Source: Rhodothermales bacterium
Lineage (GTDB): Bacteria; Bacteroidota; Rhodothermia; Rhodothermales; UBA10348
DNA: 64,000 nt
Direction: 5' to 3'
NCBI GenBank assembly: GCA_017643395.1
Contig: JAEPNP010000002.1
Span: 288,290-352,289, forward strand
Of this stretch, positions 1 to 64,000 are shown one piece after another. The first letter of the stretch is position 1. Every line of letters begins with the position of its first letter. Position numbers and translations under genes: made by a program. The notes under the pieces were generated by a model that worked only from the letters and a program-made list of their open reading frames with translations, did no database searches and was not told where the DNA came from.

Positions 1-986
1 TCGCGCTCGTAAAAGAGGTAACGGAAGCAGTGGGCGGACAGGTCTCCGTGGTCAGTGAACCCGGGAGGGGATCCTCCTTTGAGGTGACGCTCCCGGTTTG
101 GCAACAGCCTCCGGCAAACGCCACAGTCGCGTCAAACGGTAGTGTTCTGGATCAACGCCGGTCGAAATCTGGCTACCAGAAAGGTTTGGCCGCCCCGGGC
201 ACTGCGAGCCGCAGCGTAGTGCTTGTCGTAGACGACAATCCGGACGTAAGGGACTACGTCGCGGAAGTCCTGGCACCTGAATGTCGCGTCTTCAAGGCTC
301 GCGAGGGTCGCGAGGCCCTGTCCCTAGCGCTCAAGGAGGCGCCAGACGTCATCGTATCCGACGTTGTCATGCCGGGCATGGACGGCCACGAATTGGTCAA
401 GTCCGTACGGGACAGTCCTGAGCTTCAACTAACCCCCGTCTTGCTTCTGACCGCTCGCGCAGACGAGGAGGACCTGCTCGAAGGGATCGGAGTCGGTGCT
501 GACGTTTACCTGCGTAAGCCGTTCTCTGCGCGCGTTTTGCGCGGCCACGTCCGACAGATGACTACGCGCCACCGTGAAGTCAGGGCACGATTATCTGCCG
601 ACCGGGAAGCAGTGACCTCCTCGACAGAATCGGAGTTCGTATCACGAGCCCGCGCACTTATCGCCGAACATGTCTCCGACCCCAAATTCAATGTGGCAAG
701 GCTGGCCTCCGAGCTGGCGATGTCGGACCGAACCCTGCACAGGCGCCTTACATCGGAGGTCGGCTGCGGACCACTGGAGTTCATGCGGGGCATGCGAATG
801 CAGGCCGCCTGGACACAACTGGTCGTCAACAGGGTGACTGTCGCAGAAGCGGCTGAACGGGTCGGCTACAACGGCACCAAGGCGTTCCGTGCTCACTTCA
901 GGCGCCAGTTCGGAATGTCACCCTCCGAGGCCAGGCACGGGGCTCCCCCAGGCTCCGACCACGCAGAAGTCCGGCCTCCCGGCTAG
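1..986 (+). CDS. Hybrid histidine kinase/response regulator with AraC output, 3' part
   Basis: The 5' end lies outside the window; the reading frame is open from base 3. The first residues read as the end of a kinase ATPase domain (ALVKEV, then GGQVSVVSEPGRGSSF, the G2-box region). A receiver domain follows, with the acidic pair in VVDDNPDV, the phospho-acceptor Asp in SDVVMPGMDG and the Lys in LRKPFS. The C-terminus is an AraC-type double helix-turn-helix ending in FRAHFRRQFGMSPSEAR. This is the same order as the complete regulator at 1439-5413, so the missing part is probably a propeller sensor, a membrane segment and the HisKA domain (inference). Such one-protein two-component systems usually control nearby transport or polymer-use genes. 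The domain calls are firm; the ligand is unknown. Confidence 0.9.
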   Translation, partial: ALVKEVTEAVGGQVSVVSEPGRGSSFEVTLPVWQQPPANATVASNGSVLDQRRSKSGYQKGLAAPGTASRSVVLVVDDNPDVRDYVAEVLAPECRVFKAREGREALSLALKEAPDVIVSDVVMPGMDGHELVKSVRDSPELQLTPVLLLTARADEEDLLEGIGVGADVYLRKPFSARVLRGHVRQMTTRHREVRARLSADREAVTSSTESEFVSRARALIAEHVSDPKFNVARLASELAMSDRTLHRRLTSEVGCGPLEFMRGMRMQAAWTQLVVNRVTVAEAAERVGYNGTKAFRAHFRRQFGMSPSEARHGAPPGSDHAEVRPPG

Positions 987-999
987 ACGCTGGCCGCGT

Positions 1000-1323
1000 C
1001 TAGCTGTTGTCGATCTCGCTCAAAAACTCCCTGAGGTTGTCGCCCCACCCGTTCGAGCACGTGACGAAATCCACATAGTCGTCCGTGTCGGTCAGCCTCA
1101 GCAAGGACTGTTTTTGCTGCCAGTCCTTCAGCCTGCGCGTAAGGGTAGTCCGAGAGAACGGCGTGTGACGGGCCACCACTAGGAGAGAATCTTCGAAGCT
1201 CAGTCCGCGCCGTCGCGCCAGCTCGAAATAGACGGCCACGGTATGCGAAATCAACACTCCCTCCAGGTAGCCTGCAAAACGTCCCATGAGGGGATTCTCA
1301 TAATCGATCGACGACGATTTCAT
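1000..1323 (-). CDS. Small HTH-like protein, paralogous family copy 1
   Basis: An unrecognised 107-aa protein. I chose the ATG at 1323 because it lines up with the starts of two paralogues at 8572-8928 and 9620-9973; a longer version from 1374 is possible. Shared features are an N-terminal IDYENP or IDYDTP motif, the helix YLEGVLISHT, a block LARRRGLSFEDSL, and then PFSRTTLTRRLKDW, which looks like the turn and recognition helix of a helix-turn-helix. The C-terminus is variable and acidic. DNA binding is an inference from this pattern; the sequence shows no catalytic motif. It sits between two hybrid regulators, and its stop lies 13 bases from the stop of the first one (convergent). Confidence 0.7.
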   Translation of the reverse strand: MKSSSIDYENPLMGRFAGYLEGVLISHTVAVYFELARRRGLSFEDSLLVVARHTPFSRTTLTRRLKDWQQKQSLLRLTDTDDYVDFVTCSNGWGDNLREFLSEIDNS

Positions 1324-1438
1324 GCTACCGAGGTGTAGTATGGAATAACCGTGCCTAGCATAATTGAAGAGCAAGCCGAAGACATCGCGCGATTACGCCA
1401 TTCGCCTCGGGGCCGCGCCTGGGGGTACGCCCTTGCGG

Positions 1439-4400
1439 TTAGCGCGTGGCAGTCCACATGCGTGCCTCACCAGGCAGGTATCCGAACTGCCGTCGAAAGT
1501 GTGCACGAAAGTTCTTTGTAGAGCCGTAGCCCACCATCAGGGCCACTTCTTCGACCCCAAGCCGCTCCTCTCGCAGGAGCTCTTCTGCCCGGGATAGCCT
1601 CACGGTGCGAATAAACACCTGCGGACCCACGCCGGCCTCGTCGCGGAGACGTCTGTGCAACGTGCGAGAGCTCATGGCCATCTCCGAAGCCAACGCCTCT
1701 ACGCTGGTCCTGTCGATGGATTGCAGCACGAGCCGCCGCGCCTCCCGAACGGTGGCTCCCGTTCCGAGACCATCAGCAGGCAGGGGCGTCGGCCTCGCCA
1801 GTCGCTCCCGCTGTGCCCGATGCCGCTCAATCAGCCGCCTTACCTGAGCACGCAGCACCTGGGCTGAGAACGGCTTCCTGAGATAAACGTCTGCGCCGCC
1901 CTGCAGCCCCCGCGCGACATCCGAATCTTCCACCTTCGCCGTAAGGAGGATCACCGGTGTCAATTCCAGATCCTCAGATGCCCGGACAGCACTCACTAGG
2001 GCGTACCCGTCCATGCCCGGCATCATCACATCGCTCACGATAGCATCCGGAGCCAGCTGCTCCGCCAGCTCAAGCCCAAGGCTTCCTTCCGATGCCTCGG
2101 CCACCGCTGCGACCGGCTCGAGGACCTCCCTCAGGTACGAACGCACATCCGGATTGTCCTCGACTACAAGCACCAGGTTGCCGCCCTTCGTGGAGGCCCC
2201 GTCCGAGGACGGGATAGAAATCAACTCCCGAGGCACGACGCTATGCGGCGTCTCCGGCTCGGCAATGACGAGGTTGTCCAGATCGGGTGGCCTCTCCCAC
2301 GCGGGCAATGAGACAGTGAATGTGCTGCCTTTTCCGGGCTCGCTTGCCACTGAAATCTCCCCGCCCAGTGCCGAAACCAGATCATGGACAAGCGCAAGCC
2401 CGATGCCCGTGCCATCCACCGTGCCGGAATTGAACCGCTCGAAGATGCTGGCCAGACGGTCCGGGCCGATGCCAACCCCGGTGTCTATCACCCGAATTCG
2501 CAAGCGTGCTCCCGCAACCGTGGTCTCCACCTCAACGCGCCCGCCCCGAGGTGTATGGGTGATGGCGTTCGCCACGAGATTGCCTACGATGTGATGCAGC
2601 TTGTCCGCATCGACCCACAACAAGGCGTCCACGGCACCGGAGCAGGACAGCGTGATGCCTCGCCGATCCGCTTCGTCGGCGAAACCGTCGACAATCGCGA
2701 AAACCACATCGCCCGGATCCGACCTGGACAGGCCAAACTCAAGCTGTGCTGACTCGATGCGAGCCACCTCCAGCAGACGATCCACGAGCCCCTTCAGGTG
2801 ACGCGATTGGCGCAGCATGCGCTCCGCTGAGCGACCGGGAAGGAATACGCCGCTACCGTTTGAACTCGCTAGCGCATCGGCCAGAGGCCCCTCTATGAGT
2901 GTCAGCGGGGTGCGGAATTCGTGGGACACATTCGCAAACAGCCGCGACTTGGTCTGCTCGAGCTTCCTGAGTTCGCTGGCCTGTCGGGCGACGAGACCTG
3001 CGTTCTCCTCAGCCTCCTTCCGCTTTTGATCCAGCTCTTTTGTGCGGGCAAACACATCCCGTTCCAGCTCCTGGGTGCGTCGTCGCAGGCGTCGGGTGCG
3101 GCCGGTCACAAATCCAATGAGGCCCAGCACGGCGAACACTCCATACCCGGTTCGAGACACCGGCGAATTCCACCACGGATGACGAACCTTGACTGCGAGG
3201 GTCGCAGCCATTCCGTTGGGTGCTTCCACTTCGAACCAGTACGTGCCGGGATCCAGGTTGGGGTAGGACGCCCTGGTGCGTTCATCGTATGCCCGCCATC
3301 CTGGATCCAGCCCGCGGAGCCGATATCGCAACGAGCCGGAACTGGTCAGCGCCATCGCGGAGAAGTCGAACTCCAGGAAGTTCTCGTCGTGAGCAAGCGT
3401 GACAGACTCGGCCAATTCGATCGAGGGCGCGAAATCCCGCGGTACGCCTCCAACCCAGAGACGTGTTATGCGGGGGCTGCGCACCGGCTCGGGGCCGGGT
3501 GCTCCGTCCAGAATCACGCTGATGCCCTCGTTGCCACCCATCACGACCCGCCCGCTCGGCGTCACCAGTGCAGCATGGTGTTCGATGATGCCCTCAGTTG
3601 CCCCATGTTCAGCACCAAGCACGGTGATCTCCCCGGTTTGGAGATCAAGGCGTGCTATTCCGACCTCAGTCCCAATCCAAAGCACACCGTCCGGCGAGGG
3701 CACCAGGGCGCGAACGATGTCGGACGGAAGTCCGTCGCGGGTCGTAAACCGACGAACCTGGACCGGCTCCCTGTTCGCATCCAGCGTGAAGCGGTACAGG
3801 CCCGTGCCGGCTGCAACCCAAAGGAATTCGGGGGTAGGCAGCCATGAACTGAAGACGGCATTGCCGGCCAAGCCTGGTCTGTCGGGAGCTTCCCGCCCGT
3901 AACGCGTTGTCCGGCCCGATCCCGGCTCGAATCGCACCAGGCCCTCATGGAATGTGCTGATGTACACGGCCGCAGGGTCCAGTGGATGGACCTGCAGATG
4001 CAGGGCATAGCTGGTTGCGTGAGGGCTGTCTGCGAGATACGCCTCGCGAGGCCAGGTCCTGACATCGTCCTGTGGCCCCACCCGATGTAACCGCTCATCC
4101 TGAGTGAGCACCCAGGCGTTCCCGGACCGGTCGTGTGCGATCGACTGCACGTAGGCCGATTCCAGAGCCCCGCCCGGGTCCACGGATTGCACAGTCAGGT
4201 CCATCCCCATGCGCACCAATCCCTGGTCTGTGCCGATCCAGAGCCGGCGCATGGCGTCCACAGAAAGAGCGCGCACGTTGAGCGAGGGCAGTCGCGGCTG
4301 GGTGGGGTACGCGCGCACCGTCATTTCGTGCACACTGAGTGCCGCAAGGCCCGCGCTGCGTGTGCCGAGGAGCACCGTCTCCCTTGCATCGAATCCACCT

Positions 4401-5413
4401 GATTGCTGCCAGTGGAGCGCCGCGGACGCAACGGCCAGATTGCGGCCGTCGGGCGCGAGACGATCAATCGTAACGACACGTCCGGCCCCGGGATCGGCAA
4501 AATGGATGCCCCGCTCCGTCGCGACCCAAACGGTCCCGGATGGATCCACGGTCAGACTGAAAATGCGTTCGGTAGCTGGTGGTCCGGTTACGTGCACCAC
4601 ACCCCCCGAGGCATCTCGGATGAATAGCCCACTTTCAGTGCCAATCCAAAGGCGTCCGTCCCCGTCTTCGAGGAGATCAACGACCTCCCGGATGTCGAAC
4701 ACTTTTCCCAGACCCGAGCGGCAGATGCCCTCCGGGCCACCGATCCAGATGCCTCCCGACTCGGAACGGGCCACAGATTGCACACGATCGCCACAGGTCG
4801 TGGTCCAGCTCTGAGCCTCCGCCCCTGCAACATCGATGTAGAACACGCCCCCGGTAGGCGAAGCCGCCCAAACACGGCCCTCCGAGTCCACGGTTAGCGA
4901 TCGCACATCATTGCTCCCCGAAAGGAGCGGGATGTGGCGCACCTGCTCCGTCTCAGGGTCGAGCAAATAGACACCTGAATTCCAGGATCCAAGCACGAGC
5001 ATGCCTCCTGGTGCCTGAACAATCGGGTCGATCCAAGGCTGGTCCCCGTCCGGAGCGGGCGGCAGCTGCACGTTTCGGAACGTTCCCGTCGCATACTCGA
5101 AGACCACCAGGCCGATGTCCGTGCCGATCCAAACCCGGTTCTCGGCATCGGCGAAGAGGCCGTCCCAGGCATGGCCAAGCATAGCCACGGAATCCCCTAC
5201 AACCGTCGGAAACTCGCGAAACTCGACGCCATCCCAGCGGGTCTTGCCAAACCACAGGAAACCCAGTTCGTCGACGACCATCTGCTCGATGCCGGCGAAT
5301 GATCGTCCCTGACCTACCCCGAGTTCGCTGAATCGCACCGCCTGGCCAGTGGCCGAACCGACCAACAGAAAGACCGCAATCGCAGTGACTCCGATGTGTC
5401 GCACAAGGGACAT
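1439..5413 (-). CDS. Hybrid two-component regulator (propeller sensor, HisKA, REC, AraC)
   Basis: A 1324-aa one-protein signalling system. A signal peptide (about residues 1-24) is followed by two-component-type propeller repeats to about residue 650, with repeated motifs such as LWIGTESGLF and VWIGTDIGL. Next come a Y_Y_Y-type immunoglobulin-like domain, a membrane segment near 755-773, a coiled coil, HisKA (FANVSHEFRTPLT, His831), an ATPase domain (IDTGVGIG), a receiver (SDVMMPGMDGY, Asp1128) and an AraC HTH. In related systems the exported propeller binds a carbohydrate or other degradation product and the AraC part activates transcription. No polysaccharide-use locus lies directly beside it, so the target is unknown. 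It is divergent from the acetyltransferase at 5472, with 58 bases between them. Confidence 0.93.
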   Translation of the reverse strand: MSLVRHIGVTAIAVFLLVGSATGQAVRFSELGVGQGRSFAGIEQMVVDELGFLWFGKTRWDGVEFREFPTVVGDSVAMLGHAWDGLFADAENRVWIGTDIGLVVFEYATGTFRNVQLPPAPDGDQPWIDPIVQAPGGMLVLGSWNSGVYLLDPETEQVRHIPLLSGSNDVRSLTVDSEGRVWAASPTGGVFYIDVAGAEAQSWTTTCGDRVQSVARSESGGIWIGGPEGICRSGLGKVFDIREVVDLLEDGDGRLWIGTESGLFIRDASGGVVHVTGPPATERIFSLTVDPSGTVWVATERGIHFADPGAGRVVTIDRLAPDGRNLAVASAALHWQQSGGFDARETVLLGTRSAGLAALSVHEMTVRAYPTQPRLPSLNVRALSVDAMRRLWIGTDQGLVRMGMDLTVQSVDPGGALESAYVQSIAHDRSGNAWVLTQDERLHRVGPQDDVRTWPREAYLADSPHATSYALHLQVHPLDPAAVYISTFHEGLVRFEPGSGRTTRYGREAPDRPGLAGNAVFSSWLPTPEFLWVAAGTGLYRFTLDANREPVQVRRFTTRDGLPSDIVRALVPSPDGVLWIGTEVGIARLDLQTGEITVLGAEHGATEGIIEHHAALVTPSGRVVMGGNEGISVILDGAPGPEPVRSPRITRLWVGGVPRDFAPSIELAESVTLAHDENFLEFDFSAMALTSSGSLRYRLRGLDPGWRAYDERTRASYPNLDPGTYWFEVEAPNGMAATLAVKVRHPWWNSPVSRTGYGVFAVLGLIGFVTGRTRRLRRRTQELERDVFARTKELDQKRKEAEENAGLVARQASELRKLEQTKSRLFANVSHEFRTPLTLIEGPLADALASSNGSGVFLPGRSAERMLRQSRHLKGLVDRLLEVARIESAQLEFGLSRSDPGDVVFAIVDGFADEADRRGITLSCSGAVDALLWVDADKLHHIVGNLVANAITHTPRGGRVEVETTVAGARLRIRVIDTGVGIGPDRLASIFERFNSGTVDGTGIGLALVHDLVSALGGEISVASEPGKGSTFTVSLPAWERPPDLDNLVIAEPETPHSVVPRELISIPSSDGASTKGGNLVLVVEDNPDVRSYLREVLEPVAAVAEASEGSLGLELAEQLAPDAIVSDVMMPGMDGYALVSAVRASEDLELTPVILLTAKVEDSDVARGLQGGADVYLRKPFSAQVLRAQVRRLIERHRAQRERLARPTPLPADGLGTGATVREARRLVLQSIDRTSVEALASEMAMSSRTLHRRLRDEAGVGPQVFIRTVRLSRAEELLREERLGVEEVALMVGYGSTKNFRAHFRRQFGYLPGEARMWTATR

Positions 5414-5471
5414 GCCGCACGCTAGGTGCAGGGTGCCGTCGAATCAAGCCGCAGCACCGTAGCTTGACCGC

Positions 5472-5912
5472 ATGATTCGCCCACTGGACCGTAACAGCGA
5501 CCGTGAACGCTCCCGTTGGGGCGAGCTGCGAATCGCACTCTTTCCCGATCTGGATCCTGCATTCAACGACGCAGATATGGCGGCGCTGCTTGCCAGGGAC
5601 GAGCAGGAAGTCCTTCTCGCTTTTTCGGGCGATGAGGTCGTCGGATTCGCGGAAGTCGCGCTTCGAAACCTTGTGGACGGCTGCCTGACCTCACCGGTCG
5701 GGTACCTGGAAGGGATCTACCTCGTACCGGGGCACCGAGGAAAAGGGTTGAGCCGGCAGCTGCTGGAGGCGGCCATGGGTTGGGCGCGCGCGCAAGGGTG
5801 CTCAGAGTTTGCGTCTGATTCGAGTCTGGATGAGACCGAAGCACAAGCCTGGCACCGACGGGTAGGGTTCGAGGAGACCTACAGGATTGTGCAGTTTCGC
5901 AGGGAGCTATAA
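5472..5912 (+). CDS. aac(6'): GNAT acetyltransferase resembling aminoglycoside AAC(6')
   Basis: A 146-aa single GNAT domain, the usual size for AAC(6')-I enzymes, which move an acetyl group from acetyl-CoA to the 6'-amine of aminoglycosides. The resemblance covers the whole chain: WGELRIALFPD near the start, then TSPVGYLEGIYLVPGHRGKG (substrate-side motif plus the acetyl-CoA loop R-G-K-G), then GCSEFASDSSLDE, and GFEETYRIVQFRREL at the end. I recognise these blocks from AAC(6')-I proteins such as those of Acinetobacter. Activity on drugs is not shown by sequence alone; a native substrate is possible. It is convergent with the next gene: the two stop codons lie side by side at 5907-5912, so the coding regions overlap by one stop codon. 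Confidence 0.82.
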   Translation: MIRPLDRNSDRERSRWGELRIALFPDLDPAFNDADMAALLARDEQEVLLAFSGDEVVGFAEVALRNLVDGCLTSPVGYLEGIYLVPGHRGKGLSRQLLEAAMGWARAQGCSEFASDSSLDETEAQAWHRRVGFEETYRIVQFRREL

Positions 5913-6614
5913 AGATCCTGGACCAGGATTGTTGGAGACGTCCGGCTCCAGCTCCCAACGCGGTGGATCGGCCTGACGGAGTGCCACGCGCAAGACCAAC
6001 GTCAGCGCCCATAGCGGTATCTCACGACGGAAGAGCGACTGATTTCGCAAGACCAAGGCCACCTCCTGGATAAGGCTGGCCAACGAGTGCGCGCTGGACT
6101 CTCTCAGCCTGCCCTCAAGAAACTCCAGCGGCACAGGTTCAAGACCGGCTCGCGACACCTCCCGATCCTCTACCCAAAACCCGTCCGCTCTCCGACTCAA
6201 CACCAGCTGGTCATGGACGCTCACGGCATCCTTGACTTTGGCGATGGTTCCCACAAGCTGCGGATCCTGTCCCAGGTGCAGTCTGTGGACCCCGGCGTCG
6301 GTCTCGCGGAAGACGAACCTTCGCAAGACCGTTTCAAGCATATCGTCACTCATCGACCGCCAATCCAGCTCTCCCAGGTATGCGTCGAGTCGAATCAGTC
6401 GCCCCGCAGCATCACGAACAAATGAGTCGGCCAGACATCGTACCGCGACATCCCGGTCCGACAGCTCCGGGCTTATGAACGCCCACAATCCTCGCATGCG
6501 CCTTCCTCGAATGAGTGCTATTGACATGCTGATTGAGACTCGCGCCAGGTACCCGATATGTGAGTCTGGCGGATTGGCACGGATAGCGGAGAACATCGCG
6601 GCGCGGATCGGCAC
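5907..6614 (-). CDS. Truncated member of an unrecognised ~330-aa family (copy A)
   Basis: About 235 aa from a GTG at 6614; the start is uncertain (ATG 6596 is the next choice, and the frame stays open upstream to 6821, but that part does not look like protein). It is clearly related to 7397-8392 and 20058-21056. Shared blocks are WAF near residue 44, SDRDVAVRCLADSF, LRRFVFRETDAGVHR, DPQL, PVPLEFLEGRL and VLRNQSLF. Both other copies run on for about 100 residues with a helix-turn-helix-like C-terminus; here the protein stops after LRVALRQ plus a short unrelated tail, at the stop of the acetyltransferase gene. It may be a decaying or trimmed copy, or a regulator without the DNA-binding end. Function unknown. 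Confidence 0.62.
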   Translation of the reverse strand: MPIRAAMFSAIRANPPDSHIGYLARVSISMSIALIRGRRMRGLWAFISPELSDRDVAVRCLADSFVRDAAGRLIRLDAYLGELDWRSMSDDMLETVLRRFVFRETDAGVHRLHLGQDPQLVGTIAKVKDAVSVHDQLVLSRRADGFWVEDREVSRAGLEPVPLEFLEGRLRESSAHSLASLIQEVALVLRNQSLFRREIPLWALTLVLRVALRQADPPRWELEPDVSNNPGPGSL

Positions 6615-7120
6615 CGGGACCGGCCGCGGCGATTGGGATGGCTGAGGACTCACTGGGAGGAACTGAGGGACGAACGTGGTGCAAGGTGGGGCGCGGCGAC
6701 TGTGGTGGCATCGCGCAATCACGCTGTTCTGCTGAGGAGAGCAAATAGGGCGGGCGCCGCCGGCACCCGCCCCTTGCCGTGCTGCCGCCAAACCATCGAC
6801 AGGCAAGGCTCCCCGCAGCACGACTTTCGGATGCTTAACGCATCAACACAAACAATCCGGCACCTTCCGACACGCCGCACGTTCGGGGCGGCTCCGATAC
6901 TTGCTGGCCGAATTCATCGACCGGTTCCGCGATTTCTCGGGACATCGATAGGCACTCCCAATCATCCAGTCATCGTTGCAGATGTTCGTCATGCGAACCT
7001 GCATGGCAACGGTCGAGAAGGAGGAATGGTGAATAGGGCCTGCTTTCCGAGTCATGGTCCTGACGGTCTGGTGGCGGGGAGCCTTTCAACGAGGTCCTCG
7101 CACCTGCCGAAATGTGCGGA
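6615..7120. other. Intergenic stretch without a convincing gene
   Basis: About 500 bases between the stop of the 68-aa gene (7121) and the start of the truncated family member. Open frames on both strands have poor amino-acid composition and no recognisable motif. The only structure I see is the GC-rich hairpin at 6748-6772. The stretch may hold the promoter of the truncated gene or remnants of a lost gene. Confidence 0.5.
6748..6772 (-). terminator. GC-rich hairpin, possible terminator
   Basis: Arms of 11 bases (GGGCGGGCGCC and GGCACCCGCCC, one mismatch) around a 3-base loop. Read on the minus strand it is followed by TATTTGCTC, which is only weakly T-rich. It would end transcripts coming from the 68-aa gene about 350 bases upstream. 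Confidence 0.35.
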
Positions 7121-7327
7121 CTACTTCAGCAGATCGTCTGCACCGTCGGCCGCTTCCTCGTCATCCACATTGCGGAGCTCCTCGTAGTAGCGACGCCAGA
7201 AATCCGCCGCCTCGCGCCACTCGGGGTAGCGAGCAACACGACGCGCTACCTTTGCCCTGACGTCGGCGGGCAGCCTCTCGGGATCTCTGACCCAGAGTTC
7301 CAGGATATGCGAATCCGGTTTGGGCAT
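7121..7327 (-). CDS. Small partner protein, anti-sigma-like (short form)
   Basis: 68 aa. It matches the first ~50 residues of the 176-aa protein at 19471-20001: HILELWVRDPERLP here, HIIEVWIRNPESLP there, followed by RYPEWREAADFWRRYYEEL. In both places the gene follows a member of the ~330-aa family on the same strand, here 69 bases after its stop, so the two are probably made together. The spacing of the helix, the Pro-Glu-Trp-Arg corner and the second helix recalls the N-terminal fold of anti-sigma factors (the CPECR corner), but the zinc-binding His/Cys residues are absent. That likeness is an inference from pattern only. The C-terminus is short and acidic. Confidence 0.72.
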   Translation of the reverse strand: MPKPDSHILELWVRDPERLPADVRAKVARRVARYPEWREAADFWRRYYEELRNVDDEEAADGADDLLK

Positions 7328-7396
7328 GGGGGAGCCGGCACCTGCACTTCCCCACTACGAAACTGTTTCCGGGCGGGTGCTCACCACCACGTCCTC

Positions 7397-8392
7397 TCAC
7401 CCCGCCCGTTCTGCGGAGAGGTCTGCAAGGTACTCGGCTCGAAGCCGCCGCCGAAACTGACGGAGGACGTATTCAAACGTGTTGCGGTGCCGCTCGCGAT
7501 ACTCCTTCGCAGTCAAATGCAACGTGCTTGCCACTGCGGCCGAGTGACAGTAACCCCTGACAACAACGAGAAACGCCGCCTCCTGGTAGGCCTCGTACAC
7601 AGGGCGCGAGACCTTGCCTTGATACGACGGCCACATCCGGGACGAGACTGCGCGGATCACGTCGCGCACCCAGTCGGCGCTGAGGTTGCTATACGCAGTG
7701 GGCTCCTGAGCTTCCCCGGATACCGGTCGGGTCCGAGCCAGCGCATTCCGGAGCGCGATTGCCAGGCCGGTGAGGGGAACCGATGGCGCAAACAACGTCT
7801 GGTGACGCAGAACGCGCACCGTGCAGGCCAAAAGGTCAGGAGCCGTGTCTCCTTCACAGACGCACACCCGGCGCTCAAACAACTCCAGCGGGATCGGTTC
7901 AAGAGCGTTCTCAACCGGCGCCTCCGACGTCCGAATCCAGGCTACCTGGCCTTTCTTGTAAAGGACCACCTCTGCAGACTCGGCAATGGTCAGCTTCAGA
8001 TTTCGGATGAGTCGAGCCAATTGCGGGTCTCGTTCGCCGTGCATGCGATAGACGCCGTCCAGGGTCTTTCTGAACACGAACTGCCGGAAGGCTGTGAAGA
8101 CCTGCTCTTCCTCCCAGGAGCGCCAATCATGCTGGTCGAAGTAGGCAATGAACTCGGGCAAAGCCCCCGAAGCATCCCGGCGAAAAGCGTCGGCGAGACA
8201 ATCGACCGCGACATCGCGATCGCTCAATAGTGGATCTACAAAAGCCCAGGCGGCCGGGCGTCGCGACCTCACAAGCGCGAGCGACATCCTGATTGCTGTC
8301 TCCGCCACCAGCCTGACCGACCGTTGGGTCGGATCCGGCGCCATCACCGCAGCCAAATGCGGCTTCAGGTTGGACCTGCAACTCGTGGACAC
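7397..8392 (-). CDS. Unrecognised ~330-aa family, possible sigma-like regulator (copy B)
   Basis: 331 aa from a GTG at 8392, chosen because it gives the same length and N-terminal alignment as the 332-aa copy at 20058-21056. The frame is open up to an ATG at 8575, which overlaps the preceding stop as ATGA, so a 392-aa form cannot be excluded. Conserved blocks are SDRDVAVDCLADAF, FRQFVFRKTLDGVYRM, ERDPQLARLIRNLK, PIPLELFERRV, VLRHQTLF, and a C-terminal GYCHSAAV then EYRERHRNTFEYVLRQFRRR. The C-terminal block has the layout of a sigma region-4 or similar helix-turn-helix, but I cannot assign it firmly. It lies between the small HTH-like gene upstream and the 68-aa partner downstream, all on the minus strand. 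Confidence 0.75.
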   Translation of the reverse strand: MSTSCRSNLKPHLAAVMAPDPTQRSVRLVAETAIRMSLALVRSRRPAAWAFVDPLLSDRDVAVDCLADAFRRDASGALPEFIAYFDQHDWRSWEEEQVFTAFRQFVFRKTLDGVYRMHGERDPQLARLIRNLKLTIAESAEVVLYKKGQVAWIRTSEAPVENALEPIPLELFERRVCVCEGDTAPDLLACTVRVLRHQTLFAPSVPLTGLAIALRNALARTRPVSGEAQEPTAYSNLSADWVRDVIRAVSSRMWPSYQGKVSRPVYEAYQEAAFLVVVRGYCHSAAVASTLHLTAKEYRERHRNTFEYVLRQFRRRLRAEYLADLSAERAG

Positions 8393-8571
8393 AACATTTC
8401 TGGAACTGCGGTCGCCATCCCTGGCGAGGCCCGCGCCATCGCGCGTTGGAGGGCAACCGGTGAGGGGCTCACGCGCTTGAACCACCGGGACCAGTCCAGG
8501 CAGATTCACGCGCTGTTCATGAACGCCATTCCCAGGCGGCATTGCACTTCCAGTTTTCTGAGAGTGCGCAC

Positions 8572-8928
8572 TCATATGCCGTCACCACGCGACTGGACGT
8601 CCTGGAAGAACGAGCGGAATCGCCCGGCCCACTCCTCATCGAAGCTGATCATCCCTACAAAGTCCCCGGAGGCTGAGAGCTTTAAGAAGGTCTCCAGCTG
8701 GGTCCAATCCTTCAGGCGGCGGGTGAGCGTGGTGCGACCGAACGGCAAGTGTGCGCCGACAACTTCCAGCGCGTGCTCGAAAGGGAGCCCAGCTGCTCGG
8801 GCCAAACTGAAATAGGCGACCACCGTGTGAGCCAGTAGGACCCCCTCGAGATAGGCCCCGAAGCGGGACACCAACGGAGTGTCGTAGTCGATCTTCGGTG
8901 GGGACAGGTCTTGGGAATTTGAGGACAC
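8572..8928 (-). CDS. Small HTH-like protein, paralogous family copy 2
   Basis: 118 aa from a GTG at 8928. Same family as 1000-1323 and 9620-9973: KIDYDTPLV, YLEGVLLAHTVVAYF, LARAAGLPFEHAL and PFGRTTLTRRLKDW, the last resembling a helix-turn-helix. The stop codon overlaps an in-frame ATG of the next gene as ATGA at 8572-8575, which suggests the two genes are transcribed together even if the downstream protein starts later, at 8392. Function unknown; DNA binding is an inference. Confidence 0.75.
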   Translation of the reverse strand: MSSNSQDLSPPKIDYDTPLVSRFGAYLEGVLLAHTVVAYFSLARAAGLPFEHALEVVGAHLPFGRTTLTRRLKDWTQLETFLKLSASGDFVGMISFDEEWAGRFRSFFQDVQSRGDGI

Positions 8929-9084
8929 GGCGGCTGAGGTCGATGGCTGTGGTAAGAGCCTAACCCTTGCGCGACAGCCTGACGGACTCCCGCGAACCGA
9001 TTGTCCGATTTCGTCCGGATTTTTGTCAGTTTTTGTCCACGACCTGCCGGCCGACCGGGCAGGCTTCGCGACTTTCCGCGAGTA

Positions 9085-9273
9085 CTATCTGCTTGGGGCA
9101 CCGGGCAAGCCTGGCGACGCAATCGCGAACAGCGTGCCGAAGACGGCCCTGTCGAGTCCACCATATTCGGCCTGGGTCAGCTCTTCGAGGGTGCCCTCGC
9201 ACTTCAGCTCGGGGCGGCTGTATGGCTGTCTGCCGGCTTTCGTCTTCTTGTCTGAAGGTGCTGGTGGCTTCAC
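9085..9273 (-). CDS. Orphan RiPP precursor with lasso-type leader
   Basis: A 62-aa peptide from a GTG at 9273. Residues 17-32 (YSRPELKCEGTLEELT) fit the lasso-peptide leader consensus Y-x2-P-x-L-x3-G-x5-T at every fixed position. In known lasso precursors the core begins two residues after that Thr; here this would give a 28-residue core starting AEYGGLD, with Ala1 and Asp7 available for a ring, which is longer than most lasso cores. No cyclase (asparagine-synthetase-like), leader peptidase or RRE protein is visible in this window, so it is either an orphan processed elsewhere or a peptide using the same leader for another end. It lies between two copies of the small HTH-like family, same strand. 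Leader match is directly seen; maturation is inferred. Confidence 0.6.
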   Translation of the reverse strand: MKPPAPSDKKTKAGRQPYSRPELKCEGTLEELTQAEYGGLDRAVFGTLFAIASPGLPGAPSR

Positions 9274-9339
9274 GGAGTCAGTGGTGGTCGCACCACGTGG
9301 GTGGCGCCAATCGCTTCAGTGGACGACTCTCGGAACTGC

Positions 9340-9486
9340 CTAAGGTAGGGACACGGTCGGCTTCCTGCGTCTTCGTTTGTTCACCCACTGTACAACATCG
9401 CCCAAAAAAGAAGCGGAGCGCCCCCCGATGGAGCGCCCCGCCTCAGCCATGCTGTCAGCCACCTCCCCGATGGCTCCCCCCAGCAT
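9340..9486 (-). CDS. Possible 48-aa peptide with polybasic tail
   Basis: An ATG-started frame of 48 codons directly upstream of the lasso-leader peptide gene. It starts MLGGAIGEVADSMAEAGRS and has a potential amphipathic helix followed by VNKRRRRKP. Length and composition suit a small peptide, but there is no homologue I recognise and no clear ribosome binding site, so it may be chance. Confidence 0.25.
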   Translation of the reverse strand: MLGGAIGEVADSMAEAGRSIGGRSASFLGDVVQWVNKRRRRKPTVSLP

Positions 9487-9619
9487 GACGTAAAGCCTGG
9501 GGCCCGACTACTAACTCTGATGGCCCCGGCGAACAAAATGTGCGGCAACCCGCGTAGTGGGAATTACGAACTCCGGGCAACTCCGCCAACCCCTGCCAAA
9601 CCTTTGGAAGTGGCCTTTC

Positions 9620-9973
9620 TCATTTCTCCGGTTCGGCCTGTAATTCCTGCAATTCAGCCATGAAACGGCGGATTTCGTTCGGCCATCCCTCTGTGTTTGT
9701 GACAAACGGCAAGTACTGGTCCGACTCAGAAAGCTTCAGGAAAGAGTCCTGCTGGGCCCAGTCCTTCAATCTCCGATTTATCGTGGTTCGCGAGAACGGC
9801 AGATAGCGCGCCAATAGATCCAGCGAATCGTCGTACGACAACCCGGCGTTCCGCGCCAGATTGAACCACATCACCACCGTGTGCGAGATCAGGACGCCTT
9901 CGAGATAGCTCGCAAAGCGAGCCACTACCGGAGTGTCGTAGTCGATCGAGAGATCCTGCGACTTCTCTTCCAT
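9620..9973 (-). CDS. Small HTH-like protein, paralogous family copy 3
   Basis: 117 aa from an ATG at 9973. It is the third member of the family at 1000-1323 and 8572-8928: SIDYDTPVVARF, SYLEGVLISHTVVMWF, LARNAGLSYDDSLDLLAR and PFSRTTINRRLKDWAQ, then a variable end (FLKLSESDQY, EGWPNEIRRFMAEL). The central part looks like a helix-turn-helix. It is the first gene of the minus-strand accessory run 9973 to 5907. An inverted repeat (GTCAA-2-TTGAC) lies 54 bases upstream. Function unknown. Confidence 0.78.
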   Translation of the reverse strand: MEEKSQDLSIDYDTPVVARFASYLEGVLISHTVVMWFNLARNAGLSYDDSLDLLARYLPFSRTTINRRLKDWAQQDSFLKLSESDQYLPFVTNTEGWPNEIRRFMAELQELQAEPEK

Positions 9974-10026
9974 GTTGTGCCAGTCGATTGAGAAAAAACT
10001 ATCCGCTTCAACGCGCGGGCACCATA

Positions 10027-10038
10027 GTCAAAATTGAC
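10027..10038. promoter_or_regulatory. Short inverted repeat upstream of the HTH-like gene
   Basis: GTCAA-AA-TTGAC lies between the start of the small HTH-like gene (9973, minus) and the DUF3667 gene (10153, plus). It is in the right place for an operator or part of a promoter of the minus-strand gene, but it is short and the same pattern was not found before the other two family members. Confidence 0.2.
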
Positions 10039-10152
10039 CTTTTTTCGGGCGATGGGCTCCGCACCCCCGCCCCACGATCTGCCGAGAATCATTGGAACCG
10101 GTGACTTGGCACATTGCGTTCAGGCACCGCACCTGGCCCCACCCCTCCCTGC

Positions 10153-10973
10153 ATGCGTCACTGCCCCAACTGCGACACCCGCCTTGAAGGCGCATTCTGC
10201 CACACGTGCGGCCAACCGGACACCGGTCGCCTCACCATGCGCGGATTCTTTCAGTATGCGGCCAGCCGCATGTTCAGTATGGACCGAGGCTTCCTGCTCA
10301 CGCTGGTCGGCATGTTCCGGGAGCCAGGAGACGTCCCGAGGCGGTTCGTCGAGGGCAAACGAGCCTGGTACACGAATCCACTGTCCTACTGGCTGATCGC
10401 GGCAGCCGTGCAGCTCCTGGCGCTGAACCTGATCGAGGACGGCTATCTGGCCTATCTCCAGAACCAGCTTCGCTCTCAGATGGAGACCATGGGAGACATG
10501 GGAGCGGAGTCCCTGCGGGTTATGCCGAACTCTGGAACGTCGAGGATCCGGTTCCGCAACTCGCGGCCGTCATGCTGCGCTCGGTGACCGCTGCCTACTC
10601 GTACATGGGCCTGTTCTTTGCGTTCGCGATGGCCGGCTTGCTCAGCCTGTTCATGCGCAAGAACAGAGGCGGCTTCAATCTCGCCGAGCAGTTCGTCTTT
10701 TCCCTGTTTGTGATTGGCCACTGGACGCTGTTCACAGGGCTGATACTGCCCATCACGTTCCGCATATCCCCGATTCTGCACAGCACCATCGGCATCGGGG
10801 GCTATTTCGTACTGTTCGCCGTGGCCTCCCTGGGCTTTCATCAGGAGGGGGCCAAGGGCGTGCTCAAGACCTCCCTCTGCCTGGCGATCGCCTTCCTGGC
10901 CTACTTCATCATCCTGGCCATCGTCATGATGATATTCGTGATCCTCGCGACCCTGGACGCTGCCGGAGGCTGA
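10153..10973 (+). pseudogene. DUF3667-like zinc-ribbon membrane protein, frameshifted
   Basis: The first part (ATG at 10153) reads MRHCPNCDTRLEGAFCHTCG, a zinc ribbon with Cys4, 7, 16 and 19, then MDRGFLLTLVGMF and GKRAWYTNPLSYW, which are typical of DUF3667 membrane proteins. Near 10515-10525 the sense of the sequence moves to another frame: GYAELWNVEDPVPQLAAV and three or four membrane segments continue to the stop at 10973. The first frame instead runs out at 10587. One missing base (or two extra) explains both halves. It could be a real inactivating mutation or an assembly error. The last base is three bases before the start of the serine hydrolase gene, so the two were probably co-transcribed. 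The role of DUF3667 proteins is not known. Confidence 0.75.
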
Positions 10974-10976
10974 CCC

Positions 10977-12380
10977 ATGCGCAATCTGCCCCTTTTCGCT
11001 CTCCTCGCTCTAGCCGCATGCGGAACGGATCCGCACGCCGAGAGCATTACCCGCCTCGAGTCTGAGGTCGTCAAGGCACGCATTTTTGACGATGAAGCCG
11101 GGCCGACCCTGGAAGAGCGCATGCAGCAACTCGGCGTGCCCGCCCTGAGCGTGGCTGTACTCCTGGACGGCGAGATCGCCTGGGCCCGGGCCTGGGGCAT
11201 CGCAGACAGCGCCTCCGGCCGCGCGGCCACCACGGAGACCCTGTTCCAGGCCGCTTCAATCTCCAAGCCCGTCGCTGCAACCGCCATGCACGACATGGTC
11301 GAAGACGGCCTGCTGACGCTGGACGGTAACATCAATGACCACCTCACATCGTGGTCGCTACCTGACAACGCGTTCACCCGGGACGAAAAGGTGACCCTGC
11401 GCCGCATCACCGAGCACTCGGCCGGCCTCACCGTCTGGGGATTTCCGGGCTACAACCGGGACGAGTCCCTGCCAACGACCGCACAGGTGCTGGACGGCGA
11501 GGGCAATACGGACTCCGTCCGGGTCTACAAGACCCCCGGCGAAAGCTGGCAATACTCCGGCGGCGGGTACACCATCATGCAGCTGGCGATGGCCGAGGCG
11601 GCTAACCAGTCGTTTCCAGACATCCTGCAGGCCCGGGTGCTGGAGCCCGCCGGCATGACGAGCAGCGGCTATTGGCAACCGCTACCTGAGCGTTTGTATG
11701 ACGCGGCAGCAACCGGCTACCGGTCCAGTGGCGCCGTCGTCGACGGAAACTGGCACGTCTACCCCGAAATGGCCGCGGCCGGCCTCTGGACCACACCCTC
11801 AGACCTGCTCCGGTGGTCGATGACCATCATGAATGACAGAGCCGGTGCGGGCACCATTCTGGATTCCGAGACGGTCGAAACCATGCTTACCAAAGGTCCG
11901 GGTGGTCATGGTCTGGGCCCGAGCATCTCTGAGGACGGCCTCAAGTTCGGCCATGGTGGTGCCAATGAAGGATTCCGCTGCAACCTGATGACGTTCCAGG
12001 ATGGTCGCGGCGGCATCGCCATCATGACCAACTCAGACAGTGGCGGAACGATGGCCTACGAGATGTTGCTGACCGCCGCCCGCGAGTACGGTTGGGAGGG
12101 CTTCGAGCCCCAGCGCCTGGAAACGACCGCGCTTACGGACGATGAGGTCGCCGCTCTTGTCGGCCAGTACCGTTACGAGCCCGGACTGGTGACCGTCGAA
12201 CACGAAGACGGCACCTTCCGACTCACCTCCGAGTGGGACGGACAGTATGCCACGATGGTGCCCACGTCAGCAAACGAGCTCCACGCCCGAACCGATCAGG
12301 ATCGCGTGCGCCTGGAAACGGCCGACGACGGCACCATGACCCTGGTCTGGAATGACCAGTGGCGCGGCATCAAGCAGTAG
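10977..12380 (+). CDS. Beta-lactamase-family serine hydrolase, lipoprotein
   Basis: 467 aa. The N-terminus is a lipoprotein signal (LLALAACG, lipid on Cys15). The catalytic domain has the class C beta-lactamase/DD-peptidase motifs: Ser94-x-x-Lys97 (SISK), Tyr193 in WQYSGGGY, and HGG in FGHGGANEG. A C-terminal segment from about residue 385 (TDDEVAALVGQYRYEPG) is the small beta-barrel often attached to these hydrolases. Members cut beta-lactams, D-amino peptides or simple esters; the substrate cannot be read from the sequence. Placed on the periplasmic side of a membrane by the lipid anchor. It follows the broken DUF3667 gene by three bases. Confidence 0.88.
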   Translation: MRNLPLFALLALAACGTDPHAESITRLESEVVKARIFDDEAGPTLEERMQQLGVPALSVAVLLDGEIAWARAWGIADSASGRAATTETLFQAASISKPVAATAMHDMVEDGLLTLDGNINDHLTSWSLPDNAFTRDEKVTLRRITEHSAGLTVWGFPGYNRDESLPTTAQVLDGEGNTDSVRVYKTPGESWQYSGGGYTIMQLAMAEAANQSFPDILQARVLEPAGMTSSGYWQPLPERLYDAAATGYRSSGAVVDGNWHVYPEMAAAGLWTTPSDLLRWSMTIMNDRAGAGTILDSETVETMLTKGPGGHGLGPSISEDGLKFGHGGANEGFRCNLMTFQDGRGGIAIMTNSDSGGTMAYEMLLTAAREYGWEGFEPQRLETTALTDDEVAALVGQYRYEPGLVTVEHEDGTFRLTSEWDGQYATMVPTSANELHARTDQDRVRLETADDGTMTLVWNDQWRGIKQ

Positions 12381-12383
12381 CCG

Positions 12384-12950
12384 TCAGTCCCCTGCCGGCA
12401 CTCCTCCGGCCAGCACGTCAAAGCGAACCGTCACGTCCTTCGAGACCACCAGGGCGCCGAACATGGCCTTTGGCGGCTGGATCCGGTAGTCCGTCATGGA
12501 CACCTCCTGGGAGCCGGTAAAGCGTACACCGCCGTCGACAGCGGCCATCAGCACATCCATTTCGACTTCCTGCTCGACGCCGGCAATCTCCAGCGTGCCT
12601 TTTGTCGCAAGCAGCAAACCGCCATCAACCGCCTGACTGCCGGCCACCTCAGAAAGCACGAAGCGAATCTCCGGGTTTGCAGGCGTCTTCAGCGCGCGCG
12701 TGATCAGCCGGTCCTGAATAACCCCGCTCTCGCCCTTGATCGTCGTCGCGTCAACCACGAATTCTGCGGAAACCACGCTGCCTTCGGCCATCTCGAAGGT
12801 GCCGGCGAACGACGAAGCCTTGACGGTCCAGTCGCTCTTGTTCGACGATCCGTCAATCTCGAGCGTCGACCCCTCCTGGACGGTGAGCGTTTGTGCGGAT
12901 GCAGGAAGCGCCATGAGCGCAATAATCAGTAGGGGCAGGAATCGCAGCAT
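12384..12950 (-). CDS. YceI-family periplasmic lipid-binding protein
   Basis: 188 aa with a signal peptide (cleavage after PASAQ or just before it). The chain shows the YceI lipocalin-like pattern: DGSSNKSDWTVKA near the start, VVDATTIKG, LKTPANPEIRFVLSE, GTLEIAGVEQEVEMDV and a final MTDYRIQPPKAMFGAL. YceI proteins bind long isoprenoid or lipid molecules in the periplasm. It is convergent with the serine hydrolase, with three bases between the stops, and divergent from the Gfo/Idh/MocA gene at 13039. Confidence 0.9.
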   Translation of the reverse strand: MLRFLPLLIIALMALPASAQTLTVQEGSTLEIDGSSNKSDWTVKASSFAGTFEMAEGSVVSAEFVVDATTIKGESGVIQDRLITRALKTPANPEIRFVLSEVAGSQAVDGGLLLATKGTLEIAGVEQEVEMDVLMAAVDGGVRFTGSQEVSMTDYRIQPPKAMFGALVVSKDVTVRFDVLAGGVPAGD

Positions 12951-13038
12951 AGCCTGTTTCAGGGTTTGACGGTTATCTTGAGGGCTCGCCGCAACTGATC
13001 GGCACCCTCAAGCACCTCACCCGATCCAATTCAGCCCC

Positions 13039-14466
13039 ATGGACAACGGTTCCAACGGCGCCAATGAAGGCCGCCGCGACTTCCTGAAAAAGAGCGCTGT
13101 CGTCGCCACTGCCGCCATGGCGGGCGTCAAGACCGCAAAAGCCGCAAGCAAGGTTCGCACGAACTGGGTCCCGGCAACCGGCTCCGTGCTGGGTGCGAAT
13201 GATCGTCTGGTGATCGGACACCTTGGGGTTGGCGGCCAGGGGTTCAACGCCCACATGCGCACCGTCTCCAACGCAGACGGCAACGGCGAGACCTTCCACA
13301 ATTACGACCTGAACGCGGTCTCTGTGGCTGCCTGTGACCTGTATTCGGGTCGACGGGATCGCGCGAAGGAGCTCATGGAGTACGCCCGCCAGAATCGCGG
13401 TGCCGGAGACGTCACGACAGAAGTGTACGAGGACTACCGCGCCATTCTGGACCGCGACGACATCGATGCCGTCATGATCGGCGCCGTAGACCACTGGCAT
13501 GCCCAGATGGCGATCGATGCCCTGGATGCGGGCAAGCACGTCTACTGCGAAAAGCCGATGACGCGCTACCTGGACGAAGGCTTCGCCGTTTACGACGCGG
13601 TGCAACGCACCGGGAAAAAATTCCAGATCGGCTCTCAGTATTGCACTGAGGGCACCTGGCACACGGCCGCCGAGATGATCCGCAACATGATGATCGGGCA
13701 GCTGGTGCTGGCCCAGGATTCCTACATGCGGAATACCCCCAATGGAGAGTGGAACTACTACGGCCTGGAAGAGGACGTCACGCCGGAGACACTCGACTGG
13801 ATGAAATGGCTGGGGCCGGTCAACAACAAGATCGCCTTCAACCGCGAGCACTACCACCGCTGGCGCAAGTACTACCCGTACTGCGCGGGCATCCTGGGTG
13901 ACCTTCTCGCGCACCGCGTCCACCCCATGCTGATTGCCACCGGCAACCCGGAATTCCCGAGTCGCGTGGTCAGCCTTGGCAACAAGAAGATCACCAATGC
14001 GACCGTCGGCCCGGACGACAGGTCGGTTAATGACAACACCCAGCTCATCGCTGAATTCCCCAGCGGGCTGAACATGATCATCGCGGGTGCCACAGTGAAT
14101 GAGCAGGGCCTCGGCTCCGTGATTCGCGGCAACGAGGGCACGCTGTATTTCGGCAGTGGCGGATCTGTTGAGCTGCGCCCTGAGCGCCCGTTCGCGGACC
14201 TGGTGGATCAGGAAACCGTCGAGAACATCACGCCAGGCGTTAGTATCCCGGCCCACGTGTCAGACTGGCTGGAAGCGATCCGGAATGACGGCACTCCGAA
14301 CGGCAATATCGAGGTGGCTATGCGCGCCCAGACCATCATCTCGTTGGCCGAAATGTCGGACCGCCTCGGTGAAATGATGCACTTCGATGAGGCCACTCGG
14401 GAAGTTCGCACCGGATCGGGTCGCGTCATCGAACCCATTACCTACGGTACGCTAGAGGCCTCCTGA
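13039..14466 (+). CDS. Tat-exported Gfo/Idh/MocA-family oxidoreductase
   Basis: 475 aa. A twin-arginine signal (RRDFLKKSA followed by a hydrophobic stretch) sends it folded across the inner membrane. The NAD(P)-binding fold begins at about residue 53 with HLGVGGQGF. The family motif EKP is intact (HVYCEKPMTRYL), as is a DHWHAQMAIDAL block. These proteins oxidise or reduce sugars and inositols; exported members are common in Bacteroidota and Planctomycetota, often in carbohydrate turnover. The stop codon overlaps the next start as TGATG, so it is coupled to the ApbE-like gene. Substrate unknown. Confidence 0.9.
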   Translation: MDNGSNGANEGRRDFLKKSAVVATAAMAGVKTAKAASKVRTNWVPATGSVLGANDRLVIGHLGVGGQGFNAHMRTVSNADGNGETFHNYDLNAVSVAACDLYSGRRDRAKELMEYARQNRGAGDVTTEVYEDYRAILDRDDIDAVMIGAVDHWHAQMAIDALDAGKHVYCEKPMTRYLDEGFAVYDAVQRTGKKFQIGSQYCTEGTWHTAAEMIRNMMIGQLVLAQDSYMRNTPNGEWNYYGLEEDVTPETLDWMKWLGPVNNKIAFNREHYHRWRKYYPYCAGILGDLLAHRVHPMLIATGNPEFPSRVVSLGNKKITNATVGPDDRSVNDNTQLIAEFPSGLNMIIAGATVNEQGLGSVIRGNEGTLYFGSGGSVELRPERPFADLVDQETVENITPGVSIPAHVSDWLEAIRNDGTPNGNIEVAMRAQTIISLAEMSDRLGEMMHFDEATREVRTGSGRVIEPITYGTLEAS

Positions 14467-15332
14467 TGCCCGTTGAACGTGTGCGCCTGGCGGCCCACGC
14501 CATGGCCACACGCTTTGAAATCGTGGTGGACGGCGACCCGGTGCGCATGCGCGCAGCGGCGGAGGAAGCCATACGAGAGGTTCATCGGGTAGAACAACAG
14601 CTCTCCTGGTTCGTGCCGGAGAGCGTGGTGAGTCGCATCAACCAACGCGCCGCCCAGCAGCCCGTAAAGGTGCCCGCCAGGATCTACGAATTGTTGCAGC
14701 TTGCCCAGAGTCTGCATCAGGCGTCGGGTGGTGCCTTCGACCCGACCGTAGCGCCGGATTCGTCGGAGTCCCCGGCCGGCATGGATTCCGTGGTGCTGGA
14801 GGACCGCACGGTGCGATTCACGTCGCCGCAAACGCTCCTGAACCTCGGGGCCATAGGCAAGGGCTATGCCCTGGACCTCGCCGCGGAGATCATGCTGGAG
14901 GCCGGCGCCCGGAACGCCCTCCTGCACGGCGGCACGAGCACTGCAGTGGCCCTCGGTTCGGATGGCGTGCGCCCCTGGACCATCGGGGTTTCGCACCCCG
15001 TGCCTGATCGGGCCGGAGAGCTCATCGCCCGCATGCCCCTGGTCAATGCCTGTCTCAGCGTGTCAGGCATCTACAACCGGGGGCAACAAACCGACGACGG
15101 CTGGAAAGGACATATCATGGATCCGCGCAGCGGAAAGGCTGTGTCCCACACGGAACTGGCCGCTGCAGTCACGTACAGGGGCAATCTTGCTGCGGCCCGG
15201 GCCGATGCGCTCTCCACCGCTCTCCTCGTGACCGGCACTCGCGGCCCGGCGTTCGAAGACACGCATACGCTCTGCTACTCGCAGAACCGCATCACGGAGC
15301 ACTCCGGGCCGTGGCAACTTGCCGGGGGATGA
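14466..15332 (+). CDS. apbE: ApbE-like FAD:protein FMN transferase
   Basis: 288 aa, slightly shorter than typical ApbE and without an obvious signal peptide. Diagnostic parts are HAMATRFEIVV at the start, SGGAFDPTV, the loop NLGAIGKGYALDLA, the Gly-rich HGGTSTAVALG and HIMDPRSGKAVSH. ApbE attaches FMN to a Thr or Ser of a target flavoprotein using FAD and Mg2+. No target with the usual flavinylation motif is visible in the window. It starts inside the stop codon of the exported oxidoreductase, which suggests a joint role. It is convergent with the minus-strand operon ending at 15364. Confidence 0.85.
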   Translation: MPVERVRLAAHAMATRFEIVVDGDPVRMRAAAEEAIREVHRVEQQLSWFVPESVVSRINQRAAQQPVKVPARIYELLQLAQSLHQASGGAFDPTVAPDSSESPAGMDSVVLEDRTVRFTSPQTLLNLGAIGKGYALDLAAEIMLEAGARNALLHGGTSTAVALGSDGVRPWTIGVSHPVPDRAGELIARMPLVNACLSVSGIYNRGQQTDDGWKGHIMDPRSGKAVSHTELAAAVTYRGNLAAARADALSTALLVTGTRGPAFEDTHTLCYSQNRITEHSGPWQLAGG

Positions 15333-15363
15333 GCCCAGCCCGGACGACACCCCCAAGGCTTTT

Positions 15364-17232
15364 TTACCGGTCAGCCTCCACCGGCACCCGCAGCAGCACC
15401 ATCTCCGATACATCCGGCCTCCGCGATACGCCCGCGACGAGCAGCGTACCGTCATCAAGCATCTCGAGGTCGTAGCCCATTTCCCCGCCATGTGCGATGT
15501 CAAGCGTGCTCGTGGCAGCCTCCATGACCCGCCCCTCTGGACCAAGTCGCACGATCAACAGGTCGCTGTCTCCGCGAACCGACTCGGTATACCCGACCAG
15601 GGTCACGGAGCCGTCTGGCGAAATGGCGAGGTCATGGGCCCCGTCCGACACCCCCCCCACCTGCAGTCTGGCAACCCCGTAATCGGCGAACCGGGAGTCC
15701 AGATTTCCCTGCTGGTCCAGCCGGACCACCAGCATGCGATAGTCTGAGTCCTGCAGTCTGGAAAAGCCCGAGGCGACAATCGATCCGTCCGGTCCGATCG
15801 CCAGTTCCGTCAGTTTCTCTTCCCGATCAGCCGGGGCGGCCAGGCGGACAAACCCGTCCGATCCAAAGGATTCCTCGAGCGCGCCATCCCGGGTGTATCG
15901 CGCGACGGTGGCCCTGAATCCCGACCACCCTGAGACAACAATACCTCCGTCCGGAAGCAGCGCCAACCCGGCAATGCCGTCCAGGCCGTCAATGTCAGTG
16001 ATGACCACGCCATCCGCTCCAAACGAGTCATCCAGCCTCCCGTCCGGCAGGTAGCGCACGATCGCGAAATCGTAATCCACCCCCGAGTGGGCGTCCCCGG
16101 CGACGACGAACCTGCCGTCCTGCTGCCGCCGGATGGCGTAGGGCCGATCGGTGTGATACGCCACGTGTGTCCACACGAATCCGCCGTCTCCGAAGTCCGG
16201 ATCAGGCGAGCCGTCCGGGAGGTATTTGGTCAGACTGAAGTCGCCCGCCAGCGTCATTTTGGCAGTCCCGGCGACTACAAAGCTGCCATCGGGCTCCATC
16301 ACGACATCCAGCCCGTTAGTGTTTTCCCCCTGCCGCCAGTGGCGAAAGCCATCGGTACCAAAACCCGTCACCAGGCTGCCGTCCGGATTCAGTCGAGCAA
16401 CAAACTGGGAGATGGGACCGCCCACTTCGGAGGCACCAGTTCCGACCAGAAGCAGGTCTCCATTGGGAAACTGTTTGATTCTCCGCACCCAGTTGAATCG
16501 CTGGGCATTGCCGGCAAACAGGCCAATCCCGGTTGGGCCGAATCGCTCCAGAACCGTAGGCGGCCGCGTGCCCGTCGGGGACACGCCGACCCCGCCAAGT
16601 ACCAGAAGGGCGATGAGCAGGGTGCCGACCGCCGCCGCCAGCACGGGACGGCGCCTGGCTCGGCTGGCCACGCTTCTTGCCCGACGGGCAAAGAGCTCCG
16701 GGTTCTCCAGCAACTCCTGGAACGTGCCGGCGGAAATCAGAGTGACCCCCGACGCTCCGCTCACGTCCTGGACCTGAGACGGCGGCACCACCAGGACCGC
16801 GCAACCGGCCTGGCTGGCGGCAGCGGCCTTGGCGGGAAGCGTACCGCTATCAACCGGCAGGATGTGTCCCGACGGGCTCAGGTCCCCGGTAAACGCAATC
16901 TTTTGTTTCTGGACAAGCACCCGCGACGAGGGGGACGCCTGGTCGGCGGCCAGGAACGCCGCCACCGCGATGCCAAGTCGCGCACTCCGGCCGGAAACGG
17001 GAAGATCGCTGCCGGCCGACTCGAGCAGCCACTGCCGACCTGGAGTGTCGGACGCGCCCGCGTCTGTGAGATTGGCCAGCACCGCGTCGAATGCCCCCGG
17101 CCGAGCAGTCAATCCCGACACACGCAGGGAGTTTTGCCCGTCCCGGGAGGGCACGCAGGTACAGCTGAGAGAGATCACGGCTCCGCGACCGGAAGCCCGC
17201 TCCACGACCGGAATGTGCACTGTGGTTTTCAC
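15364..17232 (-). CDS. Membrane protein: Lon-like (S16) domain plus delta-60 propeller
   Basis: 622 aa from a GTG at 17232 that overlaps the stop of the upstream gene as GTGA; the frame runs on to 17787 but that part overlaps the upstream gene and has no protein-like composition. Residues 1-160 resemble the proteolytic domain of Lon: Ser83 in SGRSARLGIAV, then IAFTGDLSPSGHILPV (compare MTGEITLRGRVLPI), and Lys135 in TLPAKAAAA at the place of the Lon catalytic Lys. A single membrane segment follows (about 196-217) after a cluster of arginines, so the Lon-like domain should be cytoplasmic. The rest is exported delta-60 repeats (YLPDGRLDDSFGADGVV and similar), forming a likely beta-propeller. 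There is no ATPase domain. Last gene of a four-gene operon. Protease activity is inferred. Confidence 0.75.
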   Translation of the reverse strand: MKTTVHIPVVERASGRGAVISLSCTCVPSRDGQNSLRVSGLTARPGAFDAVLANLTDAGASDTPGRQWLLESAGSDLPVSGRSARLGIAVAAFLAADQASPSSRVLVQKQKIAFTGDLSPSGHILPVDSGTLPAKAAAASQAGCAVLVVPPSQVQDVSGASGVTLISAGTFQELLENPELFARRARSVASRARRRPVLAAAVGTLLIALLVLGGVGVSPTGTRPPTVLERFGPTGIGLFAGNAQRFNWVRRIKQFPNGDLLLVGTGASEVGGPISQFVARLNPDGSLVTGFGTDGFRHWRQGENTNGLDVVMEPDGSFVVAGTAKMTLAGDFSLTKYLPDGSPDPDFGDGGFVWTHVAYHTDRPYAIRRQQDGRFVVAGDAHSGVDYDFAIVRYLPDGRLDDSFGADGVVITDIDGLDGIAGLALLPDGGIVVSGWSGFRATVARYTRDGALEESFGSDGFVRLAAPADREEKLTELAIGPDGSIVASGFSRLQDSDYRMLVVRLDQQGNLDSRFADYGVARLQVGGVSDGAHDLAISPDGSVTLVGYTESVRGDSDLLIVRLGPEGRVMEAATSTLDIAHGGEMGYDLEMLDDGTLLVAGVSRRPDVSEMVLLRVPVEADR

Positions 17233-19466
17233 TGCCTGATCCCCGCCTGGGATACGGCATGCAGGACGGCGCGAGACCGGTCCTCCTGAATGCCCACCAG
17301 TATCAGACTGTCTCCCCGCGCGGTCATGGCAGAAAGGTGGAAGCTCGCCGTCTCCCCCAACACAGTGGACCCTTCTAGCCTCCCGTCCGCAGTCAGAATC
17401 GTGGCCACGCCGTCGAAGTGGGGTTTGGGTTCGGGTTCCTCGGGGTTGCCATAGTCTCTCGTCGAAAAGGCCAACGCAAGTCTGCCGTCGCCCAGACTCA
17501 CTGCGGCCGGCGCGACCCGGGTAGCTTTCCCTATAAAGTCCGAGTAGAGTCCATCGATGCCGAACCGGGCATCCAGGCGCCGATCCGGCGTCAGTCTCTG
17601 CACCATCAAGTGGCTGTCGATCCCCCACCGCGCGGGTCCGACTACGGCTACAGCACCGTCCGGCAGCGGAATCAGCGCGTCGACCTGCTCCCGAGACAGC
17701 GCGCTCCACGACAGCGGGATCTCTCCAGCCTGGCCACCCTCCACCTTGGCCAGATAGGCCATTCTCCTCCCTCCATCCTGGCGCCATCCCCCGATCAACA
17801 ACTCACCCGAGTCGGCATGGCAAACCAATCCTGATGAATGCGCTGGCACCCCTGTCAGGGAGCGTCGCACCGGCTCTCCAGCCTCCTCGTCCATCGACCA
17901 GACTGCCGCCATGGGGAATCCGTCACCCCACACGGATCCTACAAGCAGCACCGACCCGCCATCCCGGCACAGCGCATTGAACTCGGTGCCCGGCTCAGCG
18001 AAGATGCGGCCGTCGACCTCTCGATCATTGGGGCCGACTTCGGCCCAGAAACCCCGGCGACTCCCGGAGACCGAGGTCGTGCCCACAACCAGGAGGCCGG
18101 AGCCTGCCGTGCCCTGAACATCCTCGATGGCGGGCTGCTCTCCGGCGTTCACCAGAGTTCGGCCGGGACCCCTGTAGGAAGGCATCGACAGCCGCGTACC
18201 GTGCCAGTCAACGAAGCCCACCCATCGGCCGAGATCCAGCGTGCCGGCCACCCCGTGCCCGTCCCCGGAAGCAAACACCTCCACCACACTGACAAACCGG
18301 GCAGTTTCACCGGATCCGGAGACGGCTCCCAGTTCCGCGGCCGGAGCCACCGCCCTCAGCACTGGATTGGGACCCAACTCCATCCAGGAGAGGAACAGGG
18401 CCAGGACGATGAGCACCGCCAGAGCAGCAAGGCTGCGCTTGCGCTCCCCAAACCAGGCGAACAATCGCTGCCACATCCCGATCTTTCGCCGCTCAAACAC
18501 ACGGGCGTCGTGCAGCACGGTGTCCAGTTTGTGCGCCGAGACCACATGCATGCTGCGATCCGGCCAATCCGGTGCAACAAGCCGAAGCTCCTGTCGGACC
18601 AACTCTTCGTGGACCTGGGGCACGACAAGCACACTTGCGCCGGCGTGCAGGGCAGCCCGGGCACATGCAGACACAAAGTCGTCGGGCAGGGCACCAATAG
18701 TGCCGTCGGCTTCCAGCGTGCCGCAGGCAGCGACATGGGGTCGCATTCTCAGCCGCTCGGTCCCCGATGTTTCGCGACTCATTCCAGCCGCGACCAGCAG
18801 ACCAAGCCCAAGCCCGGACAACTCGGCCGGTTCAAGTCTGGTGCCCGACTCGGTTGCAACAACCCCCTTGAAACGCAGCCGGCCGGGGAGTTGCAGGGCA
18901 TTGCGGGCAGCGAGCGCGGGTTTCCTCACCCCCGCGACCACGTGAGCCGAGGCGTCCAGCAGTGCGCCCAGGAGCGCCACATCGTCCTGCATACCGGCAC
19001 TGCGGTGCATGGCTCGCAACTCGAACCGCTCAACCCGCAGGTCCAAGAACGGTGCTTCCGTCGGTACCGGTTCGCGCAGCGGCACGAACACGGATGGATA
19101 ACCACTGCGCCCGGGATCGGAACGAGAGGCAGCCGCCGAAAGCTGCTCCACCAGTCGGAAGATCCGGGTGCATCGCAACTCTCCGATGGCATCCCGTCCG
19201 ATGCCGAGTGCAGCCGCCTCGATGACGTCAGAGACCGTCAGCAGTGTTTCCGGGTCCGCACCCCGGAGTTCGGAGGCGGAAAGCTCCGCCGGAAGCATCG
19301 AGAGCAGTTCTTCGGCGTAGGCGCCGCGCACTTCCGGCCACGGTGCCAGATCCAGCAGGAATCTGGCAACCAGAAACACTTTCATGCGGTCGGACGGCTC
19401 ACTCTCAAGCGCATCCCGCAAGGACTTGTAGGCGGCCTGCGTCTCACTCAGCGAGTGTCCGGCCAT
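17229..19466 (-). CDS. Membrane protein: degenerate Lon-like domain plus propeller
   Basis: 745 aa. A helical N-terminus (1-115) precedes a Lon-like domain (about 124-285) related to that of the next gene: VFVPLREP, then ELSGLGLGLLVAAG with Ser217 at the place of the catalytic Ser, ACGTLEADGTIGALP, and HAGASVLVVPQ. At the position of the catalytic Lys I read Cys268, so this copy has probably lost activity. A membrane segment lies at about 345-361 after ERKR, and the exported remainder carries propeller-like repeats, including LDARFGIDGLYSDF and DGRLEGSTV, of the delta-60 type. The downstream gene overlaps its stop (GTGA). The pairing of one intact and one degenerate domain suggests a heteromer, which is an inference. 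Confidence 0.75.
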   Translation of the reverse strand: MAGHSLSETQAAYKSLRDALESEPSDRMKVFLVARFLLDLAPWPEVRGAYAEELLSMLPAELSASELRGADPETLLTVSDVIEAAALGIGRDAIGELRCTRIFRLVEQLSAAASRSDPGRSGYPSVFVPLREPVPTEAPFLDLRVERFELRAMHRSAGMQDDVALLGALLDASAHVVAGVRKPALAARNALQLPGRLRFKGVVATESGTRLEPAELSGLGLGLLVAAGMSRETSGTERLRMRPHVAACGTLEADGTIGALPDDFVSACARAALHAGASVLVVPQVHEELVRQELRLVAPDWPDRSMHVVSAHKLDTVLHDARVFERRKIGMWQRLFAWFGERKRSLAALAVLIVLALFLSWMELGPNPVLRAVAPAAELGAVSGSGETARFVSVVEVFASGDGHGVAGTLDLGRWVGFVDWHGTRLSMPSYRGPGRTLVNAGEQPAIEDVQGTAGSGLLVVGTTSVSGSRRGFWAEVGPNDREVDGRIFAEPGTEFNALCRDGGSVLLVGSVWGDGFPMAAVWSMDEEAGEPVRRSLTGVPAHSSGLVCHADSGELLIGGWRQDGGRRMAYLAKVEGGQAGEIPLSWSALSREQVDALIPLPDGAVAVVGPARWGIDSHLMVQRLTPDRRLDARFGIDGLYSDFIGKATRVAPAAVSLGDGRLALAFSTRDYGNPEEPEPKPHFDGVATILTADGRLEGSTVLGETASFHLSAMTARGDSLILVGIQEDRSRAVLHAVSQAGIRQ

Positions 19467-19470
19467 CTCC

Positions 19471-20001
19471 CTAGTCCATTCGCACTTCTACGGTCTCCTC
19501 GCCTGAAGACAAAGCGCGGACGAGCGACTCCGAAACAGCCACAGACCCGTGACCTCTTCCATCGATGGAAACCACGGAGTCGGAAACCGGAAGCAATACT
19601 TCCCTGACACGACCGGAGCCGCGCGGCGCGATAACGCGAACCAGCACCTCGGACCGATCCTCGTCAAGGAGGCATCGCACCGCCACGGACCCGTCTTCAG
19701 ACAGAAACGTGCCCAGCTCGCGGATGGCGAACTCCGATACATCTGCCGCGGCCATGGAACGGGCCGGTGGCGCAGAGGCCGCCTGGCTGCGCACCAGCTT
19801 CATCGCCGACGCAGGCGCGGTCCGGGGCTGCTCCCTGGACACGGCCCCCAGTACGCGGTAGAACTCGCGCCAGTAGTCCGCCACCTCGCGCCACTCGGGA
19901 AAGCGTTCTACGTTTCTGGAGATCTCCTCTTGCTGCGCAGCCGGCAGCGATTCAGGATTTCTGATCCAGACTTCGATGATATGTTCGTCCAGCTCCGACA
20001 T
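19471..20001 (-). CDS. Anti-sigma-like small protein (long form)
   Basis: 176 aa. The first 50 residues match the 68-aa protein at 7121-7327 (HIIEVWIRNPESLP, then RFPEWREVADYWREFYRVL) and have the outline of an anti-sigma N-terminal fold without its zinc ligands. A linker rich in Ala, Pro and Ser follows, then a beta-rich domain from about residue 90 (SVAVRCLLDEDRSEVLVRV, VLLPVSDSVVSIDG). No membrane segment is visible, so it should be soluble in the cytoplasm. It lies 56 bases after the ~330-aa family gene and four bases before the 745-aa gene. As the middle gene it is the natural candidate to link the regulator to the membrane proteins. The anti-sigma role is an inference. Confidence 0.75.
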   Translation of the reverse strand: MSELDEHIIEVWIRNPESLPAAQQEEISRNVERFPEWREVADYWREFYRVLGAVSREQPRTAPASAMKLVRSQAASAPPARSMAAADVSEFAIRELGTFLSEDGSVAVRCLLDEDRSEVLVRVIAPRGSGRVREVLLPVSDSVVSIDGRGHGSVAVSESLVRALSSGEETVEVRMD

Positions 20002-20057
20002 AGCACGTTACCGGGGCCATTCCCCGACGCGCGTGTGCCATCCTCACAAAAGTCCCC

Positions 20058-21056
20058 TCACATCGAGGAAAGTGCAGACGCGTCCGACTTGTAGAATGCG
20101 GCCAGTTTCGACCGGGTCTTGCGGAGAATATACTCGAAGACCTTTCGATGCTGATCACGGTAGTTCGCTGAGGCGCCTGGAATTTGATGTCCAACGGCCT
20201 CGGAATGCCGGTACCCCTGCAGCAGCACCAACTGCGCTGCACGAGCGTAACGCTCCAGCCACTCCTGGGGGAGTTTGCCGGCGTACGATTCGCGCAGACC
20301 ACGGCTGACCGCCGTTGTCGCGCGAACTACCGCTTCCTGCCACTGCGCCTCTTCCGCCGGGGTCGTCGCGGGCGGCTCCGGTCGCTGGAGCCGAGCGAGT
20401 GACGCGCGAATGGCCAACGCGAGCGAAACGACCGGGACGGCCGGCAGATGCATCGACTGGTTCGACAGCACACGAACGGTCGCCTCCAACAGCTCGGTGC
20501 CCCGATGGCCTTCCCGAACTACCAGCCGGCGTTCCAGCAACTCGACCGGAATGGGCGAACCGTTGTGACTGGGCAGGCTACCGGTCAGACAAACCCACTG
20601 CCTGCGTTCGAACCGTACCAGTTGCACATCGCTTCGTCGTTCAACCGCGCCCCGAAGGGATCGGATCATGCGGGACAACTGCGGGTCACGCTCCTGAAAC
20701 ATGCGGTACACGCCGTCCTCCACCTTGCGAAAAACAAAGCGCCGGAGAGCGGTCACCAATTGCTCATCATCCAGTCGCTTCCAATCGATGGCCTCCAGGT
20801 ACGATGCGATGCGCACCATGCATCCCGCAGCGTCAGTCTGGAACGCCTCGGCCAAGGCATCCAGAGCCACATCGCGATCATCGAGAGCGGTATCCAGGAA
20901 TGCCCATCTGCCAGAACGGCGCCGCATCCTTACCAGCGCCTGCCCCATGTCCGCAGCCCGCAACACCAGATCAGTCCGCAGTCGTGCGTCGCCACTCGTA
21001 TCCACGGCAGCCCGGAACTGGGCGCGCAGGGAGCCTGGGTCAATCGAGGGGTGCAC
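20058..21056 (-). CDS. Unrecognised ~330-aa family, possible sigma-like regulator (copy C)
   Basis: 332 aa from an ATG; first gene of the four-gene operon. Conserved with 7397-8392 and 5907-6614: GRWAFLDTALDDRDVALD, LRRFVFRKVEDGVYRMF, ERDPQLSRMIRSLR, PIPVELLERRLVVREG, VLSNQSMHLPAVPV. The C-terminus (about 270-325) reads AAQLVLLQGYRHSEAVG, then NYRDQHRKVFEYILRKTRSK, an arrangement like sigma-70 region 4 or another helix-turn-helix. The middle holds a small beta-rich part. I know no named family with this sequence. The repeated pairing with the anti-sigma-like protein supports a regulatory role, but this rests on layout only. The gene is divergent from the oxidoreductase at 21338 with a 281-base spacer. 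Confidence 0.75.
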   Translation of the reverse strand: MHPSIDPGSLRAQFRAAVDTSGDARLRTDLVLRAADMGQALVRMRRRSGRWAFLDTALDDRDVALDALAEAFQTDAAGCMVRIASYLEAIDWKRLDDEQLVTALRRFVFRKVEDGVYRMFQERDPQLSRMIRSLRGAVERRSDVQLVRFERRQWVCLTGSLPSHNGSPIPVELLERRLVVREGHRGTELLEATVRVLSNQSMHLPAVPVVSLALAIRASLARLQRPEPPATTPAEEAQWQEAVVRATTAVSRGLRESYAGKLPQEWLERYARAAQLVLLQGYRHSEAVGHQIPGASANYRDQHRKVFEYILRKTRSKLAAFYKSDASALSSM

Positions 21057-21337
21057 AGGAAAACGTAGGCTGGGAGACCAAGGAGCGGGCTGGCCTGACC
21101 GCCCACGAATATTCGTTAAAACGCGTCGGATTTTCCACTTCCAATTCGGTGAACGGTCGTGTCAGCGCTGCGGCAGACGCGCGTCAGAGCACGGAACCGC
21201 GCCAGCCAGTGGCGTATGTTTGTGTATGCCCGCCGCGCGCCGGCCTGAACAGCTCACAGCGGCCGCCCCAGGACACTCACACCAGCCACTCAGAGGACCG
21301 GTAACGGAGCACGCCGGACCCAGGCAATTGTAACTAC

Positions 21338-22597
21338 ATGGATCGCAGGAATTTCCTCAAGAAGACATCCCTCGGAAGCATCGCAGGCCTGGTCGGTGTG
21401 CGAGACGCGTACCGCATCGTGGCAGACCGTCCCGAGTTCACCCGTCGCCCCCCCCCGGATGAGGTCGTGCGATGCGGGCTGATCGGATTCGGCACCTGGG
21501 GACGCAACATCGCGGAGCAGCTTGACGATCTGCCGGAGATGCAGCTTACCGCGATCTGCGACACATACGGCCCCATGCTGCGCCGCGCCCAGCGATCGCA
21601 CCCCGACGCCACGAGGCATGAGGACTACACGGAGTTGCTTTCGAACCCCGACATCGACGCGATCCTGGTGGCGACCCCAACCCACCAGCACAGACAGGTG
21701 GTGATCGATGCGCTCTCGGCAGGCAAGCACGTCTACTGTGAGTCACCGATGGCCCACACCGTCGAAGATGCCCGGGCCATCGCCCAGGCGGCGAACGAGC
21801 ATCCGGATCAGATCTTCCAGGTCGGCCTTCACCTGCGCTCCGAACCGCAGTACCGTTCCGTCTTTCAGTTCATCCGGAGTGGTGCCATCGGCGACGCCGT
21901 CATGGCCCGCGCCCAGTGGAACACCAAGGAGTCCTGGCGTCGGGCCAGCCCCAACCGTGAGCGGGAAATCGCTCAAAACTGGAGACTTGATCCCGACCTG
22001 AGCCTCGGACTCATCGGTGAGGCAGGCCTCGGACAGATTGACGCCGTCTGCTGGATGATGGGCGGCATGCCCACCTCCGTCGCAGGATTCGGGTCCACGC
22101 TGCTGTGGACAGACGGCCGGCAGGTGCCGGACACCGAACAGGCTGTCTACACCTTCCCCAGCGGTGCGAACCTCATGTATAACGCGACGCTGGCATCCTC
22201 ATTTGATGCCGCCTACGAGAACTATTACGGCTCCTTCTCCACCATCATGATGCGGGATCAGAAGGGCTGGATGTTCAAGGAGGTCGATGCGCCCATGCTC
22301 GGCTGGGAGGTCTACGCGCGCAAGGACAAGTTCTACAAGGAGACCGGTGTGGCGCTGGTGGCAAACGCCACAAAGCTCGATGCGCTGGGCCAGGACGCGA
22401 CGGACGACGATCCCAATCGCAAGGACCCGATCTGGCACGGTTTCAAGGCCTTCTCAGACAACTTCTTCTTCGGCCCCTACCCCGCCATGGCCGGTCAGGA
22501 CCTTGGCTTTGCGATGGTGGTCCTGGCCGATGCAACCAGGCGCGCCGTCAGGGAGGGCACGCGCATCGCCATCGCCGACGAAGACTACCTGGTCTGA
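21338..22597 (+). CDS. Tat-exported Gfo/Idh/MocA-family protein with altered motif
   Basis: 419 aa with a twin-arginine signal (RRNFLKKTSLGS). The nucleotide-binding loop is good (LIGFGTWGRNIAEQL) and the fold continues with DIDAILVATPTHQHRQVV. The usual EKP motif, whose Lys takes part in catalysis and cofactor contact, reads ESP here (HVYCESPMAHTV). This may mean a changed reaction or a non-catalytic sugar-binding role. The C-terminal half is the normal alpha/beta domain. One base separates it from the next gene, a beta-helix protein, so the two are probably made together. Substrate unknown. Confidence 0.87.
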   Translation: MDRRNFLKKTSLGSIAGLVGVRDAYRIVADRPEFTRRPPPDEVVRCGLIGFGTWGRNIAEQLDDLPEMQLTAICDTYGPMLRRAQRSHPDATRHEDYTELLSNPDIDAILVATPTHQHRQVVIDALSAGKHVYCESPMAHTVEDARAIAQAANEHPDQIFQVGLHLRSEPQYRSVFQFIRSGAIGDAVMARAQWNTKESWRRASPNREREIAQNWRLDPDLSLGLIGEAGLGQIDAVCWMMGGMPTSVAGFGSTLLWTDGRQVPDTEQAVYTFPSGANLMYNATLASSFDAAYENYYGSFSTIMMRDQKGWMFKEVDAPMLGWEVYARKDKFYKETGVALVANATKLDALGQDATDDDPNRKDPIWHGFKAFSDNFFFGPYPAMAGQDLGFAMVVLADATRRAVREGTRIAIADEDYLV

Positions 22598-22598
22598 C

Positions 22599-24386
22599 GT
22601 GGACCCCTTCCGCTTCCTGGCATCCTTTCCGCGAGTCCCCACGTGGCTTGAGGTCCCGCACACCGGTGCAGTGCGGGCCATTCTGGACACCGAGATCGTG
22701 CAGTTGGAAGCGAACGCATGCTCGGCCGATGACTGGGCACGCGTCCTGGTGCCGGATGACTTCAACCCCAACCGGGTACAACGGGTGCACTTTTCGGGCG
22801 ATGTGGTGCTCGGCCGATTCTACACCACCGTGGATCGTTCGGGTGTCGCGCTGAAGTCCGGAGTGTTCGACGCCACCCTGGCCGATTGCCTGATCGAGGA
22901 CGGCGCACGGGTTTCCAACGTATCGCTGATGGCGGGGACCGTGGTCGGTCCCGGCGCTCTGGTTGCCGACTGCGACGAGGTGATCGCCATCAGGGACTGC
23001 ACATTCGGCAACGGAGTCCGGGTAGGCCTGAACGCCGCCAACGCGGACCGAAGCATTCCGGTGGTCGCCGACCTCCTGTTCGAGGATCTGGCCCGTCTGG
23101 TCCGCCCCCGTCCCGACGCCGAGGTTCTGGCCGCGCTGGAAGGCGTCGTCGCCGGCTATCTCGACGCGTGTCGCATGAGCCGCACAGTCATCAGCGCCGG
23201 TGCGCGTGTATCCGGATGCCGGCGGGTTTCAGGCACCTTTGTAGGGCCGGGGTGCGTGGTGATCAGCGCCGAGACAGTCACCGGCACCACGCTCTTGCCC
23301 GGCGCACGGATTGGCGCAGGGGCCATCGTTCGAAATGCGCTGCTGCAATGGAACGCCGTCGCAGAGGACGGCGCGTTTGTCGAAGACAGCCTTCTGGCAG
23401 AAGCGAGCAGCGTGACCCGCAAGGGCATCGTGACGCATTCAGCCATCGGCCCGAACACGTCCATCGCGGAAGGCGAGGTTTCGGCGTCCGTCGTGGGGCC
23501 CTTCACGGGGTTCAATCACCATGCCCTGCTTGTCTCCGCCTGTTGGCCTGAGGGAAGAGGAAACGTGGGCTACGGCGCCAACGTGGGCTCCAACCATACC
23601 GGCCGTGCGCCCGATCAGGAGGTGCACCCGGGTGAAGGCACCTTCTTCGGTCTCGGCATCAACGTCAAGATGCCGGCCGATTTCAGCGCGGCTCCCTACA
23701 CCATTGTCGCGACCGGCGTCGATACGGCGCCACAGCGCATGACGATGCCGTTTTCGCTGATCGTGCCGGGATCAGCGCCCGATGGACCCAACAGGCTCTT
23801 TCCGGGATGGGGGCTGGCCCGCAACATGTACGGCATCATGCGCAACGTGTGGAAGTTCTCCACGCGCAACCGGGCCACGCGCGGGCTCATCGATCCCGAC
23901 GCGTTTCGACCAGAGATCATGGTGCAGATCGACCTCGCTCTCAGGGCACTGGAGGGGCTTCCTGAACAGGCCCAGTACAGTGGACACGACCTGCGCGGAT
24001 TCGGAGCCAACCTCGTTGATCACCGCGATCTGGAATCCGGGCGCAGTGCATACCAGACCACGCTGCGCTGGTATGGTCTACGCGAGTTCTGCCGGATGTG
24101 GGAATCAGGCGGCCGCGCACCGCACCCCGAGCAGGTGCCCTACCTCACGCGCTTTGCGACTGCCACGGAGCCGGGAACACTGCTGGACCTGTACCTGGCA
24201 GCCGAGCGCGATCGGCTAGCAGCGGTCCTGACGTCGAAAGCCAGGGACGACCACCGCGGCGCCAAGACCATCGAAGACTACGCCCAGGTGCACACGCCCG
24301 CCGGGGACGACTACGTCTACCGATGGGCCGAGGAGCAGTTTGAGGCGATTTCGGAGCGCATCGAGGGGCTGCGCGCCACGATCTGA
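22599..24386 (+). CDS. Left-handed beta-helix protein, DUF4954-like
   Basis: 595 aa from a GTG at 22599, one base after the upstream stop; the frame is open further upstream but overlaps the oxidoreductase. Residues about 85-370 contain many imperfect hexapeptide repeats (VSLMAGTVVGPGALV, GARVSGCRRVSGTFVGPGCV, GARIGAGAIVRNALL, SAIGPNTSIAEGEV), the hallmark of a left-handed parallel beta-helix as in sugar-nucleotide acyl- and nucleotidyltransferases. The second half is helical and family-specific (RRLFPGW-like region, YAQVHTPAGDDY). I recall this combination as DUF4954, found in Bacteroidota and of unknown function. No nucleotidyltransferase motif is visible. Coupling to the Gfo/Idh/MocA protein points to sugar metabolism, as an inference. 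Confidence 0.8.
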   Translation: MDPFRFLASFPRVPTWLEVPHTGAVRAILDTEIVQLEANACSADDWARVLVPDDFNPNRVQRVHFSGDVVLGRFYTTVDRSGVALKSGVFDATLADCLIEDGARVSNVSLMAGTVVGPGALVADCDEVIAIRDCTFGNGVRVGLNAANADRSIPVVADLLFEDLARLVRPRPDAEVLAALEGVVAGYLDACRMSRTVISAGARVSGCRRVSGTFVGPGCVVISAETVTGTTLLPGARIGAGAIVRNALLQWNAVAEDGAFVEDSLLAEASSVTRKGIVTHSAIGPNTSIAEGEVSASVVGPFTGFNHHALLVSACWPEGRGNVGYGANVGSNHTGRAPDQEVHPGEGTFFGLGINVKMPADFSAAPYTIVATGVDTAPQRMTMPFSLIVPGSAPDGPNRLFPGWGLARNMYGIMRNVWKFSTRNRATRGLIDPDAFRPEIMVQIDLALRALEGLPEQAQYSGHDLRGFGANLVDHRDLESGRSAYQTTLRWYGLREFCRMWESGGRAPHPEQVPYLTRFATATEPGTLLDLYLAAERDRLAAVLTSKARDDHRGAKTIEDYAQVHTPAGDDYVYRWAEEQFEAISERIEGLRATI

Positions 24387-24410
24387 GGCCGAGCGCCACC
24401 CGTCAATGCC

Positions 24411-25088
24411 TCACGAGGTCAGCTTGACCGTTCTGGACACCGTATAGATGGTGCCGACCTGACTCTCAGCCGTGAAGCCCTCGCCGAGGGGTCCGAACTC
24501 GGAGACCATGAGATCGACCGTGATCAGATCTCCCGCATCAAATGCCTGCTGCAGATCCGCGGACCCTATCGTGCACAGGCCGTCACCGCAGAGTCCGGAG
24601 GCACCCGGCGCACCGAGACCTTTGGTAGCCGTCCAGACAATCTGGCTCGCGCCGGACGTGTAGGAGATGCCCAGGTCTGAGGAAAGGCTGTGCTCAGTCA
24701 GCTGGTCAACGTCACGAATGTCGATGTCGGCAGCTGCTGCGGAAAAGCCGTAAATGGTCCCACCAGGCAGCTCCAACTCGAAGCGGTAGACGTTGCCGGG
24801 CACCACGTCGAGGGGGGCCAGGAACTGCATGGCCCCGCAGCCTTCGCCAGTGCAGCCGGGGAGGTCCTCCATCTCGCGGCCCTCGACGCGGAGCTCCACG
24901 CCCGCGATTGCGGAAGCAAGCCCGACCAGGGCGAAGCCCGGTCCCGACTCGCTGGCGCTGAAGCTCACAAAGGCGGTAATCTGACTGGGGGTGATCTCTA
25001 CCTCGGACGGCGGCTCGTCCTCAAGAGCGTCGACCACGGAATCACATCCGAGAAGAGAAATAGCGAGGATCATCAGAAAGGTGCGCAT
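24411..25088 (-). CDS. Putative lipoprotein of unknown function
   Basis: 225 aa from the ATG at 25088, chosen because it begins a clean lipoprotein signal (MRTFLMILAISLLGCDS, lipid on Cys). The mature chain is acidic and Gly-rich with no domain I recognise. Two Cys-rich spots (LPGCTGEGCGAM and LCGDGLCTIG) could form disulfides. It ends convergent with the beta-helix gene 24 bases away, and follows tatD on the same strand by 51 bases. Confidence 0.7.
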   Translation of the reverse strand: MRTFLMILAISLLGCDSVVDALEDEPPSEVEITPSQITAFVSFSASESGPGFALVGLASAIAGVELRVEGREMEDLPGCTGEGCGAMQFLAPLDVVPGNVYRFELELPGGTIYGFSAAAADIDIRDVDQLTEHSLSSDLGISYTSGASQIVWTATKGLGAPGASGLCGDGLCTIGSADLQQAFDAGDLITVDLMVSEFGPLGEGFTAESQVGTIYTVSRTVKLTS

Positions 25089-25139
25089 GACGGTGTCCGG
25101 TTTCCTGGAGACACGCGCGATTGCGGTCCGAGGGATCAC

Positions 25140-25922
25140 CTACTCCAGCCCGAACAGCGCCTTCGCGTTCGCCGTCGTCGACTCCTCCACCTCGGCCACG
25201 CTGGTCCCGCGCACCTCCGCCAGCTTCTGAGCCACTAACCGGACGTAGGCGGGCTCATTGCGCTTTCCGCGATATGGTACCGGTGCCAGGAAGGGAGCAT
25301 CCGTCTCAAGCACGATGCGCTCCATGGGCACATGCTCCAGCGCCTCCGGCACGCCGGCGTTCTTGAAGGTCAGCGTCCCGCCGATCCCCACATGGAAACC
25401 CAGCTCCATGACCTGGCGACCAAACTCGGGGGTGCCGCCAAAGCAGTGAAATACGCCTCTGATCCGCGTCGCGTCGCCCGAGGCCTCCTGCTCCTCTCGC
25501 ACGATGCGCACCAGGTCCTCGGAGGCATCTCCACGGTTGTGGAATACAAGAGGCAGATCACGCTCCGCCGCCAACCGGATGTGGCGTCGCAGGTAGTCGT
25601 GCTGCTTGTCGTTGAAACTGGTATCCCAGTGGTAGTCCAGACCGGTTTCCCCGATCGCGACAACAGCAGACTCCCCGGCAAGTCGCTCGACTTCGGCAAA
25701 GTCCGCATCGCTCGCCTCCTTGACGTCACTGGGGTGCAGCGCCGACATGACGTACACGCCCTCATGCCGCGCCGCAAGTTCCAGAGCGCCGTGTATGGAG
25801 GGCACATCGATGGCCGGAAGCAGCTGTATCTCCACGCCCGCGTCCTGGGCCCGCTTGATTACGTCGTCCCGGTCGTCGTCGAATCGGCGGTGGTACGTGT
25901 GGGTATGCGTGTCGATGAGCAT
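25140..25922 (-). CDS. tatD: TatD-family metal-dependent hydrolase (DNase)
   Basis: 260 aa, the standard length. The metal-binding motifs are present: DTHTHTYHRRF at the start, IGETGLDYHW with the catalytic Glu, the His in PLVFHNRGDA, the second His in GVFHCFGG, and ETDAPFLAPVPYRGKRNEP. TatD enzymes are 3'-5' deoxyribonucleases or related phosphoesterases in the cytoplasm. Two residues in the first motif (HTH) are as in the family. The family call is firm. Confidence 0.95.
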   Translation of the reverse strand: MLIDTHTHTYHRRFDDDRDDVIKRAQDAGVEIQLLPAIDVPSIHGALELAARHEGVYVMSALHPSDVKEASDADFAEVERLAGESAVVAIGETGLDYHWDTSFNDKQHDYLRRHIRLAAERDLPLVFHNRGDASEDLVRIVREEQEASGDATRIRGVFHCFGGTPEFGRQVMELGFHVGIGGTLTFKNAGVPEALEHVPMERIVLETDAPFLAPVPYRGKRNEPAYVRLVAQKLAEVRGTSVAEVEESTTANAKALFGLE

Positions 25923-26061
25923 GCTCTGGGAGTCCGTTCGGAGGTGCCCTGTAACCGGCCGCGCACCCGGGCTGTCCTCTCCCTCCTAGGGTACGCTACT
26001 TTGCCCTGTCAGCCTGTTCTGGTCGCGCCTTACCGGCGCGGCCCTGCCACGTTCCTGCCAC

Positions 26062-28602
26062 ATGCCCCGACTCGACCGAATCGTTCCCCTGATCGCGCTG
26101 TCCGCGGTATTGCTCGCGCTCGTCGAGCCGGCACGCGTGGCCTACGACTGGTGGGAATTCCGTGGCTACATGAAGGACATGGGCCAGCTGATGCCGGTGC
26201 GGGTCGGCTCCGCGGAGTCGTTCGATTGGGTGATCTGGGACGATTCTGACGGCCAGATCGAAGCCCGATATGTCTTCCCGGGAAGTCCTGCGGCAGAGAG
26301 CGGTCTACAGCCGGGAGACCGCTTCTACATGCTGGACAACACCCAGTACTTTTCGGCGGATGATTTGCGCGATGCGGTCCGCGGCGCGCGTCCGGGTCGC
26401 GTGCTGACCTATATGGTGGCACGAGAGGGAGACTACGAGGTCATTCAGGTGACGGCGACCCGATACCCCACCTTCCTGTACCCGCGCTCGGGAGCGCTTT
26501 GGCAGTTTGCGCTCTGGGGCTTCGCGATCGGCGCGTTCTTCCACATCCTCGCGCTGTTTATTGCGGCCCCGCTTGCCCGGCGCAGTGGCGCAGCCCGGGC
26601 CGAGTTCGTGTTGATCGCGGTTTCGGCCGTCTGGATCGTCTCCAACCTGATTCGCCTGCTGGCCGTGGAGACTGCCGGCCCACCCGCCGCCGGATCGTTC
26701 TATGACCGCCTCTTCCAGGGCCTGACGCTGATCGGACTGGTCGGCTGGATCGGATTTCCGGTGCTCCTGATCAAGGACGTGCTGCGCGGCGTGCTGCAGA
26801 AGGTGCCTCGGTGGACCGAACTGGTGGTGATGGTACCCCCGGTTCTGTTGGCACTGGCGATAGGCTACATCACCTTTGTCGGGCACCTGGGCCCGGTCAC
26901 CATGGAAAGCCTGCTGGTGCCCATTCTGGTGTTCGCAAGCTGCTACATCGGCGCCGCCGCGCTGAGTGTGATCGTGGCATTTCGACTGCGGCCGAGTTCG
27001 GAGCTCGAGGAAGGCGGATTCGGCGGCTGGGGTCTGGTGGGATCAACCGCGATCCTCACGGTGGCCGTGGTTGCGGCCCTCTGTGTGCAGGAGTTCGTGC
27101 CCGCGCTCAACCAGATCGGCGAAGTCCGCGCCGGCTGGCTGATTGTGTTCGCCCAGCTGCTGGCGGTGGCCCCGGTCACCATGCTGTCCTACGGCACGCT
27201 GCGCCACGGCAAGATTGACGACGTACTGTCCCGCGCATTCGTCTACGCGCTTGTCCTGGGCCTCATTTTCTTTGCCTTCGTGGCCGGAAGTGCCCTTCTG
27301 GACCGCTACGTGGGTGGTCCCAGCCAGATTCTGAGCGGTCTGCTTGTGGTGGTTCTGCTCCTGGTATTCGACCGGCTCATTCGGCGCCTCCGGATCGTCG
27401 CCGAAACGGTATTCCGCACAGAGCGCCAGCGGACACGGCAGCTTGTGGTGCGCCTCCAGGAGCGCATGCCGGACACGCTGGATGCCGATGTGCTGCTGCA
27501 GGACGTCGTGGCCGCCGCCGGCCGGGGCCTCGGCGCACGCTCCGCAGTGATGTTCGTACGCCTCGAGGAGCCCACCCCACGCTGGCGATCCGCGTCTCAC
27601 CATCCGGAGCCTCCGTACCTCACCGAACGCGACTTTCAGCGCATCTGGCCCTACTTCGAAAACGACTCCCGCGTGTGGGCCCGCAACCCGGAACTGGACT
27701 CGCGTCACCTGCCGGCCGAGCTGGCTCGCGACCTGGTCGCCCGGGGCGGTGCCCTGGCGGTGCCCATTCGTTCCGAAGGCAGGTCCAGGGGACTCCTGGT
27801 ACTTGGGCTCAAGAAGGCGCGCACTACCGTCTACAACCTGGAGGACGTGGACGTGCTCCGTGCGCTGGCTGCGCACCTTGCCGTGGCCATCGACCGCATC
27901 GACCTCGTGGAGCGGGAGCGGCGCCTTGCACGCGAGACCACGCAGGCCCAACTGGTGGCCCTGCGTTCGCAGATCAACCCGCATTTCCTGTTCAATGCGC
28001 TGAACACCATTCTCTCGCACATCGCTGAAAAGCCCGAAACCGCGGAAGCAGCCGTGGAGCACCTCGCCGCAATCTTCCGGCACACCCTGAATGCAGAGGA
28101 TCTGGCATTCGTGTCCCTGCGCGAGGAGTTTGAGCTGGTCGGCCACTACCTGGCCATCGAAAAGGCGCGTTTCGGCAAGAATCTGGACGTGTCCACCGAG
28201 ATCGAGTCCGGCCTTGAGCAGACGCCGGTGCCGGCGTTCTGCGTGCAGACCCTGGTGGAGAACTCCGTCAAGCACGGCATAGAGCGCCGCCGCGGAGGAG
28301 GCAAACTCGAAGTCAGGGCCTATGCCACGGCCGATGGGGTCGCGGTCAGGGTGACCGATACGGGCGTGGGCATTCCGCAGCTCTTCGGCCGCCCCGAACC
28401 CACCTCGGCGCGCGAGGACTTCTTCGGCATTGGACTCAAGAATGTGCACACACGCATGGAATTGCTGTACCATCGCGCGGACCTCCTGCTCATGGAAAGC
28501 GATCCTGTGACCGGCACCACGGCCACACTCGTGCTGCCCGAAACCGGGGAATCCGGTAGCGGACAGGCGCGAGCGCTCACCCAAGAACCAATCACCACCT
28601 GA
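26062..28602 (+). CDS. LytS-type sensor histidine kinase with N-terminal PDZ domain
   Basis: 846 aa. A first membrane helix (about 8-26) leads to an exported PDZ domain (about 60-135: FPGSPAAESGLQPGDRFYML, then LRDAVRGARPGRVLTYMV). Seven or so membrane helices follow (about 145-440), then a GAF domain (about 470-610) and a His_kinase domain with LRSQINPHFLFNALNTI (His641). The ATPase domain ends with VTDTGVGIPQLFG and GIGLKNVHTRMELLY. The PDZ domain in front of a multi-helix sensor is uncommon and could read peptide C-termini or protein misfolding outside the membrane. The response regulator gene starts one base after its stop, so the pair forms a two-component system. Confidence 0.92.
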   Translation: MPRLDRIVPLIALSAVLLALVEPARVAYDWWEFRGYMKDMGQLMPVRVGSAESFDWVIWDDSDGQIEARYVFPGSPAAESGLQPGDRFYMLDNTQYFSADDLRDAVRGARPGRVLTYMVAREGDYEVIQVTATRYPTFLYPRSGALWQFALWGFAIGAFFHILALFIAAPLARRSGAARAEFVLIAVSAVWIVSNLIRLLAVETAGPPAAGSFYDRLFQGLTLIGLVGWIGFPVLLIKDVLRGVLQKVPRWTELVVMVPPVLLALAIGYITFVGHLGPVTMESLLVPILVFASCYIGAAALSVIVAFRLRPSSELEEGGFGGWGLVGSTAILTVAVVAALCVQEFVPALNQIGEVRAGWLIVFAQLLAVAPVTMLSYGTLRHGKIDDVLSRAFVYALVLGLIFFAFVAGSALLDRYVGGPSQILSGLLVVVLLLVFDRLIRRLRIVAETVFRTERQRTRQLVVRLQERMPDTLDADVLLQDVVAAAGRGLGARSAVMFVRLEEPTPRWRSASHHPEPPYLTERDFQRIWPYFENDSRVWARNPELDSRHLPAELARDLVARGGALAVPIRSEGRSRGLLVLGLKKARTTVYNLEDVDVLRALAAHLAVAIDRIDLVERERRLARETTQAQLVALRSQINPHFLFNALNTILSHIAEKPETAEAAVEHLAAIFRHTLNAEDLAFVSLREEFELVGHYLAIEKARFGKNLDVSTEIESGLEQTPVPAFCVQTLVENSVKHGIERRRGGGKLEVRAYATADGVAVRVTDTGVGIPQLFGRPEPTSAREDFFGIGLKNVHTRMELLYHRADLLLMESDPVTGTTATLVLPETGESGSGQARALTQEPITT

Positions 28603-28603
28603 T

Positions 28604-29437
28604 ATGCTGAACGTCTTTCTTGTCGACGACGAGGCTCCCGCCCGCAAGCGCCTCCGTCAACTGCTCGAGCCATTCGTGGACGAGGGTCGTGTAGACATCG
28701 TAGGCGAAGCCTCGGATGGGGTTGAGGCTGTCGAGAAACTGCCCGCGTCCGGCGCAGACCTCGTGTTTCTGGACATCCGCATGCCGGGCCTGGACGGTTT
28801 CGACGTGCTGGAAAAACTGCCTCCGGAAGGTCGGCCGACGGTGGCGTTTACGACGGCCTACGACGAGTACGCCCTGCGAGCCTTCCAGGCGAACGCCGTG
28901 GACTACGTGCTGAAGCCCGTCAGCAACGAGCGGCTGGAAGAGACGCTGCGGCGGGCGGAGCGCCTGTCCAAGGTGCCCTCTGATCGGGAGGAGCAGGAGC
29001 AGAAGCTGGGCAAATTGCTGGACTGGATGGACGCGCAGGCCGAGAAAACGGCCAAGGGAGGCGACGAGTCCACCTACGTCAAGCAGCTGTCGATCCCCTA
29101 CAGGGACCGGATTCTGGTGACGCCTGTTGAGCGCATCATCTCGATCGAGATTTCAGAAGGCATTACCCGGCTGTACGTGCTGGAGGAATCCGACCCCGGA
29201 AACTCCCGACCCAAGCTCCGCCAGCACATCGTCGGGTACACGCTGGATCAGCTGTCCAGCATGCTGCACCCGGATCAGTTCATGCGCGTGCACCGCTCGG
29301 CCATCGTACAGTTCACGCAGATCAAGGAGCTCATCCCGTGGTTCAGCGGTCGCTACAAGTTGGTACTGACGGGCGCCCACGAGGTCATCGCCTCCCGCGA
29401 ACGCTCGAAGCTGCTCAAGGAACGTCTCAACATCTGA
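28604..29437 (+). CDS. LytTR-type response regulator
   Basis: 277 aa. The receiver domain has VDDEAPARKRL, the phospho-acceptor Asp57 in VFLDIRMPGLDG, Thr in FTTAYDEYAL, and Lys in DYVLKPVS. After an acidic linker (about 125-160) comes a LytTR DNA-binding domain (YVKQLSIPYRDRI, then FMRVHRSAIV and ELIPWFSGRYKLVLTG). It pairs with the kinase one base upstream. LytTR regulators bind direct repeats in promoters; I could not pick out such sites by eye. Confidence 0.94.
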   Translation: MLNVFLVDDEAPARKRLRQLLEPFVDEGRVDIVGEASDGVEAVEKLPASGADLVFLDIRMPGLDGFDVLEKLPPEGRPTVAFTTAYDEYALRAFQANAVDYVLKPVSNERLEETLRRAERLSKVPSDREEQEQKLGKLLDWMDAQAEKTAKGGDESTYVKQLSIPYRDRILVTPVERIISIEISEGITRLYVLEESDPGNSRPKLRQHIVGYTLDQLSSMLHPDQFMRVHRSAIVQFTQIKELIPWFSGRYKLVLTGAHEVIASRERSKLLKERLNI

Positions 29438-29439
29438 CC

Positions 29440-30105
29440 ATGCGTCTCCTCCTCCCTCTCCTTCTGTTTCTAGCCGCCTGTCAGGCCGCAGGCCCTGAGC
29501 CCGAGGTCACGCAAGTCCCGGCCGATGTCGCCCCGACCGCCTGGGACGTGTCGCCCCTGCTTCCTGGCATGGATGCGCCTTCCCTGGAACTCACGGCCGC
29601 CGACGGATCCACCTGGACGCTCGACTCGGACAGGCTCGACCGCCCGGTCATCATGACCTTCTACCGCGGCGGCTGGTGTCCGTACTGCAACCGGCACCTT
29701 GCGGCGCTGCGCAATGCAGAGTCCGAGCTGCAGGAGATGGGGTTCGATGTGGTCTTCCTCAGTGCGGACCGTCCGGAGGTTCTGAAACCGTCCCTGAGCG
29801 ATTCCACCTTCAATTACACGCTGGTCAGCGACAATGATCTCGAGGCCGCTCGCGCATTCGGGATCGCGTACCAGGTGGACCAGGCGACGATTGACCGGTA
29901 CGAGGGCACCCGCATGGACCTCGACGAAGCCTCTGGCCGATCGCATTACTGGCTGCCGGCCCCCGCGACATTTGTGATCTCTACCGATGGGCTGGTGCAG
30001 TTCGGGTACGTCAACCCCAACTACCGCGTGCGCGTGTCCCCTGAGGTCGTGATGGCGGCCGCCCGGGCGACGGCCGATCATGAGGAAAGGTTGAGGGAAA
30101 CGTGA
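29440..30105 (+). CDS. Thioredoxin-fold (AhpC/TSA-type) lipoprotein
   Basis: 221 aa from the ATG at 29440, two bases after the regulator stop. It has a lipoprotein signal (LLLFLAACQAAG) and an AhpC/TSA-like domain: MDAPSLELTAADGS, then FYRGGWCPYCNRHLAALRN, a CxxC site, and VVFLSADRPEVL. This subgroup of peroxiredoxin-like proteins reduces peroxides or works as a thiol oxidoreductase on the periplasmic side of a membrane. It belongs to the kinase-regulator operon, which suggests that the system answers redox or envelope stress (inference). Confidence 0.88.
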   Translation: MRLLLPLLLFLAACQAAGPEPEVTQVPADVAPTAWDVSPLLPGMDAPSLELTAADGSTWTLDSDRLDRPVIMTFYRGGWCPYCNRHLAALRNAESELQEMGFDVVFLSADRPEVLKPSLSDSTFNYTLVSDNDLEAARAFGIAYQVDQATIDRYEGTRMDLDEASGRSHYWLPAPATFVISTDGLVQFGYVNPNYRVRVSPEVVMAAARATADHEERLRET

Positions 30106-30163
30106 GCGGTGTGAGCCATGCATGAGCCCGAAATGAGGGCCATGAGGTAGTTCTGAGCAGCGC

Positions 30164-31942
30164 TCAGCGGTGCACCACAAGACGGGATTCCGGGCCGCTT
30201 GCCCCCATCAGGCGCACCAGATACACGCCTGGAGCCACATGGGCCCGCCACTCCCTGACGCCGCCTACGGCAGACTGCCAGACAAGCCGACCCAACGCGT
30301 CGTGCACGGTGATCTCCCCGTGGCCCTTGATCGACAGCACATCATCAAACGGATTCGGCCACACCTCAAGCCGCTGTGCAATAGGGACTGCATCCGCTGC
30401 GGTGGAGAGATCCGACACGGTCACCACGCCGCTTTCCGCGCTTTCCGCCGAATTCGAGCTGAGAGCCGTCACGACGTAGTGATAGGGACCAGAACCACCC
30501 GGCCGGTCCGTGTAACTCGGCCCGAATGCCCTGCCAAGCAGGCTTTCTGACGATGCGGTCATCGCCCGGGTGTCGGGCGGAGAAGCACCCTCCGCCCGGT
30601 AGACTGCGAACGAGCGCGCCAGTGCAAAGCCGAAGATGGACGGGTCCCATTCAAGCGTGACGGTCCCGTCGGCGCCCTTGGTGGCCCTCAGGTTATCGAC
30701 CGGGTCCGGAGGAAACAGGTCCCGATGATTCATGGGAGGCGGGATCGCCGGACGTGCGTAGAGCCCATCGACAGAATCCGCGACCGCGGTGCCCCTGATG
30801 TTTTGCGTTCGGAACAGGATGTGTCCGTCTGCCACGCTGCGACCGAACCTGATCTGGGCAGGGATCTCCGTGCTGGCAAAGGGGGTGCCGGGGGCCGTGT
30901 TGGGGTCTGCGCGGTAGGCCGCCAGTCCGGGGTACAGGTGTCGGCCGTTGGAGACGCTCACCCACCAGTCCGCAAGCGCCGCAAAGTCCTGCCCGCCCCC
31001 GAACGGCCAGTACAACTGAGGCGCCAGGTAGTCTACCGTGCCCGCATCCAGCCAGGCCCGGGCATCCGCGAAAAGCGCATCGGCGCCGGACAGTCCGACA
31101 ATCCCCTGCGGCGTTCCGCTGCGCCAGATCCCGAAGGGGCTGATGCCGAACACCGCGTCCGGCTTCACCTGTTGCACCACCGAATTGATGCGGGCGACGA
31201 ACCGGTTGATGTTGTCCCGGCGCCAGTCATCGAGGTTGGCGAAGCCGCGCGGATTGGCATCGAACGTCGACAGGTCGGATGACCCCATCTCGTACGGCGG
31301 ATAGGGATAGAAGTAGTCGTCGAAATGGATGCCGTCCACGTCGTAGCGCCGGAGCACATCGTCCACGATTTCCGCCACGTAGTCGTGCACGGCGTCCAGG
31401 CCCGGGTTCAGGATGGTGTGGAACAGGCCTGGCGTCGAGTTGGACTCGAGCGTAAGCATCCACTCGGGATTCTCGACCACCGGGTGGTCTGAGGCCAGCG
31501 CGTAGCGCCCTACCTCGCGCTCGCAACGAAAGGGGTTGAGCCAGGCGTGCAGGGACATGCCGCGGGCGTGCGCCTCATCGACGGCGAATTCCAGCGGGTC
31601 GAAGTACGGATCCGGGGCGCGCCCCTGCTGGCCGGTCAGGTACACGCTCCAGGGCTCAAACGGGGAGTTGTAGAGCGCGTCGCATTCGGTGCGCACCTGA
31701 AACATGACGCTGTTGACTCCCAGCGCCGCCAGGTCGTCCAGCATGGCCTGCAGTTCCGCCTGCTTCACGCTGGTGGAGGTCGTGGAGCGACTGGGCCAGT
31801 CCAGATTGATGACGGTGGCGATCCAGGCCCCCCGGAATTCGTGCTTTGGAGACTGTGCACGGACCTCGCATATCATGCTCAGGCCTAAAAAGAAACACAG
31901 CAAAAAAGCCCGTTGACTCACGCGCGAGTCGGTAAGTACCAT
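30164..31942 (-). CDS. Secreted GHL10/DUF187 glycosidase-like protein with T9SS tail
   Basis: 592 aa. A signal peptide ends near ICEVRAQ; an alternative GTG start at 31921 would give a shorter leader. The catalytic part (about 35-370) matches the glycosyl-hydrolase-like 10 family (DUF187): EFRGAWIATVINLDWPS at the start, GVNSVMFQVRTECDALY, GMSLHAWLNPFR, VDGIHFDDYFYPYPPYE and VDYLAPQLYWPFG. A fibronectin-type domain follows (about 405-515), then a C-terminal sorting domain (LEVWPNPFDDVLSIKG ... GVYLVRL) for type IX secretion. YngK-like members may act on cell-wall glycans. It is divergent from 31973, leaving only 30 bases between starts. Confidence 0.9.
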   Translation of the reverse strand: MVLTDSRVSQRAFLLCFFLGLSMICEVRAQSPKHEFRGAWIATVINLDWPSRSTTSTSVKQAELQAMLDDLAALGVNSVMFQVRTECDALYNSPFEPWSVYLTGQQGRAPDPYFDPLEFAVDEAHARGMSLHAWLNPFRCEREVGRYALASDHPVVENPEWMLTLESNSTPGLFHTILNPGLDAVHDYVAEIVDDVLRRYDVDGIHFDDYFYPYPPYEMGSSDLSTFDANPRGFANLDDWRRDNINRFVARINSVVQQVKPDAVFGISPFGIWRSGTPQGIVGLSGADALFADARAWLDAGTVDYLAPQLYWPFGGGQDFAALADWWVSVSNGRHLYPGLAAYRADPNTAPGTPFASTEIPAQIRFGRSVADGHILFRTQNIRGTAVADSVDGLYARPAIPPPMNHRDLFPPDPVDNLRATKGADGTVTLEWDPSIFGFALARSFAVYRAEGASPPDTRAMTASSESLLGRAFGPSYTDRPGGSGPYHYVVTALSSNSAESAESGVVTVSDLSTAADAVPIAQRLEVWPNPFDDVLSIKGHGEITVHDALGRLVWQSAVGGVREWRAHVAPGVYLVRLMGASGPESRLVVHR

Positions 31943-31972
31943 GTTGTTTCAGAAAACGCTTCCAACTCGAAA

Positions 31973-33868
31973 ATGAAACGAGCGCTACCCCTGGCTTTGG
32001 CCGTTCTCTTCGTTGGCACGGCCACGGCGCAAACTACGGAGTTTGTGTACAATCCTCCGCGGACAGGCGAACTCACTGACCCCCTGCCTGTCTATTCTCA
32101 CAATGGCGTACGCGGCCTGTCGGGCCCCTGGGACATGGACCGGGACGGCAAGCTGGAGATTCTCGCAGCACAGCACGATGCGGCCGGTGGCCGTGTGTTC
32201 GTTTTTGAAAGTGCAGGTGCCGACGCCTGGGAAATGGTCTACGCGACGGCCATGATCGATTCGTCCAGCTCCAGCAGCAATACCCGGTATGCGACCGCGG
32301 GTGACCTGGACGGGGACGGCAACTGGGAGATCATCTACGTGGCCGGCAACGGTTACGACGCGGGTCTCGATCCGAACCTCGCGCATGGTGTCTACGTGTG
32401 GGAGCATGACGGAACCGTCGGCTCCGACAACTATGGATCCTATCCGGCCAGCATCGGCCAGTACAGTGTGGCCGGCGGTGACGCCTCGCCGGGCTTCGCC
32501 CGAGCCCAGAACCTGCAGGCCGCCGACGTGGACAACGACGGAGTGATGGAGCTTCTCATTCCCTCCGACGGTGCAAGCGCCAACGACATCATGTACGTCG
32601 TCTCAGTTGTGGGCACATTCGAGCCCGGCGGAGCCGGCACCGGATTCGAGAGCTGGGTGGTGGAGCATCGTGAAGCACCGCGTCAGCGTGGGCTGGGCGG
32701 AGGGTCGCCGTACGACATCATCGCGGCGGACCTCAATGGAGACGGGTTCATGGACCTGTCCTACCATACCTGGAATAACCTGAACTTCTTCAACGTCACC
32801 ACCAACGGGCCGGACACGTATCTCGCCCCGGCAGACGGACAGTTCTTCAAAGCCGCGCCCGGCGACAACGTAGCGCTGTTTGGCGGCGTGGCGGTGGACA
32901 TCGATGACGACGGGAATGATGAGATCTTCTACCCGGATCTCATGACGAACCAGCTCACCGTTATCGACTACGCCGACTTCGAGGATGTACGCGAAATCGG
33001 AGCCGCGCACGTGTACCACAACGTCATCGACATCGGCGGATCGGGCGGATCGGCAGTAGGCGACCTGGATGATGACGGAGCGCTGGAGATCATCGTCGGC
33101 GGCCCGGGCTACGGCGTGGGTTCGCGCAATTCGGGCGCGCCCTCCACCTTCATCCGGGTGGCAGAGTTCAACGGCGGATCCGTGACCGACGGAGCCAACT
33201 ACTCCGTGACGGCCATCGACACCTCTTCGCCGGCCGATACGATGGGCTTCCACACGGTGCATCGGGATTCGATGGGCACGATGAGCACCTACTACGAATA
33301 CGCCCGCTCCAAGCAGGGCGTGACCGACAACTCCGCGGACCCGGTCTTCACGTCGGGAATCGCCTACATGGGCGATGCGGACAACGACGGTTTTGTGGAA
33401 ATCGCGCTGACCTTCCAGGGGGTTGACGACAGCCTCTACGTCTACAGCGAAGTGTGGAATGCGGACTCGCTGCGCTACGATCGCACGATCGCATCTCGCA
33501 TGGAAGCGCCGACCCGGCCCTTCGTGCGTGTCATTTCCATGGACGGCATGAGTGTCGCCCGCGAAGACGACCGCATTGTTCTGCCGTCGGACTATCTGCT
33601 GTCGGCGAACTACCCGAACCCGTTCAATCCGTCGACCAACTTCACCGTGACGCTTCCTCTTGAGAAGTCCATCAGCGTGAGGGTCTACGATGTGACGGGT
33701 CGCCTGGTGAAGACGATCGTCAATCAGCAGCTGTTGAATGCCGGTACGTACGAATTCACCTGGGACGGCACGAACGAGTCCGGGGCGCAGGTAGCCTCCG
33801 GCACGTATCTCTACGCCCTCGAGTACGGCAACTTCAGGCAGAGTCGCACAATGGTGCTGCTCAAGTAG
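31973..33868 (+). CDS. Secreted FG-GAP/VCBS-repeat protein with T9SS tail
   Basis: 631 aa from the ATG at 31973, which begins a signal peptide (MKRALPLALAVLFVGTATAQ). The body has repeated Asp-rich loops typical of FG-GAP/VCBS propellers (DMDRDGKLEILAA, GDLDGDGNWEIIYV, DVDNDGVMELLI, DIDDDGNDEIFYP, DLDDDGALEIIVG, GDADNDGFVEIAL), which usually bind Ca2+. The C-terminus is a T9SS sorting domain (LSANYPNPFNPSTNF ... GTYLYALEYG). It is expected on the cell surface or outside. No enzymatic motif is seen. A clear terminator follows the stop. Confidence 0.9.
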   Translation: MKRALPLALAVLFVGTATAQTTEFVYNPPRTGELTDPLPVYSHNGVRGLSGPWDMDRDGKLEILAAQHDAAGGRVFVFESAGADAWEMVYATAMIDSSSSSSNTRYATAGDLDGDGNWEIIYVAGNGYDAGLDPNLAHGVYVWEHDGTVGSDNYGSYPASIGQYSVAGGDASPGFARAQNLQAADVDNDGVMELLIPSDGASANDIMYVVSVVGTFEPGGAGTGFESWVVEHREAPRQRGLGGGSPYDIIAADLNGDGFMDLSYHTWNNLNFFNVTTNGPDTYLAPADGQFFKAAPGDNVALFGGVAVDIDDDGNDEIFYPDLMTNQLTVIDYADFEDVREIGAAHVYHNVIDIGGSGGSAVGDLDDDGALEIIVGGPGYGVGSRNSGAPSTFIRVAEFNGGSVTDGANYSVTAIDTSSPADTMGFHTVHRDSMGTMSTYYEYARSKQGVTDNSADPVFTSGIAYMGDADNDGFVEIALTFQGVDDSLYVYSEVWNADSLRYDRTIASRMEAPTRPFVRVISMDGMSVAREDDRIVLPSDYLLSANYPNPFNPSTNFTVTLPLEKSISVRVYDVTGRLVKTIVNQQLLNAGTYEFTWDGTNESGAQVASGTYLYALEYGNFRQSRTMVLLK

Positions 33869-33888
33869 CCGGCCGGCCGGTTTGACTC

Positions 33889-33919
33889 AAGGGGGAGGGG
33901 CCGCGGGCTCCTCCCCCTT
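33889..33919 (+). terminator. Rho-independent terminator after the VCBS-repeat gene
   Basis: Perfect 10-base arms AAGGGGGAGG (33889-33898) and CCTCCCCCTT (33910-33919) with an 11-base loop, followed by CTTTCTTG. It starts 20 bases after the stop codon at 33868. Confidence 0.8.
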
Positions 33920-34001
33920 CTTTCTTGTAGAGGGAGTGCATTTGCCCGGTTCGACTCCCGAAACCGGACTACTTTCTGCACAGCCCCTGACCAGTTGATG
34001 T

Positions 34002-36836
34002 ATGCGAAGTACACGGGTACTGCTCCTACTCCTATTCGTCCTGATCATACCCGAAGCCCACGCCCAGGTCGGCAAGATTGCCGGCCGGGTCACGGATGCC
34101 GTCTCCGGTGAGCCGCTGATCGGTGTCAACGTGCTGATCGAGAGCACACAGCAGGGAACGGTAACGGATCTGGATGGCAACTATGTCATCCTCAATGTGA
34201 GGCCCGGCGACTATACGCTGGTGTTCTCGTACATCGGTTTCGCCACCCAGCGCATCAATGAGGTGCGCGTGATTACCGGCCAGACCACCCGGTACGACCT
34301 GGAGATGTCCGAGCAGGTCATCGAAGGTGAGGAGGTGATCGTCACGGCCGAGCGCCCGTTGATCCAGAAGGACCTCACGGCTTCCAAGAAGACCGTGCTG
34401 GCCGAAGAAATCGAGGCCCTGCCGGTCGAGAGCTTCTTCGGTGTGCTGGTGACGCAGGCCGGTGTCACCACAGGACCCGGAGGCGAAATCCACGTGCGCG
34501 GCGGTCGCTCCAATGAGGTGGCCTATCTGGTTGACGGCATGTCCGTGGGTAACCCCTTCTCCACGAACGGGCTTGCCACCTCCGTCGCGACCGATGCGAT
34601 TCAGGAGATGACAGTGATCTCGGGCGCCTTCAACGCGGAATATGGCAAGGCGATGTCCGGAATCGTCAATCTCGTCACCAAGGAGGGCGGCGATCGGTAT
34701 GAGGGGTCCTTCTCCTTCTACGGCGGCGACACCTGGACCCGTCATGAGGATCTGTACCTGTCGCCCGGCTTCATGAGCTCGGAGGCCGGCCGACTTGGCG
34801 TGTACACCATGGAAGGCACACTCAGTGGCCCTCTGCCTTTTGCCAGGAAGGTGCGCGTATTTCTTTCCGGACGGCTCGATGAATCCGAGGGATACATCTG
34901 GGGCCGGCGGGAGCATCTGCCCAGTGATTCGGCCAACTTCAACGGCGACGAGGGCCTGCTTGAAACCATTCGCGAGTTCATTCCGGACTACAACGGACCG
35001 GCGTGGTACTACGAGCTGCACGGCAAGCCCTGGTATGAGTACGGCGAGGGCGAGGAGATCCCGGCGGACCCCGTCAACATGAATCCCAGCGAAGGCGGCA
35101 ACTTCATCGCCAAGCTGTCTACCCGGCCCATCACCGGCAGCAAGCTGGAGTATTCCTTCCTGGCGGATCGGTCCCGAAGCCGCGGATTCAACTTTGCCTA
35201 CCGATTCAACCCTGACGGGGTGGCCAGCTTCCGGAGCCACAGCTTCAACCATTCACTGCACTGGACCCAAACCCTGGACGACCGCACGTTCTACACGGTT
35301 CGGACTTCAATCGCAACGAACCGCGACCGAAGCTATCTGCACGAGATCGGGGATATCCCGGTCGTCGATGAGGACACGCCGCTCGTCAGTTCGCTGGCCG
35401 AGGCGCCCTTCCCCTTCTATGTGTCCAGCGGCGCAGTCGTCGGCTTCCCCGGCAACAACTTTCTCTTCGGCGGGGACCAGAAAGGCTACGTGAACGAGTC
35501 CGCTCGGTCCTTCCGGCTGAAGGCCGATGCGACCCGCCAGATTGGCATCATTCACGAAGCCAAGATTGGGGTGGACCTCCAGTTGCATCGGCTCAGCAGA
35601 CAGAACCTGGTGGTCCTCTTCAACGGAGACCAGTACCGGGTGCCTACGATCCCTGCCGTCAACGCGCCCGCGCACGACCGCTATGAGGACCAGAAGGTCA
35701 CCGAGTTCAGTGCATTCGCCCAGGACAAGCTGGAGTTCGACGACTTCATCATCAACGTCGGACTGCGCTACGAGCACTTCAATCCGCACGGTAAGTACGT
35801 GCCGAACCTGTTGAATCCTTTCGTGGAGGACTTCACGACAGATCTGGGCGAGGCGACCACCAAGAACATTCTGCTGCCCCGACTGGGCGTCAGCTTCCCC
35901 ATCACGGACACCGGCATCATCCACTTCTCATACGGGCATTTTGCCCAGATGCCGCCGCTTCGCTCGATGTACGTCAATCCGGAGTTCGAATTCCCGGTCG
36001 GTGGAACCCTGTACGGAAATACCAACCTGCGGCCTGAGCGCACCGTGCAGTACGAGATCGGTCTGCAACAGCAGTTGACGAGTCAGCTGGCTTTCGATAT
36101 CACGGGCTTCTTCAAGGACATCCGCGACTACCTGGCGACACAGACCATTCGGTTCTCCACAATCGCGGGACAGGATCAGTACAGCATCCAGCTCAACCGC
36201 GACTACGCCAACGTGAAGGGTGTCACCTTTGCGTTGACCAAACGCCGAGCACGCAACGGGTTGGTCTCGGCGACTGTGGACTACACGTTCCAGGTGGCGG
36301 AGGGTAACCGGACGGATAGCGATGCCTTCTTCTTCAACACCCTGTCCGGGCGCGAGAATGAGCTGGAGATCATCCCGCTCAATTTCGATGTGCGACACAC
36401 CTTCTCGAGCACGCTCACGCTGTCCCGCCCTGGAAACTGGAGCGCCGGCTTCATTGGTCAAGCGACCACCGGGTACCCCTACACGCCGCTGCTCATCGAC
36501 CAGAAGATCGATCAGTTGCCGAATCAGGAGCGCAAGCCCAACAACTACAAGCTTGACTTCACCGCCTCCAAGGATGTTCGCGTATCGGACCGGGCCCGAC
36601 TTCGGGTGTTCGCAAAAGTCTTCAACGTGCTCGATCACCTGAACGAGCGCTTTGTTTTCAACGACACGGGACGCGCTACCTACTCCCTCGCCGAGCAGCG
36701 CGGGCAATTCGCCGCCTGGGAAACCGCGCTCGAATTGGGACTGCCCGGCATCCACTCGCCGGACGAGTATCAGTCCCGCCCCCAGTACTACTCACGCCCA
36801 CGCGAAGTCCGCGTCGGCGCAACCCTGAATTTCTAG
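34002..36836 (+). CDS. TonB-dependent outer-membrane receptor
   Basis: 944 aa. A signal peptide (cleaved near PEAHAQ) is followed by a CarboxypepD_reg-like domain (about 26-105: GRVTDAVSGEPLIGVNVLI, GNYVILNVRPGDYTLVFSY), a plug domain (about 115-225: GGEIHVRGGRSNEVAYLVDG, then FNAEYGKAMSGIVNLVTKEG) and a 22-strand-type barrel to the aromatic end VGATLNF. Such receptors take up large or scarce ligands with energy from TonB; this one is not clearly of SusC type and no SusD gene follows. Its stop is followed at once by the next start, so it heads a four-gene run to 42956. The ligand is unknown. Confidence 0.93.
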   Translation: MRSTRVLLLLLFVLIIPEAHAQVGKIAGRVTDAVSGEPLIGVNVLIESTQQGTVTDLDGNYVILNVRPGDYTLVFSYIGFATQRINEVRVITGQTTRYDLEMSEQVIEGEEVIVTAERPLIQKDLTASKKTVLAEEIEALPVESFFGVLVTQAGVTTGPGGEIHVRGGRSNEVAYLVDGMSVGNPFSTNGLATSVATDAIQEMTVISGAFNAEYGKAMSGIVNLVTKEGGDRYEGSFSFYGGDTWTRHEDLYLSPGFMSSEAGRLGVYTMEGTLSGPLPFARKVRVFLSGRLDESEGYIWGRREHLPSDSANFNGDEGLLETIREFIPDYNGPAWYYELHGKPWYEYGEGEEIPADPVNMNPSEGGNFIAKLSTRPITGSKLEYSFLADRSRSRGFNFAYRFNPDGVASFRSHSFNHSLHWTQTLDDRTFYTVRTSIATNRDRSYLHEIGDIPVVDEDTPLVSSLAEAPFPFYVSSGAVVGFPGNNFLFGGDQKGYVNESARSFRLKADATRQIGIIHEAKIGVDLQLHRLSRQNLVVLFNGDQYRVPTIPAVNAPAHDRYEDQKVTEFSAFAQDKLEFDDFIINVGLRYEHFNPHGKYVPNLLNPFVEDFTTDLGEATTKNILLPRLGVSFPITDTGIIHFSYGHFAQMPPLRSMYVNPEFEFPVGGTLYGNTNLRPERTVQYEIGLQQQLTSQLAFDITGFFKDIRDYLATQTIRFSTIAGQDQYSIQLNRDYANVKGVTFALTKRRARNGLVSATVDYTFQVAEGNRTDSDAFFFNTLSGRENELEIIPLNFDVRHTFSSTLTLSRPGNWSAGFIGQATTGYPYTPLLIDQKIDQLPNQERKPNNYKLDFTASKDVRVSDRARLRVFAKVFNVLDHLNERFVFNDTGRATYSLAEQRGQFAAWETALELGLPGIHSPDEYQSRPQYYSRPREVRVGATLNF

Positions 36837-39800
36837 ATGCCCAAACCTGACTCCACGATGCGAAGCCTGGTCATAACGACGCTTCTGCTGGCAGTTCTGG
36901 GCACCGATGCCTGGGCCCAGAGCCGCGATCGCGGCCTGGACTACCGCCAGCTCCGTTCCTGGATCGACTCGCAGGGTCGCAAAGGCGGTCCGACGGTCAA
37001 CGACTGCCAGGAGGACTTCACGGACCGACGTGACGTCATTCTGAACGGAAACCGGATTACCACCCAGATCCTCAACTTTGGCTCCATTTCCAGCCCGGGA
37101 AACACCATTACGGACATTGTCTGGAATGGCCTGGGATACGGGTACGAATTCGGCCCCTTCGTCGCTGCAGAGGTGGTTGACGAAGGCCGCAAGGACCCCA
37201 AGAGCGTGCTCCTTAGAGACGACAACGGGAATCCGGTGCTGGACGCGAATGGTGACCCGACCTGGGTCATGCACATCGTTTCCGACGGGATCGTATCCAA
37301 CGGCGGCGAGATTTCCCCGGACGCCAGCGAGTTCTGGGGCTGGCAACCGATTCCGTGCGCACAACCCGTCGGGGGCTTCGCAGGTATCGAGGTCGTGAGC
37401 CGGGAGTCGGACGAGATCCCGACCTCGGACGCACGAGACAGGAATCTCGACGGGAAGCCGGACTCGTGGCCGGACGACTGGTTCAATGACAACCTCAAGG
37501 AATACGTCTGGCCGGGAGCTCTTCAGCAGGGTGCCTCCAACGCGGACAAGGAGGCCCTCTACTTCATCAACGACTACAACAACCGGGAATTCGCCTACTA
37601 CCCGTTTCCAAGCGATTCCACCAAGCGGGGTCTGGGCCTGGAGACTGAGGTACGCCTTTATCAATGGGCCAACCCGCTGGCCGAGGACGCGATCTTCCTG
37701 GTCTACAAGATCACGAACAAGTCGGAGCGGGACCTCGACAAGGTGACGTTCGGCATGTGGGGAGACCCGCATGTCGGAGGCCCCGGTGACTGGCCGGACG
37801 ACCTCGCGTTCTTTGACGAGAGCAGGAACATGGTATTCGCCTGGGATGCCGATGGTCGATCCGACATCCCGGGTCGGCCGCCCGGGTACTTCGGCTACAA
37901 GTTCCTCGAGAGCCCTGGCCTCGGCAATGAAATCATTGACGGGGTGTTCTACCCCGGAGACGGCATCGACAACGACAACGACGGCATGGTCGATGAGTCC
38001 TGGACGGACGGCATCGACAACGACGGTGACTGGAATGCGGAGTTCGACGACGTCGGTATCGACGGCATTCCGGGCACGGGAGACCCCGGCGAAGGCGACG
38101 GCATTCCCACGGCGGGAGACCAGTTCGATATCACCAAGCCCGGCGAGCCGAATTTCGAGTTTACCGACATTGACGAGTCCGACATGATCGGTCTCACCTC
38201 GTTCGCGAGTCCGCGGTTCGCGGGTAACCGGATCTCTGACGACGAACGGGTTTGGGGGCTGGTCGAGCCCGGCAGATTTGATGAGGTCCCCTCCGAGCCC
38301 GGCGACTACGTCTTCCTGTATGGATCCGGGCAGTTCCCGCTGCGCGCCGGGGAAACGAAACGCTTCTCCATCGCACTGCTGGTTGGAGAGAACCTTGCCG
38401 ATCTCCAGCTGAATGCCGAGACCGTGCAGCAGATTTTCGACGTGGGTTACCGGTTCGCCAAACCACCCGACAAGCCCATTGTGCGGGCCGTGCCAGGAGA
38501 TGGTCAGGTGACGTTGTACTGGGACGATCGCGCGGAGTCCAGCATCGATCCGCTGTCCCGGAGTCAGGACTTCGAGGGCTATGTGATCTACCGGTCCACC
38601 GATCACGAATTCAGCGATCAGCAGACCATCACCGATGTCAACGGCAGCAAGTTCTTGTTTCGGCCGCTGCAGAGTCGGTTGGGGGTCGATGCGCGATTCG
38701 ACCTGATCAACGGCCAGTTTGGCCCCAGCCCGATTCCGTTCCCCAAGCGCGGCGTGTCCTACCCCCTGGGCAACGAAACGGGCCTGTTCCACACCTACGT
38801 GGATGACAACGCGGTGGTCAACGGCCAGACCTACTATTACACGGTGGTCGCCTACGATCGCGGGTTTGCTGGCGACGCCAACGGTTTCACCAACGGAATT
38901 CCGCCCAGCGAAACCTCCAAGACCATTACCTACAACCCGGTCACCGACGAGTACATCTTCGACCTGAACACCGTAGCCGTAACGCCGCGGCCCAAGGCAG
39001 CTGGATATGTGCCGCCATCGATCGAGGAAGCCGGAGGAATCGTGCACCAGACCGGCACCGGAACGGGTGATATCTGGATCCGCATCGTGGATCCGCTTGC
39101 CGTGCCGCCGGCTGGTACCTACACCCTCGCGTTCGACCAGGGCAGCAGTTACTCCGTGATCGACGAGACCCCGAGAGTCGATACGCTGCGAGCTGTCGCG
39201 GGTAAAACAACCTCCCTGGGCGTCAGGAATGTGGTCCGGGACGGATTCCAGCTGACAAGCGCCGGAAGGTCACTGGTCGAAGGCACAGACTACCTGCTCA
39301 ATGAATCCCAGGGGTCCGTGCAGGTGCTGACCACGGGCTCCATCAGCGATGGGGAGTTGCTGGTCGCCAGGTTCAAGTACGCGCCGCTGGCCGGCAGCAC
39401 CGCCCTGCGGGGTGAAGAAACCAACATCGTATTCGATGGCCTCCATCTGTTCGTACAGCGGGAGACGTTGGCCGTCGACGATGAGCAGACCGGCTGGGTG
39501 CAAGGAAGCGGGCCGGCCCATGAGGTGATGGTGGCGCGTTCAGGCCCGGGGCGCGTGGCCCAACCGAGCGACTACGAGATCACGTTCTCCAACGCACCCG
39601 TGTCGACCGGATTCTCCAACAACTTGCCGCTCCCCTTCTCGATCGTGAACCTCACGCAGGCCAACACACCGGTTCAGGCCTTTGTCCCGGACATCAACCG
39701 GAACGGCAGTTGGGACACGGGGGAACAGATCATCTTCCTCGAACAGGTAGACGGAAGGCTCACGGCCACCTGGGAAGTCCTCTTCACCGATGATGGGTCA

Positions 39801-40280
39801 ACGCCCGGTGCGGGTGATGTATTTCTGGTCGCCACAACCAAGCCCTTCGTGAACGACCGTTTTACGTTCAGCACCCTGGGAGCCAGGGATGACGCGACCC
39901 TGATCGCCGAAGAACTAGGCGACTGCTCCGAGCTGGACCCGACTGATCCGCGCTACGACGAATTCGGTGAGTGCATCTACGCCGTGCCGAACCCCTACGT
40001 GGCGACAAACGACATTGAGCCGCGCAATCCGGTGTCCCGCTCTCAACGGGGCGACCGGCGCATGTACTTCGCAGGCGTGCCGGCGCGGAGCACCATCCGC
40101 ATCTTCACCCTGGCCGGCGAGCTGGTCGACACCATCGAGCGCGACAGCCCGGTGGACGACGGCAAGGCGTTCTGGGACCTGCGCACCAAGGACAACATGA
40201 ACATTGCCCATGGGCTGTACATCTTCCACGTAGAGTGGGAAGGCGGCAGCTACATCGGCAAGTTCGCAGTCATCAAGTAG
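36837..40280 (+). CDS. Large surface protein with FN3-like and FlgD-type C-terminal domain
   Basis: 1147 aa, starting at the base after the receptor stop; ATG 36858 is an alternative start closer to the signal peptide (MRSLVITTLLLAVLGTDAWAQ). The middle has an Asp/Gly-rich stretch (about residues 375-430: GIDNDNDGMVDE, GIDNDGDWNAEFDDVGIDG) that looks like a calcium-binding repeat, then fibronectin-type segments (DGQVTLYWDDRAE, FEGYVIYRSTDHEFS, TYYYTVVAYDRGF). The C-terminus (YAVPNPYVA ... STIRIFTLAGELVDTI ... LYIFHVEW) is a FlgD-like/T9SS-type sorting domain. It is probably a surface partner of the receptor, as often seen in Rhodothermales, though I cannot name a family. Confidence 0.85.
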   Translation: MPKPDSTMRSLVITTLLLAVLGTDAWAQSRDRGLDYRQLRSWIDSQGRKGGPTVNDCQEDFTDRRDVILNGNRITTQILNFGSISSPGNTITDIVWNGLGYGYEFGPFVAAEVVDEGRKDPKSVLLRDDNGNPVLDANGDPTWVMHIVSDGIVSNGGEISPDASEFWGWQPIPCAQPVGGFAGIEVVSRESDEIPTSDARDRNLDGKPDSWPDDWFNDNLKEYVWPGALQQGASNADKEALYFINDYNNREFAYYPFPSDSTKRGLGLETEVRLYQWANPLAEDAIFLVYKITNKSERDLDKVTFGMWGDPHVGGPGDWPDDLAFFDESRNMVFAWDADGRSDIPGRPPGYFGYKFLESPGLGNEIIDGVFYPGDGIDNDNDGMVDESWTDGIDNDGDWNAEFDDVGIDGIPGTGDPGEGDGIPTAGDQFDITKPGEPNFEFTDIDESDMIGLTSFASPRFAGNRISDDERVWGLVEPGRFDEVPSEPGDYVFLYGSGQFPLRAGETKRFSIALLVGENLADLQLNAETVQQIFDVGYRFAKPPDKPIVRAVPGDGQVTLYWDDRAESSIDPLSRSQDFEGYVIYRSTDHEFSDQQTITDVNGSKFLFRPLQSRLGVDARFDLINGQFGPSPIPFPKRGVSYPLGNETGLFHTYVDDNAVVNGQTYYYTVVAYDRGFAGDANGFTNGIPPSETSKTITYNPVTDEYIFDLNTVAVTPRPKAAGYVPPSIEEAGGIVHQTGTGTGDIWIRIVDPLAVPPAGTYTLAFDQGSSYSVIDETPRVDTLRAVAGKTTSLGVRNVVRDGFQLTSAGRSLVEGTDYLLNESQGSVQVLTTGSISDGELLVARFKYAPLAGSTALRGEETNIVFDGLHLFVQRETLAVDDEQTGWVQGSGPAHEVMVARSGPGRVAQPSDYEITFSNAPVSTGFSNNLPLPFSIVNLTQANTPVQAFVPDINRNGSWDTGEQIIFLEQVDGRLTATWEVLFTDDGSTPGAGDVFLVATTKPFVNDRFTFSTLGARDDATLIAEELGDCSELDPTDPRYDEFGECIYAVPNPYVATNDIEPRNPVSRSQRGDRRMYFAGVPARSTIRIFTLAGELVDTIERDSPVDDGKAFWDLRTKDNMNIAHGLYIFHVEWEGGSYIGKFAVIK

Positions 40281-40289
40281 GAGGTAGCC

Positions 40290-41333
40290 ATGCGAATTAT
40301 CCTGACCTCCCTCCTGCTGCTCTTTCTGGTGCCGACCGCGGTCGCCCAGACGTTCGGCGAGGAGGGCGATGGCACCAAAACCATCACCAAAGTTGCGACG
40401 ACCTCGGCCCAGTTTCTGAAGCTCGGAGTGGGTGCGCGGGCCATCGGCCTCGGCGGCACCTTTGTAGCAGAGGCGTCCGACTTGTCTGCGATGTACTGGA
40501 ATCCTGCCGGCCTGTCCCGCATGGGCGGCTCCGGTGTGCAGTTCAATCACACGCAGTACCTGGCCGACATCAACTACAGCGTGGCGGCGTTCGGCTTCAA
40601 CCTGGGGGCCATTGGCTCGATCGGGGCCAGCCTGATCTACCTGGACTCCGGGGACATGGCGGTGCGCACGACCGCGCGTCCCACCGGCACCGGGGAGCGC
40701 TTCAAGGTGCAGGATCTGGCCATCCAGCTGACCTACGCCCGCAATCTGACGGACCGCTTCAGTCTGGGCTCCAACCTGAAGTACATCCGGGAGCAAATCT
40801 GGCACTCGACGGCCTCGGCCATGGCGTTCGACGTCGGCGTGTTGTTCACCACGCCGTACCGCTCACTGCGTCTGGGAGCCAGCATGGCCAATTTCGGCCC
40901 GAAGATGCAGATGAGTGGTCGTGACATCCTGTTCTCGACAGACCCCGGCGTCAACCAGTCCGGCAACGTGGAGGTGGTCAATGCCGAGTTCCTGATGGAT
41001 GAGCACGCCCTTCCGCTGCTCTTTCGGGTAGGTCTGGCGTGGGACGCCGTCAATACCCAGCAGCACCGAGTGGTCCTGCTGACCGATGCCGCCCATCCGA
41101 ACGACAACAGTCAATACGTGAACATCGGCGGTGAATACTCCTTCAGGGATCTGGTCTTCCTGCGCGGCGGCTTCCGCAATCTGCTGGAGACAGACGGCGA
41201 ACAGGGGCTGACCCTGGGCGGCGGCCTCAATCTGCGCATCGACCGCTCCGTGCGCGTGCGCATCGACTACGCATTTGCCGACTTCGGCATTCTGGAGCAG
41301 ACCCACTGGTACACCTTTAACCTTCAGTTCTAG
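40290..41333 (+). CDS. PorV/PorQ-family outer-membrane protein
   Basis: 347 aa with a signal peptide (VPTAVAQ). The N-terminus has the family pattern: SAQFLKLGVGARAIGLGGTF, then DLSAMYWNPAGLSRMGG, followed by a FadL-like beta-barrel ending in the aromatic WYTFNLQF. PorV carries T9SS cargo from the translocon to the attachment complex in the outer membrane. The gene lies nine bases after a large surface protein and directly before a T9SS-tailed amidase, so it may serve these cargos; that is an inference, and the main PorV of the cell may be elsewhere. Confidence 0.9.
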   Translation: MRIILTSLLLLFLVPTAVAQTFGEEGDGTKTITKVATTSAQFLKLGVGARAIGLGGTFVAEASDLSAMYWNPAGLSRMGGSGVQFNHTQYLADINYSVAAFGFNLGAIGSIGASLIYLDSGDMAVRTTARPTGTGERFKVQDLAIQLTYARNLTDRFSLGSNLKYIREQIWHSTASAMAFDVGVLFTTPYRSLRLGASMANFGPKMQMSGRDILFSTDPGVNQSGNVEVVNAEFLMDEHALPLLFRVGLAWDAVNTQQHRVVLLTDAAHPNDNSQYVNIGGEYSFRDLVFLRGGFRNLLETDGEQGLTLGGGLNLRIDRSVRVRIDYAFADFGILEQTHWYTFNLQF

Positions 41334-42956
41334 ATGCGCCTTCTTTGGGGGCTTGTGCTCGTGCTCGTGGCCATGCCGGCCCGGGCACAAATGCTCGATG
41401 ACCTTGACGGCCGCCTGACCGAGCCCGCTCAGCGCTCAGAAACGGCAGGTAAACGCACCACGCTCACGTTGACTTCCGGAGCGCTGAATGCCCCGCTGTC
41501 GGGCGTGGCGCTGGAGGCAGTCTCCGCGGACCGGGCACTGGAAGCGGATATCCGGTTTCAGCGCAACGGGGCGTGGGGACCCTGGCTGCCCATGCGCGTC
41601 GTGCGATCAGCGACCGGCGATGAGTTCGTGGCTGGGTATCGGGGCGATGTGCTTGAGCCCGCCGTGCAATTCGAGATCCGCATGGTCGCCGAGGCATCGA
41701 TTGAAGTAGGGCGAACGGTAACGTTCGATAACCGGCAGGATGCGGACGGTTTTGCGGACGACACGCCGTTTCTGGCCCCGCTGGCCGGCGCGGAGAATGG
41801 CACCATCATCCCTCCCCCCCTGATCACGCGTTCAGAGTGGGGCGCCGGACCGTTTGTGCGCGGCAACCCGGTGCCACTGGCGAGCCCATCGCACGACTTC
41901 ATGACCTTCCACCACGCCGCGGGCTTCTCTGCCACGACGCGGGACGAGGGCATCGCGCAGGTGAAGGCCATCCAGGACCTGCATCAGGACATCCGCGGCT
42001 GGAGTGACATCGGCTACCACTTTGTGATCGACCGCGGCGGCCGGCTGTACCAGGGCCGCCCGTTTCTCAACAGCGCGGGATCGCTGAACGATTTGCCCGT
42101 GTTTGCCCGAGGCGCGCATGTGGGCGGTGCGAATACCGGCAACATCGGCATATGCATGCTGGGGTGCTACCATCCGCCGGAGGGTGGCAACTGCCAGGAC
42201 GAGATCACCGCCGAGGCCCTGGACACGTATGTGACGCTGTTTGCCTTCCTCAGTGAGCGGTATGGCGTGGCGCCGTCCCAGATTCGGGGTCATCGCGACT
42301 TCAGCTCGACCGCTTGTCCGGGAGACAACAATTACGCCCTCCTGCCAGGCATCCGAACCGCGGTCACGGAACTGCTGATTACCGGCAACCAGCCCATCGC
42401 ACAGGCAACCCTGACGGCCGAACCCGGCGCGGACGGCGTGGTGCAGGTCAACTGGGAGTTCGTGGCAGATTTCGGCGTGGTCAGCCACCGTCTGGAGCGC
42501 TGGATTGACGGCGAGCGCGACGCGGTGCTCGTGCGCGGCCAGGGTGCTCCGCCGGCCACGTTCGCGGACGCCGGCGTGCAGAGCGCCGAACCGGTGAACT
42601 ACAGACTGTACGTGACCGGCTCCGACGGCCGGGAGCAGCGGGTGGCCTCCATTGAGGTGAGCCTGGACCTGCCGGTGCGACATACCGTCTCCGAGGTCTT
42701 TCCGAACCCTGCCTCTGGCCGGGTCCATTTCCGGTACTTCATGCCGTCTCGCGGCCGGGTCGATCTTGCGCTCTATGACACCATGGGGCGGCGGGTTGCG
42801 CAACTCGCCGACGGCGTGCAGGAAGGCGAGCGATGGTATGCCGTTCCTTACGACGTGGGCACGCTTGCCGGCGGGGTCTACCACTATCGGTTGGTGGTCG
42901 AAGGGTTTTCGGGAGTGGTGTTCGACAGGGCCGAAACGCTGGTTGTGAACCGCTGA
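41334..42956 (+). CDS. Secreted N-acetylmuramoyl-L-alanine amidase with T9SS tail
   Basis: 540 aa, beginning at the base after the upstream stop. Signal peptide (MPARAQ), an N-terminal beta-rich region (about 20-155), then an Amidase_2/PGRP domain (about 160-345): ITRSEWGAG, His193-His194 in FHHAAGFSA, GWSDIGYHFVIDRGGRLYQG, GNIGICMLG, and the zinc ligands His and Cys in RGHRDFSSTACPGD. The enzyme cuts the bond between MurNAc and L-Ala in peptidoglycan. After an FN3-like part comes a T9SS sorting domain (VSEVFPNPASGRVHF ... GVYHYRLVV). Secretion past the outer membrane suggests action on other cells' walls or on debris, which is an inference. Confidence 0.93.
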   Translation: MRLLWGLVLVLVAMPARAQMLDDLDGRLTEPAQRSETAGKRTTLTLTSGALNAPLSGVALEAVSADRALEADIRFQRNGAWGPWLPMRVVRSATGDEFVAGYRGDVLEPAVQFEIRMVAEASIEVGRTVTFDNRQDADGFADDTPFLAPLAGAENGTIIPPPLITRSEWGAGPFVRGNPVPLASPSHDFMTFHHAAGFSATTRDEGIAQVKAIQDLHQDIRGWSDIGYHFVIDRGGRLYQGRPFLNSAGSLNDLPVFARGAHVGGANTGNIGICMLGCYHPPEGGNCQDEITAEALDTYVTLFAFLSERYGVAPSQIRGHRDFSSTACPGDNNYALLPGIRTAVTELLITGNQPIAQATLTAEPGADGVVQVNWEFVADFGVVSHRLERWIDGERDAVLVRGQGAPPATFADAGVQSAEPVNYRLYVTGSDGREQRVASIEVSLDLPVRHTVSEVFPNPASGRVHFRYFMPSRGRVDLALYDTMGRRVAQLADGVQEGERWYAVPYDVGTLAGGVYHYRLVVEGFSGVVFDRAETLVVNR

Positions 42957-43093
42957 GTGGCGGCAGCTCCTGCGGCGTTGGCGTGAGGGTGCGAGCGGCG
43001 CTGAGCCGTGCGGTCGTGGCGGCAACGACGTGCGACGTCGCGGGCGTACCGCGCTCCGGACGCGTATACTCCGGCAGCCTATCCCGACCGTCC

Positions 43094-43867
43094 ATGCGCT
43101 TCCCGTTGTGCGCGCTGATTCTGGCGCTTCTGGTCCTGCCGGCATCCGGTCAGACCATCTCCACCGACCGCCCGGATTTCGGTGCGTCGACCAGTGTGTT
43201 GCCCATGCGCACGGTGCAGCTGGAGGCCGGGGTAAAGCGGACTCGTATCGATGACTCCAACGCAGATCAGGTCCTGGAGAGTCTGCTGCGCTTCGGCATT
43301 GCTTCGCCGATTGAGTTGCGCCTGGGCTGGACGGGAATCAATCGGTTTACAGACGCAAATGGAACATCCACCTCTGGATCCGGGGATATTTCCGTGGGCG
43401 CCAAAGCTGTGCTCTCGGAGGGAGGAAGACGCGCACCCTCCTCGGCTCTCATTCTGACGATGTCCCTGCCTTCTGGAGCAGATGCATTCTCCGCCGGAGA
43501 GACGGTGCCCGAAGCCCGACTGGCACTGGGATGGTCGCTTGCAGGCCAGCTCGGTCTGACCCTCAACGCGGGATCCTACTGGACGCCAGCGCCGCCGGGG
43601 TTGTTTGGCGATGACGACGGCCGGGACCGCAACGACTTCTACTCGGTGACCCTCGGCCGGTCAACAGACCGCGGGCATACTGTCTACGGCGAAGTATTCG
43701 GGCTCCTCCTGCCAGACGATGTGGAAGATGCCCATCATTTCGGCGTGGGATACGCCTTCCTCCTCCGCGACACCGCGCAGCTGGACGTCTACATCGGATC
43801 GGGCCTGGGCGGCTCGGCTCCCGACGCGTTTATTGGTGCCGGCTTTGCCGTCAGACTGCCTGAATAA
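43094..43867 (+). CDS. Outer-membrane beta-barrel protein (Phenol_MetA_deg-like)
   Basis: 257 aa from the ATG at 43094, which opens a signal peptide (MRFPLCALILALLVLPASGQ). The mature part begins TISTDRPDF, a start typical of transporter-like barrels of the MetA-pathway/phenol family, and consists of alternating strands with Gly turns (VQLEAGVKRTRID, IELRLGWTG, ISVGAKAVLS, LTLNAGSYW) ending in an aliphatic/aromatic strand. The role of this family is unclear; some members are linked to uptake of aromatics. It is followed 13 bases on by a lipoprotein gene. Confidence 0.8.
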   Translation: MRFPLCALILALLVLPASGQTISTDRPDFGASTSVLPMRTVQLEAGVKRTRIDDSNADQVLESLLRFGIASPIELRLGWTGINRFTDANGTSTSGSGDISVGAKAVLSEGGRRAPSSALILTMSLPSGADAFSAGETVPEARLALGWSLAGQLGLTLNAGSYWTPAPPGLFGDDDGRDRNDFYSVTLGRSTDRGHTVYGEVFGLLLPDDVEDAHHFGVGYAFLLRDTAQLDVYIGSGLGGSAPDAFIGAGFAVRLPE

Positions 43868-43880
43868 GCCTCCCTGCCCC

Positions 43881-44480
43881 ATGAGAATTCGCTCCCTACC
43901 CCTTCTGGTAGCCCTCTTCACGGCTGCCTCCCTTTCCCTGTCAGGCTGCAAGACACTGCAGCAGATCACCGCGCTGAAGTCGGTGGACTTTGCCATCAAC
44001 AGCGTGAATCAGGTCAATCTGGCAGGCGTCAACTTCGATGAGGTGCGCAGCTACAACGACCTCAATGTCCTGGACGTCGGGCGCATCGTCGCTGCCGTGG
44101 GCAGAGACGAGTTGCCCCTGCGGTTTACCCTGAACCTGGCGGCTACCAACCCCTCCGACAATCCGGTGAACGCGCGCATGGTGGGCATGGACTGGACACT
44201 GCTGCTCGATGATCGAGAGACCATTTCCGGCAGCTTCAACGACCCTCGGGACCTGCCGCCAGGCATTCCGGTCGCTGTGCCCATCGGCGTCGAACTGAAT
44301 CTCATCTCGTTCTTCCGGAACAGCGCTCAGGACCTGGTGGAGCTCGTGGCGGCGGTAGCCGGGGTGAACGGCGCTCCGAAGCGTGTCTCGTTGCGTGCCC
44401 GCCCGTCCATCGACACTCCCCTGGGTCCCATCCGCTACCCCAACGAGATCACCATCGTCTCCCGCGAAGTGGGAGGCTGA
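43881..44480 (+). CDS. LEA type 2-like lipoprotein
   Basis: 199 aa from the ATG at 43881. A lipoprotein signal (LSLSGCKTL) precedes an immunoglobulin-like domain with the pattern of LEA-2/WHy proteins: VDFAINSVNQVNLAGVNFDE, LRFTLNLAATNPSDNPVNA, MDWTLLLDDRETISGSF and VAVPIGVELNLISFF. LEA-2 domains in bacteria are thought to act in desiccation or envelope stress, but the function is not established. It sits four bases before the metallo-beta-lactamase gene. Confidence 0.8.
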   Translation: MRIRSLPLLVALFTAASLSLSGCKTLQQITALKSVDFAINSVNQVNLAGVNFDEVRSYNDLNVLDVGRIVAAVGRDELPLRFTLNLAATNPSDNPVNARMVGMDWTLLLDDRETISGSFNDPRDLPPGIPVAVPIGVELNLISFFRNSAQDLVELVAAVAGVNGAPKRVSLRARPSIDTPLGPIRYPNEITIVSREVGG

Positions 44481-44484
44481 GCCG

Positions 44485-45882
44485 ATGCGACTTCGATTCT
44501 GCGGCGCGGCGCGCACTGTCACGGGATCCAAGCACCTGCTTGAGCTCGACTCCGGGCACAAGATCCTGATGGACTGCGGCCTCTTCCAGGGCCGCCGGGC
44601 GGACTCGGACCGCATGAACCGAAGCTTTCTGTTCGATCCGAAGGAGATTGATGTGGTGCTGCTCTCGCACGCTCACATCGATCACGCGGGCCTGCTGCCC
44701 AAACTCTGGAAAGAGGGATTCCGCGGGCGCATCTACGCCACGCACGCCACGTACAGCCTCTCCACACTGCTGCTGCTGGACAGTGCTCACATTCAGGAGA
44801 AGGATGTCCGGTTCATCAACAAACTGAACCGGCGGCGTGGACATGCTCCCGTGGCCCCTCTCTACGAGCGCCGACATGCCGAAGGCGTCCTGGAGCACTT
44901 CGTCGGAGTCGGCTATCGCCAACCGTTCGAGCCGGTACCGGGCGTATCGGTCGAGTATCGCGACGCCGGTCACATTCTGGGGTCGGCAACCATGGTGCTC
45001 ACGATTACCGAGGGCGGCAAAACAAAGCGCCTGGGGTTTACCGGAGACGTCGGCAACCCGGGACGACCCATTCTTCGGGACCCCCAGGCCATGCAGGATT
45101 GCGATTGGCTCATCTGCGAGTCCACGTATGGCGGTCAGACCCATGAGCCGGGAGACCGAGCCAAGAAGGCGCTACAGGAAGTCATTGAACGCACAGCTGC
45201 GCGCGGCGGCAGAGTCATCATTCCGGCCTTTGCAGTTGGGCGCACACAGGAGATTGTCTATGCCCTGGATCAGCTGTGGAACGAAGGCCACCTCAGGCAT
45301 GTGCCGGTTTTCGTGGACAGTCCGCTGGCCGTGAATGCCACGAGCGTATTTCTGGCGCACCCCGAGTGCTTTGATGCCGAGTTGCACGAGTACATGCTCA
45401 CGGATGATAACCCGTGGGGCTTCGACCGATTGACCTACGTGCGCGACGTCGAAAAATCGAAGGCCCTGAACGGTAACCGCGTGCCGATGGTGATCCTGTC
45501 CGCCTCGGGCATGTGTGAGGCAGGCCGCATCCTGCACCACCTGCGCAACAACATCGGTGACGACCGCAACACGGTGATGATGGTGGGCTATTGTGCCGAC
45601 CACACACTCGGCAAGCGCATAATCGAGAAGCGACCCGAGGTACGCATTTTCGGTGAGATGCACCGGTTGCGCGCCGAGGTGTCGGTGATGAACAGCTTCT
45701 CGGCGCACGCGGATGAGCCCGGCATCCTGGACTTCGTAGGCAAGCTGGACCAGGACCGCCTGCAGAACATCTTTCTCGTGCACGGTGCGCCGAAGCGACA
45801 GGACGCGATGGCCGAGGCGTTCCGCGGGGCCGGCTACGGTAACGTGCAGATTCCGGAATTCGGAGAGACGGTGCGACTCTAG
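44485..45882 (+). CDS. Metallo-beta-lactamase/beta-CASP RNA nuclease
   Basis: 465 aa from the ATG at 44485. The metallo-beta-lactamase core has GAARTVTGSKHLLE, DCGLFQG, LSHAHIDHAG (zinc ligands), the His in DAGHILGSAT and Asp in FTGDVGN; the beta-CASP part has CESTYGG, IPAFAVGRTQEI, ASGMCEAGRILHHL and FSAHADE; the C-terminus is the RMMBL (RNA-metabolising) segment IFLVHGAPKRQDAM. These proteins resemble CPSF-73 and act as endo- or exonucleases on RNA in the cytoplasm. All key residues are present. It converges on the GGDEF/EAL gene with a four-base overlap (45879-45882). Confidence 0.93.
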   Translation: MRLRFCGAARTVTGSKHLLELDSGHKILMDCGLFQGRRADSDRMNRSFLFDPKEIDVVLLSHAHIDHAGLLPKLWKEGFRGRIYATHATYSLSTLLLLDSAHIQEKDVRFINKLNRRRGHAPVAPLYERRHAEGVLEHFVGVGYRQPFEPVPGVSVEYRDAGHILGSATMVLTITEGGKTKRLGFTGDVGNPGRPILRDPQAMQDCDWLICESTYGGQTHEPGDRAKKALQEVIERTAARGGRVIIPAFAVGRTQEIVYALDQLWNEGHLRHVPVFVDSPLAVNATSVFLAHPECFDAELHEYMLTDDNPWGFDRLTYVRDVEKSKALNGNRVPMVILSASGMCEAGRILHHLRNNIGDDRNTVMMVGYCADHTLGKRIIEKRPEVRIFGEMHRLRAEVSVMNSFSAHADEPGILDFVGKLDQDRLQNIFLVHGAPKRQDAMAEAFRGAGYGNVQIPEFGETVRL

Positions 45883-48800
45883 ACCGAGTCCCGACGTCGC
45901 GGGCCGCCGGTTTGGCGATTGGGCTGCGCGGCCGCACGGTCTCCAGCCTCCGTACCGGCACCCTCCCAGTAACCGACCCAGCCGGGAGTGCGCAGGAGAA
46001 TCTCCGAGTGTGCTGCGGAACGGGGCTTGCTGAACAGGTAGCCTTGCCCCACCTTGAATCCGAGGTCCTGCAGGCGTCTGAGCTGCAGCTCAGACTCGAG
46101 TCCCTCTGCTACCAACTCCAGACCGAGTGCGTCGGTCAGGGTCGCGATGGTGCGCAGGATGTGATTGCCACGGTCCTCGAGGATCGTCGGATCCAGGAGG
46201 GAGCGGTCGGTCTTGACGGTATCGACCGGAAGCGCGTGCAACAGGTTCAGGGAAGAGTACCCGGTGCCGAAATCGTCGACGGCCAGCTTCACACCGCTTC
46301 GCTTGAGCGCCTTCAGTCGCTTGGCCGCCTCCGGCACATTCTCCATGAGGATGTGCTCGGTGATTTCAATTTCCAGAGCGCCGGCTGGCAGCTCGAAGTC
46401 CTTCACGGCGGCCTTTACGGCTTCGCCGTATTCGGGCATCATCACGGTGTCGCTGGACGAATTGACGTGCATCACGAGACCCTTTCGGCGCGGATTCGCC
46501 ATGAGCCAGGCTGAGTGCTGGGCCGCGGCCTCGCGCAAGACCCACGTGTCGATGTCTGCCAGCATGCCGCGCTCGGTCGCGATCGGAAGGAATTCGTCCG
46601 GCGACAATCGGCCCAATTCCGGGTGATTCCAGCGTACCAGCGCTTCGAATCCGGTCAGTTCGCCGTTTGTCAGGTTCACCAACGGCTGGTAGTACAACTC
46701 CAGCTGATCGCGCTCGATGGAGAACGCCAGGTCAGACTCCAGCTTGAAGCGGCGCGAGACGTCCTCGTGCATGGCCTCCGAGAACACCACGCACGTGCCT
46801 CGCGCCCGCCTTTTCGCCACATACATGGCCGTGTCCGCATCGCGCAGCAGCTCGTCAGGACTCTTGTAGCGGAAGTCCGCCATCACCATGCCCATGCTTG
46901 CAGACGCGGGCAGATTCTTGCCTGACACACGGAAGGGCTCACAGAGCGATTCGGACAGGCGGTCCGCCGCCTCTCGCGCCTGGTGCTCGTTCTCGACATT
47001 GTTCAGCAGCACGGCGAATTCGTCTCCGCCAATTCGAGCAACAACATCGCCGACCCGGAGACTGGAGCGAATGCGCGCGGCCACCTGCTGCAGGAGCGCA
47101 TCGCCCACGGCATGGCCCAGGGAGTCGTTTACCAGCTTGAATCGATCCACATCGATAAAGACAAGGGCAAACACCTGGCGCTCCGTATCCCGTCGCACCA
47201 GGGCTTCCCGGATGCGCTCGTCCAGCACCATGCGGTTCGGTAGACTGGTGAGCGTGTCCGCTCGGGCCTGAAGACGGAGGCGTCGCTCCAGATGCACGGT
47301 TTCGGTGACATCTCGTGCCACCACCAGCATGCCGGATGCCTCCCCTTCGCGATCCTGCATCAGACTGACCACCGCATCGACGAACACGACGCCGCTGCTG
47401 CGTGATCGCAGGCGGAGTCTTCCCTTCCAGTTGCCCCGATCCAGGAGACTGTTGATCGCCTCCTGCTCCTGGTCGGCGGTCAGCCAGCGGAACGGTGTCA
47501 GACGCATGATCAGGCGGCCCTCGGCAGCTTCGGCCTCATATCCGGTCAGTGCCTGGGCGCCCTGGTTCCAGTAGGTGATACGCATCTCGTGGTCAAGCAC
47601 GACCACGGCATCCTGCACCTGCCCCAGGATGTTCGCCTGCATGCGGATGCGTTCCCTGTTTTCGTTTCTCTCGGTGACGTCGCGTATCAAGGCCAGCGAG
47701 CCCAGCGTACTGCCGTCCGCTGCTCGCACATCCACACGGATGGCCTCGGCGTCAAACTCGGAGCCGTCCTTGCGACGAAAGCGCACTTCGGATTGGCCCG
47801 GCTCAAACGGCTGCTCGGGATTTGCCAGCAGAAACGAGGCCTCGCTGCCGATGACCTTGTCCCCCTTGTAGCCAAAGATGGACTGGAAGGCAGGGTTCAC
47901 GGCCACAATGCCCCTTCCCGTATCTGCGAATACGGCCGCGTACGGAATGGAGCGGTAAATGGCCTCGAACTCAGCCTTGCGACGGGCCAGCTCGTCAGCC
48001 TGCTCATGTTGCGTGGTAACGTCCTCGACCACGTACGAGAACCTGGGCACACCCTGCTGGGCGTCGTCAATCAGGTTGATCGTGACGTTGAGCCACCGCT
48101 CCCGAACGCGTGTCTCGAAGCGCACCGGTGTGCGCTGGGCGAGACACTGGCCGCATGCCCGCTCCCAACGTGCGCTCTGTGGGATCTCTCCGCTTCCGCC
48201 AAGCTCAGCCGTGCCCGATTTGGGCTTCAGCAGGCCAAAGAACTCGATAGCCGCCGAGTTGGCTGAAAGATGCACCAGGTTGCCATTGCGCAACGAGATG
48301 ATGCCCATCAGGAAGGGCGTGCCGTCAAAAAACGCGCGCAGGGCTGCCTCTCGCCGGCGCAGCTGTCCTGCATGCCGATTGCGCTCGGTCACGTCACGAA
48401 AAATGCCGGCAAGCAGCGCCCGTCCGGCGTGCTCCGTGCGGGAGACATTCAACTCGACCTCAAAGGAGGTACCGTCGGGACGCAGTGCCTGGGCCGGCAC
48501 GGCCTCAGTCCCTCCCACTTCGGTCTTTAGAAATGCGGGGATGAACAGCCGCACGTCCTGACCCACAGGCTCATGCTCCACCTGGAGCATGCGGCGCGCG
48601 GCAGGGTTGGCGGATACAATGGCGCCGTCCGCATTGCACGTCAGAATCCCGTCTGCCGACGTGGAGACAATCGCCTCCATGCGGCCCTCCGCGGCTCGAA
48701 TCCGGTCCAGGGCGACGGACTGCTCAAGCACGGAGCCGACCCATTGAGCGAATAGCGAGACAAAATCGGTGTCGGCCGTCGTGAATCCGGTGCTTCGGGC

Positions 48801-49583
48801 CTCAGGGTCGGAAAGGCTCACGGTGCCGACCAGCCTGCCTCCGACAAATACGGGCGCGCCGAGATAGGTGCGCAGACCGAATGCCTCAAAGCAAGGGTGG
48901 GACGCGTGCGTTTCTCCGGCGTCCTCGATGGCGGTGACCACCCGATCCTGCCAGGTGGTCTGACAATAGGTGTCGCCCAGCTCAAAGATTTGTCCTTCGT
49001 ACAAACCACAATCCTGCGGCCAGTACCGCCGGACTTCGTAGCTGTCACCCGTTATGCGGCTGAGAAGGCCCATCGAAAGGCCTAATGCCGTACAAGCCTG
49101 TCGCAGTCCGTCCCGAATGCGCTCGAGCGCATCGCCTTCCTGCGCAGACAGACGCGACAGGAGCGTCAGCCTCGCATCGCGTTCAGCAAGCTTGCCTTTG
49201 GCGTGTTGGATCTCCGTCTTGTCCCGGGCGATACCGATGAAACCGACCGGCTGCCCCCCCTCAAGGACTACCTGGACGTGCTGTCCGACCCAGATTTCTG
49301 CACCGTCCGCTCGCACCGCTGGAAACTCCCGATACGTGCGGCCCGTGGCCCGACGGGACTGCTCACCGTAGAATCTGAAGATCTCAGAACGGGCTTCCGG
49401 GGCCACGAGCGTCAGGTAGTGGGCGCCCACCAGTTGCTCGGGTTTGTACCCGAGCATTTCCCGAACCCGCTGGTTCACGTACGTAATTCGGCCTGCGGCG
49501 TCCGTCTTGTAGATGACGTCGCCGGCAAGCTCCAGCACGTGCTCGAGGTGTTCGCCAGGCAAATTGGCCAGCGGGTTTTCCAT
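45879..49583 (-). CDS. Multi-PAS/GAF diguanylate cyclase-phosphodiesterase (GGDEF-EAL)
   Basis: 1234 aa, soluble. Order: PAS (about 10-125), GAF (about 155-290), further PAS domains (about 305-790), GGDEF (about 795-955) with RIGGDEFAVL intact and LTSLPNRMVLDERI at its start, then EAL (about 965-1205) with FEALVRWNHP, EITEHILMEN, DDFGTGYSSLN and AEGLES. Both outputs keep their signature motifs, so it could make and break cyclic di-GMP, or use one domain for regulation. One PAS region contains CGQCLAQRTPVRF, a Cys pair. The sensors have no visible membrane segment, so the signal should be cytoplasmic (redox, gas or small molecule). The ligand cannot be told. Confidence 0.93.
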   Translation of the reverse strand: MENPLANLPGEHLEHVLELAGDVIYKTDAAGRITYVNQRVREMLGYKPEQLVGAHYLTLVAPEARSEIFRFYGEQSRRATGRTYREFPAVRADGAEIWVGQHVQVVLEGGQPVGFIGIARDKTEIQHAKGKLAERDARLTLLSRLSAQEGDALERIRDGLRQACTALGLSMGLLSRITGDSYEVRRYWPQDCGLYEGQIFELGDTYCQTTWQDRVVTAIEDAGETHASHPCFEAFGLRTYLGAPVFVGGRLVGTVSLSDPEARSTGFTTADTDFVSLFAQWVGSVLEQSVALDRIRAAEGRMEAIVSTSADGILTCNADGAIVSANPAARRMLQVEHEPVGQDVRLFIPAFLKTEVGGTEAVPAQALRPDGTSFEVELNVSRTEHAGRALLAGIFRDVTERNRHAGQLRRREAALRAFFDGTPFLMGIISLRNGNLVHLSANSAAIEFFGLLKPKSGTAELGGSGEIPQSARWERACGQCLAQRTPVRFETRVRERWLNVTINLIDDAQQGVPRFSYVVEDVTTQHEQADELARRKAEFEAIYRSIPYAAVFADTGRGIVAVNPAFQSIFGYKGDKVIGSEASFLLANPEQPFEPGQSEVRFRRKDGSEFDAEAIRVDVRAADGSTLGSLALIRDVTERNENRERIRMQANILGQVQDAVVVLDHEMRITYWNQGAQALTGYEAEAAEGRLIMRLTPFRWLTADQEQEAINSLLDRGNWKGRLRLRSRSSGVVFVDAVVSLMQDREGEASGMLVVARDVTETVHLERRLRLQARADTLTSLPNRMVLDERIREALVRRDTERQVFALVFIDVDRFKLVNDSLGHAVGDALLQQVAARIRSSLRVGDVVARIGGDEFAVLLNNVENEHQAREAADRLSESLCEPFRVSGKNLPASASMGMVMADFRYKSPDELLRDADTAMYVAKRRARGTCVVFSEAMHEDVSRRFKLESDLAFSIERDQLELYYQPLVNLTNGELTGFEALVRWNHPELGRLSPDEFLPIATERGMLADIDTWVLREAAAQHSAWLMANPRRKGLVMHVNSSSDTVMMPEYGEAVKAAVKDFELPAGALEIEITEHILMENVPEAAKRLKALKRSGVKLAVDDFGTGYSSLNLLHALPVDTVKTDRSLLDPTILEDRGNHILRTIATLTDALGLELVAEGLESELQLRRLQDLGFKVGQGYLFSKPRSAAHSEILLRTPGWVGYWEGAGTEAGDRAAAQPNRQTGGPRRRDSV

Positions 49584-49736
49584 GCTTCAGGCACCTGGGG
49601 TGCCATTGTGGCGCTCCTATCCCTTCGAGGATCGGCCCACGCTGGAAATCCTTTACCTGTCGATCCGTGCGACCTGCTCGCAGCCTGGAGGCGGCGGAGT
49701 CGGTGCGGCCGGCACTGATCAGGCCGCAGTCGGGCC

Positions 49737-50471
49737 CTAACGGCCGGCCATGAAATTCTTCAACAGCCCGGCACCGAGTTCGGCCACATCGTCCTTGACA
49801 TCGCCGTCACCGTCGGAATCGAGCATGGCCATGAAGCCCCCCAACTCCGGTTGGCGATTTGCAAGCGTCTCTCGCTCGCCGCCGAGTAGTCCAGCCAAGC
49901 CTCCGGCGTCCAGCTCGCGCTCTTTCTTGAGCCTGCCGAGGGCGCCCATTACGATCGGAGCCAGCATCATGAGCAACTTCGACGCCTGGCCGGCATCCAG
50001 ACCCGAGGCCTTGCTGACCATGTGCTCCACCTTGCCGAGGCGGCCACCGAAAATGTGCTTCAGAATGCCAGCACCGTTCGTGGTGCGGGAGCTCAACGCC
50101 GCACCTGCTGCCGCGCCCAGCAGGCCACCCAGGCCACCCTTCTTCGACCCACCGAGCAGACTTCCGAGGCCACCGGACTTCTTGCCACCACCGAGCAAGC
50201 CGCCCAATGCGCCGCTTCCGGCAAGGCCTCCCAACAGCGATCCCACATTGTCGAGCGCCGATCCGTCGTGGTCGCGCTCCAGTGCGCTCGCCAGGGAGGC
50301 AGCCCCGGAGGGTGAAGCGGTGGCGTTTCGGGCCAGTCCACCGATCAGAGCGGGTATCGCCGCCTCCATGGCTCGTTCGGTCGTGCTGCGCGGAGCACCA
50401 ATGGACTGAGCCAGGGCGTCCATCTGGCCGCCGCCCAGCTGTGAAAGCAAGAGGTCTGTAATACCTGACAT
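49737..50471 (-). CDS. DUF937-family protein with Gly/Lys-rich middle
   Basis: 244 aa. The N-terminus (MSGITDLLLSQLGGGQMDAL, IPALIGGLARNA) and the second half (KVEHMVSKASGLDAGQASKL, MLAPIVMGALGRLKKE) match DUF937 proteins. Between them is a repetitive stretch of GGLGSLLGGSKKGGLGGLL type. Near the C-terminus DSDGDGDVKDDV resembles an EF-hand loop, and the chain ends VAELGAGLLKNFMAGR. No signal peptide. The function of DUF937 is unknown. Same strand as the ATPase gene upstream (start 52890, stop 50497), 25 bases apart, so probably one operon. Confidence 0.82.
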   Translation of the reverse strand: MSGITDLLLSQLGGGQMDALAQSIGAPRSTTERAMEAAIPALIGGLARNATASPSGAASLASALERDHDGSALDNVGSLLGGLAGSGALGGLLGGGKKSGGLGSLLGGSKKGGLGGLLGAAAGAALSSRTTNGAGILKHIFGGRLGKVEHMVSKASGLDAGQASKLLMMLAPIVMGALGRLKKERELDAGGLAGLLGGERETLANRQPELGGFMAMLDSDGDGDVKDDVAELGAGLLKNFMAGR

Positions 50472-50496
50472 GTCGTTGGGGGTCGTTGCTTGAGAA

Positions 50497-52890
50497 TCAG
50501 ACGGGCACCCAGGCCAAGGCCAGTTGCCCGATCTGGATGTCGGATTTGCGGGGGTTCAGGTCAAGTACTTCCAGGTCCAGCAAATCGACCTCGAAAGCAT
50601 CACGAAGTTCGTCGAGTTCCGTTTCCAGCTGCATCTCCAGCTCTGCAAGATCCTGCATCAGCACCTGCAGCTTCTCCTTGGCGAACGCAATGTCCTGCTT
50701 CTCCTTGGAGGCTCTTCCGAATCGCCGGGCCGCACGGGAAGCCCCGCTGATCGTGCTGCGAGACATGCGCTTGCGCCCAAGAAACGTGCCGAGCACGGTC
50801 GTGCCAACGTCCAGGATGGAAGCCATTCGCTGCTCTTCATACTGCGACTCCTCTCGCGCCACGCGCTCTTCTGCCGAAGCAATGCGCTTCTCGACCCGCC
50901 CGATCTTGGCATCGTAAGAGCGACGCAGCTTCTCGATCTGCACGTCCCTCAGTTCACGGGCCTTGTGGCGCAGCCGCATTCGAAACTCGGCTTCCGTCTC
51001 TCCCGGGCGAGAGCTCTCCTTGAGGGCCTTGCTGCGAAACAGCGGAATGGTCCGCGTGCGATAGAGCGCGTCCTTTGCCCCTGACCGCCACGATTTCCAC
51101 GAACGGGTCCGCAGGGCAGCGACCGGCACGGGATCATAGAGCGCATCGTGCGTGGGCGCTTCCCCGGTCCGGTAGGTACCCTCCACGGCCTCCTCCCAGG
51201 GCGCCGAGGACTCCGGGTCTGCCAGGAGCTGCACATCCATCCACTCGTCTACCTTCCAACTGGCCCGCACAAAGTGCAACCGTGCCTTCAGGAGCAACCG
51301 TGGTGTAAAGCGGTCTGCGTCGATTCCCAGATCCCCCTCGAGAAACAGCTCCTCGACGCCGTCAGGCAGCACCGGCCGCGTCTGCGCGGGAGCCTCGGCG
51401 GCATCGTCAGCAGCTGCAGGCATGGCCGATGCGCTCTCTGCCGGGCCCTGGTCCGCTGCCTCGGATTCGGGCATCGTCTCACGGGCCAGCTGACACGCAC
51501 TGTCCAGCGTAAGCGGTCCCGCGAGGTAAGACAGCACCCAGCGCGTATGGAACAGCACCGGACCGTCCTCATGCACATTGTGGAGCATGAAACGTCGCTT
51601 TCCGAGCCCGGATAGAATGGCGTCGACCTCCCGCCGAACAAACGCGGCACCACCTGCGGCACCCTCCAGGCCATCCAGGACGCGCAGCTTGTCCCGCTCC
51701 GTCTGGAGCCTTCCCAGCATCCACGTTCCGGCGTTGGAGAGCGCCTTGTAGTCCAGATCGACGGGATTCTGGGTCGCAAGCACAACGCCGACCCCAAACG
51801 CCCGGGCCTGCTTCATCAGGGTGAGCAGGGGCTGCTTCGATGGCGGGTTTGCGGTCGGTGGCATGTAGCCGAACACCTCGTCCATGTACACCATGGCCCG
51901 AAGACTGCCGGTGCCCGACTGCGTGCGCATCCATGCCACCACATCGTTCAGCAGCCTGGTGACGAAGAACATGCGCTCCGCATCCGACAGGTGCGCGAGG
52001 TACAGCACAGAATGGCGCGGCTTGCCCTCAGGCCCATAGAGCAGGTCCGGAACGGACAGGGGCGCGCCCTCACGCCAGGCGCTGAAGCTGGGGGACGCAA
52101 GAAGGTTGTTGAGTGACATGGCAAGAGCCATGCGCTCCCGAGAAGGAAAGAACGACTCCAGATCAATGACGCCGATGGATTCGAACGGCGGTTGCTGAAC
52201 CGATCGAATCAGGTCAGGAAGCGTCAATTCCCGTCCGTCCTGCCACGCCCACGACAGAATGTTGGACAGGAAGATGTGCTCGGTGGAGCGGATGGGGTCT
52301 GCATCCATTCCCAGCAGAGTCAGGAGGCTGGACACCGTTCCCAGAATCTGTGTGCGCTGGGCATCCGGATCCGCATCCCCGCCCTCGGGCCGCCCCAGTG
52401 ATCCCAGTAGCGACATGGGCACTCCCTTGCTGGCGCCGGGGGTGTACAGGCGGAAGTCAACCGCGTCTTTAAGGCGACGAACGCGGTCAGGCCCCTGGCC
52501 CCAGCCTGCAATGCCGCTGCTCCACAGGTCCGCCGTCCTTCTTGCAAACTCGTCCGCAGACTGCCCCTTCCGGGCCGCAGCCCCCTCATCGATCCATGGC
52601 CGAAAGTCTTCCGGCCGCATTTCCGGAAAGGTCAGGAGCAGATTGGTGAGGTCTCCCTTGACGTCAATCGAAATAGCGGGAATGCCGTCAATGGCCGCTT
52701 CTTCGAGGATGCCGACAGCGAGTCCGGTCTTTCCGGAGCCGGTCATGCCGACGATGACCCCGTGCGTGGTCAGGTCCTTTGAATCGTACAGAACCGGCGC
52801 GTCCTGGGGATCGCCGTCGGGGCCGTCTATCTCTCGACCCAGGTAAAAGGCCCCCAGCTTCTCGTATGCCTTCGCGGTCTCCTCCGCCAT
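50497..52890 (-). CDS. HerA-like P-loop ATPase with C-terminal coiled coil
   Basis: 797 aa. The P-loop is GMTGSGKTG (residues 48-56), followed by SIDVKGDLTNLLL; a Walker B-like stretch is AMVYMDEVFGYMPP, then LMKQARAFGVGVVLATQN, the pattern of HerA/FtsK-type ATPases of the DUF853/DUF87 group. From about residue 620 to the end the chain is rich in charged helix and should form a long coiled coil (VEKRIASAEERVAREES, LAELEMQLETELDELRD). There is no nuclease domain and no NurA gene next to it. It may move DNA or remodel a complex in the cytoplasm; the task is unknown. Confidence 0.85.
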   Translation of the reverse strand: MAEETAKAYEKLGAFYLGREIDGPDGDPQDAPVLYDSKDLTTHGVIVGMTGSGKTGLAVGILEEAAIDGIPAISIDVKGDLTNLLLTFPEMRPEDFRPWIDEGAAARKGQSADEFARRTADLWSSGIAGWGQGPDRVRRLKDAVDFRLYTPGASKGVPMSLLGSLGRPEGGDADPDAQRTQILGTVSSLLTLLGMDADPIRSTEHIFLSNILSWAWQDGRELTLPDLIRSVQQPPFESIGVIDLESFFPSRERMALAMSLNNLLASPSFSAWREGAPLSVPDLLYGPEGKPRHSVLYLAHLSDAERMFFVTRLLNDVVAWMRTQSGTGSLRAMVYMDEVFGYMPPTANPPSKQPLLTLMKQARAFGVGVVLATQNPVDLDYKALSNAGTWMLGRLQTERDKLRVLDGLEGAAGGAAFVRREVDAILSGLGKRRFMLHNVHEDGPVLFHTRWVLSYLAGPLTLDSACQLARETMPESEAADQGPAESASAMPAAADDAAEAPAQTRPVLPDGVEELFLEGDLGIDADRFTPRLLLKARLHFVRASWKVDEWMDVQLLADPESSAPWEEAVEGTYRTGEAPTHDALYDPVPVAALRTRSWKSWRSGAKDALYRTRTIPLFRSKALKESSRPGETEAEFRMRLRHKARELRDVQIEKLRRSYDAKIGRVEKRIASAEERVAREESQYEEQRMASILDVGTTVLGTFLGRKRMSRSTISGASRAARRFGRASKEKQDIAFAKEKLQVLMQDLAELEMQLETELDELRDAFEVDLLDLEVLDLNPRKSDIQIGQLALAWVPV

Positions 52891-53011
52891 GCTGTCGGTC
52901 AGGATGTGGTGGGATAAACGGACGCGGCCCCGGGCGTAGGTGCCCGGGGCCGGCCGGAAGATACAGGAGTCGGTTCGAGCGGTGCCAAGTCACACCGCAC
53001 GATATCGAGCG

Positions 53012-53446
53012 CTAGTCGTCCAGATTGGGGATGCGAATCACCTGACCCGGGTAGATCAGATCCGGGTCCTTGATGACTTCGCGGTTCTCCTCGAAGAGCA
53101 CCTTGTACTTCATGGCATCGCCATAGTGCGCCTTGGCGATTCGGGAAAGGGAGTCACCCTTCTCAATCGTGTAGTACTTGACCTGCACCGGCGCGGGGAA
53201 CGTCAGGGCGGTGTCGTCCACGCGCTCGATCCCTTTCACGTTACCGGCGATCAGGGCAGCTTTCTCTTTCGAGGCCTGCGAGTCGGCTTCGCCGGAAAGA
53301 GTCACGACGCCGTCGTCTTCGGCGACTTCGATGCTGATGAGTTTGCTGCCCAGCGACTTCTGGAGCAACTCCTTGATTTCTTCAGCGCGATCACCGCCGC
53401 GGAAGATGTCGGCGCCGACGTTTTTCAGAAAACTGATGAGACCCAT
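53012..53446 (-). CDS. lysM: BON-LysM protein (YgaU/Kbp-like)
   Basis: 144 aa, the standard length. A BON domain (about 20-85: EIKELLQKSLGSKLISIEV, VVTLSGEADSQASKEKA) is followed by a LysM domain (about 90-140: YYTIEKGDSLSRIAKAHYGD, then IYPGQVIRIP). The E. coli homologue Kbp/YgaU binds potassium and is made under osmotic stress; the LysM part can also touch peptidoglycan. There is no signal peptide, as in that protein. Confidence 0.92.
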   Translation of the reverse strand: MGLISFLKNVGADIFRGGDRAEEIKELLQKSLGSKLISIEVAEDDGVVTLSGEADSQASKEKAALIAGNVKGIERVDDTALTFPAPVQVKYYTIEKGDSLSRIAKAHYGDAMKYKVLFEENREVIKDPDLIYPGQVIRIPNLDD

Positions 53447-53485
53447 GGGTATGTATGCGAGTCATGGTTGGGATGAGCCCACAAG

Positions 53486-54133
53486 TTACCCCGCAGCCTC
53501 CTCCCAGGCCATTTGCAGGCAGACTCGCACGAGGTCATCCACCTCTTCCGGGCCGCCGAGGGGGATTCGCCATGTGATCCGGTCCTTCTTCGCAGCCCCG
53601 CCCGTGTCGACTATCCTGGCATTCGGCGGAGGCTGCCGGGCGCGAATACTCAATCCGAGGTCGACACGCTGCTGCGTGCTTGCCTTGACGTGCGCAAACA
53701 CATGCGCGCGGTAGAACGGAACCGTCGTCTTCGTCGGCGCGATGCGAACATCGGGGAATAGCTCAAGCACGGTCTGTACGGCCCGGTCGTGAATGGGCCT
53801 CAGATGGGCCTTTTTGCCTGCGTACTGGGCGTCAACCATGGCGGGTGCCGAGCGCAGGTAGTGGTCCGGATCAACACGGGATCGACCGTCCCCATGGGCA
53901 AATGAGGCTATACCGGACGCGGTGGTATTACCAAGCTTGTATGTTGCGCGCAGCCAGTCGCGACAGGCCCGTTCATCCCCGGGCCCTTCAGACAGTGCCA
54001 ATCGGACCCAGTCTTCCATGCTCCGTCCGGTCCGTTCCGGCATCGATGCGATAACCGATTGACTGTATGCGATGGCCGGGTGCACGGCGTATTGAGGGTG
54101 CCAGGACATGGGAAAACGATTGGGTGCCGCCAA
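53486..54133 (-). CDS. DUF4287/DUF5655 protein
   Basis: 215 aa; an internal ATG at 54109 is an equally good start and leaves more room after the terminator at 54150. The first part (MPERTGRSMEDWVRLALS, ACRDWLRATYKLGNTTAS) matches DUF4287; the second (HDRAVQTVLELFPDVRIAPT, then HVFAHVKASTQQRVDLGL) matches DUF5655. This pair is common in actinobacteria and other GC-rich bacteria; its function is not known. No metal-binding or catalytic motif is visible. Soluble. Confidence 0.85.
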   Translation of the reverse strand: MAAPNRFPMSWHPQYAVHPAIAYSQSVIASMPERTGRSMEDWVRLALSEGPGDERACRDWLRATYKLGNTTASGIASFAHGDGRSRVDPDHYLRSAPAMVDAQYAGKKAHLRPIHDRAVQTVLELFPDVRIAPTKTTVPFYRAHVFAHVKASTQQRVDLGLSIRARQPPPNARIVDTGGAAKKDRITWRIPLGGPEEVDDLVRVCLQMAWEEAAG

Positions 54134-54149
54134 ATCTACCTAAACGAAA

Positions 54150-54175
54150 CAGGCCGGACATTGCTGTCCGGCCTG
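54150..54175 (-). terminator. Rho-independent terminator after the T9SS propeller gene
   Basis: Perfect 11-base arms CAGGCCGGACA and TGTCCGGCCTG around a TTGC loop. On the minus strand the hairpin is followed by TTTCGTTTAGG. It lies 80 bases beyond the stop of the gene at 54255-55667. Confidence 0.75.
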
Positions 54176-54254
54176 TCGGTCCTGGAACGGGCGGTGGGTG
54201 TTTCGCAAGTCCGCTGCGATGCCCGTTCGGAAGGGACTACCTCCTCCGAGAGGT

Positions 54255-55667
54255 CTACTTCACAAGCGACATGGTTCGGGTCAGACTCTGATCACCTGCA
54301 TCCAGACGATAGAGATAGAGGCCGCTCGGCATGCCGGCAGCTTCAAACGTGACGGTGTGTGAACCCGCCGCGCGAGTGCCCTGGGCGAGGACGGCGACTT
54401 CGCGACCCAGTACATCGAACACCCGCAGAGACACGTCGGCCTGAGTGGGGAGATCGAATGTGATCGAGGTGGTCGGATTGAACGGGTTCGGGTAGTTCTG
54501 ACGAAGGGTGTAGCCTTCTGGCACGTCATTCTGCGGCGATACCTCGGTTGAGGAGGCGGCGACCACTTCGTGCACGCCGTTGGCCGTGCCGGCAAAGACC
54601 GCCCCGGAGGGAGCCACTGCCACCGTCGATACCTGCTCGCCGCGAAGCGCGATCTGCGTGGGCGACGGAGATCCGGTAAAGTCAGTCGTGGTCAGCACAC
54701 CAAATCCCCAGGTAGCCATGTAGAGGGTTGTGCCGGCGTTGTTGAACGCGATGGACCGCACCTCGGGATAGGCGTTGTACGTGGTGCCGTCGACCAGGGT
54801 GAAGGACGAATCGGCCGCGGCCATGCGCGACCAGCTGCCGGAGGCGCTGGTGACGTCATCAAACCGCCACACACCGCCGGCCGTCGCGGCATACATCTGA
54901 TTCGCATTCGCCGGGTTCATCTCCAGGTCAAAGACGTGGCCACCCCCGGTTCCCGGTGCCGGATCGGCCGGCAGCAGGGTCGTATTGTCTGTGAACACAC
55001 TCCAGCCAGCACCGTGATCGGTAGACACGAAGACGCCGTAGCCAGGCGTGCCGGCATAGACGGTTCCAGCGGTGGTCGGGTGTGCAAGCAGCGCCCAGGG
55101 AAGCTGGCTGGACCCGCCGGGCAGCCGCCCGTTGAAGGTCCAGGAAGCTCCATGATCCTGCGAGATGAAGATGTTGCCGTCGTCGGCTGACAGGAAAATC
55201 ACGCTGTCGGCTGGAGACTGGGCGATGGCCTGAACCGTGTGTACCGCCAGCGAATCAAACGCCGACTTGGCCACTGCGGACCAGGATGAACCGCCGTCGG
55301 CGCTCGTGAACAGGCCGGTGGCATTGACATCGGTCTGCTGCCCACCTGAACCGGACGCGCCCGCCAGCACATTGCCGTTGGCCAGCACAACCATGTCATT
55401 GATGGTGATAGGCTTGGTCAGCCCGGAGGCCTCGTTCCACTTGTTCGTACCGACTGCCCCCGGAATGGTCCGGTAGATACCGAAGCTATGCGTCCCGACG
55501 ACCTGGACTTCATTGCCACCATCGGTAGTGAACACCACCGATTTGGCGTGAGCAAAGTCAGGAAACGCAATCTGCGCAGTGGAAGCGGGGGCGAGTGCAA
55601 CGCTGAGCAGTGCCAGCAGAGCAACCGGTCGCGCTACGCGGCCCATGACATTGTAAAAACCGATCAT
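54255..55667 (-). CDS. Secreted BNR/propeller protein with T9SS tail
   Basis: 470 aa from the ATG at 55667 (start of a signal peptide ending near APASTAQ); the frame is open to 55949 but that part overlaps the terminator of the previous gene and is not protein-like. The body holds BNR/sortilin-like repeats (TGLFTSADGGSSWSAVA, NIFISQDHGASWTFN, YGVFVSTDHGAGWSVF) forming a likely beta-propeller, and ends in a T9SS sorting domain (LRQNYPNPFNPTTSITF ... GLYLYRL). It is related over its full length to the last ~420 residues of the next gene (56005-60549). No enzyme motif. Surface role unknown. Confidence 0.88.
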   Translation of the reverse strand: MIGFYNVMGRVARPVALLALLSVALAPASTAQIAFPDFAHAKSVVFTTDGGNEVQVVGTHSFGIYRTIPGAVGTNKWNEASGLTKPITINDMVVLANGNVLAGASGSGGQQTDVNATGLFTSADGGSSWSAVAKSAFDSLAVHTVQAIAQSPADSVIFLSADDGNIFISQDHGASWTFNGRLPGGSSQLPWALLAHPTTAGTVYAGTPGYGVFVSTDHGAGWSVFTDNTTLLPADPAPGTGGGHVFDLEMNPANANQMYAATAGGVWRFDDVTSASGSWSRMAAADSSFTLVDGTTYNAYPEVRSIAFNNAGTTLYMATWGFGVLTTTDFTGSPSPTQIALRGEQVSTVAVAPSGAVFAGTANGVHEVVAASSTEVSPQNDVPEGYTLRQNYPNPFNPTTSITFDLPTQADVSLRVFDVLGREVAVLAQGTRAAGSHTVTFEAAGMPSGLYLYRLDAGDQSLTRTMSLVK

Positions 55668-56004
55668 GTTGGGGTGATCCTCCCGAGGACGAAGTAAACG
55701 TGGGTGACTTCGCCGATTCGTAATTGGCGTTCGCGGCAGAAAAGAGCTGTGTACATCGACAGCCGAAACGGCGCGACCCAGAGGGCAATCATCGTTGACC
55801 AATCCCGAACGAATCCGGGAACGGTCATTTGTGGGATACGGACCAGAACAAAAAATTTGCGACACCCCGCGCCTCGAATCGGTCACGACCTGCCACCAAT
55901 CGGCCAGCAATCGCTGTCCGATTCGCGTCAAAACGCCCAAAAACAGCACGGCCGGGCGGATCCTGATCCGCCCGGCCGCTACGTCCGATTTGTGCTGCCT
56001 CGTG
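55668..56004. other. Intergenic region with terminator and likely promoter
   Basis: About 340 bases between two minus-strand T9SS genes. The side near 56004 holds a strong hairpin (55949-55978). The rest has some AT-rich words (CAAAAAATTTG at about 55848) that may belong to the promoter of the gene starting at 55667. No open frame of interest. Confidence 0.6.
55949..55978 (-). terminator. Rho-independent terminator after the 1514-aa gene
   Basis: Perfect 14-base arms CGGCCGGGCGGATC and GATCCGCCCGGCCG with a 2-base centre. On the minus strand it is followed by TGCTGTTTTTGGGCGTTTT. It lies 26 bases beyond the stop at 56005. Confidence 0.85.
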
Positions 56005-59000
56005 CTACTTGAGCAGCATCATCACCCTGTCCAGCGAGGCCCCCGGCGTGCGCAATCGATAGACGTACGGGCCGCTGGGTAGTCGGGAAGCGTCGAATAC
56101 GACACTGTGCTCCCCGGCCGGAAGGAGTCCATCGACCAGAACCGCGACCTCGCGACCCATGACGTCATGCACCGAGAGGCGAACCTCTGCCGACTGCGGC
56201 AATGCAAACGACAGGTTGGTCGACGGGTTGAAGGGGTTGGGATAGTTCTGATGCAGGGAAAGTCCGGTCGGCAGTTCTGCCGGTGGCTCTGCGTCCGTGC
56301 TCACGCTGCTGAGGGAGAGTCCCACCGCACCACCCGTAGCGGGCCCGGCCCACAGCTTCTTGCCGTCAGGCGTCACGCCGACCACGCCGACCTGCTGCAG
56401 GCGCAGTGTCACGTTGGTCCAGGAAGGCAACGTCGCGCGATCGCTCGGAAGCTCAAAGACGCCGCCTCCCCAGGTCGCCACATACATGCGACCGGTGGCG
56501 GTAGGCAACGGATCGACAGGGCCAAACGCGATGGAACGGACTTCAGTGAACTTGCCGAGCCCGGATGACGCATCGACCCAGGTCACTCCGCTGTCCTGCG
56601 AATAGAAAATGCCTCGCGACGTGCCCGCCCAGAGGGTCGTCGGCGTGAGTTCCGGGTCGAACGCCAGGTCAAAGACGTGGATGGATCCGTTGTTAGGCAT
56701 GGCGCCTTCGGATATCCGGACCCAGGTCTCTCCGTAGTCGTCACTGCGAAACACGCCGTCACCGAAGGTGCCTGCGTAGACACGGCCTGAGACGGCCGGG
56801 TCTGCCACCATGGTCCACGGCGTGTGGGCTGCGCCCTCAGGCAGACGACCTGCGAAATCCCAGAAGCCGCCGGAGAGCCGCCAGATCTGCCCATCGTCCG
56901 CGGAGATGTACAGGATGCCGTCTAGCTCGGACTCGGCCACGGCATGCACGATGGTCAGCGTGGGGCCGCCGAAGTCCACGGCATCCCAACTGCGTCCGCC
57001 GTCCGTCGAGCTGTACATGCCGGCCCAACCGTGAGCCGCCAGATACATGGTGCCTGTCGAAGCTACCAGGACTTCATTGACCACCAGCGGCGAAGGCAAG
57101 CCCCCGCGAACCGGGGCCCAGCGACTGCCGATGAAGCCCGGCAGACTGCGGTACAGCCCCTGATTGAACGTACCAGCGAAGGTCTCCACCATGCCGCCGG
57201 AGTTCACGCGGAAGTCCACGGCCTGTACAAGCACATTTTCCGGGAAGCGCACGGGACGGCGGTACTCGATGGTCGAGCTTGCCGAGTTGTTGCTCGCTAC
57301 CGGATCGGTCGGCGTCGCGACGGCGATCAGAGCCGAATTCGTCTCGGTGCCCGGAGTCGAGCCGGAGACGCTGGCCCGGTACGTCATGGTTGCGGACTCA
57401 CCGGCCGCCAGGTCAATCCCGTTCCAGGTGATGGTGCCACCGGCGCCACCCGAGTAGGCCGTGGCACCCTCACTCACGGTGGGGCTGCAAGCACACGTCA
57501 AGCGGGACGGGAGGTCATCGGTGATCTCTATACCGGTAGCATCACTCGGCCCGTTGTTGCTCACCGTGATGGTAAAGACCAGCACATCTTCGGGGTAGGC
57601 AACGACCGTTTCCGGCGTCTTGGACAAGGCCAGATCGGCAGTGGACGGGTCGTCAATCTGCGTCTCGATACCGCTGAAGGAAACCGTGTTCCGGTTCGTA
57701 AATGTCCAGGACCCCGAGCCGCCAACGTTGGTCAGCGACGCCCCGGTGGTGCCGACAAGCGCGATATCAAGCACGTCGCCAGGCGCGCCGGTCGGGATTC
57801 CCCCGTTCACGGTGATGGCGTAATTCGCGCTTGGTGTGATATTGAATCGGTCCTCCCCATCGTCGCCGTTGATCACCGGATCCACCGCGAATCCGCTGTC
57901 CAGCGCGGTCATGGTGATGGTATCGTCACCCGATCCGAGATTGACCGTCAGGGAGGTAGTCGGATTGAGAAAGGTGACGGACTCCGCCATGTCGGAATCG
58001 ATGAAAGAGTAGCCATTGCCGGCCACCCCATCGTCCGAAAGGGTCACGGATTCGGACCCACCAGTGAAGGTGAACACGCGGTTGACGGCCGAGAGGTTGT
58101 CAATAATCGGGTCCAACCCCGTGTAGGTCGCCACCAGCGTTCCATCCACGTCGACGGTGCCGTCATTGGCGTTGAAGAACGTGTGCGTGACCGTGTTGAG
58201 CCCGGAGCCACCGGACAGGGTGATGGTGTCGAACCCCGCCCCGGCGTTGAATGCAATTCCTCCGGCGGGAAGCGAGCCCAGGAGGTTGAGATTGATGTCC
58301 AGCGTGTCATTGCCGGCCGTGCCGGTGATGACAATGGCGTTCACGGCAGACGGACTGCCCCGGAAAATCTCCACGCCGTTCTGGATGATGACCAGTTGCC
58401 CGGCGTCAAGCTCCATGGACGTGGCCGTCGCCGTTCCGGTGCCACTGACGTTGCCCTGGACCTGCACGGTCGCCGCTCCCGCAGAACTGTCGAACGCATC
58501 CTGGGCGTTGGAGAAATAGGCCACAGAGCCTGCCGGCGCACTGAATCCGTTGAGCGATGGGCTGGTGGACAAGGCGTACGGCTCGAGTGCCGTGGCATTC
58601 ACCGAGGCGAGGCTCGAGGCGTTGAGAACGAATACCGATGCCCCCGTGAAGCTCGAGTTTTGCTCTGACACCGAGGAGTTGATTGCCTCCAGCACCACAC
58701 CGAGCTCTGTGCCGGAGTACGTGTTGCCGGTAACGGAGGCCCCGCCATCGTCGGCCCCGCCATCGTCATCCTGAAGGATGGCCACGCCCACGCCAGGCTG
58801 CGTGGCAAATACACCGTGCGTGCCGTCCTTCAGGCCCACAAACCGGTTGCCGGAGATGGTTGCACCCGCACCCGCTGAAGCGCCCGAGATGCTCATCAGA
58901 AACACTCCGGCGCCGCCCGACAGCCCGTTCGTCACCGCGCTTCCACCCAGGTTGTTGACTTCATTTCCCTGGATCGTCAGGTCGGTGATAGCGCCACGGT

Positions 59001-60549
59001 TGCCGACTGAGCCTCCGCCAAGGCCCCAGATGCCGTATGCATAGGTGAAGGACGAACTGTTGGGATTGGCGCCGGAATAGTCGCGGAAGAAGCTGTTCTG
59101 CACCGTCACTCCGTCAAAGGCCCCGAACAGCTTCACACCGGCCCACGTCAGGTGATTGCCGGTCACGTCAAATCCATCGATGGAAACGTCGGACGCCTGA
59201 ACGTCGAACCCAACGGCTTGACCAGAGGCATCCAGAATGGTCTCGGAAGCACTCCCGGAAGTACGACTCGTCACCGCAGTTCCTGCCCCGGCGCCCTGGA
59301 ATGAGAGCGCCTTCGTAGCGGTCACGGACTCGGCAAAGGTGCCCGCACCCACGTGGACCGTTTCACCTGCAAACGCGCGATCGTGGGCCCACTGAATGGT
59401 GCGGCAAGGATTGGACGCGTCGGTGCAGATGTTGAAGTTGTCTGACCCTGTGGAAGACACGTAGCGGTCTTGCCCGGTCGGGAAGTAGGCCTTTGAAGTG
59501 ACACCGCTCGCCGGAAATACCACGAGGTGATCATCGTCGCGGGTATTGAAGGGTTGAAGCGGAGCCTCGTTGACTTCGCCCAAACCGTCGAGCTGCTTGA
59601 CCAGGACATCGACATTCGAGAACGAACTGTTGCTCTCGGTGACCCGGCTCGCATCGGTCTGCATCACGACGCCAAGAACCAGATCACTGTAGGTATTGGC
59701 TGTGATCTGAACGCCGGAATCGATGCGGCCGTTGTCGTCATCCTGCAGAAGGGCCGCGCCCAGACCCGGCTGCGGCCAGAGCGTGTGTGAGCCATCGGCC
59801 ATGTCCGAGAACGTATTCGCCGCAATCAGCGCGCCGGTGCCCGTGTTGTTGCCCTCCAGGCTCATCAGGAAAAGACCTGCGCCACCAGAAACGTGACCTG
59901 ACCCCAGCGCGGCACCACCCAGGTCATAGATGTGGTTGGCGTTGATCGTCAGCCGCTGGATGCTTCCCCGGCTGCCGACAGAGCCGCCGCCAAGTGCCCA
60001 GATGCCGTAGGCGTACGAGAACGAACTCGAGTTCGGGTTCTCGTTAGCCATGCCGTGGATGAAGTTGTACCGGATGTCCACGAACTCCCGGGTACCGAAC
60101 ATGCGCACGCCCGCCCACGTGCTTGCGTCACCGAGGATGTCGAATCCATCAATGATCACGTTGTCGGCCTGCACATCGAAGCCAAAGGGCAATCCACGCA
60201 CGTCAAGGATCGATTCCGTGCCGGATCCCGCGGTCCGGGATGACGTCGCGGTGCCGGACTGAGCGCCGTTCAGAGTCAGCGCCTTGTCAATAACCACGGA
60301 TTCGGCATAGGTGCCCGCAGCGACGGAGATCTCATCGCCCGAAGACGCTTTGCCGATTGCCGCCGATATGGTTTGGCAGGCGGTTCCAGGCGTTGTGCAC
60401 GCGGCTGCATCATTGCCTCCCGGGGCGACATAGAAATCCTGGGCCTGGCTGACCTGGGCCAGGCACGGCAGCAGTGCCATGAATAGCACGGTGCGCCGGA
60501 AGCCGACGGCGCTGGCGGGCGCCGCCGAAGGGGCGGTTCTGGCAAACAT
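56005..60549 (-). CDS. Giant secreted beta-helix/DUF11/propeller protein with T9SS tail
   Basis: 1514 aa, signal peptide to about residue 36 (VSQAQ). Residues 38-333 and 362-659 are two copies of a parallel beta-helix module of the pectate-lyase-like kind, each opening with a choice-of-anchor-like start (FYVAPGGND; RYVSSTGSD). A repetitive Gly/Asp-rich region follows (about 690-950: GTAGNDTLDINLNLLGS, GSGDDTITMTALDSG), which resembles Ca2+-binding adhesin repeats. A DUF11 domain comes next (about 970-1085: LSKTPETVVAYPEDVLVFTI, VSNNGPSDATGIEITDDLPS), then a BNR propeller and T9SS tail paralogous to 54255-55667. Likely a surface adhesin or polysaccharide-binding protein. A weak promoter-like pair (TTGTAA/TACATA) lies at 60652-60682. 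Confidence 0.88.
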   Translation of the reverse strand: MFARTAPSAAPASAVGFRRTVLFMALLPCLAQVSQAQDFYVAPGGNDAAACTTPGTACQTISAAIGKASSGDEISVAAGTYAESVVIDKALTLNGAQSGTATSSRTAGSGTESILDVRGLPFGFDVQADNVIIDGFDILGDASTWAGVRMFGTREFVDIRYNFIHGMANENPNSSSFSYAYGIWALGGGSVGSRGSIQRLTINANHIYDLGGAALGSGHVSGGAGLFLMSLEGNNTGTGALIAANTFSDMADGSHTLWPQPGLGAALLQDDDNGRIDSGVQITANTYSDLVLGVVMQTDASRVTESNSSFSNVDVLVKQLDGLGEVNEAPLQPFNTRDDDHLVVFPASGVTSKAYFPTGQDRYVSSTGSDNFNICTDASNPCRTIQWAHDRAFAGETVHVGAGTFAESVTATKALSFQGAGAGTAVTSRTSGSASETILDASGQAVGFDVQASDVSIDGFDVTGNHLTWAGVKLFGAFDGVTVQNSFFRDYSGANPNSSSFTYAYGIWGLGGGSVGNRGAITDLTIQGNEVNNLGGSAVTNGLSGGAGVFLMSISGASAGAGATISGNRFVGLKDGTHGVFATQPGVGVAILQDDDGGADDGGASVTGNTYSGTELGVVLEAINSSVSEQNSSFTGASVFVLNASSLASVNATALEPYALSTSPSLNGFSAPAGSVAYFSNAQDAFDSSAGAATVQVQGNVSGTGTATATSMELDAGQLVIIQNGVEIFRGSPSAVNAIVITGTAGNDTLDINLNLLGSLPAGGIAFNAGAGFDTITLSGGSGLNTVTHTFFNANDGTVDVDGTLVATYTGLDPIIDNLSAVNRVFTFTGGSESVTLSDDGVAGNGYSFIDSDMAESVTFLNPTTSLTVNLGSGDDTITMTALDSGFAVDPVINGDDGEDRFNITPSANYAITVNGGIPTGAPGDVLDIALVGTTGASLTNVGGSGSWTFTNRNTVSFSGIETQIDDPSTADLALSKTPETVVAYPEDVLVFTITVSNNGPSDATGIEITDDLPSRLTCACSPTVSEGATAYSGGAGGTITWNGIDLAAGESATMTYRASVSGSTPGTETNSALIAVATPTDPVASNNSASSTIEYRRPVRFPENVLVQAVDFRVNSGGMVETFAGTFNQGLYRSLPGFIGSRWAPVRGGLPSPLVVNEVLVASTGTMYLAAHGWAGMYSSTDGGRSWDAVDFGGPTLTIVHAVAESELDGILYISADDGQIWRLSGGFWDFAGRLPEGAAHTPWTMVADPAVSGRVYAGTFGDGVFRSDDYGETWVRISEGAMPNNGSIHVFDLAFDPELTPTTLWAGTSRGIFYSQDSGVTWVDASSGLGKFTEVRSIAFGPVDPLPTATGRMYVATWGGGVFELPSDRATLPSWTNVTLRLQQVGVVGVTPDGKKLWAGPATGGAVGLSLSSVSTDAEPPAELPTGLSLHQNYPNPFNPSTNLSFALPQSAEVRLSVHDVMGREVAVLVDGLLPAGEHSVVFDASRLPSGPYVYRLRTPGASLDRVMMLLK
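58573..59466 (-). repeat. Beta-helix module, second copy
   Basis: Residues 362-659 of the 1514-aa protein. Matches the first copy block by block: GFDVQASDVSIDGFDV, TWAGVKLFG, NPNSSSFTYAYGIWGLGG, GGAGVFLMS, GVAILQDDD and NTYSGTELGVVL. Confidence 0.85.
59551..60438 (-). repeat. Beta-helix module, first copy
   Basis: Residues 38-333 of the 1514-aa protein: GFDVQADNVIIDGFDI, TWAGVRMFG, NPNSSSFSYAYGIWALGG, GGAGLFLMS, GAALLQDDD and NTYSDLVLGVVM. The two copies are separated by about 28 residues. Confidence 0.85.
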
Positions 60550-60707
60550 GTGTAGGAACAGAGCGCCCTCTGGGCTGCCGGGGTTCCTGGCGGGAAACTC
60601 CGGCGGGGCGGTCCGCTGTGGGTGTGTGGGTGGCGGACGGGTACTAAAACTTATGTAAGGAACGCGAAAGTACCCGTTACAATCGTCTTACGTAGAAAAA
60701 TTCCGGA

Positions 60708-60725
60708 TTCGCGAGGCGTCGCGAA
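60708..60725 (-). terminator. Hairpin after the PPK2 gene, possible terminator
   Basis: Arms TTCGCGA and TCGCGAA around GGCG. T-rich tracts lie on both sides (CTTTTTTTGTTCTTTTTT on the plus strand; TCCGGAATTTTT on the minus strand), so it may work in both directions. It is 47 bases beyond the PPK2 stop at 60773. Confidence 0.5.
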
Positions 60726-60772
60726 CTTTTTTTGTTCTTTTTTGCAAGTCGTTGTGCGACAACACGTACAAA

Positions 60773-61606
60773 CTACACCAAAGACTCCGGCGGATAGTCG
60801 TTTGGGTCGAATTCCGGGGGTGGGAACGTCGGGTTCATCGCCTTGAGTGCATTTACCAGAAGTTGAGCCACCACCAGGTTCCGGTACCACCTGGTCTCAG
60901 CCGGCACAACGTACCAGGGGCACTGCTCGGTGGAGCACTCCTGCAGCGCACGCTGATAGGCCTCCATGTAGGCGTCCCAATGCGCCCGCTCCTTGAGATC
61001 GGACGGGTTGAACTTCCAGTGCTTGTCGGGACGCCTCAGACGCCTGCGCAGGCGTTCCAGCTGGTACTCCTTGGAGATGTTGAGCATCACTTTGATGATG
61101 CGGGTTCCGTTGTCCGAAAGCATGCGCTCATACTCCCGAATCTCCCGGTAGCGACGGGCGATGACCTCCGGGGGCACCCATCCGTGCACTTTCACGATCA
61201 GCACGTCCTCGTAGTGCGACCGGTTGTAGACGCCGATGCGACCGCGCGGTGGCGTGTCCCGGTGAATGCGCCACAGGTAGTCCCGTGCGAGTTCGTTGGC
61301 AGACGGCTTCTTGAAGTTGCGCACCCAAACCCCCTGGGGATTGATGCCGGTCAGCACCGAACGCAGCGTGCTGTCCTTACCCCCCGTGTCCATCGCCTGA
61401 AGGACCAGAAGCAGGGACTGCTCGGACTCGGCATAGAGCCGCTCCTGAAGCTCGGCCGCCTCTCGGTTGAGGCCCTTGAGGTGCTCTCTGGCCTCCGCCT
61501 TGCTCATTTCAAGGCCCTGCGTATCTGATGTCGACAGGAGCGACAGATCAAAGCCCTGCTCAGGTCGAACGCGATGGGCTTCGGGGTTGACAGTCATGTG
61601 GTACAC
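60773..61606 (-). CDS. ppk2: Polyphosphate kinase 2 (PPK2)
   Basis: 277 aa (or 274 from ATG 61597). Single PPK2 domain: LLVLQAMDTGGKDSTLRSVL (P-loop), GVWVRNFKKPSANELARDYL, RIGVYNRSHYEDVLIVKVH (lid and metal site), and IIKVMLNISKEYQLERLRRR. The length fits one-domain class I or III enzymes, which use polyphosphate to phosphorylate nucleoside di- or monophosphates in the cytoplasm. Which nucleotide it prefers cannot be decided by eye. It is followed by a hairpin at 60708 and is divergent from the small gene at 61699. Confidence 0.94.
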   Translation of the reverse strand: MYHMTVNPEAHRVRPEQGFDLSLLSTSDTQGLEMSKAEAREHLKGLNREAAELQERLYAESEQSLLLVLQAMDTGGKDSTLRSVLTGINPQGVWVRNFKKPSANELARDYLWRIHRDTPPRGRIGVYNRSHYEDVLIVKVHGWVPPEVIARRYREIREYERMLSDNGTRIIKVMLNISKEYQLERLRRRLRRPDKHWKFNPSDLKERAHWDAYMEAYQRALQECSTEQCPWYVVPAETRWYRNLVVAQLLVNALKAMNPTFPPPEFDPNDYPPESLV

Positions 61607-61698
61607 GGAGGAGTTGCTGGAATGACGGCATGATAACTCGCGCGCCTTATGCAGGCCCGCCGGAGGCCGATACCCATCCGGACCCCCCTTGAAGAATC

Positions 61699-61977
61699 AT
61701 GCCGTCTCCCAACCACTCGCCTTCGGATGGCGCCGCCCCGAGCGTCTGGATCGCGCGTCAGACGCCATCGGGACCCGAGTTCAATCGGGAAATCCCCTTG
61801 CACGACCTGCTGGAGGCCATGCGTGCCCTGGCCGGCCGACTGCAGTGGATGGAAGCGAATCCCGGAAACGCCTGGCCCGGCCCCGACCCCACGGTTGGAG
61901 CGGCCCGACGCGACCGGACCACGGCACAACGAGCCAAGCGTGCAGGATCACGCGCGGCTTCCAAACCAGCCACTTGA
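61699..61977 (+). CDS. Small hypothetical protein
   Basis: 92 aa. The middle (FNREIPLHDLLEAMRALAGR, LQWMEANPGNAWPG) looks like an ordered helical part; the C-terminus is basic (RRDRTTAQRAKRAG) and could bind nucleic acid. No family recognised. Its stop overlaps the TTG start of the next gene as TTGA, which supports it being real and co-transcribed. Confidence 0.55.
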   Translation: MPSPNHSPSDGAAPSVWIARQTPSGPEFNREIPLHDLLEAMRALAGRLQWMEANPGNAWPGPDPTVGAARRDRTTAQRAKRAGSRAASKPAT

Positions 61978-64000
61978 AGCTCCTCCGACTCAGAGTTCTC
62001 TTGCTGACGGCCGTGGTCGTGCTTCACGGCCCCGCCCTTGTCCGTGCAGCGAGCACCAACGGCGTTGACGACCCCACCTGGAGTTGGAGTGCCCTTGCCG
62101 ACCCGGACGGCTCGCTCGTGCTGCGCAGCATTGTCTACACCACAGACGACGGGCTGCCGACGAATATGGTCAAGGACGTGGTCCACGACCAGGACGGCTT
62201 TCTGTGGATTGCCACGGACCAGGGTCTGGTCCACTATGACGGCAAGCGGTTCGACACGTATACCGTAGCGGACGGACTGCCGTCGAACTACGTGAAAAGC
62301 ATCTACGTGTGCCGCTCAGGGTTCACGTTCGCGGTTACCGACGGCGGGGTCCTCAGGGTGAGCGAGGGGCGCGACGACTTCACCTTCGAACTGGTGGCCC
62401 CAGGATCGGATACGCCGACCGACTCTACGCTCTTCTACCCTAAACATCTGTACGAAGACGCACAGAACCGTATTTGGGGGTCTGACGCGCGAGGAATCTT
62501 CCGCATCTCCGAGCCCGGCCGGCCCATCCGGTACGACCTCCCCTCCTACAGCTGGCCGGACAGCTTCACGCGCACCTACCGCCTACTCCAACTTCAGGAA
62601 GGACCGCTCGTTGCATCGGCGGAAACCGGGCATTTCTTCGCCTACAACGAGGCTGCCGATGCATGGGAGGAGCTTGCCACAGCGCGTCCATGGGACCGGG
62701 TCAATGATATCGAGCGGCTCGGGAACGGCAACCTGCTCGTCGGAGCCGACAGTGGATTGTTCGAGCTGAGCCTCGAACCAGGAGCGCTCCCCCGACACAT
62801 TGAAGGCTCGCCACTGGATGTGCACGAGCTGGAGCCTACGACCGACGGCGCTTTCCTGATAGGCACCTCGCTCACGGGCCTGTACGTCATGGACGGCTCG
62901 TTTGCGATCCGTCGCCTGGAGGCCCACCTGGGTGAGACTGTCAACGGCCTTGTTGCAGACGGTCAGGAGCATCTGTTCGTAGCCGGAGACGACGGATTGA
63001 GCATTCTCTACCTACCCTATTTCAAGCCCGTATACAAGGGGCCCCGGCGCGGATTGCATCCTTTGGTTTTGACTGACCGCGGAGACCTGCTCAGTATTCA
63101 GGAAGACACGCTGGTGCTGCACCTGGTACGGGAGGAACGCACACGAGTGGTCGCAACAGGCGCAACACTCACGACGGCCGCGACCTATCGGGACGACGTG
63201 CTCTGGTTTGGAAGTTCCTCCGGGACACTGGAACGCCGCGGAGGCGGACTTCCGCCATTGCACCTGCAACTGCCGTCGCCTCAGGCCGTCGTTAGCCTTG
63301 CAGTAGATGATGCCGGCGCGCTCTGGGTGGTGCAGATGGGTGTCCGGGGCGTCTATCGAGTCCTGGACGATGGGCAGATCGACCTCCTTGACGGAGGCGT
63401 TCGCACGCCGGGCCAGTTCTACACAGTCAAGCTGATTGACGGCGAGATCTACATGTCGTCTTCGGGTCAAAGCGCATACCTCTTCCGCTATGACGACGAA
63501 ACGCAGTCTTTTGAGAATCTCTCAGACCCGCTCAATCGGACCATCCTCCACGTGGTCGATTTCGCGCGGGATGCCAACGGTCGGTTCTGGCTCGGCACAG
63601 ATCAGGGCCTGCAGTATCACGAGTCCGGTCGGCTGATCAGAGCCCCCGGAACCGAGCACCTTGCGGGAATGGGCCTATCCAGCGTGGCCGTCGATCAGTA
63701 CAGCACAGTGTGGTTCGGATCGGCTCGCGGGTTCTTCCGCTACGCCGACGGCAATATTTCAGCCTATGATCGAAGTGATGGTATTCCGTCGATGACGGCA
63801 GCTGCCGCAGCGATTCATCTCGACGCGCTGGGGCGGGTGTGGCTCGGTTCCACGGCAGGCTATGCGGTGTGGCAGCATCCCACATCGACCATGCGACAGA
63901 CGCCTCGGCCCACGGCACGCGGAGCGGAAGGCTTCGACTTGCCGGTGGAAGGACCGATCCGACTCTCAGCGGGCGAAAGGATACACCTGCGTCTGGCCAC
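61974..64000 (+). CDS. Propeller-type sensor (hybrid regulator or kinase), 5' part
   Basis: Runs off the right edge of the window; 675 codons are visible. The start is a TTG at 61974 inside the upstream stop; it opens a signal peptide (KLLRLRVLLLTAVVVLHG). There is no ATG in a suitable place. The rest is a series of two-component-type propeller repeats: SIVYTTDDGLPTNMVKDVVH, GFLWIATDQGLVHYDGKRF, FWLGTDQGLQYHESG, VWFGSARGFFRYADG, and VWLGSTAGYAVW. At the edge the sequence turns into what looks like the beginning of a Y_Y_Y-type domain (IRLSAGERIHLRL). A membrane segment and kinase parts are expected beyond the window, but cannot be seen. Confidence 0.85.
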   Translation, partial: MKLLRLRVLLLTAVVVLHGPALVRAASTNGVDDPTWSWSALADPDGSLVLRSIVYTTDDGLPTNMVKDVVHDQDGFLWIATDQGLVHYDGKRFDTYTVADGLPSNYVKSIYVCRSGFTFAVTDGGVLRVSEGRDDFTFELVAPGSDTPTDSTLFYPKHLYEDAQNRIWGSDARGIFRISEPGRPIRYDLPSYSWPDSFTRTYRLLQLQEGPLVASAETGHFFAYNEAADAWEELATARPWDRVNDIERLGNGNLLVGADSGLFELSLEPGALPRHIEGSPLDVHELEPTTDGAFLIGTSLTGLYVMDGSFAIRRLEAHLGETVNGLVADGQEHLFVAGDDGLSILYLPYFKPVYKGPRRGLHPLVLTDRGDLLSIQEDTLVLHLVREERTRVVATGATLTTAATYRDDVLWFGSSSGTLERRGGGLPPLHLQLPSPQAVVSLAVDDAGALWVVQMGVRGVYRVLDDGQIDLLDGGVRTPGQFYTVKLIDGEIYMSSSGQSAYLFRYDDETQSFENLSDPLNRTILHVVDFARDANGRFWLGTDQGLQYHESGRLIRAPGTEHLAGMGLSSVAVDQYSTVWFGSARGFFRYADGNISAYDRSDGIPSMTAAAAAIHLDALGRVWLGSTAGYAVWQHPTSTMRQTPRPTARGAEGFDLPVEGPIRLSAGERIHLRLA

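Follow-up and report, generated by a model that had tools for sequence, protein, structure and literature searches.

A stand-alone peptide gene with a lasso-type leader in Rhodothermales: a candidate second precursor for a RiPP pathway without a recognised lasso-type cyclase

A small gene whose product begins with a lasso-type leader, standing apart from any recognisable maturation gene, raises the question of whether it encodes a genuine precursor and, if so, which enzymes act on it and what kind of product results. Such a gene lies at positions 9085–9273, minus strand, of the stretch of DNA analysed here (64,000 nucleotides, hereafter the window, to which coordinates given without a contig or locus name refer). 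The window belongs to contig C2 of a Rhodothermales genome (G000; 4.5 Mb, 21 contigs, completeness 98.43%). The initial annotation had considered either a new function for a lasso-type leader or a trans-acting enzyme set. In the reading that we consider likely, this gene is the second of two precursor genes (A) in a cyclase-less RiPP pathway with a lasso-type leader, lies apart from the other genes of that pathway, and would depend on enzymes acting in trans.

The gene starts with GTG and translates to VKPPAPSDKKTKAGRQPYSRPELKCEGTLEELTQAEYGGLDRAVFGTLFAIASPGLPGAPSR, followed by a stop codon (62 aa). The GTG lies 17 residues ahead of Tyr18 and aligns with the ATG of a paralogue described below; inspection by eye revealed no Shine-Dalgarno-like sequence ahead of it. 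Residues 1–34 (9172–9273, minus strand) form the predicted leader, the boundary being drawn by analogy with lasso leaders and from a conserved block that begins at A35 in four aligned homologues. The perfect Y-x2-P-x-L-x3-G-x5-T motif reported initially is borne out at all fixed positions, at residues 18–33 instead of 17–32, an offset of one. This predicted RRE-binding motif (Y18-x2-P21-x-L23-x3-G27-x5-T33; 9175–9222, minus strand) has its five fixed residues invariant in all four family members. Following lasso leaders, the putative cut is placed after T(-2)-Q(-1), which leaves the predicted core AEYGGLDRAVFGTLFAIASPGLPGAPSR (A35–R62; 9088–9171, minus strand), 28 residues long as had been proposed. 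Core residues A1, E2, Y3, G4, L6, G12, L14 and F15 are invariant in the alignment of the four members, Tyr3 being the sole core hydroxyl invariant in all of them and Ser19 being common to three. Asp7 is present in three of the four (both G000 copies and the homologue in genome G010), and in the member from genome G056 none of core positions 7–9 is acidic.

The motif by itself is only suggestive: a six-frame scan of the window turned up its strict form a single time, and 64-kb sequences simulated 60 times under a first-order Markov model contained 0.05 occurrences on average and 1 at most. The window protein had no match in Pfam or NCBIfam up to E = 1. When the peptide was searched against 41 genomes (its own and 40 relatives), two strong matches beyond itself were obtained, the other 21 rows having E ≥ 0.009. 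One is the paralogue in the same genome (C1:1742160–1742312; E = 2e-15), to which the window peptide is 61% identical across 51 aa. The other lies in the Rhodothermales genome G010, which belongs to the same family as G000 (C61:3880–4029; 56%, E = 1e-12). Because the paralogue adjoins a B2 gene and the G010 homologue exists, the precursor gene is regarded as real and not as a chance frame. The homologues with the same core that the initial annotation had asked for thus exist, with leader and core both conserved; their absence, which it had named as grounds for abandoning the proposal, was not what the search returned.

The B2 gene that the paralogue abuts is encoded on the opposite strand and belongs to a set of four genes on one strand, in the transcription order K, N, B1, B2, with 4-base overlaps between K and N and between B1 and B2 in the listed frames; this first precursor is consequently convergent to its enzyme genes. 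The G010 genes run A-K-N-B1-B2 on one strand, with a 4-base overlap of A and K. On C1, B2 matched NF033537 (68.8 bits, cut-off 33) and PF13471 (74.8), B1, a PqqD-type protein, matched Pfam PF05402 (50.0 bits), and N matched PF14907 (NTP_transf_5; 116.5 bits), while the family matches of the HprK-type protein K were weak and all under their cut-offs (best TIGR04352, 44.4 bits against 200). Between G000 and G010, K is 43% identical over 287 aa and N 32% identical over 340 aa, and the closest solved relative by sequence of the G010 B1 is the lasso RRE TbiB1 (E = 4e-11). The Cys and His of B2 are retained in 54/54 aligned rows, and the P-loop GK and DD pair of K in 41/41. The B2 proteins of the two genomes stand apart in a B2 tree read without support values, that of G000 on a long branch. 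With NF033521 (lasso_leader_L3; cut-off 19), the G010 precursor passes at 21.3 bits and the C1 paralogue falls below at 15.1. Downstream of the G010 cluster lie genes for a membrane-fusion protein and an RND pump; in G000 an FtsX/MacB-type permease is encoded nearby.

Searches with B1, B2, K, N and cyclase models gave no match anywhere in the window, in agreement with the earlier statement that it holds no cyclase, peptidase or RRE gene. The whole genome contains one B2, one PqqD/B1 and one strong NTP_transf_5 match, all on C1; a second NTP_transf_5 match (22.7 bits) appeared by eye to be an unrelated nucleotidyltransferase. Because the single B1, B2 and strong N all reside on C1, any maturation of the window peptide would need to take place in trans, and the trans-acting set envisaged at the outset has a candidate on another contig. 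The genome-wide search for B1, B2 and cyclase genes suggested there was successful for the first two, one of each being located on C1, and returned no lasso-type cyclase.

In the pathway that we infer, the K-N-B1-B2 set beside the first precursor would serve the window peptide in trans. B1, a discrete RRE, would bind the YxxPxL of the leader; the HPr-kinase-like K would phosphorylate a core hydroxyl, Tyr3 or Ser19 being the candidates; the NTP_transf_5 protein N would elaborate that core phosphate; and B2 would cleave after Thr(-2)-Gln(-1), before A35, to release a linear 28-mer beginning AEYGGLD. Since no lasso-forming enzyme was found with the enzyme set, the product is proposed to be linear: probably, as far as sequence can indicate, a phosphate-bearing peptide and not a lasso. 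All of these steps, together with the linear form of the product and its biological role, are predictions. The invariant Tyr3 is a pointed oddity that counts against this reading, because BsfK and LppK, in the available parts of the reports, phosphorylate Ser at core position 3 (PMC10368454, PMC13381572), and the S3Y variant is described there as not phosphorylated by LppK (PMC13381572).

The lasso product implied by the initial annotation was not supported, no lasso-type cyclase having been found in the enzyme set of either cluster (L026 and L135) or among the Asn_synthase-family proteins of G000 (three matches) and G010 (one). Both genomes are draft assemblies, with 21 contigs in G000 and about 80 in G010. 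The 442-aa protein on C4 was rejected as TilS (TIGR02432, 163.8 bits, cut-off 93.6), and the 633-aa protein on C5 as asparagine synthase (TIGR01536, 415.6 bits, cut-off 267.1), its score with the lasso cyclase model NF033535 being 183.6 against a cut-off of 525. The C5 protein carries Cys2, a residue lacking in 20/20 of the lasso-linked cyclases whose N-terminus is aligned, and falls among AsnB-type proteins in a tree of 28 cyclase-like proteins (four rows without an aligned N-terminus; support values uninspected). Two other proteins in that set also have Cys2, and the three cluster together. The third G000 match, a 531-aa protein on C3, is very distant in the tree, is weakly matched by TIGR01536 (40.3 bits against 267.1) and obtained 10.1 bits with a model built from 22 of the class's lasso-linked cyclases. 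The single G010 match (22.6 bits, 435 aa) adjoins a glycosyltransferase-like gene on a contig other than the cluster's and reached 6.2 bits against the same model.

A true lasso would require a ring between the A1 amine and D7, closed by an unlinked enzyme: the asparagine-synthase-like C5 protein, the 531-aa C3 protein or an unrecognised cyclase. The leader, B1 and B2 are all of lasso type, a lasso-type cyclase lies no more than 7 kb away at 21 of the 54 B2 loci of the class, and Asp7 is kept in G010 as well as in the two G000 copies, a retention in three of four members that a lasso would also predict. The main opening for a lasso arises because G000 and G010 each hold an Asn_synthase-related protein of unassigned and unproven function. 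Against it stand the assignment of the C5 protein to asparagine synthase, with its AsnB-type grouping and its low NF033535 score, the scores of only 10.1 and 6.2 bits of the 531-aa and 435-aa proteins, and the G056 member, whose core offers no acidic residue at positions 7–9. We consider lasso formation unlikely on this balance. A somewhat less probable account takes the window gene to be a decaying or already dead copy, left behind when a precursor was parted from its cluster, as its GTG start, its unlinked enzymes, the lack of a Shine-Dalgarno-like sequence by eye and a leader less conserved than the core (8/20 against 22/28 residues identical to the paralogue) might suggest. Over 48 aligned codons, however, the two copies differ at 14, 10 and 33 first, second and third codon positions (21 synonymous codon changes, 18 amino-acid changes), and over the 28 core codons at 6, 4 and 19. 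No ratio is reported for this pair, because the synonymous estimate is saturated. With 33/48 third positions changed, yet the frame open, the motif full and the core largely kept, the pattern speaks of long constraint and not of decay. Judged from its codons, the window copy is an old, protein-coding duplicate under purifying selection, since third positions have diverged far more than second ones and the core has been preserved.

Two of three HTH-like paralogues also flank the gene on its own strand, an arrangement that would fit a peptide serving these genes locally, for example as a signal or inhibitor, with the C1 enzymes uninvolved. The three HTH-like genes (1000–1374, 8572–8928 and 9620–9973, all minus strand; 117–124 aa; 47–53% identical to each other by BLAST) are the only ones in the genome and all fall within the window. 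Neither Pfam nor NCBIfam assigned their proteins to a family above cut-off, and 20 relatives yielded no match at E ≤ 0.001; by these comparisons the family is an orphan local expansion. The relatives without it include G010, which has the peptide system, a distribution that argues against a local role. A terminator-like hairpin of 15 pairs with a T run (9410–9444, minus strand) also separates the upstream HTH-like gene from the peptide gene, which would then form a transcription unit of its own. Since four terminator-like sites occur in 8400–10200 against 1.7 expected, the weight of this hairpin rests on its 15-pair stem, the longest of the four. The link to the flanking HTH-like genes raised by the initial annotation was thus not found, and a local role appears highly improbable.

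The preferred reading, an unlinked precursor served by a cyclase-less enzyme set, invites comparison with the linear polyphosphorylated peptides (LPPs; Popov et al., 2026, PMC13381572), which the accessible part of their description restricts to Bacillota. Their product is described there as linear and phosphorylated, its linearity having been inferred from the missing cyclase (PMC13381572). The likeness consists of a YxxP leader, a discrete RRE, an HprK-like kinase and an NTP transferase without a macrolactam cyclase (PMC13381572), and the combination of RRE, kinase and transferase without a cyclase was indeed found here. The differences, as far as that same part of the description extends, are several (PMC13381572). 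The LPP peptidase is SpI, an archaeal-type signal peptidase, whereas the Rhodothermales clusters have a lasso-type B2, and no signal peptidase was present among 10 flanking proteins (seven of L026 and three of L027; Pfam, E ≤ 1e-4). The LPP transporter is MsbA-like, and none was detected in the five genes of either cluster or in the 10 flanking proteins scanned. The LPP leader, YxxPxVLxHQxIxFETxxS, is absent from the four aligned family leaders, which read YxxPxLxxxGxxxxxT, and the LPP phosphosite is Ser3, whereas core position 3 of the present family, named AEYG after the start of its core, is Tyr in 4/4 members. The hosts are Rhodothermales instead of Bacillota, and one precursor is unlinked. 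By the features tested, the AEYG system resembles the LPPs but is not a member of them.

Two lasso hallmarks are likewise present, namely the leader motif with its penultimate Thr and, in the genome, a discrete RRE (B1) together with a transglutaminase-like peptidase (B2), one each on C1; the system nevertheless falls outside the lasso peptides because the Asn-synthetase-like macrolactam cyclase (C) was not found. The phosphorylated lassos paeninodin, pseudomycoidin and Bsf share B1, B2 and K (the latter two also N) and a leader of YxxPxL type whose penultimate residue is Thr (Ile in Bsf), but the available parts of the reports describe clusters encoding a lasso cyclase C, which was not found here (PMC8498205, PMC10368454). 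Among precursor models, NF033521 (lasso_leader_L3) and NF033528 (lasso_cyano) match the leader regions of both cluster-linked precursors; the C1 paralogue is under both cut-offs, and the window protein has no match up to E = 1. The HPr-rel-A system also pairs an HprK-type kinase with a PqqD-like protein, but its models score far below their cut-offs here (TIGR04352, 44.4 and 56.5 against 200; TIGR04353, 20.1 and 16.3 against 35). A literature search, conducted mostly without subscription papers, returned no description of such an arrangement in Rhodothermales.

A third, more distant member of the AEYG family, in G056, adjoins K and N and has the core AEYGDLTTAKYGDLFGSRTI; no B1 or B2 was matched near it in the 18.9 kb fetched, and the B2 genes of that genome lie on two other contigs. 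The pattern L-T-[K/Q]-A-E-Y-G occurred at 9 places in 8/244 class genomes, against 1 match (in G168) for the reversed-pattern control; on reading the frames, two places in G000 and one in G010 were genuine, and the other six looked like chance. A three-member profile matched 5/114 genomes and a four-member profile 10/244, strongly in G000, G010 and G056; the weak matches in G034, G057, G059, G078, G086, G093 and G190 fall in other lasso-type leaders or long frames. A draw across the phylum matched 3/394 genomes (G000, G010 and G034), and a collection of genome contigs gave one locus, taken as that of G010. Viral contigs contained 98 pattern stretches, with no relative among them, and plasmids a single weak match (E = 4e-3) within an alpha/beta hydrolase gene. 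Apparently solitary lasso leaders in G057 and G078 were rejected, kinase and lasso-type cyclase genes lying a few kb from both. Near the G056 precursor (locus L037, contig C36), an exosortase-like membrane protein was recognised by eye at about 9100–9700, plus strand.

Across the class, B2 was present in 49/244 genomes, at 54 loci: 21 with a lasso-type cyclase within 7 kb, 19 without one over flanks of 7 kb or more on each side, and 14 without one on shorter flanks. In this count, seven cyclase-like frames were set aside as AsnB-type, very distant or partial; L121 and L122, whose frames of this kind are 4.8 and 2.0 kb distant from B2 and belong to neither of the two tree groups, were counted as without, as was L096, with a cyclase 7.1 kb off, and both B2 genes of L090 were counted as with. 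B1, K and N accompany B2 at 16/54 loci, six with a lasso-type cyclase (L083, L106, L108, L117, L124 and L125) and ten without one within 7 kb (L026, L112, L115, L116, L119, L126, L127, L132, L133 and L135); six of these ten have at least 7 kb on both sides (L026, L112, L116, L119, L126 and L132). Weak K and N signals at L156 proved by eye to be an ABC-transporter ATPase and an unrelated nucleotidyltransferase.

A recognisable leader-type precursor occurs in four of the ten cyclase-less loci, L026 and L135 carrying the AEYG family. The other two, L132 (genome G084) and L133 (G083), belong to one genus and share a second family of precursors, which have YTPPQVRPLGTLPAST and YEPPRVRSLGTLPEST and agree at 53% of residues across 57 aa. 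Their genes (L132, 8029–8271, and L133, 1897–2106, both plus strand) are located just ahead of K or overlap its open frame. No strict-motif frame was present within 1.5 kb of the gene set in L112, L115, L116, L119, L126 or L127, five of which belong to one genus; L115 and L127 have short flanks. At a further locus, L038 (G034 C1:611000–630900), a B1, a YxxP leader peptide with the core ASLDLQNAETLWGWKWKHGGGGHGVS and a K stand in a row at about 8138–9881, and no B2, N or cyclase was matched in the 19.9 kb fetched.

These results indicate that a leader of lasso type does not necessarily imply a lasso product, recognition, cleavage, kinase and nucleotidyltransferase genes being found together here without a lasso-type cyclase. 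The cyclase-less gene set is now seen outside Bacillota, the group in which the accessible part of the LPP report places linear phosphorylated peptides (PMC13381572); the present analysis contributes a precursor family defined together with its enzymes, a B2 in a cyclase-less cluster and a stand-alone precursor kept over a long time. A precursor can persist alone over long evolution while its enzymes reside elsewhere in the genome, and cluster-based RiPP mining would miss the window precursor, because it stands apart from them. With ten of the 16 B1-K-N-B2 loci lacking a lasso-type cyclase within 7 kb, the arrangement may be wider in the class. Tentatively, and with more doubt than confidence, one may imagine in Rhodothermia a distinct class of linear RiPPs with phosphate modifications, produced via the lasso recognition and cleavage proteins B1/B2 without a cyclase and comprising at least two precursor families (AEYG, and YxxPxVRxLGTLPxST in G083 and G084), in which the AEYG kinase would act on the invariant Tyr3 or on Ser19 and a lone precursor under separate control would share one enzyme set in trans.

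Elsewhere in the window, the proteins encoded at 5907–6821 and 7397–8575 (minus strand) are alike by eye, with no family match above cut-off, and a 68-aa protein at 7121–7327 resembles, also by eye, the start of the protein at 19471–20001.
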